Virus record (IMG/VR): IMGVR_UViG_3300024252_000039
Coordinates: 1-38,722 of that record
Length of the DNA stretch: 38,722 bases
Source: a virus
Strand: one strand, 5' to 3'
The notes below the pieces were generated by a model. It made no database searches, was not told where the DNA came from, and was given only the letters and a program-made list of their open reading frames with translations. The position numbers and the translations under genes were made by a program. Below, piece after piece: positions 1 to 38,722 of the stretch (positions are counted from its first letter, which is position 1; each line of letters starts with the position of its first letter).

Positions 1-168
1 GTTGAGGAGTGAAAGAGGATGAGTCTGAAAGCTGGAACAGGTGAGAATCAAGGGGCTGTAAACTATGTCTCCATAGTCGCTAGAGACAATGGCGGTTTCA
101 GAGATATGCCTTATCCAGCAGACTTTGTTCTAGAAGTAGGGGAGGGTAATGTCGAAGGACATTCCGTC
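1..168. repeat. Terminal direct repeat, copy 1 (circular closure)
   Basis: Bases 1-168 recur at 38555-38722 with one difference: T at 42, G at 38596. The difference is in the third position of a Gly codon (GGT/GGG) of the gene starting at base 19, so it is silent. This is what the ends of a contig from a circular or circularly permuted genome look like. The unit genome is then about 38,554 bp. A short genuine terminal repeat is possible but less likely, because the repeat lies inside a coding gene. Confidence 0.93.
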
Positions 169-870
169 CTAGAGAAATTTGGGCGTAATCCTGACATAGA
201 TACTGCTACAGGCCCAGAAGATGTATGGCATGGAGGCGGTTTATATACCGGGTTCCCTACGGGATCTGCCGAGACTATTGAGTGCAGCACATTGAACGCT
301 GCTGACACCGCAGCAGGGACAGGTTTAAGAACTATTCGGTTGTATGGACAATTAAACGGTATTGAGCAGACAGAGGATGTAACTCTTGCAGGGGCATCAT
401 GGTCTACACCGACTACTAAGCTCTGGGACAGAATGCACCGAGTTAGAGGTTTAACTGCTGGTTCGGGTGGCTCTAACGTAGCTGACTTAATCTGTAGACA
501 TACCACCACAACATCTAATATTTTTGCCGTAGTCCCAGCAGGGTCTAATAGATCACAGATAGCAGCGTTCACAGTCCCGGCTAATACGACACTGTACCTT
601 AAATCTTTCGATCCTCGTATCGTTAGAGCTAGTGGCGCAGCAGGGTCATCTACATTTGCTATCATGTTTAGAGAATATGGCGGTATCTGGGAGCAGACCT
701 TTACTACAGACATCGCTACAGGAGCTTCTGGCCCTGTGGATATTGGATATGCTTTAGAACTACCAGCCAGAACAGATATTGTCGCAAGAGTTTTAGATGT
801 CTCTGATAATAACACTAGCGCAACAGTGAGCCTGTTTGGAATGTATTCTTCCGAGGGGCATAGTCACTAA
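19..870 (+). CDS. Virion structural protein, head-tail region
   Basis: 283-residue protein with a good ribosome site (GAGGAGTGAAAGAGG) before the ATG. It is rich in Gly, Thr and Ser and beta-prone, with no signal peptide or membrane segment. The segment around residues 54-80 (GRNPDIDTATGPEDVWHGGG, then YTGFP) resembles a conserved stretch I recall from structural proteins of aquatic phages, but no function is attached to it. It lies directly after the DnaT-like head-completion gene (38070-38576, continuous across the circular join) and overlaps the next neck gene by one base. A head decoration or head-tail interface protein is inferred. The fold is not recognised. Confidence 0.8.
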   Translation: MSLKAGTGENQGAVNYVSIVARDNGGFRDMPYPADFVLEVGEGNVEGHSVLEKFGRNPDIDTATGPEDVWHGGGLYTGFPTGSAETIECSTLNAADTAAGTGLRTIRLYGQLNGIEQTEDVTLAGASWSTPTTKLWDRMHRVRGLTAGSGGSNVADLICRHTTTTSNIFAVVPAGSNRSQIAAFTVPANTTLYLKSFDPRIVRASGAAGSSTFAIMFREYGGIWEQTFTTDIATGASGPVDIGYALELPARTDIVARVLDVSDNNTSATVSLFGMYSSEGHSH

Positions 871-1247
871 TGGCTACTGAAAACTACACAGATTTTCAGG
901 AAACATTCACCGAGTTGATGGAGGAGTTCGGTTGGTCTACCTCTACCATAACAGTAGAGACTGTTGGTGCATACGATGTTGCTACAAGCTCTGCCTCTGT
1001 ATCCAGTGCTGTTACGACTGTCGATGCAGTACTGATCGATCTGACAGGTAAAATGGTGGGTAAGACACTGGCTAACGGAGTAATAGTTACCGAGTACGAT
1101 AAGAGAGTTTTACTGCCCGTAGGCACAGCACCGAGTATAGGCGATAAGATGACGTTCGGTTCTGATATCTACGAGATACTGTACATAAAAGAGATTAATC
1201 CCGGTGGCACTATCATTGGTTATGATCTGGTGGTGCGCAATGGGTAA
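870..1247 (+). CDS. Probable head-tail joining (neck/stopper) protein
   Basis: 125 residues. The ATG overlaps the stop of the previous gene (TAATG), showing translational coupling. The N-terminal 30 residues are probably helical (FQETFTELMEEFGW). The rest is beta-rich and ends in a strand-turn pattern (SIGDKMTFGSDIYEILYIKE) typical of small neck or stopper proteins that close the portal channel. Size and place, between head-completion genes and a gp10-like neck gene, support the role. The assignment rests on position and general appearance rather than a diagnostic motif. Confidence 0.7.
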   Translation: MATENYTDFQETFTELMEEFGWSTSTITVETVGAYDVATSSASVSSAVTTVDAVLIDLTGKMVGKTLANGVIVTEYDKRVLLPVGTAPSIGDKMTFGSDIYEILYIKEINPGGTIIGYDLVVRNG

Positions 1248-1728
1248 ATGGTTAAGTCATATTAAGAAAGAGACAGGTGAAGTACAGGCCCGTATTGTCG
1301 GTCAGGCCAATAAGGTGATGACGATTTTTCAAGCTAGGTTAGTGGATAAGTCACCCTTCGGGAATCCGAGAGATTGGATTTACAGAAGTACATCACCGAA
1401 GGGTTATTACCCCGGAGGGTATACTCTTAACTGGCAGATCAGCACTGGGGCTAACGCAGAAGTAGCCCAGATGCCTAGTTCGGTCAGGAGTAAAGAGTCT
1501 GTAAGGGCTGAGTCGAAGAAGAATGCAGAACATTTCATGAACAAGTTCGAGAGTATCGGGAATCTAGGTTTTCCTAGCCTCAGATACCCAACTGAGTTCT
1601 ATGTTGTTAATAATATACCTTACGCTAAGCGACTTGAAGAGGGGCATAGTGGACAAGCTCCTTATGGGATCTTAAAGTTGGTCAGTTTCGAGTGGAGTCA
1701 GATAGTGAGAGAGGCTAAAAACTCATGA
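1240..1728 (+). CDS. HK97 gp10-like neck / tail-completion protein
   Basis: 162 residues from the ATG at 1240, which overlaps the previous gene by 8 bases. A further in-frame upstream start would overlap it more and has no better ribosome site. The C-terminal segment NNIPYAKRLEEGHSGQAPYG (about residues 130-149) is the signature I associate with the HK97 gp10-like family of neck and tail-completion proteins. In known siphoviruses such a protein sits between the stopper and the tail terminator, which is the order here. It ends in an ATGA overlap with the tail terminator gene. Confidence 0.82.
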   Translation: MGKWLSHIKKETGEVQARIVGQANKVMTIFQARLVDKSPFGNPRDWIYRSTSPKGYYPGGYTLNWQISTGANAEVAQMPSSVRSKESVRAESKKNAEHFMNKFESIGNLGFPSLRYPTEFYVVNNIPYAKRLEEGHSGQAPYGILKLVSFEWSQIVREAKNS

Positions 1729-2144
1729 GTATTGTGCCACTACGGTCAGCACTTGAAACCGCGTTAGACGGAATGAGTCCAGCTTTATCTACTGCGTGGG
1801 AGAATGTGAAATTTGAACCCGTCAACGGTACTCCGTATCAAATGGTACATGTCCTATATGCGACACCGGATAACCCTACTATTGGAGGGTCTAACGGGAC
1901 GGTATTGACGAGATACAAAGGTTTTATGCAAGTTACGCTTATGTACCCTCTATTAGACGGTGCAGCAGCAATCGAGGCAAGAGCGGAGCTTATTAAAGCT
2001 ACGTTCACAAGGGGATCATCGTTTACAAACTCTGGTCAAGTTGTAGTAGTAAACGGGACTCCTGAAGTGACATCTGGAATACGGGATAATGACAGATGGC
2101 GAATTGCAGTTAAAATCCCATTTTATTCTAATGTTTATACTTAA
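1725..2144 (+). CDS. Tail terminator protein
   Basis: 139 residues, start overlapping the preceding stop (ATGA). The pattern of an N-terminal helix (ALETALDGMSPALSTAWENV), a strand pair, a strand carrying RYKGFMQVTLMYPL, a helix (AAAIEARAELIKATF) and a terminal strand matches the tail terminator fold (lambda gpU-like, DUF4128 type). Such proteins form a hexameric ring that stops tail-tube growth and docks to the head. Its place just before the tail tube gene agrees. Confidence 0.82.
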   Translation: MSIVPLRSALETALDGMSPALSTAWENVKFEPVNGTPYQMVHVLYATPDNPTIGGSNGTVLTRYKGFMQVTLMYPLLDGAAAIEARAELIKATFTRGSSFTNSGQVVVVNGTPEVTSGIRDNDRWRIAVKIPFYSNVYT

Positions 2145-2158
2145 AAGGAACAATTGTC

Positions 2159-3373
2159 ATGGCTATTGCAGGTGATCTATTTCAAACCATTGTGGCAAAG
2201 AAGCAAGCCGATAAAGATACAAAAGCTACCGCTTCCTCTGCCCAAATTTATCGCAGGGTTTCCTCCGATCTTAATTTAGGCCGAGCACTATTCGAGTCTG
2301 CCGAGGTTCTAGCTTCTCAACAGCTTAGAGACTCCCGACTTGGTGTAAAAGCTGGTGCTGGTACTATTTCTGGCGAGATGTCTCCCGGTACTTACCAAGA
2401 GCCTATCGCTTCCGTACTTAGAGGTTCATTCGCTTCTGCTGTAGTCGGTGGCCCTGAGTCCGATATAACAGTTACTGCTTCCGATAGTGTCATAACTTTG
2501 ACATCTGCTGCTACAGGCACTTTCATTACTGACGGTTTGCGAGTCGGTAAAGTAGTTCGTATCACTGGTCTGGCTGAGGCTGGTAATAACGCCAACAACG
2601 TACTTATCACTTCTCTGACCGAGACTGTACTTATCGGATCATTCTTAAACGGCACTACTGCTGCTGCAGAATCTTCCGGGTCTGCTTTCACAATCACTGA
2701 GGTTGGTAAGAGCGTAACTACTCCTACTAGCTCTCACGCCCGTGACTACTACACCATCGAGCATGTTTACTCTGATATTACTCAAAGCGAACAGTTCACA
2801 GGTGCAGTGTTCTCAGGTATGACTATCGGGGCAAGTCCAGACGGTATGGCTACTGTTGCACTCCCGGTTATCTTCCGAGATCAGGACACTAGTACAGCAG
2901 CTTACTTCACCGCTCCAACTGCTGCTACCTCAACAGGTACAGTTGCTGGCCCTAACGGAGTTCTCTTCATTAACGGTGCTGCTCAAACTGCTGTTACCTC
3001 TGTATCGGATATCACAGTAGACGGTGGTTACGCTTCTCCTAGCGTTGTTGGATCGTCTGTTAGCCCTGATACACTCCCCGGAGTTTTAAAGGCCACAGCG
3101 ACAATTACAGCACTGTTCGAGGACGCTGTAGAGCGCGATTTGTTCTTAGCGGAGACTGAGGTGAGCGTATCTTTAGTTATGACAACTGACGATACCGCTA
3201 CAGCAGACTTTGTTGCTATCACTCTGCCTCGTTGTAAGTTCTCAGATGCTGCTAAGTCTGTATCTGACAATGCTCTACTCCAAACGCTACCAGTACAAGC
3301 GTTAGAGAACACAGTTACAACTGCTGGTTTACCAGAAGGCACAGTTGTATACCAAGATTCACAAGCAGCTTAA
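2159..3373 (+). CDS. Major tail tube protein
   Basis: 404 residues, ribosome site AAAAGGAA seven bases before the ATG. It is rich in Thr, Ser, Ala and Val and has no membrane segment. The start (GDLFQTIVAKKQADKDTKAT) followed by long beta-rich stretches fits a tail tube subunit. At about 400 residues it is longer than simple tube proteins, so an extra surface domain is likely; the segment around residues 100-180 has a beta-sandwich-like repetitive Thr/Ala composition. It sits between the tail terminator and the chaperone pair, the standard place, and is followed by a GC-rich hairpin. Confidence 0.82.
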   Translation: MAIAGDLFQTIVAKKQADKDTKATASSAQIYRRVSSDLNLGRALFESAEVLASQQLRDSRLGVKAGAGTISGEMSPGTYQEPIASVLRGSFASAVVGGPESDITVTASDSVITLTSAATGTFITDGLRVGKVVRITGLAEAGNNANNVLITSLTETVLIGSFLNGTTAAAESSGSAFTITEVGKSVTTPTSSHARDYYTIEHVYSDITQSEQFTGAVFSGMTIGASPDGMATVALPVIFRDQDTSTAAYFTAPTAATSTGTVAGPNGVLFINGAAQTAVTSVSDITVDGGYASPSVVGSSVSPDTLPGVLKATATITALFEDAVERDLFLAETEVSVSLVMTTDDTATADFVAITLPRCKFSDAAKSVSDNALLQTLPVQALENTVTTAGLPEGTVVYQDSQAA

Positions 3374-3420
3374 CAACACCCTTACCGCCTCTCGTAGAAG
3401 CGCACCGTCAAGGGTTTCTC

Positions 3421-3440
3421 AGCCCCCAGTAATGGGGGCT
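3421..3440 (+). terminator. GC-rich hairpin after tail tube gene
   Basis: AGCCCCC-AGTAAT-GGGGGCT is a perfect seven-base stem with a six-base loop, 48 bases after the tail tube stop. No T-run follows, so it is not a classical intrinsic terminator. It may protect the 3' end of the abundant tail-tube message or attenuate read-through into the chaperone genes. Confidence 0.5.
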
Positions 3441-3481
3441 ACACTCCCAGTTTGGTCGCTGGGGTTAAAAGGATAACGGTC

Positions 3482-3949
3482 ATGGATTTATTAAGTTTAG
3501 ATACACAAGAAGCATGTGAGAACGCAGTAGAGTTCGAGTTGGTTAACCCAGTTAATGATGAGCCAACAGGAATTTTTCTAACTGTTACTGGTAAAGACTC
3601 AGCAGAGTATAAAGCTCTAATTGAGGATATGTATAACCGGGATCAGAAACAAGAGTTCCAGAACCGAGCTAAAGGTAAAAAAGGTTCTCCGAAAAACATC
3701 ACGCAGATTAAGAAAGATAGTTTGATCCTGATCTCCAGTACCGTTCAGAGTTGGAGACAAGGTGAGTGGGTTAAAAACCCGAAGACCAAACAGCTAGAAT
3801 TGACCGAAGTCAAGAAAACCCTCACTTTCGGTAAAGAGGAACTTGACTGTAACCAAGGAAATGTTAAGAAATTACTTGGACGGTTACAGTGGATAGCAGA
3901 TGCGGTATCGGACTATACGGATACTCTTGAAAATTTTATGCAGACCTGA
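3482..3949 (+). CDS. Tail assembly chaperone (gpG-like)
   Basis: 155 residues from ATG 3482, preceded by AAAAGGATAACGGTC; a TTG at 3452 is a poorer start. The charged, mostly helical protein with N-terminal MDLLSLDTQEACENAVEFEL resembles the G-type chaperone that coats the tape measure during tail assembly. Its 3' end carries a canonical -1 slippery heptamer, A AAT TTT (3931-3937), 12 bases before its stop. A fraction of ribosomes should therefore continue into the downstream frame, giving a G-GT fusion. Position between tail tube and tape measure is the usual one. Confidence 0.85.
   Translation: MDLLSLDTQEACENAVEFELVNPVNDEPTGIFLTVTGKDSAEYKALIEDMYNRDQKQEFQNRAKGKKGSPKNITQIKKDSLILISSTVQSWRQGEWVKNPKTKQLELTEVKKTLTFGKEELDCNQGNVKKLLGRLQWIADAVSDYTDTLENFMQT
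3931..3937 (+). other. -1 programmed frameshift site (AAATTTT)
   Basis: Zero-frame codons are GAA AAT TTT ATG. AAATTTT fits the X XXY YYZ rule, so both tRNAs can re-pair after slipping one base back. The -1 frame is blocked by TGA at 3928-3930 just upstream and then open from 3931 to 4296, the geometry expected of a real shift site. Confidence 0.8.
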
Positions 3950-4296
3950 CCGAGAGACTTATAGAGTTTGCCGAGTCAGAGTTTGAACTGAACGCATTGC
4001 AAGATGGGGTCAGTAAAAGAGATCATTACGAATCAGCATGGAGGGTAACAGGCAGAAAGCCTCCAGAATTAGAACAGCCTCCACTAGATCCATTGGTCGA
4101 ATACATTTGGGTCTGGTTTACTCAGTTACATAGGAGTAGAGGCTCAACCGGATTTGGCCCTGCTGCGATAACTTATCGAGACATATCAGATTGGGCTGAA
4201 GTGATGAGCGTCAGACCGAAAGTCTGGGAGATAAAAGCGATATGTTCGATTGATACAGCGTATCTGGTAGAGAGTCAAAAACAGTCTAAACAATAG
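3937..4296 (+). CDS. T-domain extension of tail chaperone, reached by -1 frameshift
   Basis: After slippage the reading frame continues at 3937 (YADLTERLIEFAESEFELN) and gives 119 further residues, for a fusion of about 271 residues. The only independent start is a TTG at 3997 without a clear ribosome site, so expression through frameshifting is favoured. The segment with DPLVEYIWVWFTQLHRSRGS and DISDWAEVMSVRP is typical of the second tail-chaperone domain, which in phages such as lambda links the chaperone-coated tape measure to tube subunits. The stop overlaps a GGGGTTGCAACCCC palindrome. Confidence 0.8.
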   Translation, partial: YADLTERLIEFAESEFELNALQDGVSKRDHYESAWRVTGRKPPELEQPPLDPLVEYIWVWFTQLHRSRGSTGFGPAAITYRDISDWAEVMSVRPKVWEIKAICSIDTAYLVESQKQSKQ

Positions 4297-4309
4297 GGGT
4301 TGCAACCCC
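4296..4309 (+). repeat. GC palindrome GGGGTTGCAACCCC
   Basis: Perfect 14-base palindrome beginning at the last base of the chaperone stop codon, followed 8 bases later by a weaker CGGT/ACCG inverted repeat. There is no T-run. It could fold into a short hairpin between the chaperone and tape measure genes; the function is unknown. Confidence 0.4.
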
Positions 4310-4364
4310 GAAAACGGTCTGACCAACCGCTTTGTTTAGTTCACTAGGTTAAGAGGTGATTCTT

Positions 4365-7300
4365 GTGGCAGGAGCAGACGTTCTAGAAATTCAGGTTCAG
4401 TCAGGTGATGTCCAGACCGCTACGGTTCGCCTTAGAGGTTTAACCGGGGCTGCACAGGGTACTGAGAGGGCGGTAGGCGGTCTACGAAGCACTCTTGTTA
4501 GTGTCACTAAAGCCTACGCTTCTTTTCTTGTTGCTCAACAAGGTATGCAAACCATCCAGAACCTTATCCCCACATACGCTAAATTTGAAACTGGTTTAGT
4601 CGCTGTAGGTAAGACTACAGGAATGGCTGGTAAAGAACTTAAAGGTTTTGGTAGAGAACTCCAGAAAATATCTCTTATGTTACCTATCAGCACTACCGAA
4701 CTTCTGAAAGTAGGGACGGTGGCAGGGCAATTAGGTATTAAAGGGGGCAAGGCTCTATCCGACTTCACTAAAATAGCAGCTAAGATGGGTATAGCTACCG
4801 AACTAAGTGGAGAAGAAGCAGCTTTCGGACTAAACAAGATCCGTATAGCTACAGGATCTAGTCTGAAAGATGTAAAACGTATCGCTGATGAGATAGTAAT
4901 TCTAGGTAACAATATAGGTGTGACCGAGAAACCACTCATCCGCTTTGCAGGAGAGGTAGGTAGAGCTACTCAGAAGTACAACATAAGCACAGGGGCAGTT
5001 CTGTCTCTGTCTGCTGCCATGTTGGAGATGGGTGTCCAAGCTGAGTTAGGTGGGTCAGTTATTGGTAAAACATTCCTCCGTATCGAATCTGCTATAGCTA
5101 ATGGTGGACAGGATTTACAGAATTTCGCTGATATAGTTGGCATGTCAGGTGAGGCTGTAGAGAAAGCGTACGGGGAGGATAAAGTAAAACTCCTTGTCAC
5201 CTTCTTAAAACGACTCAATTTCGTTAGTGACGGTACCGCGGAAGGAGGGAATCAGTTAACCAGATCCCTTGAGGCTCTAGGGCTAAAAGGTGACGAGATT
5301 AATAAAACCTTGCCTCCTCTGATCGACAATATCGCACAGCTTGAGAACGCTTTAAATCTCTCCGCTAAAGGGGCAGGTTCTTTAGGTGAAGAAGTTGAAA
5401 CCGCCATAAACACAATCAACAATAAATATCAGATGTTGATAAACACATTAGGTGTCCTTGTTGAGGTATACGTTGAGGATTACCGAGATGCTATAACCGA
5501 TACTATAGATGACACAAATGACTTCATTAAACAGAATGACGCTGTATCCCGATCTCTTAACACCGTTATAGGTTTTGTTCGTATACTAGGAAATTCTCTC
5601 CAGTTAGGGGTCAATATAATAGAGACATTTTTACTAGGAGTGGCTCAGATCCCAACAGTGGTAGCTAATATGCTGGCAAGGGCTGGTAGTTATATACTCA
5701 ACAAGCTTAATTACTTCAAAAAAGGTAAAGATCCTCTTAAAGATTACGCAGATAAGAATGGGGCTTTTTTTGAGACAATGAATGCCAGAATGAAAACCGC
5801 ATTCGAGGATTTTAAAAGTACGAGCCTCGATATAGCCGACTCTGCTCATCAACTGGGTATGGGGATAGGGGCTTTAGCCAGTGAAGGCACTAAAGCTGCC
5901 GATGTAATAGGGGGTAAACTTAAAGATGTAGCTGATGATGCTTCAGTCTCTTTCGGGGTATTACTGTCCAATGTAAACAAAAACACTGCTGCTATCTACC
6001 AATTAAGTACGGCTGAAAAGAAGCAATACGATAGGCTGGTAAGATCTAACAAAGCGTTAAAAACCGAGGTAGCTATTATAGGGCTGTCAGACAGTGCTCA
6101 ACGCAAACGCATAATCTCTTTGAAGAAAGCAGAACTGGCCTCTCTTGATGCGAAGGTGGCTGCCAGTAAACTGGGAGATGAGTTACGCAGAGAAATCCAA
6201 TTACTAAGCGAGGCAGACACGAAAACCGCTCTCAGTGAGTTCGCAGAGGGATTCAGAGGCACGTTCCACGACATATTTACATCCGGTAAGAACGCTTTTG
6301 AGTCACTAGCTAATGTGATTAAGACCACTCTCATAGATATGCTCTTTGAGTTAACAGCTAAAAGATGGATCATAAACCTAACAGCCGATCTTGCTAGCAG
6401 CTTATCTAGTGGGGCTTTAAGTGCTGTAGGCGGTGCTGGTGGTAGTGCTATTATGGGTGCTTTGGGGATTGGCGGTGCTGCTGCTGCCGGGACAGTAACT
6501 TTAGGGTCTGGGAGTTTAGCAGGGGCATCAGGGTTAGTGATGGCAGAAGGTGCTACATTAGGACTATCTGGAGGAGCAGGGGCAGCAGGGCTGGGACTGT
6601 CTACTTTAGCTGGCCCAGCAGCACTAGGAGCTTTAGGTGGTGCAGGAATTGCAAAACTTACTGGAGGTAATCCTGTAGGTGGCGGTATAGGCGGTGCAGT
6701 CGGTGCTGCTGGGGGTTTTGCTGCTGGTACACAGATAGGGGCCATTGGAGGCCCATTAGGAGCTTTAATAGGTGGAGCACTTGGGGGTTTGATAGGGGGT
6801 TTATTTGGTGGAGATGACAGAGACTATCAAGCTGAGTTCGATGCTCTTCACAAACAGAGAATAGAGGCGCGTAATAAGCGACTAGCTGAAGAGGCAGCGC
6901 ACTTTAAAGCTATCCAAGATATGGCTGACGACGCTACTCTGGAGCTACTTAAGTTCACTAGTCCAGACGGAGCAGCTTTGGCATCTCTACGGATTTGGAG
7001 AGAAGAAGCTACAGCAGAAGCAGTCAGATTAGGCCAAGATGTAGTTATGGTTGATGAGGCTTACGCTGTTCAACGACTCGCTATAGAACAAGATATTACA
7101 GACCGAATCCTAGCCCAAGCTGAAGAGACAAAGAAAGGACTACAACAGAACGTAAGAGATGCTCTCAGTGCTCTGAGTAAAGCGGTATCGTTAGAGAAAC
7201 GTACCATCAACTCTGCTGCCAATGACGTTAAAGCGTCTATGAGTATTATTACAGGTACTCTACAGGATCTTAACAATGCTCTGGTATCGCTGAGAGGGGT

Positions 7301-8285
7301 AGACACTTCCCCTGCTGCTGTAGCTAATGCTAGAGGGTTACTAGAGAGTGCTTTAGGATTCTCTCAAAGCGGTGGACTGCTATCACAGGTTCCCGGTTTT
7401 GAGTCTGCTCTACAAACTATATCATCTCAAGGCCCAAGCGGATTCTCGACAGCTTTTGAGTTCGAGAAGTCACAGGCACAATCTGCGATACTGCTTGAGC
7501 AGTTGATCTCTGAGACAGAAGGGCAGTTAAGTTTAGAAGAGTTAACCCTCCAAGAGATGGAAGCGTCAGTTGAAAGACTTGACGCTCTACTAGAATCCAA
7601 TACCGCTCAAGCCAATATCCTGCTAGGGATAAATGACGGTATCCTGTCTGTATCTGCATCAGTGTTATACTTGGGAGAGGTCATGCAGACTATGGCTGAC
7701 GCTCAAGCTGCTGCTGATGCTAGAGCAGCGTTGGATGCTGCTGCTGCCATAGCTCAAGCCAACCAAGATGCTGCTGCCGTTGATGCTGCTCGATTAGAGG
7801 CAGCGAAAGTAGCAGAGGTTGAGAACGAGGCTCGTAAAGTAGCAGAGCGTGGCCCTAGATTGGTGGCGATGTGGCAAGCACTAGACGTTATAGACGATGC
7901 CCAAGGGTATAATCCCAGTGTAGGCAGAGACAATCAGGTGTTAGGAGTGTTCGAGGAGTTCGAACGCCAAGGTCTGAACACTGATGACGCTATCCGTTCA
8001 ACTGCTGAATCTTTCGGATTACCTAGCCCAAGATCATTCGCTGTCGGCACAAACGTAGTACCTTTCGATATGAACGCCAATATCCATAAGGGTGAGAGAA
8101 TTATCCCTGCTGCTGATAACCGTCAGCTTATGAACACAAGCAACGATACCGCTAATCAGATGGCAGGTATGAGAAGCGACTTAAAAGCAGGGCTTGAAGC
8201 AGTAGCACTCAACACCATGAAGATACGGAAATTAGCAGAAAGGCACGATGCAGAAGGAACACCGCCAGTAAGGATACCAGCATAA
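4365..8285 (+). CDS. Tail tape measure protein
   Basis: About 1306 residues from GTG 4365, chosen because AAGAGG lies eight bases upstream; GTG 4356 overlaps that site. The N-terminal third (about residues 60-260) has the tape-measure core seen in TIGR01760-type proteins, with KFETGLVAVGKTTGM, GTVAGQLGIKGGKAL and ETGV-like repeats. A hydrophobic Gly/Ala-rich region (about 680-815) can insert in the host membrane during DNA entry. The rest is long helix and coiled coil, Ala-rich near 1100-1170. At roughly 1.5 angstrom per residue, a general rule, the tail would be near 195 nm. The stop overlaps the next start. Confidence 0.95.
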   Translation: MAGADVLEIQVQSGDVQTATVRLRGLTGAAQGTERAVGGLRSTLVSVTKAYASFLVAQQGMQTIQNLIPTYAKFETGLVAVGKTTGMAGKELKGFGRELQKISLMLPISTTELLKVGTVAGQLGIKGGKALSDFTKIAAKMGIATELSGEEAAFGLNKIRIATGSSLKDVKRIADEIVILGNNIGVTEKPLIRFAGEVGRATQKYNISTGAVLSLSAAMLEMGVQAELGGSVIGKTFLRIESAIANGGQDLQNFADIVGMSGEAVEKAYGEDKVKLLVTFLKRLNFVSDGTAEGGNQLTRSLEALGLKGDEINKTLPPLIDNIAQLENALNLSAKGAGSLGEEVETAINTINNKYQMLINTLGVLVEVYVEDYRDAITDTIDDTNDFIKQNDAVSRSLNTVIGFVRILGNSLQLGVNIIETFLLGVAQIPTVVANMLARAGSYILNKLNYFKKGKDPLKDYADKNGAFFETMNARMKTAFEDFKSTSLDIADSAHQLGMGIGALASEGTKAADVIGGKLKDVADDASVSFGVLLSNVNKNTAAIYQLSTAEKKQYDRLVRSNKALKTEVAIIGLSDSAQRKRIISLKKAELASLDAKVAASKLGDELRREIQLLSEADTKTALSEFAEGFRGTFHDIFTSGKNAFESLANVIKTTLIDMLFELTAKRWIINLTADLASSLSSGALSAVGGAGGSAIMGALGIGGAAAAGTVTLGSGSLAGASGLVMAEGATLGLSGGAGAAGLGLSTLAGPAALGALGGAGIAKLTGGNPVGGGIGGAVGAAGGFAAGTQIGAIGGPLGALIGGALGGLIGGLFGGDDRDYQAEFDALHKQRIEARNKRLAEEAAHFKAIQDMADDATLELLKFTSPDGAALASLRIWREEATAEAVRLGQDVVMVDEAYAVQRLAIEQDITDRILAQAEETKKGLQQNVRDALSALSKAVSLEKRTINSAANDVKASMSIITGTLQDLNNALVSLRGVDTSPAAVANARGLLESALGFSQSGGLLSQVPGFESALQTISSQGPSGFSTAFEFEKSQAQSAILLEQLISETEGQLSLEELTLQEMEASVERLDALLESNTAQANILLGINDGILSVSASVLYLGEVMQTMADAQAAADARAALDAAAAIAQANQDAAAVDAARLEAAKVAEVENEARKVAERGPRLVAMWQALDVIDDAQGYNPSVGRDNQVLGVFEEFERQGLNTDDAIRSTAESFGLPSPRSFAVGTNVVPFDMNANIHKGERIIPAADNRQLMNTSNDTANQMAGMRSDLKAGLEAVALNTMKIRKLAERHDAEGTPPVRIPA

Positions 8286-9433
8286 TGAAAGTAGTCGAGC
8301 CTATCAGTATAAATGATGCGATTTTAACCACTACCGATGTGACAGAAGCGGATTACTCTGCTTGGTCTAGCGGTACTACATACGATATAGAGGATCGGGT
8401 TATCTATGTAGACCCATCCTCAACTGTTACCATCACTATCGCTACACCGGGGGTGATCTCATGGACTGCTCATGGACTATCAAACGATCAGATTGTCACA
8501 TTTACCACTACCGACACACTGCCCACCGGGATCTCAATCGGAACAGCCTACTACATAGTGAACAAGACCACCGACACCTTCCAAATCTCAACTACGAAAG
8601 AGGGTACAGCTACCGTAACCACTGGTTCACAAGCTGGAACACACACTTGTATAGCGGATATGCACCTGATCTTTGAGAGCTTAACCAGTGGGAATCTAGC
8701 TAATACTCCTCCAGCACCGGGAGCTACCTCGAATTACTGGATTAAAGTTTCATCCACCAATAGATGGAAAATGTTCGATGAGTCAGTCTCAACCAGAACT
8801 ACTAATTCTGGTACTGTTGATGTCACTATGGACGTTGTGGGACATGTTACTGCTGTCGCTTGCTTGAATGTTGACACTGCTTCCGTACAGGTCATCATGA
8901 CCGACTCCGTTGCAGGAGAAGTCTACAACTCTACTGAGACTATGACCTCCACCGTTGGGATCAATAACTGGTGGAACTACTTCTTTAAACCCATTATCAA
9001 AAAACAAGACGTTTTATTCTCCGATCTCCCTAGTTACTCAGGTGCAGAGATACAGGTTATCTTCACCAAAACAGGGGGGATGGTTGAGGTAGGATCTCTG
9101 GTGCTAGGAACGGTTAACGAGTTTGGTGATACGCAATACGGCATGTCTGTCGGGATTATAGATTTCTCTGTTAAACAGAGCGACACATTTGGTAATGTAA
9201 CAGTAGTGAAGCGAGGGTTTAAGAAGAAAGCAAGTTTGACTACTCTCATAGATAACAACGAGGTTGACCAGATCGTCAATCTTTTGACAGAGTTCAGAGC
9301 GATACCAGTTGTATATGAAGGTTCTGACCAGTTTGGCTCTAGTTTAATCTACGGTTTTTACAGAGATTTCGATGTGGTGGTATCCTATCCCACAGCATCA
9401 TTAATGGATATTGAGATAGAAGGACTAAAATAA
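8285..9433 (+). CDS. Tail-tip protein with carbohydrate-binding-like N-terminus
   Basis: 382 residues, ATG overlapping the tape measure stop (TAATG). Near residues 25-40, WSSGTTYDIEDRVIY resembles the W-x-x-GT-Y-x-x-G-x-V-Y core of small carbohydrate-binding modules of phage tips. Residues 55-115 carry a recurrent phage-tail beta module (HGLSNDQIVTF, LPTGISIGTAYYI, TGSQAGTH). The C-terminal 90 residues (SVKQSDTFGNVTVVKRGFKK and on) resemble a baseplate or tail-hub domain. Position directly after the tape measure suggests a distal tail or hub role. The exact homologue is not recognised. Confidence 0.72.
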   Translation: MKVVEPISINDAILTTTDVTEADYSAWSSGTTYDIEDRVIYVDPSSTVTITIATPGVISWTAHGLSNDQIVTFTTTDTLPTGISIGTAYYIVNKTTDTFQISTTKEGTATVTTGSQAGTHTCIADMHLIFESLTSGNLANTPPAPGATSNYWIKVSSTNRWKMFDESVSTRTTNSGTVDVTMDVVGHVTAVACLNVDTASVQVIMTDSVAGEVYNSTETMTSTVGINNWWNYFFKPIIKKQDVLFSDLPSYSGAEIQVIFTKTGGMVEVGSLVLGTVNEFGDTQYGMSVGIIDFSVKQSDTFGNVTVVKRGFKKKASLTTLIDNNEVDQIVNLLTEFRAIPVVYEGSDQFGSSLIYGFYRDFDVVVSYPTASLMDIEIEGLK

Positions 9434-10326
9434 TGGCTTCCACCATCACAGCTTTACCTACAGCACCAAGCCGAGATCAAGACTCAGATACGTTTGTAAC
9501 CAACGCTAACGCATGGGTAGCTGCTCTTGACACTTTCACTACCGAAACTAATACAGTGGCCTCAGAAGCGGAGACAGACGCAGCAACAGCCGAAACCAAA
9601 GCGACTGAAGCAGCAGCTTCCGCAGCGAGTGCGATTGCTCTTACAACCACTAACGCTACTAGCTCATCATCTGTCGCTATAGGCACAGGGGCTAAGAGTT
9701 TTACGATTGAGACAGGTAAGAACTTTGTTATCGGTATGCCTATCAGGATAGCCGATGATGCTGCTCCAGCGACAAACTGGATGCAGGGTATCATCACAGC
9801 TTACACCACTGGTACAGGAGTATTAGACGTTACTGTCGATACGGTAGGGGGATCAGGCACAAAATCCGCTTGGACTGTCACTATCACCGGGGTTAGTGGT
9901 GCTGACGGCACATCCGATATATCTCTTGACACTACTCCAACTCTTGGTGGCCCTTTAGATGGTGCTGGGTATCAAGCCGACAATCTCATCCTGAATGACA
10001 CAGGCTGGTTAACCCAAGCCAAAGGTAACTTGGGAGCCACACCAGCTTTTGATCTATCAGCAGGGCAATCTATTACAGGTACTGTAGATCAAGCTATAAC
10101 TTCTAGCACTATTACCAATCCGATAGCTAGCGATGACTATATGGACTTCGCCATTAAGTTAACAGGCGGTGGCGATTTTGCAATTGTCTGGCCGACCAGC
10201 TTCAAATGGTCAGGTGGCGGAACGGCTCCCACTCTCACAGCCTCTAGCGGTATTGATACTATTGTAGGATATACAGTAGACGGTGGTACGACTTACCAAG
10301 TTACTGCTTTGACAGACCATCAATAA
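9433..10326 (+). CDS. Putative tail fibre / receptor-binding protein
   Basis: 297 residues with a one-base overlap with the upstream gene. Residues about 35-70 form an Ala/Thr/Glu-rich helix (TVASEAETDAATAETKATEA), likely a trimeric coiled coil. After it come Gly/Thr-rich beta repeats (VAIGTGAKSFTIETGKNFVIG is a pattern common in phage fibre and collar proteins). The C-terminal 90 residues are a beta domain ending in GGTTYQVTAL. This is the usual architecture of a short fibre or tip-attached adaptor. It precedes the LamG gene, supporting a host-contact role. Confidence 0.72.
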   Translation: MASTITALPTAPSRDQDSDTFVTNANAWVAALDTFTTETNTVASEAETDAATAETKATEAAASAASAIALTTTNATSSSSVAIGTGAKSFTIETGKNFVIGMPIRIADDAAPATNWMQGIITAYTTGTGVLDVTVDTVGGSGTKSAWTVTITGVSGADGTSDISLDTTPTLGGPLDGAGYQADNLILNDTGWLTQAKGNLGATPAFDLSAGQSITGTVDQAITSSTITNPIASDDYMDFAIKLTGGGDFAIVWPTSFKWSGGGTAPTLTASSGIDTIVGYTVDGGTTYQVTALTDHQ

Positions 10327-10336
10327 GGGGTAGGCT

Positions 10337-12415
10337 ATGAGTTTTAGACGAATACTTATGGGCGGTGGTGGAGCAGTAGAGGGAGCATCTTGCGGTGGAT
10401 CTGGTGGTGTAGATGCTTACACTACTTTGATGATCCATAGCGATACTACTGACGGTTCTACTACTTTTACTGATAGCTCAGAATCAGCACATACAATAAC
10501 AGCTAGCGGTAACGTGCATCATGAAACAGACCAGCAGAAGTTCGGTGCTACAAGTATACATTTTGATGGTACAGGGGATTATTTAACTCTAGGTGGCCCT
10601 ACTGGAGACTTTACATATAGTACTAATGATTTCGCTATTGATCTATGGGTTTACCCTACAACCGTAACAGGTGCTCACGTTATAATTGATGGTCGCAATA
10701 CTGCTGCTGGATCTACTAATCTAACTTTAAAGCAGGATGGTACAAGTATAGTCTATGATGTGAGTGGATCGCCTAAAATAACAGGTACAAGTGCTTTCAC
10801 TATAAATACTTGGCACCATGTAGCTGTGTGCAGATCAGGAGGCACTACAAAGTTATTCGTTAACGGGTCACAGGTAAGCACTGATTACACAACCAATGAT
10901 GATATGGAGGATTACCCAACTAGGATTGGTGTGGCGAGAGATACATCAACTTACTTTACAGGGTATCTGGATGAGATACGGTTCAGTAAATTTGCGAGGT
11001 TTACAGGAACCTTCACCCCTCCAACAGCAGCTTACACCAACACTATATCTAAATGGGAAACTGGTGTAGATGGTAATACTACTCTCTTAATAAAATCTAA
11101 CACTACTGACGGTAGTACGACATTTACTGATAGTGGAGTTACTGGACATACTATTTCTGCTGTAGGTACAGCCCAGCACGATACAGCACAACATCATTTT
11201 GGAACTTCAGCTATTCTACTGGATGGGAACTCGGATCTGTTACTTGTTCCTTCAAGCTCAGAATTTGACATGGATGGAGGCGATTTTACCCTTGACTGCT
11301 GGGTGAGATTTAATAGTTTAACCAATTCACAGTATCTAATTGCTAGGCATGATGGGACGACATCATCATTTTTATTATATAAGAATGCCAGTAATAAAAT
11401 GGTATTTCAGATTAATGACGGTACATTAAGAGAAGCTACTGGATCTACTTCTGTAGTAGTAGACACTTGGTATCATGTAGCTGGGGTTAGAGAAGGAACA
11501 ACTACTACTCTCTATTTAAACGGTGTATCTGATGGTACAGCCTCTAGTGTAGGTACGCTTAACACTGTTACCAATAAACTTGGTATTGGTATGATTGTTA
11601 ACGGTAGCGATACCCCAATCAACAGCAATTATGTAAATGGATGGCTTGATGAGATTAGGATAAGTAAATCTGCTCGCTGGTCTGGAGATTTCACCCCTCC
11701 AACTTATGAATACTGCTCAACATTTACTAAGTATTGGCCCGGTAATGACGGGTTTACTAAGCTACTTATTCATAGTGATACTACTGATGGGTCTACTACG
11801 TTTACAGATTCTAGTTTAGGGTTACATACACCTACAGCTAAAGGCAATGCCCAGCACGATACTGCACAACAAAAATTCGGGGCATCTTCTATATTATTGG
11901 ATGGTACAGGAGACTATTTAGATATTCCTACCAGTGTTGATTTTGATATGGGTAGTGGTGACTTTACACTAGACTGTTGGATGAGATGGGATGGAGGCAA
12001 TACATCTACCAGTAAGTATATGATCGCTAGGCATGATGGTTCAACTAGCTCCTTTCTACTCTACTTAAATAGTTCAGAGAAGATGGTATTTCAAACTAAT
12101 GATGGAAGTCTACATGAAGCTGTTGGAAGCACTACTATTGTTCAGGATACTTGGTATCATGTAGCTGGTGTTAAACAAGGTTCGGATACCATTATATATG
12201 TAGATGGTGTTGCTGATGGAACTGCTGCAAGTGTAGGAACTGTTAATACAGTCACTTCATCTCTGGGTATTGGGATGATTATTAAAGGAGACACTACTCC
12301 TCTAAACTCTCAGTACTTTAGTGGCTGGATGGACGAAATTAGAATTTCTAAGGGAATAGCTCGCTGGCAGTCAGATTTCACTCCACCAGCATTAACTTAC
12401 GATGACGAGAAATAA
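10337..12415 (+). CDS. Tail fibre with three tandem LamG/concanavalin-like domains
   Basis: 692 residues. Three repeats of about 220 residues start near residues 29, 245 and 473. Each opens with a TTL(M/L)I-S-TTDGSTTFTDS pattern and contains DFTLDCW-type strands, TW(Y/H)HVA(G/V), a short YVDG or YLNG turn and a closing DEIR(I/F)SK. These are hallmarks of LamG-like jelly-roll lectin domains (LamG_3), which bind sugars. Repeats 2 and 3 are more alike than either is to repeat 1, so the last duplication is younger. The N-terminus (FRRILMGGGGAVEG) is short and glycine-rich. It probably binds host surface glycans. Confidence 0.88.
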   Translation: MSFRRILMGGGGAVEGASCGGSGGVDAYTTLMIHSDTTDGSTTFTDSSESAHTITASGNVHHETDQQKFGATSIHFDGTGDYLTLGGPTGDFTYSTNDFAIDLWVYPTTVTGAHVIIDGRNTAAGSTNLTLKQDGTSIVYDVSGSPKITGTSAFTINTWHHVAVCRSGGTTKLFVNGSQVSTDYTTNDDMEDYPTRIGVARDTSTYFTGYLDEIRFSKFARFTGTFTPPTAAYTNTISKWETGVDGNTTLLIKSNTTDGSTTFTDSGVTGHTISAVGTAQHDTAQHHFGTSAILLDGNSDLLLVPSSSEFDMDGGDFTLDCWVRFNSLTNSQYLIARHDGTTSSFLLYKNASNKMVFQINDGTLREATGSTSVVVDTWYHVAGVREGTTTTLYLNGVSDGTASSVGTLNTVTNKLGIGMIVNGSDTPINSNYVNGWLDEIRISKSARWSGDFTPPTYEYCSTFTKYWPGNDGFTKLLIHSDTTDGSTTFTDSSLGLHTPTAKGNAQHDTAQQKFGASSILLDGTGDYLDIPTSVDFDMGSGDFTLDCWMRWDGGNTSTSKYMIARHDGSTSSFLLYLNSSEKMVFQTNDGSLHEAVGSTTIVQDTWYHVAGVKQGSDTIIYVDGVADGTAASVGTVNTVTSSLGIGMIIKGDTTPLNSQYFSGWMDEIRISKGIARWQSDFTPPALTYDDEK

Positions 12416-12417
12416 TT

Positions 12418-12864
12418 ATGAAATATGTAAAAGTAGAAGATGGTGTTATAGTTGATGGGCCAAGAGCTTTACCAGCTAGTATACCTGAAGTATCGAACTT
12501 GAATACTAACCCTGCTTTAGCTAAACAGTTTGGTTGGATTCCTGTAAATGTCATAGAGCCTACTATTGACACAGCTACTCAATATAAAGGTGCTAGAGTT
12601 GTTACTCTTACCGATGAGTTAGCCACCATCACTTGGGAAGTTAATGATCTGGATGAGATTGGGCAAGCTAGAGTAGCTTTTGCTAATGCTGAGAAAGAGA
12701 TAATCAGATTAGAGAATACTATATCTAAGAGATGGTTATGGTCTGCTGCTACTGGCGATGAGTTTGCTCAAGGTAAGATAGCTGAGGTAGAGGTTCTTCT
12801 GGCTACACAGAGAGTTATTCGAGCTACTGCTGAAGCTCTTATACCAGTACCGGAGCATATTTAA
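12418..12864 (+). CDS. Probable tail-fibre assembly / chaperone-like protein
   Basis: 148 residues beginning two bases after the LamG gene. The N-terminal half (YVKVEDGVIVDGPRALPAS, then GWIPV) resembles small phage proteins that follow fibre genes and are thought to help fibre folding. The C-terminal 60 residues form one long charged helix (QARVAFANAEKEIIRLENTI onward). No membrane segment is seen. The role is inferred from position and general resemblance. Confidence 0.6.
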   Translation: MKYVKVEDGVIVDGPRALPASIPEVSNLNTNPALAKQFGWIPVNVIEPTIDTATQYKGARVVTLTDELATITWEVNDLDEIGQARVAFANAEKEIIRLENTISKRWLWSAATGDEFAQGKIAEVEVLLATQRVIRATAEALIPVPEHI

Positions 12865-13229
12865 TGGACTGGTCTTTATACCCTAATTTCTCACCTAAAG
12901 AGTTCACCTGTAAGTGCGGATGTGGTAGAGTAGACATGGATGAAGAGTTCATGGCTTTCCTGCAAGATATCCGATCTGATATAGGTAGAAAGTTTACCAT
13001 CACATCCGGGTATCGCTGCCCCGCCTACGAGAAGAACATTGGTGGCTCAGGCAAGAATCACCCTACTGGTAAAGCTGCTGATATAGTAGCCGAGAGATCT
13101 GTGATGAGTCGTATAGTTGCTCGATCTGAAGCATACGGGTTCACTGGCGTCGGGGTGTCTCTGTCGGGTGATGGCAACTTTATCCACTTAGATACGAGTC
13201 ATAAAGATCTGACAGTATGGAGCTATTAG
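12864..13229 (+). CDS. Peptidase M15 family cell-wall endopeptidase (endolysin)
   Basis: 121 residues. The M15_3-type zinc peptidase motifs are complete: SGYRCP at 48-53, zinc ligands H66 and D73 (NHPTGKAADI) and the C-terminal ligand H108 with D110 (FIHLDT). The length is the usual one for a single-domain enzyme. These proteins cut peptide cross-links of peptidoglycan. No signal peptide is present, so it would need a holin for release. It overlaps the upstream stop by one base and is followed at once by two membrane-protein genes, making a lysis cassette. Confidence 0.9.
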   Translation: MDWSLYPNFSPKEFTCKCGCGRVDMDEEFMAFLQDIRSDIGRKFTITSGYRCPAYEKNIGGSGKNHPTGKAADIVAERSVMSRIVARSEAYGFTGVGVSLSGDGNFIHLDTSHKDLTVWSY

Positions 13230-13230
13230 C

Positions 13231-13314
13231 ATGGAAATGTGTTGGAAGAGTTTTATGACAGGACTTGGTGCTGGTACTATGTTAGCTTTCGTACTGATAG
13301 CAGGAACTATATAG
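13231..13314 (+). CDS. 27-residue single-span membrane peptide in lysis cassette
   Basis: ATG at 13231 with GGAG eight bases upstream, one base after the peptidase stop and ending exactly where the holin gene begins. MEMCWKSFMTGLGAG is followed by a hydrophobic stretch to the C-terminus, one possible membrane helix. The tight packing and ribosome site suggest it is translated. It may modulate the holin; that role is inferred only. Confidence 0.55.
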   Translation: MEMCWKSFMTGLGAGTMLAFVLIAGTI

Positions 13315-13806
13315 ATGGGTATATTCTCGAAAATAGTAGATGGTTTTGGTGGTAGTATAGTTGATACTTTAATAGGTACAGCAAAAGAATACTTCCCACC
13401 AGATATGCCTCCTGAAGCCATAGCTAAGATGGAACTCGCTATGACTAAGGAGGCTAATAAACAAACCAAGATAGTTAATGCTAATCTAGCTGACGCTGAG
13501 AAAACTCTCAATGATCGTATTGCTCAACAGGAGGGGACTGCTAGTGACCTTAGATCTATCTGGGGTCTAGGACATATAGTTTTATTCCTAAGAGGCTTAC
13601 AACGTCCTGTGTGGGGCTTCTCTACTCTATATATAGACTTCTTATGGTTTACTACGCCTAAATCTTCAGTTAACTTTATAGTATATACTGAGCAACAGCA
13701 AACAGCATTGATAGTTATTAATATCCTAGTTCTAGGATTTCTATTTGGTGAGCGAACTATTAAGAATTTAGAACCATTAATAATCAAGGTATTTGGTAAG
13801 TCATGA
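13315..13806 (+). CDS. Holin of the 3TM family
   Basis: 163 residues. An N-terminal amphipathic part (FSKIVDGFGGSIVDTLIGTA), a charged helix (about 40-75) and two or three hydrophobic segments (about 82-100 GLGHIVLFLRG..., 103-112 and 130-148 ALIVINILVLGFLFGERT) match the 3TM holin family (PF11351 type). Such proteins make the membrane lesion that releases the endolysin. The gene starts with no gap after the 27-residue peptide gene and overlaps the next start by four bases. Confidence 0.8.
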   Translation: MGIFSKIVDGFGGSIVDTLIGTAKEYFPPDMPPEAIAKMELAMTKEANKQTKIVNANLADAEKTLNDRIAQQEGTASDLRSIWGLGHIVLFLRGLQRPVWGFSTLYIDFLWFTTPKSSVNFIVYTEQQQTALIVINILVLGFLFGERTIKNLEPLIIKVFGKS

Positions 13807-14045
13807 GTATTAAGCTCCCCGAACTCACGCCAGCGCAACACAACGAATTAGCTAAAATAGTTCATGAGGGGGTTATGGATAGTTTGGTTAAAGATATACA
13901 TAAAAATCATTACTCCAAGATGAAGAAGGATTGGCAAGAGATTGTTGAAAACATTAACAGAGATCCTGACCATATAAAACTACGAGACCATTTTAGAGAG
14001 ACTGCACGTATACCAGATAATTTATTAAAGATGAGGCTAGGATAA
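13803..14045 (+). CDS. Hypothetical small helical protein, lysis region
   Basis: 80 residues, start overlapping the holin stop (ATGA). Hydrophilic and mostly helical, with alternating Lys/Glu, no Cys and no membrane segment. The segment around residues 18-60 (HEGVMDSLVKDIHKNHYSKM...) could be a short coiled coil. It lies in the lysis operon, but nothing in the sequence shows a lysis role. I do not recognise the family. Confidence 0.65.
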   Translation: MSIKLPELTPAQHNELAKIVHEGVMDSLVKDIHKNHYSKMKKDWQEIVENINRDPDHIKLRDHFRETARIPDNLLKMRLG

Positions 14046-14047
14046 TC

Positions 14048-14287
14048 ATGGAAGATTTATTTCAGTACTGGAGAGAGTTAGGTCTATTATGCGCTCTTGC
14101 TGCATCAGCTACTAGAGTAGAGATGCTGGGCAAGAATAATGCTGCTCGGATAGAGAAGCTTGAGGAAAAGCTAGACTCATCTAAAACTAATGAATGGGTA
14201 GAGTTTAAAGCTATCACAAGATTAAAGATAGATGAGCACGATAAAGAAATCCGTAAACTGTTTAACTTTCATGATAAAGGCCGATAA
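14048..14287 (+). CDS. Small protein with N-terminal hydrophobic segment (spanin-like candidate)
   Basis: 79 residues starting two bases after the previous stop. Residues 9-24 (RELGLLCALAASATRVEMLG) are moderately hydrophobic, followed by a charged coiled-coil region (NNAARIEKLEEKLDSSKTNE) to the end. A short N-terminal anchor plus helical ectodomain is the plan of an inner-membrane spanin, and the position after holin and endolysin fits. The hydrophobic stretch is short, so this remains a candidate. Confidence 0.6.
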   Translation: MEDLFQYWRELGLLCALAASATRVEMLGKNNAARIEKLEEKLDSSKTNEWVEFKAITRLKIDEHDKEIRKLFNFHDKGR

Positions 14288-14293
14288 TTAGCA

Positions 14294-14322
14294 TTGACTT
14301 CCAATATACACGGATGTAAACT
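14294..14322 (+). promoter_or_regulatory. Candidate sigma70 promoter before 14360 gene
   Basis: TTGACT (14294-14299), 17-base spacer, TAAACT (14317-14322). It lies in the only sizeable gap of the lysis operon and could give separate expression of the XhlA-like gene. Confidence 0.5.
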
Positions 14323-14359
14323 GTATGTTAACAACTGGTAATAAAAAGGTGACTTGATA

Positions 14360-14644
14360 ATGCCTACGAACAAGGAACGTATCACTAAATTGGAGGGTCA
14401 AATGGCTAACTGTATTGAGAATACAAATAGGATTTTGGATACTCAAGACAAGTTTACTAAACGATTCACCGAGGGTACAGAGAAATTTGAAGCCCTCACT
14501 GAAACCATGACATCATTAGATCGTCATCTGGCGATATCTAATGAGCGGTGGGTAGTAGTAGGGTATGTAGCAAAAGGCGTTTGGGTTGTGATAGGCGGTA
14601 CTTTAGTAGCTGGGGTTAATTACCTCGTAGGCAGATTCTCTTGA
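14360..14644 (+). CDS. XhlA-like coiled-coil protein with C-terminal membrane span
   Basis: 94 residues from ATG 14360, with AAAAAGGTGA upstream; a TTG six bases earlier is less likely. Residues 5-65 are a charged coiled coil (NKERITKLEGQMANCIENTN...). Residues about 70-92 form one membrane helix (YVAKGVWVVIGGTLVAGVNY). This matches the plan of the hemolysin XhlA / holin-accessory family. Its own promoter candidate lies just upstream, so it may be timed separately from the holin. A role in lysis is inferred from architecture and place. Confidence 0.7.
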   Translation: MPTNKERITKLEGQMANCIENTNRILDTQDKFTKRFTEGTEKFEALTETMTSLDRHLAISNERWVVVGYVAKGVWVVIGGTLVAGVNYLVGRFS

Positions 14645-14742
14645 GCGATTGCTGTGGCGGTATGTGTGAAGACTGCGAGACTTGGAAAGAGGAAGAACCC
14701 AAGCCTCGCTATGAGCCTGAAGAGGAGGATTATGCTGTTTGA
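14641..14742 (+). CDS. 33-residue Cys-rich microprotein
   Basis: A TTG start overlaps the previous stop (TTGA). The peptide has CCGGMCEDC near its N-terminus and a strongly acidic tail (EEEPKPRYEPEEEDYAV). The cysteine cluster could bind a metal. Its stop is the base before the convergent minus-strand gene ends, so it marks the end of the late operon. Coding status rests on coupling and composition. Confidence 0.45.
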   Translation: MSDCCGGMCEDCETWKEEEPKPRYEPEEEDYAV

Positions 14743-14946
14743 TTAAAATTTATAGTCCTCCCAACTAATCCACTTACCCCGTATCTCTTTATACTCTACA
14801 TCCTGATACTCTCTCCTCCCACACTTTCCACAGGTACGCTGATAGCTAATAGGCTGAGTCATAGCGTATCTCTTAACAGTAAGTATCTCATCCTCTCCCC
14901 ACTCATGCTTACACTTCTTCCTCTTAGTTCTCCACCCAAACATCAC
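14743..14946 (-). CDS. Small zinc-ribbon-like protein
   Basis: 67 residues. CKHEW near the start and CGKCG in the middle supply Cys/His ligands for one zinc site. The rest is basic then acidic (EYQDVEYKEIRGKWISWEDY). It is the last gene of the minus-strand block and abuts the plus-strand late operon with no spacing. The start overlaps the upstream stop (ATGA type). Function unknown. Confidence 0.7.
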   Translation of the reverse strand: MMFGWRTKRKKCKHEWGEDEILTVKRYAMTQPISYQRTCGKCGRREYQDVEYKEIRGKWISWEDYKF

Positions 14947-15254
14947 TGTCTAACTCCCGGTCTATCATCCAGACTCTCCATACCTCTCTTAACATAAGTA
15001 GATAAAAAAGCAATATTAGCAGCAGCATGGTCAAGATGGCTTAAACCTGTCTCTGGGTCTAACTCCTCCCCTCTCCACCATGCCCATAAATGTCTGAGGC
15101 AAGCTGAGAAAAGACGGGAGTAAACTATTCCCTTCTCCCAGTTGCCCCTACCGTACTTATCTGCACCGAAAGCCAGTACCTTAAGCATCTCATCCGTAGA
15201 CTCAGGTAGTAGACTCCAGTCTATCTTACCTTCATCGTATTTAGTTCCGCTCAT
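14943..15254 (-). CDS. dATP/dGTP diphosphohydrolase-domain protein (PF18909-like)
   Basis: 103 residues from ATG 15254; a longer frame upstream overlaps the preceding gene and has no ribosome site. KYDEGKIDWSLLP (5-17), FGADKYGRGNWEKG (29-42), RHLWAWWRGEELDPETGLSH (54-73) and DHAAANIAFL form the pattern annotated as dATP/dGTP diphosphohydrolase N-terminal domain, widespread in phages and named after the MazZ enzyme of diaminopurine phages. It may trim purine dNTP pools. No PurZ-like synthetase occurs in this genome, so a Z-genome is not supported. It follows the TSCPD gene by four bases. Confidence 0.82.
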   Translation of the reverse strand: MSGTKYDEGKIDWSLLPESTDEMLKVLAFGADKYGRGNWEKGIVYSRLFSACLRHLWAWWRGEELDPETGLSHLDHAAANIAFLSTYVKRGMESLDDRPGVRQ

Positions 15255-15258
15255 ATCA

Positions 15259-15969
15259 TCACCCACATTTAGAGTAACCGCAACCGTCAACTCCCTCACA
15301 CACCGGACAACCTTCCACTTCTCTCCAAACAGTGTTACCGCACTCACTACCATCTACCATAGCTACACACGGAGCATCTATGTACTGGAACTGTTCTAGT
15401 GTAGGTAGCTCTGGCACTTCGCCATGTGCCATCTGGTGCAGAGTCTTAGGTCGCTCAGACACTTCTCCTAGCGGTATTCCTATTGTAGAGAGTTCAGCTA
15501 TCTCCTCTCTAACCTCATGTAGTGTTGGAGCAAAGCAGAGGCTGTTTAAGATGTAACCTATCTCAGCTATAATGCTATCGTGCTGCTTCATCTTACCTGA
15601 GTCGTCCATCTTCTTCGAGAAGTGCCCCCCTTTAGGGTCATGGCTAGTGAGCATGTCTTTGATTAAGAACCCTACATCTCCTTCAACTCTCATGGTAGCA
15701 GACCAAGCTCTAGTTAACGCTTTGATCCACATCTGGTTATCTTTATTAGCGGTATTGCAAAATATCTCAAACGGCTTGCCGTCTTTCATATTAACTGTGA
15801 AGTAATACGCATGTTCGTAGTGGTGGCTCTTAACCTTAAACGTCTGTCCAGTTAAAGTAGTTGGACGTTTAAGTTTAGCTACTGCTCTACGCTCAGTGCC
15901 GTCCCATCCAGTAGTCAAGCTATCCTTGATAACTTCATATGCTGTGATTTTCTTTGTTATCTTCTTCAT
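15259..15969 (-). CDS. Stand-alone TSCPD-domain protein (NrdJ C-terminal-like)
   Basis: 236 residues. RPTTLTGQTFKVKSHH (35-50), FTVNMKDGKPFEIFCNTANK (57-76) and the helix around 85-105 match the TSCPD domain (PF12637 type) found at the C-terminus of B12-dependent class II ribonucleotide reductases. The C-terminal Cys pattern C201, C210, C221-x2-C224, C230, C235 resembles the metal or redox tail of those enzymes. The catalytic barrel is absent, so it cannot itself reduce ribonucleotides. It may act with a host reductase or bind nucleic acid. Neighbouring the dNTP diphosphohydrolase, it suggests a nucleotide module. Confidence 0.8.
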   Translation of the reverse strand: MKKITKKITAYEVIKDSLTTGWDGTERRAVAKLKRPTTLTGQTFKVKSHHYEHAYYFTVNMKDGKPFEIFCNTANKDNQMWIKALTRAWSATMRVEGDVGFLIKDMLTSHDPKGGHFSKKMDDSGKMKQHDSIIAEIGYILNSLCFAPTLHEVREEIAELSTIGIPLGEVSERPKTLHQMAHGEVPELPTLEQFQYIDAPCVAMVDGSECGNTVWREVEGCPVCEGVDGCGYSKCG

Positions 15970-16346
15970 AAACCCTCACCCTCTGTAACTGTTCTTTTGA
16001 TGTTGATACAGGCGATGCGTTTTCCTACATAGTCAGACTCCTGTAATGCTTGTTCCTTACTGGCGAAGCTATACCCTGTTAATTTGTTCTCTCCATCTAA
16101 TTTAGAATAAACATTAACCCAGAAATCCACCTCAACTGTTTTAGGTTTTTCTACTAAGTCATGTATGGAGTGTCCGTGTACAGGATCAAAGATCCCGTTT
16201 ATATCCCATGATCTAGGTAGCCAACCTAGTTCTGGAGCTAATTGAGCACCATGCACAACACGAGGAGAATCACCCCCATCAACGGCATAAATCCTAACCT
16301 CTCTACCATCTCTAGTCTGGTATTCTTTACCCAGTTCAATCTTCAT
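15966..16346 (-). CDS. Hypothetical phage protein
   Basis: 126 residues; the start overlaps the upstream stop by four bases, as does its end with the next gene. N-terminal KIELGKEYQTRDGREVRIYA is a pattern common to small phage proteins of unknown function (G-x-x-Y-x-T-R-D-G-R-x-V). The middle contains a short W-rich segment (GWLPRSWDINGIF). No metal site or membrane helix is seen. Function unknown. Confidence 0.7.
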   Translation of the reverse strand: MKIELGKEYQTRDGREVRIYAVDGGDSPRVVHGAQLAPELGWLPRSWDINGIFDPVHGHSIHDLVEKPKTVEVDFWVNVYSKLDGENKLTGYSFASKEQALQESDYVGKRIACINIKRTVTEGEGL

Positions 16347-16588
16347 GTCTTCTCCTCCAGTGCTGCATCTATCATATCTAAGTAAATACCCTCTATATTA
16401 GCTTCATCATCGTAGTAGCAAGATGCTTTACGGCCTTTCCTCATCATCTTCTCTGTAGGTTCTCTCATAGCTTTAATAACTGCTTTAGCTTGAGGAATAT
16501 ACATATGCCAATACGGAGCACCATAATGGTTTATATCAGGGGCAATACCCGTAAATGAACATAATACCCTCGCTATTTTCTCTATCAT
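16343..16588 (-). CDS. Hypothetical phage protein, host-takeover type
   Basis: 81 residues with four-base overlaps on both sides. It begins MIEKIARVLC, has AKAVIKAMREPTEKMMRKG in the middle and ends in MIDAALEEKT. The arrangement I-x-x-I-A-R-V-L-C ... A-x-A-V-I-x-A-M-R-E-P-T-x-x-M is one I recognise from many small phage proteins of unknown function. No catalytic motif is visible. Confidence 0.7.
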   Translation of the reverse strand: MIEKIARVLCSFTGIAPDINHYGAPYWHMYIPQAKAVIKAMREPTEKMMRKGRKASCYYDDEANIEGIYLDMIDAALEEKT

Positions 16589-16749
16589 CCCATCACCTTT
16601 TCAAGCCACCAGCAAGCTGCACCAAACATTACCCATACCTGCATAGTTAAATAGTAAGCTGTGTATAAATTCCGATCATCTCTATGTAGTACAAACATCA
16701 TGAAATTAATAAGTACCCACAACGCACAAACTATATTTATGTTATCCAT
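16585..16749 (-). CDS. Small membrane protein, two spans
   Basis: 54 residues from ATG 16749 with GGGAGGAG six bases upstream. Two hydrophobic stretches (NIVCALWVLINFMMFVL and QVWVMFGAACWWL) separated by a charged loop (HRDDRN). It overlaps both neighbours by a few bases (its TGA overlaps the ATG at 16588). Probably a small inner-membrane protein; function unknown. Confidence 0.65.
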   Translation of the reverse strand: MDNINIVCALWVLINFMMFVLHRDDRNLYTAYYLTMQVWVMFGAACWWLEKVMG

Positions 16750-16876
16750 GCAACTCCTCCCACTCTTTCAAAACCTCTGCGAATATCACCAAGTAGTTAG
16801 TACGTTTATCGCAAGTAGGGCAGTAGAGCCTGACTCGCTTACCTTTACGCTCAAATATTATTGGGTGTTTAATCAT
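16742..16876 (-). CDS. 44-residue CPTC zinc microprotein
   Basis: ATG 16876 with AAAGGTGAG upstream; the stop overlaps the next start (ATGGATAA). The peptide is basic at the start (KHPIIFERKGKRVRLYC) and contains CPTC, half of a zinc ribbon, so it may dimerise round a metal. Function unknown. Confidence 0.6.
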   Translation of the reverse strand: MIKHPIIFERKGKRVRLYCPTCDKRTNYLVIFAEVLKEWEELHG

Positions 16877-17048
16877 TTCTCACCTTTAAAGATTTGTTCT
16901 GAGTGTTGATAGTGTGCTGTACGATTGATGTACACTCTTTAATCCAAACACTTCTATTTGCTGGTATAGTGTGTTCATCTACTAAATACGCTGCTAGAAC
17001 AAATGCTCCTAAAAACCCTATAAGAAACCCACTAATTAACTCTTTCAT
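16869..17048 (-). CDS. Small membrane protein, one span
   Basis: 59 residues from ATG 17048, with AGAGGTGGGGG just upstream. A nine-residue longer form lacks such a site. KELISGFLIGFLGAFVLAAY is a single membrane helix at the N-terminus, followed by a hydrophilic tail of about 35 residues. It could be an anchor or a signal-anchor protein. It overlaps both adjacent genes. Confidence 0.62.
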   Translation of the reverse strand: MKELISGFLIGFLGAFVLAAYLVDEHTIPANRSVWIKECTSIVQHTINTQNKSLKVRND

Positions 17049-17292
17049 CCCCCACCTCTTTATTACAGAGTACATTAAAAGAATACTGGATACTGATAAC
17101 CCAATTTAACCAGTAGTTATTAGTAGGTTTTCTTTTATACACAGTACTTCTCAGCTTTTTTAATAACTCATATCTACTAAGCTCACTAGTTGAGTTGAGC
17201 CATAACACTAATATTTGCATATTCCTAAAACCAACACAATTATGAGCTAAAATTTTTTTGTCTTCTTTAGTTAGTCGATAACTAGCTCTCAC
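17032..17292 (-). CDS. Hypothetical small basic protein
   Basis: 86 residues from GTG 17292, which overlaps the upstream stop by 11 bases; GGGGGTTAGAA lies upstream. It is basic and helical with scattered aromatics (SYRLTKEDKKILAHNC, then LLKKLRSTVYKRK), suggesting a possible DNA-binding or inhibitor role. There is no recognisable domain. Codon use is AT-richer than in the replication genes. Confidence 0.55.
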   Translation of the reverse strand: MRASYRLTKEDKKILAHNCVGFRNMQILVLWLNSTSELSRYELLKKLRSTVYKRKPTNNYWLNWVISIQYSFNVLCNKEVGDERVN

Positions 17293-17668
17293 TTCTAACC
17301 CCCTGATAAACTTTAAGAACTGCTATGGTTCTGGCTATTGGTAATGAGATCGCTTTCCCATAAATGTACGCCCAATCTTCTTTAGTTTCGTCTACACACT
17401 CTACCTGCCAACAATCAAACTCATTCTGCATCTGCAACCATATCCAACCATCAGGCAGAGCATTTTCAGTAGCGTCTAGGGATCTGGTGAACCTCCTCAA
17501 TCTAGTGTTGCCTTCTTCTCCATCCACCATATCCCACAGAACATTACCATTAACTACATCTAAGGTACGACAATCTTTAGGTATCCAATCTAGTGCCTTC
17601 ATCACCTTCAGATCCAACTCGGCACTGCCCTCTGTAGCTGCTTCTAGCTCTTTAATTAGATCGTTCAT
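17282..17668 (-). CDS. Phage protein of the LEAATEGS / SLDATENALP family, copy 1
   Basis: 128 residues from ATG 17668. The first 25 residues (LIKELEAATEGSAELDLKVM) and the central SLDATENALPDGW pattern are those of a common phage family of unknown function (L-I-E-x-L-E-A-A-T-x-G-S-x-E-L-D ... S-L-D-A-A-x-x-L-V-P-E-G-W). The protein ends with PIARTIAVLKVYQ. A second copy lies at 17858-18349, and the two share a 74-base near-identical 5' end. The gene is coupled (ATGA) to the upstream 57-residue gene. Confidence 0.75.
   Translation of the reverse strand: MNDLIKELEAATEGSAELDLKVMKALDWIPKDCRTLDVVNGNVLWDMVDGEEGNTRLRRFTRSLDATENALPDGWIWLQMQNEFDCWQVECVDETKEDWAYIYGKAISLPIARTIAVLKVYQGVRSES
17595..17668. 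repeat. 74-bp direct repeat, copy 1 (5' end of paralogue)
   Basis: Matches 18276-18349 with two mismatches. It encodes the N-terminal 24-25 residues of the two paralogous genes, in the same orientation and 681 bases apart. Confidence 0.85.
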
Positions 17669-17838
17669 TTCTGTACCATAAAGTTTTTTACAGATTGATT
17701 CATGGAGCACATTAGTTCATACATGTGGTGTGCTGCTCTGTTATCACTACCAGCGATCTCATAATAAATCTGTGCTTTAGACATATGTTCCGCTAGCTTA
17801 TCAAATAATTGTTTTTCTGCACCTTCAAGTTCTTTCAT
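17665..17838 (-). CDS. 57-residue hypothetical protein between the paralogues
   Basis: ATG 17838 preceded by GGAGGTGAGAA; the stop overlaps the next start (ATGA). A helical, charged peptide (KELEGAEKQLFDKLAEHMSK) with His/Met in its second half (AHHMYELMCSMNQS). Not recognised. It sits between the two copies of the LEAATEGS family. Confidence 0.6.
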   Translation of the reverse strand: MKELEGAEKQLFDKLAEHMSKAQIYYEIAGSDNRAAHHMYELMCSMNQSVKNFMVQK

Positions 17839-17857
17839 TTCTCACCTCCGTATTAGG

Positions 17858-18349
17858 TTATTTATGATCTAGCGACTGCTCTAGTTGTGAAAAATAACCA
17901 TCTGGTAAACAGAGGGGGGTATTATCCTTATCATCTCTCACCTCCATGTGCGCTTTAAGTAGTGCTATGGTTCTGGCTACAGGCAGTGATTTATGGAAAC
18001 CTATATGACAATCACTGGCTTTTATGCCAGTTTCTCCAAAAGGTCTTATATGTTCAATCTGTACATGCCATTCTTTTTGACTAATACTTGACATATGTTC
18101 CCAACGGCAACCTTCAGGCAAAGCGTTCTCTGTAGCATCTAGTGATCTTGAGAACATAAATAAAGGTGTTGTGTTGGTGTAAGTCCATTTCTTGGATGTT
18201 ATGAATTCTAGAGCACCTCTGTATTTATTATTCACCCTAGTAGTTAGCTTGCTATTCTCTTTAGCTAAACTTAACGCTTTCATCACCTTCAGATCCAACT
18301 CGGCACTGCCCTCTGTAGCTGCTTCTAGCTCTTTAATTAGTTCGTTCAT
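17858..18349 (-). CDS. Phage protein of the LEAATEGS / SLDATENALP family, copy 2
   Basis: 163 residues from ATG 18349. The N-terminal 25 residues are almost identical to those of the gene at 17282-17668 and the centre again has SLDATENALPEG. Between and after these the sequences diverge (an inserted segment KENSKLTTRVNNKYRGALEF and a longer C-terminus), so copy 2 is longer. It ends PVARTIALLKAHME plus a tail. It arose by tandem duplication or recombination at the shared 5' end. Function unknown. Confidence 0.75.
   Translation of the reverse strand: MNELIKELEAATEGSAELDLKVMKALSLAKENSKLTTRVNNKYRGALEFITSKKWTYTNTTPLFMFSRSLDATENALPEGCRWEHMSSISQKEWHVQIEHIRPFGETGIKASDCHIGFHKSLPVARTIALLKAHMEVRDDKDNTPLCLPDGYFSQLEQSLDHK
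18276..18349. repeat. 74-bp direct repeat, copy 2
   Basis: Partner of 17595-17668, with two differences in 74 bases. The neighbouring parts of the two genes are far more diverged, which points to recent conversion or selection on this segment. Confidence 0.85.
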
Positions 18350-18524
18350 CTCTCCTCCCCTTATGCTTACCAACATCGCTGTAATAAAACTCACAAACAA
18401 AATCATCTAACTTATCTGAGAAGTCTGCCATGCTCTGATAATCTGATGCTTGTGCTGTATGTCTCCAGCATGAGTTTTTAAGTTTACATTTCTGAGTTGG
18501 TCTGCACATTGTTATGTCTGGCAT
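18333..18524 (-). CDS. Small Cys-containing protein
   Basis: 63 residues; the start is preceded by GGGGGGAAGTAAA. CRPTQKCKLKNSCWR near the N-terminus has three Cys (plus a His four residues later), so a single zinc site is possible. The rest is acidic (DFSDKLDDFVCEFYYSD). It overlaps the downstream paralogue gene by 17 bases. Resembles small phage zinc proteins of unknown role. Confidence 0.6.
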   Translation of the reverse strand: MPDITMCRPTQKCKLKNSCWRHTAQASDYQSMADFSDKLDDFVCEFYYSDVGKHKGRRDERTN

Positions 18525-18536
18525 TTTACTTCCCCC

Positions 18537-18704
18537 CTATTGCTGAACATAACTCCATAATACATCACCCTTTAAATATCCAGTGACTAGGAATCCAGTG
18601 AGCCAAGCTACCCACATTGCTAGGCTAGGCGCATTCTCTTTATACCAACTCAGAGCTACAAAAAGCCAAACCCCTGCTATCGCTATACCTGTTCCGATAT
18701 CCAT
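18537..18704 (-). CDS. Small membrane protein, two spans
   Basis: 55 residues, ATG 18704 with AAAGGAG upstream. Hydrophobic stretches GTGIAIAGVWLFVALSW and LAMWVAWLTGFLVTGYL flank a short polar loop (YKENAPS). Similar in plan to the 54-residue protein at 16585-16749 but not obviously homologous. Function unknown. Confidence 0.62.
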   Translation of the reverse strand: MDIGTGIAIAGVWLFVALSWYKENAPSLAMWVAWLTGFLVTGYLKGDVLWSYVQQ

Positions 18705-18871
18705 GTTATCACTCCTTTAGATCAGAGAGTCTAATAGGGTCTAAATCTACCCAATAATTAAAATGCCCTGTAACCATCCCCTGAGCGATCAACCTCAGTT
18801 AGCACGTTGGACTTGTCGTGTCTGTAATATACCAGAACAAGTCTGATAGGAATTACGGATGGGAGTTCTAT

Positions 18872-18949
18872 CTAATCACAATGTCTACACTCCCCTGTCT
18901 CTGGATTTACTGTCCACTTACCACATTTAGGGCATACGAATATGTTCAT
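18872..18949 (-). CDS. 25-residue zinc-ribbon peptide
   Basis: ATG 18949 with AAAGGGGAG upstream. It is a minimal two-knuckle ribbon: CPKCGKW at residues 6-12 and CRHCD at the end, giving four Cys. The strong ribosome site and complete Cys4 set argue for translation despite the size. Just downstream on the same strand (18760-18870) there are two hairpin-forming inverted repeats and no clear gene. Confidence 0.5.
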   Translation of the reverse strand: MNIFVCPKCGKWTVNPETGECRHCD

Positions 18950-19083
18950 AGCTCCCCTTTAAAAGTTAATCCCAGCACCTAGACCTCTGGGTAGGCTTCT
19001 CCTCTAACCCATTGTACATCAACTACTCAAATCCATTCTTTAATGGGACAATTAAGTGCGATATTGCACAAGAGGTAAAGTCA

Positions 19084-19311
19084 CTAGGTTGACTTATTCA
19101 GTTCATGCTCTACAGTTTTCTTAGGCATGTTGAAAGCTATCGCTAGTTTTCCCATAGACCAATGTCCTTGCGCGTACAGATCTAGCAGTAACTGCCTACG
19201 CTCTCTCTTTAATTGTTTTCTTACCATATACTGCACCTCTAACTGAATTTTAATCTGGTCTGGTACAGGATACTCAACCTCATAATCTTGGAAACAGGTA
19301 GGGCATTTCAT
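19084..19311 (-). CDS. Small protein with CPTC motif and helix-turn-helix
   Basis: 75 residues. CPTC at 3-6 starts a possible zinc knuckle. Residues about 38-72 (RRQLLLDLYAQGHWSMGKLA, then IAFNMPKKTVEHEL) read as a helix-turn-helix of the resolvase or sigma-region-4 type. It may be a small transcription regulator of the early block. Overlaps the upstream gene by four bases. Confidence 0.68.
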   Translation of the reverse strand: MKCPTCFQDYEVEYPVPDQIKIQLEVQYMVRKQLKRERRQLLLDLYAQGHWSMGKLAIAFNMPKKTVEHELNKST

Positions 19312-19517
19312 TGCGTTCTCTCCTTGGTCTTTGCGCGAATAAGACGCTTATCCCAACTCTTTTTCAATTTATTAACCATTGCGTCCCATGAGTCAATCCC
19401 CCACGGTGGAACCCATACGCAACGCCTAACCCACCCCTGTTGTTTCTTCTTATCCATAAACTTCTGTTGGCGTTGGGAGTTAACCTTTTTAATATCATCA
19501 CAGTTGCACATACTCAT
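19308..19517 (-). CDS. Small basic protein with Cys-x-Cys start
   Basis: 69 residues, ATG 19517 with AAGGAGATAGAG upstream. It begins MSMCNCDDIKKVNSQ and is Lys/Arg- and Trp-rich (RRCVWVPPWGIDSWDAMVNK). Probably nucleic-acid binding by charge. It lies 52 bases after the DNA polymerase gene and is coupled to the HTH gene. Not recognised. Confidence 0.6.
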   Translation of the reverse strand: MSMCNCDDIKKVNSQRQQKFMDKKKQQGWVRRCVWVPPWGIDSWDAMVNKLKKSWDKRLIRAKTKERTQ

Positions 19518-19569
19518 CTCTATCTCCTTGAAAACTACTATACACAGCGTTAGGTACTGCGTCTAGGTT

Positions 19570-21369
19570 TTAATCTAATTCTGCCCAATTAGGGCCAATC
19601 CCGCCTTCTACTAACCTATCCGTTGAAGCACCGGGGAAGATGTCTAGGTAGCCTGTAATCATATCCTGCTCCATAATAGTCAAGCAGTCTTTAGCATCCT
19701 TGATACCCGACTCATCTATCAAAGCATCATGGATGGTTGCTAACATTTTGGTACGTTTTTGAAGGCCGTTACTCCTATGCACATCCAGACTCTCTTTATG
19801 TCTTATAATAGCTCTAGCCATAATAGACAATGCAGCACGTTGAACAGGGTAATTCGCTAATTTAGGTATCTCTGGTCTTCTGCCCATGTATATAGTACCT
19901 CCATCAACGCATCTGATATACCTAGTACGTTCAGCCTCGTCTAACATCTTAAAGCGGTAGTTAAACGCATTGCGGTAACGATCCTCCCAGAATGCTATAT
20001 ACTCCTCGGCTTTCGTAACTGTAGTCCTCATAGTAGCAGCTAACCCTTCGGCCCCCGATCCGTAGATAATCCCGAAGCTGACTCCTTTAGCAGCGGTTCT
20101 AGCAGCTTTCCCCTCTTTAGTTTTCTTATCTATCTTATGCCCTGCTATAACGGTAGCCACCTCAGAATGAACATCTCCCTCTACCATATCTTGGAGAAGT
20201 TGATCGTCATTAGAGAGTAATGCCAGTACCCGGAGTTCGATACCACTGTAGTCGAGAGATACAAGAGCTTTACCTAACCCTGCTATGAAAGATCTCCTGA
20301 CACTGGTAGCTTTACCTAGTAAATCCTTATCTCTTGGGATTTGTTGAAGATTTGGCCCTGAACTAGAAAAACGACAGGTCTTTGCTTGGCCTATATTAAA
20401 TCTAGCTCTGATCCGTTTATCAGGGGAGTTCTGAGAAGAAGTGATTAACGTTGTACCAAACGATGAGATATACTTTGATATAGTCTTATAACCAGCTAAA
20501 GAGTCGAAAAACTTCTCTAACGGTGTACCCGGAACCATCCCTGCCAATTTATTGAGAGTGACCGTCTTCATGGATAGTTGCCCGGTCTTCTCTGTCCGAG
20601 GCCATCCTTTTAGGAAGTTGTCAGGCATGTTCCGGGCAAAATAATCAGACCATTGAGCGTCACTATTAATATTATCTACTTCTTCTTGAGGAACTAATGC
20701 TCTAAGATCCTCGATTTTCTGGAGTTGTATCTGAGTCCAATCTTTAACTAAGGCTTTATGGGCTTTCTGATCAAGCCTCATACCTGCGGTTTCCATTTCT
20801 ACTACAGCAGGAACCATCCCATTAAGTAGAGCGAACCCTCTCCAGTGGTCAGGGTCTGCTTGTCCGATCCAGTGTACCCATAATCTCCATGTAAGATCTG
20901 CGTCAAGATATGCGTAATCTAACTGCTCCTGACTGAGATCTGTGGCCCCCCAATTACTGGCTTGCTGTTCCTTACTCATCTCTATATCGAGATCCCATTT
21001 TACCATTAACTTTAAGGAAAAGCCCCCTCCTCCTAGGATAGCCCTACGAAGATACCCGACATCCAATAAAGTTGGTGTATGACCGAAGTGTAAGAACCAG
21101 CGTAATTCAAAACCAGCATTGAAGACCACCCATTGACCTACATCGAAGTATTGAGCGTACGGTTCTAATCCTTCAACGCCAAAATCTATGAGATAATGGT
21201 CTTGATCGTTACATAAACTAGCTAACCGCACTTTACCTTCTTGAGGGGTAAATGCAGTAGTTTCAAAATCCAGAGCAGTGGCGGTCTTTCTACTTGCACA
21301 CTGTTTTATAGCTCTAATGACATCGTTTTTTGTTGACACTAATTGATATTCAGGTATATTATGCGACAT
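19570..21369 (-). CDS. polA: Family A DNA polymerase with 3'-5' exonuclease domain
   Basis: 599 residues from ATG 21369, with AGGAGG upstream. Exonuclease motifs: D34-x-E36 (ALDFET), exo II FNAGFEL (N84, with Glu88 where Asp is usual) and exo III Y152-x3-D156. Polymerase motifs: A at 371-380 (SLDYSGIELR, D373 and E378), B with R424, K428, F432, Y436 (AAKGVSFGIIYG) and C at H547-D548. No 5' nuclease domain is present, as is usual in phages. Phe432 corresponds to E. coli Pol I Phe762. It replicates the phage genome together with the primase-polymerase and helicase. Confidence 0.96.
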   Translation of the reverse strand: MSHNIPEYQLVSTKNDVIRAIKQCASRKTATALDFETTAFTPQEGKVRLASLCNDQDHYLIDFGVEGLEPYAQYFDVGQWVVFNAGFELRWFLHFGHTPTLLDVGYLRRAILGGGGFSLKLMVKWDLDIEMSKEQQASNWGATDLSQEQLDYAYLDADLTWRLWVHWIGQADPDHWRGFALLNGMVPAVVEMETAGMRLDQKAHKALVKDWTQIQLQKIEDLRALVPQEEVDNINSDAQWSDYFARNMPDNFLKGWPRTEKTGQLSMKTVTLNKLAGMVPGTPLEKFFDSLAGYKTISKYISSFGTTLITSSQNSPDKRIRARFNIGQAKTCRFSSSGPNLQQIPRDKDLLGKATSVRRSFIAGLGKALVSLDYSGIELRVLALLSNDDQLLQDMVEGDVHSEVATVIAGHKIDKKTKEGKAARTAAKGVSFGIIYGSGAEGLAATMRTTVTKAEEYIAFWEDRYRNAFNYRFKMLDEAERTRYIRCVDGGTIYMGRRPEIPKLANYPVQRAALSIMARAIIRHKESLDVHRSNGLQKRTKMLATIHDALIDESGIKDAKDCLTIMEQDMITGYLDIFPGASTDRLVEGGIGPNWAELD

Positions 21370-21416
21370 GCGGATTAACCTCCTGCTAACTGGAATATGC
21401 AACGTACTTCATTATG

Positions 21417-21458
21417 AAGAACTATGGCTCTCCCCTCACAGGGAGGGCCATAATTCTT
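21417..21458. promoter_or_regulatory. Long inverted repeat between replication genes
   Basis: Two 18-base arms (21417-21434 and 21441-21458) pair with two mismatches round a six-base loop. It lies between the stop of the 21469-22149 gene and the polymerase ribosome site. The transcript could fold a strong hairpin, perhaps reducing polymerase yield relative to the upstream gene or protecting the upstream message. No clear T-run follows on the coding strand. Confidence 0.6.
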
Positions 21459-21468
21459 TAGGGGTTAC

Positions 21469-22149
21469 TTACTTCCGCTTCTTTTTAGGTGCATCACCAG
21501 CAATCAACTGTTCTGCGGTAATATCACCATCGACATAGGACTGGACAGCATCCCGTGTCACCCATGCCTCTACCTCAAATTTTGGTTTGAAGTTCTTCAT
21601 ATCCTGAGCTACGAAAGATTCGCTCTCAAAATAGAATACAGGAAGGGTAGGCTCACCAGCAGCAGCACGTTTTGCAATATCGTTGGTGAGATCATATACT
21701 GCATTACGTCCAGACTTTGATGTAGTGGTGAAATTAACCTGCCCTTTGATCTGATCACAAGGGAAACATGAGAAGCCTCGCATTTCAGCCCAGCCATCTC
21801 CAGCTTTTGTGTTATAAGGAGCGTGATCTTCAAGCTGGCCCTCTTCAATCCGAGCGTTCTTGTTGTAAACACTCCACTCATGCTTTGCGATAGGTTTAGA
21901 CGCTTTCCAACATGTCCAGCCAGCGATAACAGATAATGGATCCATTATATAAAGTTGCTCAGTATCCACATTCTCACGTTTTCTTCCTAGGCTATACTGC
22001 CCTGATTTACCAGAAAACGATAGATAATCGAACATCCCTGCGGAATTTCCGCTCTCGTTACTTACTTCTGCTAGTGCTCCAGCCATATCCTGCTCTGAGA
22101 TTGCTGGAAGATCTGCGTTACCTAGATACTGCGTTAATGCGTTTGACAT
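21469..22149 (-). CDS. Probable phage DNA-binding replication protein (ssDNA-binding-like)
   Basis: 226 residues. The middle, SGKSGQYSLGRKRE, GWTCWKASKPIAKHEWSVYN and later MRGFSCFPCDQIKGQVNFTT, is beta-rich with many aromatics, as expected of an OB-like or beta-sheet DNA-binding protein. The C-terminus ends in a Lys-rich KKKRK rather than the acidic tail of bacterial SSB. It lies between the Cas4-like nuclease and DNA polymerase genes and is set apart by a strong hairpin, suggesting high expression. ssDNA binding is an inference from context. Confidence 0.65.
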   Translation of the reverse strand: MSNALTQYLGNADLPAISEQDMAGALAEVSNESGNSAGMFDYLSFSGKSGQYSLGRKRENVDTEQLYIMDPLSVIAGWTCWKASKPIAKHEWSVYNKNARIEEGQLEDHAPYNTKAGDGWAEMRGFSCFPCDQIKGQVNFTTTSKSGRNAVYDLTNDIAKRAAAGEPTLPVFYFESESFVAQDMKNFKPKFEVEAWVTRDAVQSYVDGDITAEQLIAGDAPKKKRK

Positions 22150-22169
22150 TACTTTGGTTCCTTTTACTT

Positions 22170-23156
22170 TTATGTACGAGTTATTGTTAGTCGCTCTGAA
22201 GGAGAGCCGACTTTTATAAATGGAGTTAAATCGATCTTCTTGGCTAATGCCTTCTTATCGAGGGACTCCCGTCCTTTTGTTACTACATACTTCACTTCAA
22301 TATCGTCTACTGTAGTGTCCTGTAGCTCCTTCTCCTGCATAATCTGCTTGATACTTTCACCTACTGTAGTTTTCTGAGCCTTAGCTACATCCTCCTGCTC
22401 TTTAGCCCTCATGTAAGTTGATACCAGTAATTCAAAATCCTCTGAATTACTACTAGTGGGTTCTGTTGAAGCTACACCACACACCTTTTTGAAGGAGCAC
22501 ATAGTGTTACACTCTTTACCACCGTTTCTTCTTCCCTCTCTATCGAGGGTATCAGCCGATTTGGCCCTGAACAGTCTCTTTGAGCGTTTCCCTACCTTCT
22601 TCAATATATTAGGATCACGTTCTACTTTAAACTCGTAGATCTTATTAAAGTTACTGGCATCCATATACACCAGATACCCATCTTCAATCTTGTAATCCTC
22701 ATACTGCACTATCAATTCCATTGCTATCTGTAACTGTACAATGTGGTTCTCTTTGGGAAGATAACGGATGTTAGTTCTTGGGTCTATGGTTTTAAATTCA
22801 ACTCCAAAATACTGATCTCCGGTAACATCATCGAACTTGCATAAAACTCCGTCAGGAGTAACACTAATCCTACGCTCCTCATCTTGGAGTGATAACTGGG
22901 TATTACCAGCGTGATAGACACTCATCCCTGTCTTTCTACCATTGATGGAGTCTACTAAATACTTTTCGCCATGAGTACCTCTTTTAGCATACCCCCAATC
23001 CTGTTCCTCCCCATCTTCTTCTTGAAACTTGAGATACCACTGCTTGCGGATACAGGACATCGCTTCTGAGGCATTCATGTACTTAGCCCGTTGGTTGGGA
23101 TCGAACTTCCCGGCATCATTCTCATCTGATCCCTTAATTACCGCTTCCTTAATCAT
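22170..23156 (-). CDS. PD-(D/E)XK nuclease with Cas4/AddB-type Fe-S cluster
   Basis: 328 residues. Nuclease motifs: H62-G-E64 (GTHGEKYL), D102 (SVTPDGVL), E120-F-K122 (GVEFKT) and Q141 (HIVQLQIAME). Four cysteines sit where Cas4 and AddB hold a 4Fe-4S cluster: C35 before the core and C216, C220, C226 after it (ECNTMCSFKKVC). The enzyme should process DNA ends in phage recombination or replication. About 90 C-terminal residues follow (helical, with TTVGESIKQIMQEKE). It overlaps the helicase gene by eight bases, so the two are co-made. Confidence 0.88.
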   Translation of the reverse strand: MIKEAVIKGSDENDAGKFDPNQRAKYMNASEAMSCIRKQWYLKFQEEDGEEQDWGYAKRGTHGEKYLVDSINGRKTGMSVYHAGNTQLSLQDEERRISVTPDGVLCKFDDVTGDQYFGVEFKTIDPRTNIRYLPKENHIVQLQIAMELIVQYEDYKIEDGYLVYMDASNFNKIYEFKVERDPNILKKVGKRSKRLFRAKSADTLDREGRRNGGKECNTMCSFKKVCGVASTEPTSSNSEDFELLVSTYMRAKEQEDVAKAQKTTVGESIKQIMQEKELQDTTVDDIEVKYVVTKGRESLDKKALAKKIDLTPFIKVGSPSERLTITRT

Positions 23157-24492
23157 CGCTTTGCTCCATTAGTTGTTTATGCCCTTGTTTCTTGGTTGCT
23201 GATATACGATTGACTGCTTCATCCAGCTTCGTATCAGCGTTAAATATATCTACATGAACGTGATTCTGCTGCCCGATCCGGTGACAACGTGCATAAAACT
23301 GATCCATTACCGCTGGACTCCAGTCTGCTTCTACCACAATGATATGAGATCCACCTTGGAGGTTTAGACTGACTCCCATAGCACCTATCTGTCCTATAAG
23401 AACGTCTATCTTCCCCTCATTGAACATATCGGCAAGAGCCTGTTTAAGATCTGCCTGAGTTCGTCCATCAAGTTTCCCGGCTATGACTCCAGTGTCAGAA
23501 ATTTGACGGTGTAGTTCGTCTATCACATCTGTATGCCAAGCTCCCACGAGGATAGGTTTATTACCCGACTCGATTCTATCTATTATCTCCTTTGCCGATG
23601 CTTTAACCTTGGCCCTACCGATGATCCTTCTCATAGTAGATAAGGGAGTCTCTCCCTCAACAGGCTCTTTTCCTCCCATCTCTTGAGTCAGACTCTTAAG
23701 AGTTCTTTTCTTTAACTCATTGAGAACTTCCTTGAGTTCTGGGCTAGGTTCTAATGGTACTTGGAGGTGATTGAAAGTGATGGGGGGCATTTGCTCCCAA
23801 ACATCCTTGAGTTCTCTCCTAACAGCCAGTTTAGGGAAAATCAGCGAGTTCAGTTCCTCAGTGTTCCTGTTCCCAACTGTAGTATCAGTGGGCCATCTAG
23901 CACCGGGGTAAGTTCTTCTCTGAGTAACACAGTAGCGGAGGCGAAACCTTTCGAGGCTAGTACCTCCTGTAAAATGTTTTAAGGCAATTGGATCTGCTGC
24001 TAGTAGAAAAGGGTACAGATCATCGTTCCAGCGTGTTGAAGGAGTTCCTGTAAGCATCCAAGAGTATTCGCAGGATTTATGTAACCCTTGTGGGCCGAGC
24101 AGTTCTTTTGTTCTCTTAGCGTCTACTGATTTAAGAGCATGACTCTCATCACAGATCAAGACGACAGGTTTAAGGTTAGCGAGTTCTGCCTTTCTCTTAG
24201 TAGCTATCTGGTAGGAGCATATAATGATCGGGGCAGAAGTGATCTTGGTCTTACCCGTCTTTAGAAGCTGGGATGGTTGGGATAGATGGTCTTCTGCTTC
24301 TCTCTGCCACATAAGAAGAGAGATAGGAGGGCCGATAATGATTAGATGTCGTCCGGGCTTTATAGAGACAAGATTAGCAGCTTCTAAGGCAGTTCTAGTT
24401 TTACCAGAACCCATCCCCGAAAAACATCCTCGGACTCCATCGTACTCAATAAGGAATAGAGCATCCTCATTCTGATGCGGTAGTAACTTCAT
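23149..24492 (-). CDS. SNF2-type superfamily 2 DNA helicase/translocase
   Basis: 447 residues. Walker A GMGSGKT at 26-32, DESH box at 114-117 (LICDESHALK), motif III TGTP at 147-150 and motif VI ARCHRIGQQ at about 401-409. The DESH and HRIGQ motifs are SNF2 hallmarks, and such short helicases are common in phage replication modules. It is the first gene of the minus-strand block, with a promoter candidate about 35 bases upstream, and overlaps the nuclease gene. It likely unwinds or remodels recombination intermediates together with the nuclease. Confidence 0.93.
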   Translation of the reverse strand: MKLLPHQNEDALFLIEYDGVRGCFSGMGSGKTRTALEAANLVSIKPGRHLIIIGPPISLLMWQREAEDHLSQPSQLLKTGKTKITSAPIIICSYQIATKRKAELANLKPVVLICDESHALKSVDAKRTKELLGPQGLHKSCEYSWMLTGTPSTRWNDDLYPFLLAADPIALKHFTGGTSLERFRLRYCVTQRRTYPGARWPTDTTVGNRNTEELNSLIFPKLAVRRELKDVWEQMPPITFNHLQVPLEPSPELKEVLNELKKRTLKSLTQEMGGKEPVEGETPLSTMRRIIGRAKVKASAKEIIDRIESGNKPILVGAWHTDVIDELHRQISDTGVIAGKLDGRTQADLKQALADMFNEGKIDVLIGQIGAMGVSLNLQGGSHIIVVEADWSPAVMDQFYARCHRIGQQNHVHVDIFNADTKLDEAVNRISATKKQGHKQLMEQSDD

Positions 24493-24525
24493 GTCTTAAC
24501 CTCCTACTTAATTAACTTGCCCCAT

Positions 24526-24554
24526 AAGCTACAGGATGTTAGGCATAGCGTCAA
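24526..24554 (-). promoter_or_regulatory. Candidate promoter of the minus-strand early block
   Basis: On the minus strand, TTGACG (24554-24549), a 17-base spacer and TAGCTT (24531-24526), then AGGAGG before the helicase ATG. It lies in the 150-base divergent gap between the helicase and the primase-polymerase genes. The -10 is only a fair match. Confidence 0.5.
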
Positions 24555-24642
24555 GCACTTTTATTAATTATTTTTATTATTGCAAATTCGTTCTAGAGTA
24601 TATAGGGTTACAAGTATTCGTAAATATTGAAGGAGGTTAATT

Positions 24643-26748
24643 ATGTGCATAATAGATGATGCCTTAGAGGTATCAAAGAAGTATCCTATCTTCCCAACCA
24701 ATGGGAAAAAACCAGCTTGGTCTAATGCCGAACTCGGTGTAGAACGAGGTCAAGGTGGTTACAAAATCGCTACTCAAGACCCAGACCGAGTGCGAGAACT
24801 CTTTAGTCACAGTCGAGCTACCGAGATTGCGGTTCCTATGGGAAAGCAGTCTGGGTTAATCTGTATTGATGTGGATGCGCATAAAGATTCCAGTTTACTG
24901 GAGTGGGCATCTGGTTTACCTGATACATTAATTCATACTACTCGATCTGGTGGCCTCCATTATATCTTTGAGCATCCCGGAGATCAATATAAATTCCCGT
25001 CTACTTTAAGAGAGGGAGTTGATTTAAAAGCTGGGGGTAATGGGTATATCTGTTTCCCCCCAACTGCTGGGTATAAGGTTAAACGGGAAAGCCCTGTTAG
25101 GAGGTTCCCGTTGGAGGAGCTTAGTAAAGCAATGAAGGCTAAAGGGGGTACTGGTAATATCCTCGCTGGTTATAATGATGCTACGGATGAGGAATTAATA
25201 GATAGGATTAGGACTGCTACAGAACTCTACCCCAGTTTGCGTAGTTTATCGTATAGGTTACCTAACAGGAAGATAGAGGGTAAATCTATAGATAGAGATG
25301 GTATGGTAACTATCTTAAATGGAGTTATGCAACAATCGGTGGCAGCACATAGTGGGCATGTACGGCATGTGGATTGGTTGGATAGGCTAGAATCGATAGA
25401 GCACTTAGTCGATACCGGGATTTTGAAAGCTAAAATGCTCCACTCTGATGCTGATTTAGAGGCTATATCTGCTTCTATGGGAGGAAAACCTTTAACGCGC
25501 CCCATTGGGCCGCAATCTGAGACAAGCATTGAGTCGGTTGAGGCACGGATTGCGGTGCTGGAAGAGGAGGATGGGTTTGAGGATTTAGGGCTTGTTAATG
25601 TAATGAAGGAGGTAGTTAGTCCTATAGAGTGGGTGATCCCTGATATGATCCCAATTGGAGGAATAACCAGTGTAGCTGGAGCTAGTAATGTAGGCAAAAC
25701 TAGGTGGTTAGCTGGTTTAGTTGCTGGTTTATCTGTTGGTGATGTATCTCGTATGGGCCTCCCAGCAGTAGACGGGCCAGTAGCATCTTTATGGATAGCG
25801 AATGAGGAGAGAGTAGACGATATTAAACGGAGAATCAAAGCGTCTTACTTACAGCACAGTGATCGTGGGTCTTCAGCATCAATATTTGTAAGGGGAAAAG
25901 ATAAGGGAATGCTTAGGTTAGTCGGGGTCAATGAGATAGGTAACCCTGAGATTGATGAGGATAATATTGCAATAATTGTCAATGCTGCTCGGAAGTGTGA
26001 GGCTAAAATCATCTTTTTAGACCCTTATATTACGTTATCTGATGCAATGGATGAAAACTCAGCAGGTTCTGCTGCTATTGTGACTAAAGCGTTACTGATG
26101 ATTGCTACGATGTCTGGGGCAGCAGTTATGTATGCCCATCATACGCCAAAGGATAGATCTAAGGATAATGATTGGTATAGGGGGGATGATGGTGCTTGGA
26201 GGGGGAGTGGCGGTATATACAGTGGTTTAGATTGTGGTTTTACGCTTAGTAACTGGCTTCCTAATAACCCCGAACAGAGAAGGCAATGGAAAGCAGGTAA
26301 TTTAACTCATGGTTACAGTAGGTGGGTAGTATTGGACACTGGTAAAATCAGGGAAGGAGATCGTTTACCGCCAGTTGTTTATGAGTTAGTGGGCCAAGAG
26401 ATGCAGGAAGGGGAAGGAAGACCTATTGGTGTATGTGCTGTTAGGACTGAAAGCGATGCTCTGGATGTGCTTGGTAATACGAGTATTGAAGCGATTCAGG
26501 CCAGTGTAATGGCAATCGAAATGGTTAAAAGGTTAGGAGGAGGGGAATTTACTAATATGAGTGAAGTACACTCAAAAATGGAAGAGGTGGCTAATTGGCC
26601 TGATGTACGTCAAGTTCGAGGTAAGGAGCAACTTCATGTGTTGTTTAAACATAAAATCCCTGCGGAAAATGGGGGATCAGTTCAGCTTCATTTCAATGAA
26701 TATAATAAGACAAATAAGCGGTGGATTCTGGAGGTAAAAGAGGGGTAA
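24643..26748 (+). CDS. Primase-polymerase with RepA-like helicase domain
   Basis: 701 residues, ATG preceded by GAAGGAGG. The N-terminal 145 residues form a bifunctional primase-polymerase domain: CIDVDAH (D76, D78), TRSGGLHYIF (G103-H106) and the closing CFPPTAGYKVK. A RecA/RepA-type ATPase lies in the second half: Walker A GASNVGKT near residue 347 and Walker B KIIFLDPY near 456, with YAHHTPKD after it. It should prime and unwind DNA at the phage origin. The gene runs directly into a dense iteron array, consistent with an initiator next to its binding sites. Confidence 0.93.
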   Translation: MCIIDDALEVSKKYPIFPTNGKKPAWSNAELGVERGQGGYKIATQDPDRVRELFSHSRATEIAVPMGKQSGLICIDVDAHKDSSLLEWASGLPDTLIHTTRSGGLHYIFEHPGDQYKFPSTLREGVDLKAGGNGYICFPPTAGYKVKRESPVRRFPLEELSKAMKAKGGTGNILAGYNDATDEELIDRIRTATELYPSLRSLSYRLPNRKIEGKSIDRDGMVTILNGVMQQSVAAHSGHVRHVDWLDRLESIEHLVDTGILKAKMLHSDADLEAISASMGGKPLTRPIGPQSETSIESVEARIAVLEEEDGFEDLGLVNVMKEVVSPIEWVIPDMIPIGGITSVAGASNVGKTRWLAGLVAGLSVGDVSRMGLPAVDGPVASLWIANEERVDDIKRRIKASYLQHSDRGSSASIFVRGKDKGMLRLVGVNEIGNPEIDEDNIAIIVNAARKCEAKIIFLDPYITLSDAMDENSAGSAAIVTKALLMIATMSGAAVMYAHHTPKDRSKDNDWYRGDDGAWRGSGGIYSGLDCGFTLSNWLPNNPEQRRQWKAGNLTHGYSRWVVLDTGKIREGDRLPPVVYELVGQEMQEGEGRPIGVCAVRTESDALDVLGNTSIEAIQASVMAIEMVKRLGGGEFTNMSEVHSKMEEVANWPDVRQVRGKEQLHVLFKHKIPAENGGSVQLHFNEYNKTNKRWILEVKEG

Positions 26749-26749
26749 A

Positions 26750-26938
26750 AACTCTATCACAACTCTATCAAACTCTATCAAATGGGGTAAAAAATCTGAT
26801 AGAGTTGGAGGCTCTGATAAAGTTTTTTGTAATGAAACCAGTAGTTTACAACTCTATCAACAGAGTTGCTGATAGAGTTGATAGAGTTGCTATTTTGTCA
26901 ATGAAATCACATATTTACAAACTCTATCAACTCTATCT
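26750..26938. repeat. Iteron array of AACTCTATCA units
   Basis: At least eight perfect copies of the ten-base unit AACTCTATCA. Direct copies start at 26750, 26761, 26771, 26850 and 26920; inverted copies (TGATAGAGTT) at 26797, 26870 and 26879. A ninth copy at 26929 has one mismatch. Some touch or overlap by one base, so the array mixes tandem and inverted sites. It begins two bases after the primase-polymerase stop. Candidate replication-origin or initiator-binding sites, or operators for autoregulation. Confidence 0.85.
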
Positions 26939-27016
26939 CTCTCTAAAGAGAGAGTGGAACTGAGGGTTCCATCTCTTTCGAGTAGAGCTTGAGCAAAAAT
27001 TTTTAAGGAGAAGAAA

Positions 27017-27472
27017 ATGGTATTAGGAATTGACCCCGGAGCAAAAGGGGGTTTGGCATTAGTCGAGAGGGACACCAAAGTTTTACATGATGGGATGCGA
27101 ATGCCTACTCTCAAGATGAGAGGGAAAACTATTTTGGATGTAAAGAGGGTGAGAGAGTTTATTTATGGGTTACCTACCATCACGGTTATTGAACAGGTGG
27201 GGTCGATGCCGGGACAGGGCAGTGTAAGTGCGTTCTCGTTTGGGAGGATAACGGGAGCTATCGAAGCTATTACCCAAGAGCATAGCTCGAAAGGAATGGT
27301 ATGGGTAAGCCCTCGGAAGTGGAAGGGGTATTACAAACTGGGGAAGAATAAACAGGATTCGATAGATGCAGCAAAGTTAAGGTTCGGGAAAGATTATCAC
27401 TGGCAGTATAAGGCAGATGATGGTATAGCAGAGGCAGCGTTGATAGCCCTGTGGTATTTGGAGCAGGGGTAG
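27017..27472 (+). CDS. RuvC-like Holliday junction resolvase
   Basis: 151 residues, ribosome site AAGGAGAAG. RNase H-fold nuclease motifs: D6 (GIDPGAKGGLAL), E59 (TVIEQVGSMPGQG) and D134/D135 with E139 (KADDGIAEAALIA). The length equals that of other phage RuvC-like enzymes. It should cut branched DNA before packaging. It follows the iteron array and is co-oriented with the primase-polymerase. Confidence 0.9.
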   Translation: MVLGIDPGAKGGLALVERDTKVLHDGMRMPTLKMRGKTILDVKRVREFIYGLPTITVIEQVGSMPGQGSVSAFSFGRITGAIEAITQEHSSKGMVWVSPRKWKGYYKLGKNKQDSIDAAKLRFGKDYHWQYKADDGIAEAALIALWYLEQG

Positions 27473-27509
27473 TGTCGAGGGGAGGGGTACTTCAGAAGGG
27501 GGTGGGCTT

Positions 27510-27638
27510 ATGCAGTGTGGAAATTGTAGGTATTGGTATCCAGTAGGAGATCTCGATGTAGGGAAGTGCAGTATGAATTTTGAGGAACTTGTGATGTATT
27601 TTGGCTATTGTGATAACTGGGGTATGTTGGAGGATTAG
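27510..27638 (+). CDS. 42-residue Cys-rich microprotein
   Basis: ATG 27510 with AGAAGGGGG upstream. CGNCRYWYP at the start, then KCSMNF and GYCDNWG give four Cys spaced like a small zinc-binding module, a layout common in phage microproteins. It is followed three bases later by a second zinc microprotein gene. Confidence 0.6.
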   Translation: MQCGNCRYWYPVGDLDVGKCSMNFEELVMYFGYCDNWGMLED

Positions 27639-27641
27639 ATT

Positions 27642-27809
27642 ATGGTTCATTGTGCGATCTGTAACGGAGAAGTAGGGTTGGAGGAACACGGATGCTTCAA
27701 GGTGGAAGAGCGTGATGTTAAGCTCACAAGGCTGATAGCGGAGAGGAAAAGGTTGGATGAGCAGATTAAGGCTTTACAGGATGAGGTTATTGATGTAGGG
27801 TACGGGTGA
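27642..27809 (+). CDS. 55-residue zinc / coiled-coil microprotein
   Basis: ATG 27642 with GGAGG upstream. HCAICNGEVGLEEHGC forms a Cys/His cluster at residues 3-18. Residues 20-50 are a charged helix (KLTRLIAERKRLDEQIKALQ) likely to be a coiled coil. Last gene before the strong terminator at 27963. Function unknown. Confidence 0.6.
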   Translation: MVHCAICNGEVGLEEHGCFKVEERDVKLTRLIAERKRLDEQIKALQDEVIDVGYG

Positions 27810-27962
27810 TTGAATTAATTATTTGCTGTATCTGTTGCACTTGTTGTCTTTGTTTTGCATTACCCAAGCGATCCAGTGGGGCTAATAACATCGCAGTTGG
27901 AAGTCGGGAATCCTTGTAGCTAGTTTTACACTCCTCCCCGGTGATTCCTTCAAAATCATAAG

Positions 27963-28004
27963 AAGCTCCCTATTAAGCTAAGAGGCTCGGTAGGGAGCTT
28001 TTTT
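27963..28004 (+). terminator. Strong intrinsic terminator
   Basis: AAGCTCCCTA and TAGGGAGCTT form a perfect ten-base stem with an 18-base loop, followed by a run of six T. It ends the primase-polymerase / RuvC transcription unit. The 150 bases between the last gene and this hairpin hold no plus-strand gene. Confidence 0.85.
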
Positions 28005-28069
28005 GTGTCTGGGCTACTCTGCTATAGGAAATGAGCGAAAAGCTGTTAGAGAGGCTTACAGAGGGGTTT

Positions 28070-28155
28070 AAATCAAATTTTAGGCTTATAGGGGAAAGTC
28101 AAATCAAATTTTCGGTCTATAGGGGGAATCAAATCAAATTTTTGCTCTATAGGGG
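28070..28155 (+). repeat. Three 30-31 bp direct repeats
   Basis: Copies begin at 28070, 28101 and 28131. Each has AAATCAAATTTT, a four- to five-base variable part and CTATAGGGG (first copy CTTATAGGGG). The spacing of 31 and 30 bases is about three helical turns, which would place bound proteins on one face. Confidence 0.8.
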
Positions 28156-28338
28156 AGGGGGTTTTCTGTATTCGTCTATCAGGGTTTACTAAATTTGGTT
28201 ATCCATTATTAGATTTTGTTAAAACTGCTTATCCAAATTTAGATTTTACTAATATTAGCAAATCCTGATAGGCATTATTAGTTTTTCCTGATAGACAATA
28301 TTAGATTTCTTTCATACTGCATACCGTCAAAATCCTAA

Positions 28339-28427
28339 CGTCAATTTCTTGACACAATCACTAATGACAATTTATTGACACTTGGTACTGTCAAGATTTT
28401 GTCACTATCTAATTGATAAATTATTAT
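28339..28427 (+). promoter_or_regulatory. Promoter with flanking TTGACA/TGTCAA half-sites
   Basis: The promoter is TTGTCA (28399-28404), 17-base spacer, TATTAT (28422-28427), five of six matches in each box. Just upstream are CGTCAA 28339, TTGACA 28349, TTGACA 28375 and TGTCAA 28389. Several pairs are inverted, so a dimeric regulator could bind there. It would drive the accessory genes from 28619. Confidence 0.65.
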
Positions 28428-28618
28428 ATTTTAATTTTGCTTATATGTAAATTTTTATTTTACCTGTAAAGTACCGTTATTATTGGATTAATATGGTTCT
28501 GTGTCAGTCTGATAGTGGTTTTATTTCATTTTGATACGTTTTTTATTTGCTTATTCGGTTTTATAGAGGTAGATTCAATTATCTTAAATTTTTGGACTAC
28601 TCAAACAAGGTGGATATT

Positions 28619-28831
28619 ATGAGAATTACACAAAAACAGCTAGAACAATCCTTAACAGTTATCAACAATTTAACAGGTGGTGGATATGCATTAAACTGGG
28701 CTTATGGTGGTGTTAGGATGGTGGACAGTAAAAACCGGGATGTAACACCGCGAACAAACAAAAAAGAGCAATACTACCTGTTAGATGCTTTTTATGAAGG
28801 ATTCTATGCAGCAAAACAGGTGAAATCATGA
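28619..28831 (+). CDS. Small accessory phage protein (YGG family)
   Basis: 70 residues from ATG 28619 with AAGGTGG upstream; a longer frame from 28547 lacks a ribosome site. LTVINNLTGG, then LNWAYGGVRMVDSKNRDVTP and YYLLDAFYEGF, resembles a small family frequent in phages that carries a YGG core. No function is known to me. It is AT-rich like its neighbours and overlaps the GP88 gene start by four bases (ATGA). Confidence 0.72.
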   Translation: MRITQKQLEQSLTVINNLTGGGYALNWAYGGVRMVDSKNRDVTPRTNKKEQYYLLDAFYEGFYAAKQVKS

Positions 28832-29529
28832 AAAACATATGGAAAAATTTAAATATGATCACTGGTGGATTATCGAATCCCAGTAAGATGCCATGTTTAT
28901 CTTACGGTTTACCTGCAATTGATAGTTGTCCAACAGGAAAGAAATTATCTAAAATTGATAATGCTATTTGCAAATATTGTTACGCTAGAAAAGGGTTATA
29001 TCAGTTTCCAGTAGTAAAATTAGCTCAACAAAGAAGATTATCTTTTGTTACTGCTGCATTAATGACAACAGCAGGTACAAAATTATGGATTGATTGCATG
29101 GTGGCAAGTATAGCAAAAACGAAAACAGAATATTTTCGGCCTCATGATAGCGGTGATTTTTTCTCTTTTGAATATATGCTAGCATGGATAGACGTTGCTA
29201 TATTATCACCAAATGTTAAATTTTGGTTTGTGACGAAAGAGCGCGCGATGGTTTATAAGCTATTGAATGGTGGATATACGCTCCCTGAAAATATAGTGAT
29301 TAGGTTATCCGATCAAATGATAGGTAAAGAGTCGTCAATCAAAAGCTCCCATGAGACAATTACTAATTGTGGAACATTGACTAAGAAAGAAACTATAGAA
29401 TTAAAAACGACAGGAAAAACAGAAAGAGTAGGGACTATTTGCCCAGCTTATAAACAAGATGGTTTTTGCAAAGATTGTCGCAAATGTTGGGATAAAAAAG
29501 AACCTAGAATCTGGTACCCATACCATTAA
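28828..29529 (+). CDS. GP88-family protein
   Basis: 233 residues. The pattern K-M-P-C-L-S-Y-G-L-P-A, then SCPTGKKL, CKYCYARKG (about residues 48-56), RPHDSGDFFS (about 109-118) and a C-terminal Cys cluster (ICPAYKQDGFCKDCRKCW) is that of the GP88 family (PF17338 type), named after a mycobacteriophage gene. The Cys-x2-Cys-Tyr-Ala core and terminal Cys set suggest metal or Fe-S binding; the biochemical role is unknown. Base composition is far more AT-rich than in the structural genes, which indicates recent transfer. Confidence 0.85.
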   Translation: MKNIWKNLNMITGGLSNPSKMPCLSYGLPAIDSCPTGKKLSKIDNAICKYCYARKGLYQFPVVKLAQQRRLSFVTAALMTTAGTKLWIDCMVASIAKTKTEYFRPHDSGDFFSFEYMLAWIDVAILSPNVKFWFVTKERAMVYKLLNGGYTLPENIVIRLSDQMIGKESSIKSSHETITNCGTLTKKETIELKTTGKTERVGTICPAYKQDGFCKDCRKCWDKKEPRIWYPYH

Positions 29530-29569
29530 TAAATTATTAATTAAAATTCAATTATGAGGAATAAAGATA

Positions 29570-29782
29570 ATGACACTAACACCAGCATATAATAGAGATT
29601 ACAAATCTAAAAAAGCTTTATTGGTAGATTGGGATTCTGGCAAGGATTTTATTATAAATGATTTTGGAAACAGGTATGATAATAAACCATGCAACAAGGA
29701 TTCATTCCCAATTGGTACAATAGTTAAATTCCGTTTTTCTAATTTAAGAAAAGTATTTACACACATTAATAAGGATGATTAA
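29570..29782 (+). CDS. Small accessory phage protein (YKSKKA-DW-GKDF type)
   Basis: 70 residues with GAGGAATAAAGATA upstream. The N-terminal TPAYNRDYKSKKALLVDWDS plus GKDF matches a small phage family I recall without a known function. The C-terminal half (PIGTIVKFRFSNLRKVF) reads like a small beta-barrel. Member of the AT-rich accessory cassette with the GP88 gene. Confidence 0.72.
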   Translation: MTLTPAYNRDYKSKKALLVDWDSGKDFIINDFGNRYDNKPCNKDSFPIGTIVKFRFSNLRKVFTHINKDD

Positions 29783-29784
29783 AA

Positions 29785-29973
29785 ATGAACGGAAGAACCT
29801 TAAAGCAACTACAATTGAATAGCAGATATTCTGTAATAGAATATTGCAACCAGTTAGGAATAAACAACCAGCAATTCTATAGATATTTAAAAGGTACAAA
29901 GATTCCTAATACCGTGAAAATACTTGCTAGCATAATTGAGAAAAATAGACCACAAAATCTATCGGATATGTAA
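29785..29973 (+). CDS. Small protein, possible XRE-like helix-turn-helix
   Basis: 62 residues starting two bases after the preceding stop. SVIEYCNQLGINNQQFYRYL followed by KGTKIPNTVKILASII has the spacing of a helix-turn-helix of XRE type, with the last helix shortened. It could be a small regulator acting on the half-sites near 28.4 or 33.3 kb; this link is speculative. Last gene before a strong terminator. Confidence 0.65.
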   Translation: MNGRTLKQLQLNSRYSVIEYCNQLGINNQQFYRYLKGTKIPNTVKILASIIEKNRPQNLSDM

Positions 29974-30003
29974 AAACATACTCACATAGTCCACCATATA
30001 TTG

Positions 30004-30035
30004 AACCCTGTTAATTAATACTAACAGGGTTTTTT
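30004..30035 (+). terminator. Strong intrinsic terminator
   Basis: AACCCTGTTA and TAACAGGGTT form a perfect ten-base stem with an eight-base loop (ATTAATAC), followed by TTTTT. It separates the AT-rich accessory cassette from the packaging operon. Confidence 0.9.
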
Positions 30036-30114
30036 ATTGCCATTTTGTTACTACCTCGTCAAGCTCTCAGCCTAAAAACCCTATCATTTTGCTACTAACC
30101 ATCACCTAACAAGC

Positions 30115-30143
30115 TTGACACCATCACCATTTTACCCTATAAC
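30115..30143 (+). promoter_or_regulatory. Near-consensus sigma70 promoter of packaging operon
   Basis: TTGACA (30115-30120), 17-base spacer, TATAAC (30138-30143). The -35 is perfect and the -10 differs only in the last base. It lies about 180 bases before the small terminase. The GC-richer stretch between them (30190-30280), with GGTGTACCACC at 30201, is a plausible place for a cos or pac site. Confidence 0.75.
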
Positions 30144-30323
30144 AAACGGCAAATAAGCCCTCCTGAAAGCCTATTAGCAGTTGGCGATAAGAGGGTAGGG
30201 GGTGTACCACCGGATTTGGCAGAGGGGCATCCCGGTTTTACCCAAGGTTAGGGTAGGCAAAATCCGTGGGGGTGGCCTTTATCAACACCAAAATTTTCCA
30301 GAAAACTGAAGGGGAGACAAACT

Positions 30324-30767
30324 ATGGCAGCCCTAAAGACTTCCGGTAGGAAGAAAACCATGGGTAGACCTAAAAAAGTTATTGATTATCAAGAGGTTGA
30401 GAACCTAGCTGCTCTTAGCTGTACGAACAAAGAGATTGCCACATGGATAAAACTCAGCCTCCCCGGACTCGAATACCGCCAACAAAATGACGACAAATTT
30501 AAGTCTGCTTTAGAGGTTGGGCGAGCGAGAGCTAACATATCTCTCCGCAGAATGCTCTGGAAACAAGCCGAAAAAGGCAATGCGACAATCCTAACGCTCC
30601 TAGCTAAAAACATGTTGGGCATGAGAGATAACCCAGCAGAGGCATTGGAACAAGCCCAGCCTCAACAGGTTATTTTCCAGACAAGGCCAGCGGTCAAGGA
30701 GATTACGGTCACATCTGGTGCTCCTAAATCGCTAGCAGAGACTGCGGAAACTGCGGAGGAGGTGTAA
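30324..30767 (+). CDS. terS: Terminase small subunit
   Basis: 147 residues, ribosome site GGGGAG. GRPKKVIDYQEVENLAALSC, then CTNKEIATWIKLSLPGLEYR, is the N-terminal helix-turn-helix that recognises phage DNA. The middle (KSALEVGRARANISLRRMLW, then QAEKGNATILTLLAKNMLGM) is the typical helical oligomerisation region of this family. A flexible tail ends the protein. It abuts the TerL gene. It selects the genome for packaging and stimulates TerL. Confidence 0.9.
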   Translation: MAALKTSGRKKTMGRPKKVIDYQEVENLAALSCTNKEIATWIKLSLPGLEYRQQNDDKFKSALEVGRARANISLRRMLWKQAEKGNATILTLLAKNMLGMRDNPAEALEQAQPQQVIFQTRPAVKEITVTSGAPKSLAETAETAEEV

Positions 30768-32888
30768 ATGGCCCATGCTTCTAATATAGTAGAGTTGTCT
30801 GCTCCTCAAGAGATATTTCTCAATAAACTGGACACCAAGTTCATCGCGTATGTGGGTGGCTACGGATGTATGGAGGCGACCACTCGCATATGGACTGAAA
30901 AGGGGCTTATCCCCATCGCAGATTTAACTTCTGCAATTCGAGTTGTAAGTTGGAATGAGAAAGATCAACGATTCCAGCTTTCTCTAAGTGGTGGGAGCTT
31001 CCCAAAAGGTAGGGCGAATCTAATCCGAATTTCAACGCAGCAAGGAGAATTTGTTGCAAGCGAACATCACCGGACTCTTTCTTCCTCTGGTGAGTATGTA
31101 TCGGTCGGGTCGCTTTGCGTTGGGGATGAGTTGAGTTCATCCGAGTTACACCAGTATCACTCCAAGAGGGTTTTTGACCCGTTATTGTCGCCCGGAGGTG
31201 ATCAGCGTTACTCGCAAAGAGTCGTAGATTGGATGGAGCGTTATGCAACGTCAGCCCGTCAATATGGTCAACAATTTCTCCAGCCTCAAGCTCCCGGTCA
31301 AGAGTCTGAGTCATCACTAGACGATGTTCAAGGATTATCCCGGTCTTCCGATTGGCTCTCCTTCGTCCAGGAGTTAGATGCCGGGGACAGGAGACTAAAA
31401 CGTAACCATCCCGATCTATACGCCTCCCTCCTGCAAAAGAACCATTTAGAGATCCTAGAGCAGAGCCTCTCTCCCTCCGAGGTAGGTCAAGGGCCAACAT
31501 CGTTCTTTGGACGTATTTATGGTTATCTCGACAAAGTCGGGCGATCTGTTTCGAGGTTCTTATCCCATCACAATACTGCTCAATGTTCTTCTGACGTAAA
31601 TTCATTAGGTAACTCCAAAATAACAGCGGTTACGGTAGTGGACGTAGCACCATATTACGACATTCAGGTCTTAAACACAAACAATTACGTCTGTGAGAAC
31701 GGTTTTATTCATCATAATTCCGGGAAGACTTTTGTTCTATGCCTTGGATACCTTAAGTTTGCTATCGAGCATCCCGGCATCCTCCAAGCCCACTACAGCC
31801 CAACATACAAATCCATCAAGGATGTGTTCTACCCTACGATGACGGAAGCTGCTCAACTCCTTGGGTACTCCATCAAGATCAGGAGAACGGACAGCGAGGT
31901 AGACATCTCTTCTGGGTCTAATTACCTTGGTACGATCATTTGTCGGTCTATGGATAAACCGGAGAACATAGTTGGCTACCAAGTAGGGAACGATGGCGCG
32001 GATGAGTTGGATACGCTCAAGATGGACAAGGCGAGGGATTTTTGGCGGTACTCTCGTGCTAGGAATCGATTAGTCTCTCCCGGTGTCGATAATCGGACAA
32101 TGGTGGCTACAACACCGGAGGGGTTTAGGTTTGTTCATGCCTCATTTGCGGATCAACCAACACCGTCTTACTCCATGGTGCAAAGCTCCAGCTTCGAGAA
32201 CCAACGCCATCTACCTCCCGATTACATATCAACGCTACAGGAGATTTACCCAGCGGAGTTGGTCGATGCGTACATCAACGGGCAGTTTGTTAACCTGACC
32301 TCAGGCACGGTCTATAAGAACTTCGACAGGGGGAAGAACGATTGTGATACAACGGTTATTAGCGGTGAGCCTCTTCATATCGGGATGGATTTTAATGTGG
32401 GCAATATGTCTGCTGTGGTATTTGTGTTACGGAACGGTAATCCTCATGCGGTGGATGAGTTCTGTCAAATTCTTGACACCCCGGAAATGATCAATAAGAT
32501 CAAGGAGCGATACCCCAACCATGCCCTAACGGTCTACCCCGACTCCTCCGGTAAGAGCCGAAAGTCCAACGATGCTCAAAACACAGATATTTCTCTGCTC
32601 AACGATAACGGCTTATACTGCCTCTACAACGCTACCAACCCCATCGTTAAGGACAGGGTGGCTGCCAAAAACGCTATGTTCTGCTCTGCAACCGGAAACA
32701 GACGCTGCTTAGTCAACACCAAGAAGTGTCCAACCTACACCTCAAACCTAGAGCAACAAGCCTATGATGACAATGGAGAACCAGATAAGAGTGCTGGCAA
32801 TGACCATCTACCAGACGCTGGGGGCTACTACATCGCTCACCAGTTCCCCATCGTCAGACCCATTACGCAGATCGGTTATCGGTGGTGA
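30768..32888 (+). CDS. terL: Terminase large subunit (TerL) interrupted by an intein
   Basis: 706 codons, of which residues 34-317 are an intein, leaving a 422-residue terminase after splicing. The N-extein ends FIAYVGGYG and the C-extein begins SGKTFVLC, which together rebuild a Walker A loop GGYGSGKT. Walker B/catalytic site is GADELD, and the nuclease domain has GMDFNVG, YPDSSG and a final GNDHLPDAGGYY. The protein cuts concatemeric DNA and pumps it into the head. The P-loop is broken until splicing, so packaging depends on intein activity. The 3' end overlaps a convergent minus-strand gene by 26 bases. Confidence 0.95.
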   Translation: MAHASNIVELSAPQEIFLNKLDTKFIAYVGGYGCMEATTRIWTEKGLIPIADLTSAIRVVSWNEKDQRFQLSLSGGSFPKGRANLIRISTQQGEFVASEHHRTLSSSGEYVSVGSLCVGDELSSSELHQYHSKRVFDPLLSPGGDQRYSQRVVDWMERYATSARQYGQQFLQPQAPGQESESSLDDVQGLSRSSDWLSFVQELDAGDRRLKRNHPDLYASLLQKNHLEILEQSLSPSEVGQGPTSFFGRIYGYLDKVGRSVSRFLSHHNTAQCSSDVNSLGNSKITAVTVVDVAPYYDIQVLNTNNYVCENGFIHHNSGKTFVLCLGYLKFAIEHPGILQAHYSPTYKSIKDVFYPTMTEAAQLLGYSIKIRRTDSEVDISSGSNYLGTIICRSMDKPENIVGYQVGNDGADELDTLKMDKARDFWRYSRARNRLVSPGVDNRTMVATTPEGFRFVHASFADQPTPSYSMVQSSSFENQRHLPPDYISTLQEIYPAELVDAYINGQFVNLTSGTVYKNFDRGKNDCDTTVISGEPLHIGMDFNVGNMSAVVFVLRNGNPHAVDEFCQILDTPEMINKIKERYPNHALTVYPDSSGKSRKSNDAQNTDISLLNDNGLYCLYNATNPIVKDRVAAKNAMFCSATGNRRCLVNTKKCPTYTSNLEQQAYDDNGEPDKSAGNDHLPDAGGYYIAHQFPIVRPITQIGYRW
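30867..31718 (+). mobile_element. Intein in TerL P-loop carrying an opposite-strand endonuclease gene
   Basis: 284-residue intein. Block A: Cys1 at the start of CMEATTRIWTEKGLIPIADL. Block B: FVASEHHRTLSSSGEYV ending in GDEL (residue 122 of the ORF). Block F: VVDVAPYYDIQVLNTNNYV. Block G: FIHHN followed by Ser+1. Splicing residues Cys1, block B His, penultimate His, terminal Asn and Ser+1 are all present. Between block B and block F there are about 158 residues with no LAGLIDADG or HNH motif. That stretch is the complement of an HNH gene read on the minus strand (31605-30907). Confidence 0.93.
30907..31605 (-). CDS. HTH-HNH homing endonuclease encoded antisense inside the intein
   Basis: 232 residues on the minus strand, wholly within the intein DNA. 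GGAG lies seven bases before its ATG. The N-terminus (IEQYCDGIRTSKQIARLCRD, then VQRTMLALDLPR) is a helix-turn-helix. Residues 59-138 are an HNH_3-type nuclease: RRIDRDGYVLV, LEHRLVM with H94, IVDHIDG with D113-H114, N122 and N126-L, then DH at 135-136. About 94 further residues run opposite the intein's N-terminal splicing part and may be extra. HTH plus HNH occupy 31192-31605, exactly the gap between the splicing blocks. It should cut intein-free terL alleles; that target is inferred. Confidence 0.88.
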   Translation of the reverse strand: MNLRQKNIEQYCDGIRTSKQIARLCRDNHKYVQRTMLALDLPRRERGSALGSLNGSFAGGRRIDRDGYVLVSCPRHLTPGRRRANRKTGIILEHRLVMTQTLDRELEAGEIVDHIDGLTLHNAPSNLRLFASNADHLRATITGQKPSWSDTGVTRMNSTHPQRKATRPIHTHQRKKESGDVRLQQILLAALKFGLDSPYLLGSSHHLEKAGIVDLSHSNLQLELQKLNLRWG

Positions 32889-33084
32889 GGTGGTACTGCT
32901 TGTACCCTTTACCTAGATGTGCGGTAGGCGCATTTAGTACATAACTGTGTATCATACAACGGGGGTAAAGCCTGTAATATTTGAACGCTGCGACATCACG
33001 CCCAAACTGGTTACAGAACGGGTTAGATGGGCCGTAGACTTGCTCCTCCCCGTAAGCTCTTGTGGACAGCTGTATTAATTCCAT
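32863..33084 (-). CDS. Hypothetical accessory protein, minus strand, after TerL
   Basis: 73 residues from ATG 33084 with AGAGGAGAC upstream; a longer frame from 33150 overlaps the upstream gene's end and has no ribosome site. ELIQLSTRAYGEEQVYGPSN, then FGRDVAAFKYYRLYPRC, and a His/Tyr-rich C-terminus. No known domain. It overlaps the 3' end of TerL tail-to-tail. With the next gene it forms a two-gene minus-strand unit inside the late region. Confidence 0.6.
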   Translation of the reverse strand: MELIQLSTRAYGEEQVYGPSNPFCNQFGRDVAAFKYYRLYPRCMIHSYVLNAPTAHLGKGYKQYHLTTDNRSA

Positions 33085-33101
33085 TTTAGTCTCCTCTAAA
33101 A

Positions 33102-33272
33102 TTAAAATGTTAGAAATAGCCACAGGATGAACCCGGATAGACATGCCCACATAAACACTCCTATATCGGCGAGGGATGTACCTTTAGGTAGTATGGTCTG
33201 GGAGCGGTTGTACTCTATTTCCTTTTCTCTTACCTGCCTAGTGTGATTAGTAAATTCGGTAAATGCGTTCAT
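33102..33272 (-). CDS. Small membrane protein, minus strand, before portal
   Basis: 56 residues from ATG 33272, with AGGGGGA upstream. A polar N-terminal part (FTEFTNHTRQVREKEIEYNR) is followed by a hydrophobic C-terminal span (ADIGVFMWACLSGFILWLFL). This is the plan of a tail-anchored membrane protein. It lies divergent from the portal gene, with a shared regulatory region between them. Function unknown; a superinfection or moron-type role is possible. Confidence 0.62.
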   Translation of the reverse strand: MNAFTEFTNHTRQVREKEIEYNRSQTILPKGTSLADIGVFMWACLSGFILWLFLTF

Positions 33273-33302
33273 CTCAATCCCCCTAAAAGTTAAAAATAAA
33301 CC

Positions 33303-33391
33303 ACCCTAACCTTCTCCCCCAAACTTGTCAATGTCAAACATTTGACACAAAACACTTGCCCTAACCGCTAATATATTATAACATAATATAT
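33303..33391. promoter_or_regulatory. Divergent promoter / operator region before the portal gene
   Basis: Minus strand: TTGACA (33331-33326), 17 bases, TAGGGT (33308-33303). Plus strand: TTGCCC (33356-33361), 17 bases, TAACAT (33379-33384). Between them TGTCAAA-CA-TTTGACA (33332-33347) is an inverted repeat with seven-base arms, and ATATATTAT-AAC-ATAATATAT (33371-33391) is another with nine-base arms covering the plus -10. The TGTCAA/TTGACA units recur near 28.35 kb. Confidence 0.6.
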
Positions 33392-33418
33392 CTACGCACT
33401 CACGCAAGAGGCTACCCC

Positions 33419-34858
33419 ATGGCACAGCAATACGATAAGTTCTTTGATAACCACCCGGAATATGATGACTTTTTGGCTAGGTGGAACGTAGTAACTGACG
33501 TAGTTGATGGTGGCCCAAGGTTGAAGGAGAGGGATCTCAAGAACTTTGGCACTTACCTTATAAAGATAACCGCACAGAGTGACGATGTTAGTTACTACAA
33601 TGAGCGGAACAAAGCGTATATCAATGGTGCGGTATTTTCCAACGTAACGGAGTCTACCTTAACCGGATATATCGGTATGCTATTTCGTACTGCCCCGGTA
33701 GTAAAGGAATTGCCTACAGCGATACAGTATATAGTTGATGATTCAGACGGTAATGGTTTGCCTCTGGAACATCACTCAAGAAATACAGCGGAAAAGGTCA
33801 CATCGTTAGGTAGACACGGTATCCTAGTCGATATGCCAGTAGCAAACGGCCCTATCACCAAAGCGGATGAGGCCAATGGACACCGAGCCTCGCTTAAGAG
33901 CTATTCAGCCCAGAACATAGAGTATTGGCGAGAAGATAACTCGATGATCATCTTAAGGGAGACAATGTTGATCCCTTTTAATGATGATGAGTTTAGGATC
34001 GAGGAGGTAGACGCTTGGCGTGTACTTCGCTTAACCAACGGTATTTATACTGCCGAGGTATTAGATAGAGAGGGAGAGGTGTTAGTTGAAGAAACGACAC
34101 CTCTAGATGCTTCTGGAAACCCATTTGATGAGATACCTTTTCTGGCTATTGGTTCTGTTGATAATAGACTTGATGTTGATCCTCTACCATTAGAGCCGAT
34201 AGCGATAGTTAACATAGGACACTATCGTAATGTCGCTGATGAAGAATCAAGCTCCAGACAGCTTTCTGCTGCTACTCCTTACGTTGCTGATAATGCTTAT
34301 CAGCAAGCTGTGAACAACCCCAACGAGACTGACAAGAAGACCCAGTTGATGGGCGAGATGGGTTTTGTAGTTATGGGGTCAGGCGGTCAGGCTGGTTTTA
34401 TGCAAGTATCGGCTAACACCCAAGTCGGTAAGTTGAGGGAAGATAAAGAGAAACAAATGGTGGCTCTAGGAGCACAGGTAGTTACACCTGTTGGCCCAGC
34501 CCAAACCGCTGAGGCGGTTAGGACACAGAGAGCAGGGCAAGTCTCAAGACTTGAGATAATAGGCATCAACATCTCTAACGGATACACCAAGCTGCTGAAG
34601 TGGGTTGGGCGGTTTATGGGCGTCGAGGTGACGAGTGAGTACACTCTTAATCGAGAGTTTTTCGATGAGGAGATGAAACCGGAAGAGCTACGGGAGTTAG
34701 TAGCTGGCTGGCAGATGGGAGCATACCCAATGAGAGTTATGCACCGTAAGATGAAGGCCAATGGTTTCCTTGAAGAGGATGAAGAGTACGAAGCTCTCGC
34801 TGCTGAGATACAGAGTGAGGCTCCGCAAATAGATATGGAGGATAAAGATGCCGTTTGA
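33419..34858 (+). CDS. Portal protein (DUF4055-like)
   Basis: 479 residues. The N-terminal half has the pattern of the DUF4055 family annotated as phage portals: YLIKITAQSDDVSYYNERNK, AVFSNVTESTLTGYIGMLFR, and later GRHGILVDMP. The central region continues with beta strands and a long helix, and the C-terminus is acidic. Portals form the dodecameric ring through which DNA enters. It overlaps the MuF-type gene by 11 bases. Separated from TerL by two minus-strand genes. Confidence 0.88.
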   Translation: MAQQYDKFFDNHPEYDDFLARWNVVTDVVDGGPRLKERDLKNFGTYLIKITAQSDDVSYYNERNKAYINGAVFSNVTESTLTGYIGMLFRTAPVVKELPTAIQYIVDDSDGNGLPLEHHSRNTAEKVTSLGRHGILVDMPVANGPITKADEANGHRASLKSYSAQNIEYWREDNSMIILRETMLIPFNDDEFRIEEVDAWRVLRLTNGIYTAEVLDREGEVLVEETTPLDASGNPFDEIPFLAIGSVDNRLDVDPLPLEPIAIVNIGHYRNVADEESSSRQLSAATPYVADNAYQQAVNNPNETDKKTQLMGEMGFVVMGSGGQAGFMQVSANTQVGKLREDKEKQMVALGAQVVTPVGPAQTAEAVRTQRAGQVSRLEIIGINISNGYTKLLKWVGRFMGVEVTSEYTLNREFFDEEMKPEELRELVAGWQMGAYPMRVMHRKMKANGFLEEDEEYEALAAEIQSEAPQIDMEDKDAV

Positions 34859-35840
34859 TCTTGAAACCCGGAATCAGGTGCTCTTAGAGCGACTTAAGAC
34901 CGGAGCAAGTAGAGAGTTTAACAGTATTATAAAGAAGATCAACACTCGTTTGGGCAACCTATTCGGGGGACAAGATGAGTTTATCGCCTCCAAAAAGGAT
35001 ATGCGAGAGCTACAGCGAGAAGTAGCTAAGGTAGTAGGGTCACAAGTCACGGGGCATTATAAAACCAGTTTGAACCCACTGCTCCAAGAGTTATCGGTGG
35101 ATCAAGCAGCGTTTGAAAGTGAGGTGATCGGATCTAAAGGTCATGTTAAAAAGTCGAGGCTAGTCTCTTACTACGAGAACGCTCCGATGAGTTTGACCCA
35201 AGGCAAGAAGCTGTTCTTAAAGCCTTTTTTAGATGACTTCAGAGATTATGCTGGTGTAATTACATCTAATGATGTGGTACGAGGTTTCGCCCAGAAGATC
35301 CCCACCGTCAAAATATTGGCAGCTATAAAAGGTAGACGCAAGTTCAGGTTTAGAGATGGCTCGCTGAGCAAGGTATCAAGAGGATACGCTAACACTGCCA
35401 GTACCGCCATTCAGCATGTGGCTACATCATCCCGACACCGGATCATGTCGCTACATCCAGATATAGAAAAGTACAGGTGGATCTCTGTATTAGACTCAAG
35501 AACCAGTTCGATCTGTCGGGGTTTGAGCGGTAGAGAGTTTGATATTGGGAAGGGGCCGTTACCTCCGGCACATTGGGGATGCCGTTCTAGCACCATGGTA
35601 TTGAGAGGGAACTCCCCTCCACCTGACCATACATATTACTCATGGTTGCAAGAGCAACCGAGGGCGTTCCAAGACGCTGCTATCGGGCCATCAAGAGCAA
35701 AACTGCTACGGGATGGAGGGCTGACATCTGAAGGGTTCGCTAAATTAAGTCTAAATACAAGTTTTCAACCGCTCACGTTAGAAGAGATGAGAGCGGTCAA
35801 TCCAACGGTCTTTAATAGAGCAAAACTGGTCATTAAATAA
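34848..35840 (+). CDS. MuF-type head morphogenesis / minor capsid protein
   Basis: 330 residues. The Phage_Mu_F (SPP1 gp7) core occurs at about residues 208-250: WISVLDSRTSSICRGLSGRE, then PPAHWGCRSSTMV, the usual D-x-R-T-x-x-x-C...H-x-x-C-R pattern. The N-terminal 150 residues are helical and charged. Such proteins bind the portal and are packaged in small numbers. It overlaps the portal gene, as is usual. Confidence 0.9.
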   Translation: MPFDLETRNQVLLERLKTGASREFNSIIKKINTRLGNLFGGQDEFIASKKDMRELQREVAKVVGSQVTGHYKTSLNPLLQELSVDQAAFESEVIGSKGHVKKSRLVSYYENAPMSLTQGKKLFLKPFLDDFRDYAGVITSNDVVRGFAQKIPTVKILAAIKGRRKFRFRDGSLSKVSRGYANTASTAIQHVATSSRHRIMSLHPDIEKYRWISVLDSRTSSICRGLSGREFDIGKGPLPPAHWGCRSSTMVLRGNSPPPDHTYYSWLQEQPRAFQDAAIGPSRAKLLRDGGLTSEGFAKLSLNTSFQPLTLEEMRAVNPTVFNRAKLVIK

Positions 35841-35853
35841 GGGGTCAACGGTC

Positions 35854-36525
35854 ATGGCATTAGATTTAAGCGGAGTACAGGATCTTACAGATAAACAGAA
35901 AGCAGCGATTATAGAGGCACATGATGCCGATACCGCTGGATTGAAGAAAAGCCGGGATGATATTCTTGGTGAGAGTAAAGCAGCGAAGGCTAAAGCTGAA
36001 GCTGCTGCAAAAGAAAAAGAGAAGGCCGAAGTCGCAGCAGCAGACAAAGCCATTACTGATGCGAAGGATCTCGAATCTGTTCGCACCGCTCTTGCTGCTA
36101 AAGAATCTCTAGTGGCTTCTTTAGAAGAAAAAGCGAAAACTCGCGAAAAAGAGTTTACTTTGGAACGAGAAGCTGGTATTCTGACGCAGTCAGTTCAGGA
36201 TTTAGTCACACAGAATGTGAACGTCAAAGATCCGGCTGCCAAAATGTTTATGACAGCGAAGTTTAAGGAAGGTCTTGAGATCAGGGATGGAAAGACCCAA
36301 CCGAAGGACGCAGCACAAACATTAGATACATATACGAAAGCCATTGTCGATGATAAAGCTCACGCTTCTTACATTGTCGGTGGTAATGGTTCTGGAGGCG
36401 GTGCTTCCGGTAATCAGAGTAACAGCAGGGCTGGTGCTAAGAGTATCACTAGAGAGCAATTTGATACGTTAAACCCCCTTGCCAAATCGGAACATTTTAA
36501 GTCCGGTGGCGTTATTACTGATTAA
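35854..36525 (+). CDS. Capsid scaffold protein
   Basis: 223 residues. A long Ala/Lys/Glu-rich coiled coil spans about residues 10-110 (KKSRDDILGESKAAKAKAEA and AAAKEKEKAEVAAADKAITD). The C-terminal 60 residues are Gly/Ser/Asn-rich and flexible (GGNGSGGGASGNQSNSRAGA). This gp20-like arrangement, placed directly before the coat gene, is that of scaffolds that template the procapsid. Confidence 0.88.
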   Translation: MALDLSGVQDLTDKQKAAIIEAHDADTAGLKKSRDDILGESKAAKAKAEAAAKEKEKAEVAAADKAITDAKDLESVRTALAAKESLVASLEEKAKTREKEFTLEREAGILTQSVQDLVTQNVNVKDPAAKMFMTAKFKEGLEIRDGKTQPKDAAQTLDTYTKAIVDDKAHASYIVGGNGSGGGASGNQSNSRAGAKSITREQFDTLNPLAKSEHFKSGGVITD

Positions 36526-36543
36526 TTTTAAGGAACTATTACA

Positions 36544-37701
36544 ATGGCTGAAAATACACTTACCGCACTTATCCCTGATATCTATGAGTCTCTGGACATC
36601 GTTTCCCGTGAAATGACAGGTCTTATTCCTGCCGTTACTCTTTCTGCTTCTGCGGAACGGGCATCGCTTAACCAGAATATCGATATCGACATCGAGCCAG
36701 ATTACGCTGCTGGTGATACTATCTCTCCTGCGATGGTTGTTCCAGATCCTACTGGTGAGACTTCTGCTGTTACTACTATTACCATCTCCAACTCCAAGAG
36801 CTACTCTTTTGGGTTCAATGGTGAAGGTCAGAAGGGTGTTAACACTGGCCCCGGATACTTCAATGTTCGTGCTAACAAAATTGCACAGCGTATCCGTACA
36901 TTGGTGAACGAAGTTGAAGCAGATCTTGCAGGTCTTCAAACTACTTTCTCACGGTCATACGGTACTGCTGGTACTACTCCTTTTGCAACTGCTGGCGACT
37001 TTACTGATGCTACTCAAGCAAAACGGATCTTGCTAGATAATGGTGCTCCTGAGTTTGACAATCAGTTGGTTATGAACAGTGCTGCTGGTGCGATTCTAAC
37101 TGGTAAGCAAGCTGCTGCAAATATTGCTGGTACAGATGCGATTCAGCGTCAAGGTATTTTACTACCTCTAGCTGGTTTGGATCTACGTCAGTCAGCACAG
37201 ATTGAGACAGGCACTGCTGGTACTGCTGCTTCAGCAACTACTGACAATGCTGGTTACTCAGTTGGTGACACCGTCATTACTTTGGCCTCCGCTGGTACAG
37301 GTACTATCCTTGCTGGTGACTCCATTACTTTCGCTGGAGACACTAACATTTATGTTGTGAGTTCCGGTGATGCTGACGTATCAGGCGGTGGTACTATCAC
37401 CTTAGCTGCTCCGGGCTTGCGTGTTGCAATGTCTGCTGCTACTAAGGCCATCACAATGATTGCGACATCTGCTCGTAACATGTGTTTCGCTCGTTCCGCT
37501 TTGGTTCTAGCTGCTCGTGCTCCAGCGCGTCCTTCCGAGGGTGATCTCGCTGAAGACGTAGTTATGGTTACTGATCCTCGTTCTGGTCTGACTTTTGAGT
37601 TCTCTATGTATAAAGGCTATCGCAAAGTGCGTTATGAAGTAGCTCTTGCATGGGGCGTGAAGAATATCAAGCCTGAGCATACCGCTCTATTACTGGGATA
37701 A
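36544..37701 (+). CDS. Major capsid protein (P22 coat-like)
   Basis: 385 residues, ribosome site AAGGAA. TLTALIPDIYESLDIVSREM, then GLIPAVTLSASAERASLNQN, matches the N-terminus of P22 gp5-type coat proteins, which have the HK97 fold. An Ala/Thr/Gly-rich inserted domain (about residues 220-300) is followed by the conserved C-terminal part (FEFSMYKGYRKVRYEVALAW, then GVKNIKPE). Codons here are notably regular, as expected of a highly expressed gene. A strong terminator follows. Confidence 0.93.
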   Translation: MAENTLTALIPDIYESLDIVSREMTGLIPAVTLSASAERASLNQNIDIDIEPDYAAGDTISPAMVVPDPTGETSAVTTITISNSKSYSFGFNGEGQKGVNTGPGYFNVRANKIAQRIRTLVNEVEADLAGLQTTFSRSYGTAGTTPFATAGDFTDATQAKRILLDNGAPEFDNQLVMNSAAGAILTGKQAAANIAGTDAIQRQGILLPLAGLDLRQSAQIETGTAGTAASATTDNAGYSVGDTVITLASAGTGTILAGDSITFAGDTNIYVVSSGDADVSGGGTITLAAPGLRVAMSAATKAITMIATSARNMCFARSALVLAARAPARPSEGDLAEDVVMVTDPRSGLTFEFSMYKGYRKVRYEVALAWGVKNIKPEHTALLLG

Positions 37702-37724
37702 ACTCCCCCTACCCCAGTGATTTT

Positions 37725-37757
37725 GGTCGAGGGCGTAAAAACCCTCGACCTCTTTTT
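37725..37757 (+). terminator. Intrinsic terminator after coat gene
   Basis: GGTCGAGGG and CCCTCGACC make a nine-base perfect stem with an eight-base loop, followed by TCTTTTT. It limits transcription into the head-completion and tail genes so that coat protein exceeds the rest. Read-through is needed because no promoter is obvious downstream. Confidence 0.85.
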
Positions 37758-37771
37758 AAGGAGCAGTGGAT

Positions 37772-37921
37772 ATGAGCGAGACTTGCCCAACAGTAGACAT
37801 CAACCGTGATGGTGTAAGAGTTACCATTAACGAATCTGATCTACAAAAATCCGATATAATTTGGAGCGATAAACCGACTCCTAAACCTAAAATTAACCGT
37901 ACTCGTAAGGTGACGAAATGA
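37772..37921 (+). CDS. 49-residue head-region protein with basic tail
   Basis: ATG 37772 with AAGGAG upstream; the stop overlaps the next start (ATGA). DINRDGVRVTINESDL followed by a Lys/Pro-rich tail (PKPKINRTRKVTK). It lies between the coat and head-completion genes. Its tail resembles that of the following small gene. Function unknown. Confidence 0.62.
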   Translation: MSETCPTVDINRDGVRVTINESDLQKSDIIWSDKPTPKPKINRTRKVTK

Positions 37922-38070
37922 CTGTCATCTATGATAAAGGCGGTAACAGGTTCGATCTAAGTGAAGCAGTGGCTAGAGAGTTCATGAAGTCTGGCAACTA
38001 CTCCACTACCGATCCAACCGCTGAACCGAAGAAAGTCACTAAACCTACTAAAAAGAAGGTTACTAAGTAA
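37918..38070 (+). CDS. 50-residue head-region protein with basic tail
   Basis: Coupled to the previous gene by ATGA and to the next by TAATG. YDKGGNRFDLSEAVAREFMK is followed by a Thr/Pro/Lys tail (EPKKVTKPTKKKVTK). The KVTK ending is shared with the previous protein although the cores differ. Possibly a small head or DNA-associated protein; not recognised. Confidence 0.62.
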   Translation: MTVIYDKGGNRFDLSEAVAREFMKSGNYSTTDPTAEPKKVTKPTKKKVTK

Positions 38071-38576
38071 TGGCTTTAACTGTCGAGGATGGCTCCGGTG
38101 TGTCTGGGGCAGATACTTACATCTCGTTGACCGATGCTAGGGCCATCCTGACTCCTTTAGGTCAGGACTTGAATGCTACTGATGCGACTGCGGAACAGCA
38201 GTTGCGTAATGCGGTCTACTACCTTGAGGCTTTCCGTAAGCAGTTTAAAGGTTCAAAAGTGTTACAAGCTAACCCTCTTCAATGGCCTCGTTACGGGGTT
38301 TGGATTGATGGGTTTTCGGTTTCCAGCGATACAATCCCTGACGATCTGAAGAGAGCACAAGTTTACGCTGCGTATGAGATTGAGGCTGGAGGAACACTCC
38401 AAGCTAACTCTACGGGTGAGAATGTAAAAATGAAAGAAGTTGCAGGAGCTATTAAGAAAGAATTTTTCAACTCTGGTGCTGGAGCAAGTTTAAAACGCTT
38501 CACCCGTGTTGACAATCAATTATCACCACTACTCAATAACTCAGGCCCATTCGAGTTGAGGAGTGAAAGAGGATGA
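38070..38576 (+). CDS. Head-completion adaptor (DnaT-like domain)
   Basis: 168 residues. VSGADTYISLTDARAILTPL, then LRNAVYYLEAFRKQF and WPRYG with a following helix (PDDLKRAQVYAAYEI), is the pattern of the phage family annotated as DnaT-like ssDNA-binding domain. By position in siphoviruses it is the head-tail adaptor bound to the portal, so ssDNA binding is not implied. Overlaps the 38573 gene start by four bases. Confidence 0.85.
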   Translation: MALTVEDGSGVSGADTYISLTDARAILTPLGQDLNATDATAEQQLRNAVYYLEAFRKQFKGSKVLQANPLQWPRYGVWIDGFSVSSDTIPDDLKRAQVYAAYEIEAGGTLQANSTGENVKMKEVAGAIKKEFFNSGAGASLKRFTRVDNQLSPLLNNSGPFELRSERG

Positions 38577-38722
38577 GTCTGAAAGCTGGAACAGGGGAGA
38601 ATCAAGGGGCTGTAAACTATGTCTCCATAGTCGCTAGAGACAATGGCGGTTTCAGAGATATGCCTTATCCAGCAGACTTTGTTCTAGAAGTAGGGGAGGG
38701 TAATGTCGAAGGACATTCCGTC
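38555..38722. repeat. Terminal direct repeat, copy 2 (circular closure)
   Basis: Copy of bases 1-168 with one silent substitution at 38596. It shows that the right end of the window joins to its left end. Confidence 0.93.
38573..38722 (+). CDS. Virion structural protein, 5' part (same gene as 19-870)
   Basis: The first 50 codons of the 283-residue structural protein, cut by the window end. Protein-identical to residues 1-50 of the copy at 19-870. Its start overlaps the stop of the DnaT-like gene (ATGA), which gives the true upstream context of that gene in the circular map. Confidence 0.92.
   Translation, partial: MSLKAGTGENQGAVNYVSIVARDNGGFRDMPYPADFVLEVGEGNVEGHSV

Follow-up and report, generated by a model that had tools for sequence, protein, structure and literature searches.

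To our knowledge, the endonuclease of known inteins is an in-frame domain. A different arrangement was reportedly described by Dassa and co-workers in 2009, in which fractured genes contain a split intein with the endonuclease gene placed between its halves. As for self-splicing RNAs, the gene for I-HmuI lies in a group I intron. Other group I introns carry antisense homing endonuclease genes, as in the case of Dsq.L2066 and I-DsqI, where the gene is located in a peripheral loop of rDNA introns (PMC9548176). An out-of-frame HNH insert has also been reported in ShiLan: it lies on the same strand, has no splicing domain and is thought to be retained in the protein, and its HNH gene uses a GTG start without a ribosome site (Arsenault et al. 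2025, PMC11855218).

The window considered here, that is, the whole stretch of 38,722 nucleotides that was analysed, is a virus record of the IMG/VR type; its plus strand carries structural genes, and the phage replication genes are found on the minus strand. A 236-aa ORF at 15259-15969 on the minus strand matches PHROG ribonucleotide reductase families (1.5e-17) and is far below the length of a full ribonucleotide reductase large subunit; several antisense ORFs, which are common by chance, are found in the window as well. The gene for the large terminase subunit (TerL), with matches to Pfam Terminase_6N (5e-15) and Terminase_6C (2.4e-8), is interrupted by an intein that splits the ATPase P-loop (GGYG^SGKT; Table 1). 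With a probability of roughly 0.88, we read this segment as a mobile intein whose two functions would reside on opposite strands, namely splicing on the plus strand and mobility on the minus strand. It is also highly probable that the segment is one member of a large, so far undescribed class of mobile inteins that is common in the terminase genes of tailed phages, with splicing and mobility on opposite strands, one fixed codon phase and probably a single origin. In this class, about 180 bp would be fully dual-coding, specifying part of the intein N-splicing half and the folded C-terminal domain of the endonuclease. The full-text literature searched, whose coverage leaves out many subscription papers and preprints, contained no account of an intein with its endonuclease on the antisense strand. 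This absence is no proof; the class is likely new to the literature.

Table 1. Features of the intein-bearing TerL locus, with positions in the window.
Feature	Position	Strand	Remarks
TerL ORF	30768-32888	+	706 aa; holds the intein
TerL N-extein	30768..30866	+	ends with the first P-loop half, YVGGYG
Insertion site, GGYG side of the Walker A motif	30855..30866	+	same junction in relatives; unbroken in intein-free TerLs
Intein	30867-31718	+	852 bp, 284 codons; Cys1 ... HHN, then Ser+1; block B His
Intein N-terminal splicing half (residues 1-95, blocks A-B)	30867..31151	+	pLDDT about 89-98
Sense-frame filler (intein residues 98-243)	31158..31595	+	mostly predicted disordered, pLDDT mostly <50; complement is HTH plus HNH core
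Intein C-terminal splicing half (residues 245-284, blocks F-G)	31599..31718	+	ends NNYVCENGFIHHN; pLDDT about 93-97
Insertion site, SGKT side	31719-31730	+	once joined to GGYG, presumed homing target
TerL C-extein	31719..32888	+	starts SGKT (second P-loop half); Pfam Terminase_6N and 6C
HTH-HNH homing endonuclease gene (putative)	30907-31605	-	232 aa; entirely within the intein
HNH protein C-terminal helical domain (residues 171-231)	30913..31095	-	complements intein blocks A-B; pLDDT about 90-96
HNH nuclease domain (about residues 59-141)	31183..31431	-	E93-H94, D113-H114, N122, N126, H136; Pfam HNH_3
Helix-turn-helix (HNH protein residues 1-38)	31492..31605	-	pLDDT 90-95; helices 3-11, 18-25, 29-38
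Ribosome-binding site GGAG	31613-31616	-	7 nt upstream of the HNH ATG

On the sense strand, the residues that define an intein are all in place. Among 49 relatives, C1, T10, G13 and H68 are invariant in the N-terminal splicing half and N273, Y274, G279, H282, H283 and N284 in the C-terminal one, a set that includes the Cys1, H68 and HHN of the splicing centre, followed by S/T+1. The AlphaFold model of the sense product, which drew on 48 intein relatives, contains a confident HINT domain made up of residues 1-95 and 245-284, with the middle part (98-243) mostly disordered. A Foldseek comparison of this model with solved mini-inteins matched 3ifj with a TMt of 0.87 and an rmsd of 1.8 A, and retrieved 39 PDB chains at E <0.001 with mini-inteins on top, as expected of a HINT fold. 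In addition, the C-terminal part of Pfam Intein_splicing was matched in TerL at 4.8e-4, under Pfam's own cut-off. The insertion is in frame, and the host protein is whole in its absence, as judged from 47 intein-free relatives with a continuous P-loop: in all of these closest TerL relatives examined (47/47), the motif (GxxG-SGKT) is uninterrupted exactly at the insertion point. Because the P-loop would otherwise be broken, the TerL intein presumably splices out, and both its anatomy and the P-loop disruption point to excision and extein ligation.

The complementary strand encodes a second protein. The antisense ORF matches PHROG 10730 'HNH endonuclease' over almost its whole length (1.1e-62) and Pfam HNH_3 slightly under the cut-off (3.2e-5). 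In 50 relatives, E93, H94, H114, N122, N126 and H136 never vary and D113 is kept in at least 90%, that is, the HNH motif retains the conserved catalytic residues of HNH homing endonucleases. The structure predicted for the protein is folded over its whole length (mean pLDDT 88) and comprises a helix-turn-helix, the HNH core and a helical domain at the C terminus; its closest PDB fold is I-HmuI (1u3e), a weak match with a probability of 1.00 but an E of 0.09 and about 90 columns aligned. Accordingly, the predicted structures place a disordered sense filler and a folded HNH core on the same DNA, while at about 30913-31095 the HNH C-terminal domain and intein blocks A-B, both predicted to be folded, share their DNA. 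Of 53 copies, 42 (79%) have a Shine-Dalgarno-like motif ahead of the HNH start, versus 7% at other ATG/GTG codons of the same strand. A promoter scan for the HNH gene returned no sigma-70-type match, and it is this ribosome site by itself that points to expression. An earlier note on this DNA had proposed a complete intein with Cys1, the block B His and HHN/Ser+1, and its coordinates and motifs match those found here. Its further proposal of an antisense HTH-HNH protein with H94, D113-H114 and N122 and with its own GGAG site is borne out by the PHROG match, by the conservation of those residues and by the position of the site. It had likewise seen no recognisable endonuclease in the intein frame, and indeed none was recognised, as sense residues 98-243 have no family match and are predicted to be mostly disordered. 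The view that the HNH gene fills the gap between the splicing blocks holds for the HTH and HNH parts; the C-terminal ~60-90 residues extend across blocks A-B.

Both reading frames carry marks of selection. When HNH codons were permuted in 15 copies with the HNH protein kept, the shuffles produced on average 5-12 stops in the sense frame of each copy, versus none in any of the 15 natural sequences; the two remaining antisense frames of the same copies contain 7-17 stops each. Codon-position rates in 24 independent pairs point in the same direction: within HNH residues 1-145, 32-53% of codons changed at the HNH third position and 9-19% at the second, which corresponds to the intein third, and near the HNH C terminus every codon position is slow. 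Specifically, a comparison of close pairs over the HNH core gave a dN/dS-like ratio of 0.24 in the HNH frame versus 2.71 in the intein frame, the purifying selection that the earlier note had asked about for the minus frame. Over HNH residues 179-232 both frames are constrained, since the corresponding values are 0.63 for HNH and 0.54 for the intein. In a second clade, the fastest intein codon position is the third in the N-intein (.176 vs.048 at position 2), the second over the HNH core (.199 vs.036 at position 3) and again the third in the C-intein (.196 vs.036). Taken together, these patterns show that the frames of both strands are selected. Neither is accidental, as in nearly all relatives found (see below) the HNH gene is antisense to a P-loop intein in one codon phase. 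The higher identity of inteins than of exteins could partly come from this double coding constraint.

Relatives were searched for without imposing any antisense-ORF requirement. Megablast of phages gave no near relative, and tblastn with the HNH protein identified eight Pectobacterium phages (57-59% identity over 100%) and PHS3 (48%); in PHS3 and in the Pectobacterium phages opened, the HNH gene is antisense to an intein-bearing TerL. An IMG/VR profile scan for window-type HNH reported 313 relatives, of which 80 were retained, and in all of these an ORF with intein splicing blocks runs opposite the HNH gene. L004 and L020 were rejected as distant HNH genes without a terL intein. For the most distant six or seven loci of this first scan the profile shows the C-terminal block alone, and the rest was read by eye. 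A second scan, with a profile of the most distant HNH members, reported 546 loci, of which 80 were retained, and displayed the same antisense layout in 77 of 79 new ones; L174 and L180 were discarded as chance antisense ORFs in a different phase. No close member of the HNH family was found outside inteins in the IMG/VR scans. As regards bacterial genome contigs, a single-sequence scan gave no matches and an alignment-based scan gave nine loci, six of which, including one in Enterobacter cloacae DSM 26481 and one in an Acinetobacter, have the arrangement. L109, L110 and L111 were rejected as further cases, being ordinary HNH genes or chance ORFs.

All host genes that could be classified are terminases, or P-loop genes at the terminase position; in five loci (L162, L168, L177, L187, L134) the TerL assignment is supported by P-loop and position, with no Pfam or PHROGs confirmation. 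The codon phase is constant across copies, with first position facing first and the HNH wobble position facing the intein second position. The insertion point varies in distant clades, for example GNR^SGKT and GNRxGK^T, and the junction in L001 and L003 is FVAGFG/TGKSQ. On this comparative evidence, the window intein is one copy of a widespread class, with well over 100 phage sequences, over a hundred of them IMG/VR contigs. Some members have features of their own. Related antisense-HNH inteins sit deeper in the P-loop (GNRxGK^T) in L162, L168, L175, L179, L186, L188 and L190. In the bacterial-genome copies L103, L106 and the E. cloacae locus (L105:3620-4660), the HNH frame is longer, with an apparent second N-terminal HTH-like repeat. 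The inteins of L027-L030 and L055 measure 341-358 aa; the linker that leads up to their C-splicing block is longer, and the HNH start codon is further upstream. Finally, the TerL frame of L127:452-3976 reaches 1175 aa, about 300 aa over its relatives, and is possibly fused with a neighbouring gene. Current annotations describe such loci in different ways: in PHS3 (L002, KX912252) TerL is annotated from after the intein, plus a separate HNH gene, and in Pectobacterium phage Ymer (L001, OP748252) the intein-bearing TerL is listed as 'hypothetical protein' and no HNH gene is annotated.

The occurrence of the element among close relatives is uneven. In the L126 TerL family the intein is found in about a quarter of 80 alleles, and L273, L276 and L277 are empty at about 94% nucleotide identity to the intein-bearing L126; two further alleles, L274 and L286, are not empty, their inteins being cut off by the contig end. 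This family therefore displays the presence and absence at the target that characterise a homing endonuclease, and Ymer and KW1E_UTAR form another intein-bearing/empty pair. Reduced alleles are also found. Three terL genes of the L126 family (L301, L315, L331) have at the same site mini-inteins of 132-136 aa without the HNH gene, the one in L315 corresponding to the N and C parts of L344 less about 183 residues, with the HNH-coding middle apparently removed. L018 has a frame break within HNH, and in L088 and L093 the N-terminal part of HNH is gone and the inteins are about 206 aa long. On a longer scale, between TerL groups without blastp similarity in their exteins, HNH proteins are 51-59% identical. 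Bootstrap trees of HNH are mostly sorted by TerL family, with TerL group 1 accounting for two to three changes; because the HNH tree mostly follows TerL family, moves between families would be rare or old. Judging from the alleles compared, the presence or absence of the element within a family is recent and its insertion is precise relative to empty alleles. Empty sites, mini-inteins and broken HNH copies agree with what the homing cycle predicts. The earlier note had asked whether the HNH frame is kept in related inteins and missing in intein-free TerL, as indeed it is in the IMG/VR relatives and in the 47 intein-free TerLs, respectively. It had also held that related inteins with a broken HNH would speak against its reading. 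Such inteins do occur, as the reduced and broken alleles listed above; they are a minority, and they fit the homing cycle at the stage when the endonuclease has become dispensable. Its idea of a two-strand selfish element is supported by the sequence tests; the locus, treated there as a single case, is one copy of a widespread class.

Four other explanations have to be weighed against that of a mobile two-strand intein. That the HNH reading is a spurious antisense ORF, a by-product of conserved intein sequence, might be thought of, as chance ORFs of this kind are common and several exist in the window. It is scarcely conceivable, given that in the core it is the HNH frame that is conserved, not that of the intein; it was rejected on the codon-position, codon-shuffle, ribosome-site and homology tests, which include full-length homologues, an invariant active site and a confident predicted fold. 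The converse explanation, that an HNH gene landed antisense in terL and that the intein-like open sense frame is incidental, with TerL dead or internally started, would accommodate the PHS3 annotation, in which TerL starts after the insert and HNH is a separate gene. A TerL started there would be without half of its P-loop, the fold matches solved inteins, and C1, H68, N273, Y274, H282, H283 and N284 are invariant; with sense-frame stops strongly avoided as well, a dead TerL with an HNH insertion was rejected, and we regard this explanation as extremely improbable.

The other two concern mobility and are less remote. The antisense HNH might be a real nuclease with a different phage role, such as packaging together with terminase or the exclusion of competitors, the intein being merely its location. 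HNH proteins near terminases are said to have a packaging role (a report attributed to Kala and co-workers, 2014, as cited in PMC10448857), and the classified hosts are all terminases or P-loop genes at the terminase position. This role is nevertheless quite unlikely, given that the 47 closest intein-free TerLs examined have uninterrupted P-loops, that mini-inteins persist without HNH, that no close family member was found outside inteins, and that the HTH-HNH layout and the best PDB match are typical of a homing enzyme. The element might instead be real and no longer mobile, either because HNH activity was recently lost in the window copy or because the family is a relic. The broken or shortened HNH frames of L018, L088 and L093 would fit with this, which we consider unlikely: the HNH of the window is full length and has a ribosome site and all active-site residues, comparisons of close pairs reveal purifying selection in the family, and presence/absence differs at about 94% nucleotide identity.

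For the mobile two-strand intein, the following cycle can be proposed. The intein would be translated within TerL and excise itself as a class-1-type element (Cys1, HHN, Ser/Thr+1), restoring the P-loop, with its N and C splicing halves building the HINT fold and the ~145 residues between them serving as filler without a confident fold of its own. The antisense of this filler and of part of the N-splicing half would specify an HTH-HNH endonuclease as a free protein, with a ribosome site of its own and presumably translated from a transcript of that strand. With its HTH and C-terminal domains the enzyme may recognise the joined P-loop DNA of terL in a prophage or co-infecting phage that has no intein, for the HNH core to cut; recombinational repair would then copy the element into the cut, a homing step modelled on established knowledge of homing endonucleases. 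As the insertion disrupts the target, the carrier would be protected. At later stages, relaxed selection on HNH with splicing kept would generate the broken and mini forms. In other words, we infer splicing, HNH expression, cleavage and homing from sequence.

The arrangement matters in several respects. A splicing element and its endonuclease would share DNA on opposite strands, with the sense frame bent into stop-free filler, and the class would provide a large natural set of antisense overlapping genes, of which real cases are few and disputed. Within 850 bp it offers clean contrasts between sense-constrained, antisense-constrained and doubly constrained zones, together with HNH-less alleles. 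It would also illustrate a way for an endonuclease to become associated with an intein without fusion and to be lost without harm to splicing. Such loci are misread in annotation, as in PHS3 and Ymer, and their HNH proteins may be able to cut a P-loop coding sequence common to very many phages.

Compared with the systems described so far, the locus combines features of several of them. Like fractured genes with split inteins, it joins a phage intein to a separately translated endonuclease, but here the intein is in one piece and the endonuclease gene overlaps it. With the group I introns that carry antisense homing endonuclease genes it shares a self-splicing element and an endonuclease gene on the opposite strand; those elements, however, splice as RNA and need not encode protein, whereas here both strands code and overlap, and the sense frame is open and selected throughout the element, which places it outside that group. 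To I-HmuI it is linked by the fold of the antisense protein, of which this is the closest, albeit weakly matching, solved structure. The ShiLan insert similarly has an HNH homing endonuclease in another frame of the insertion, with the host frame left open; the present element is of a different type, as its endonuclease gene lies on the opposite strand, has an ATG and a ribosome site, and is accompanied by a complete HINT domain. Finally, inteins with an in-frame endonuclease (LAGLIDADG, occasionally HNH) have the same HINT domain and Cys1/HHN/Ser+1 chemistry, the same choice of site in the most conserved motif of an essential gene, and the same empty-site and mini-intein alleles. The locus departs from them in that the endonuclease is a separate gene on the opposite strand, and the sense frame in its place is filler.
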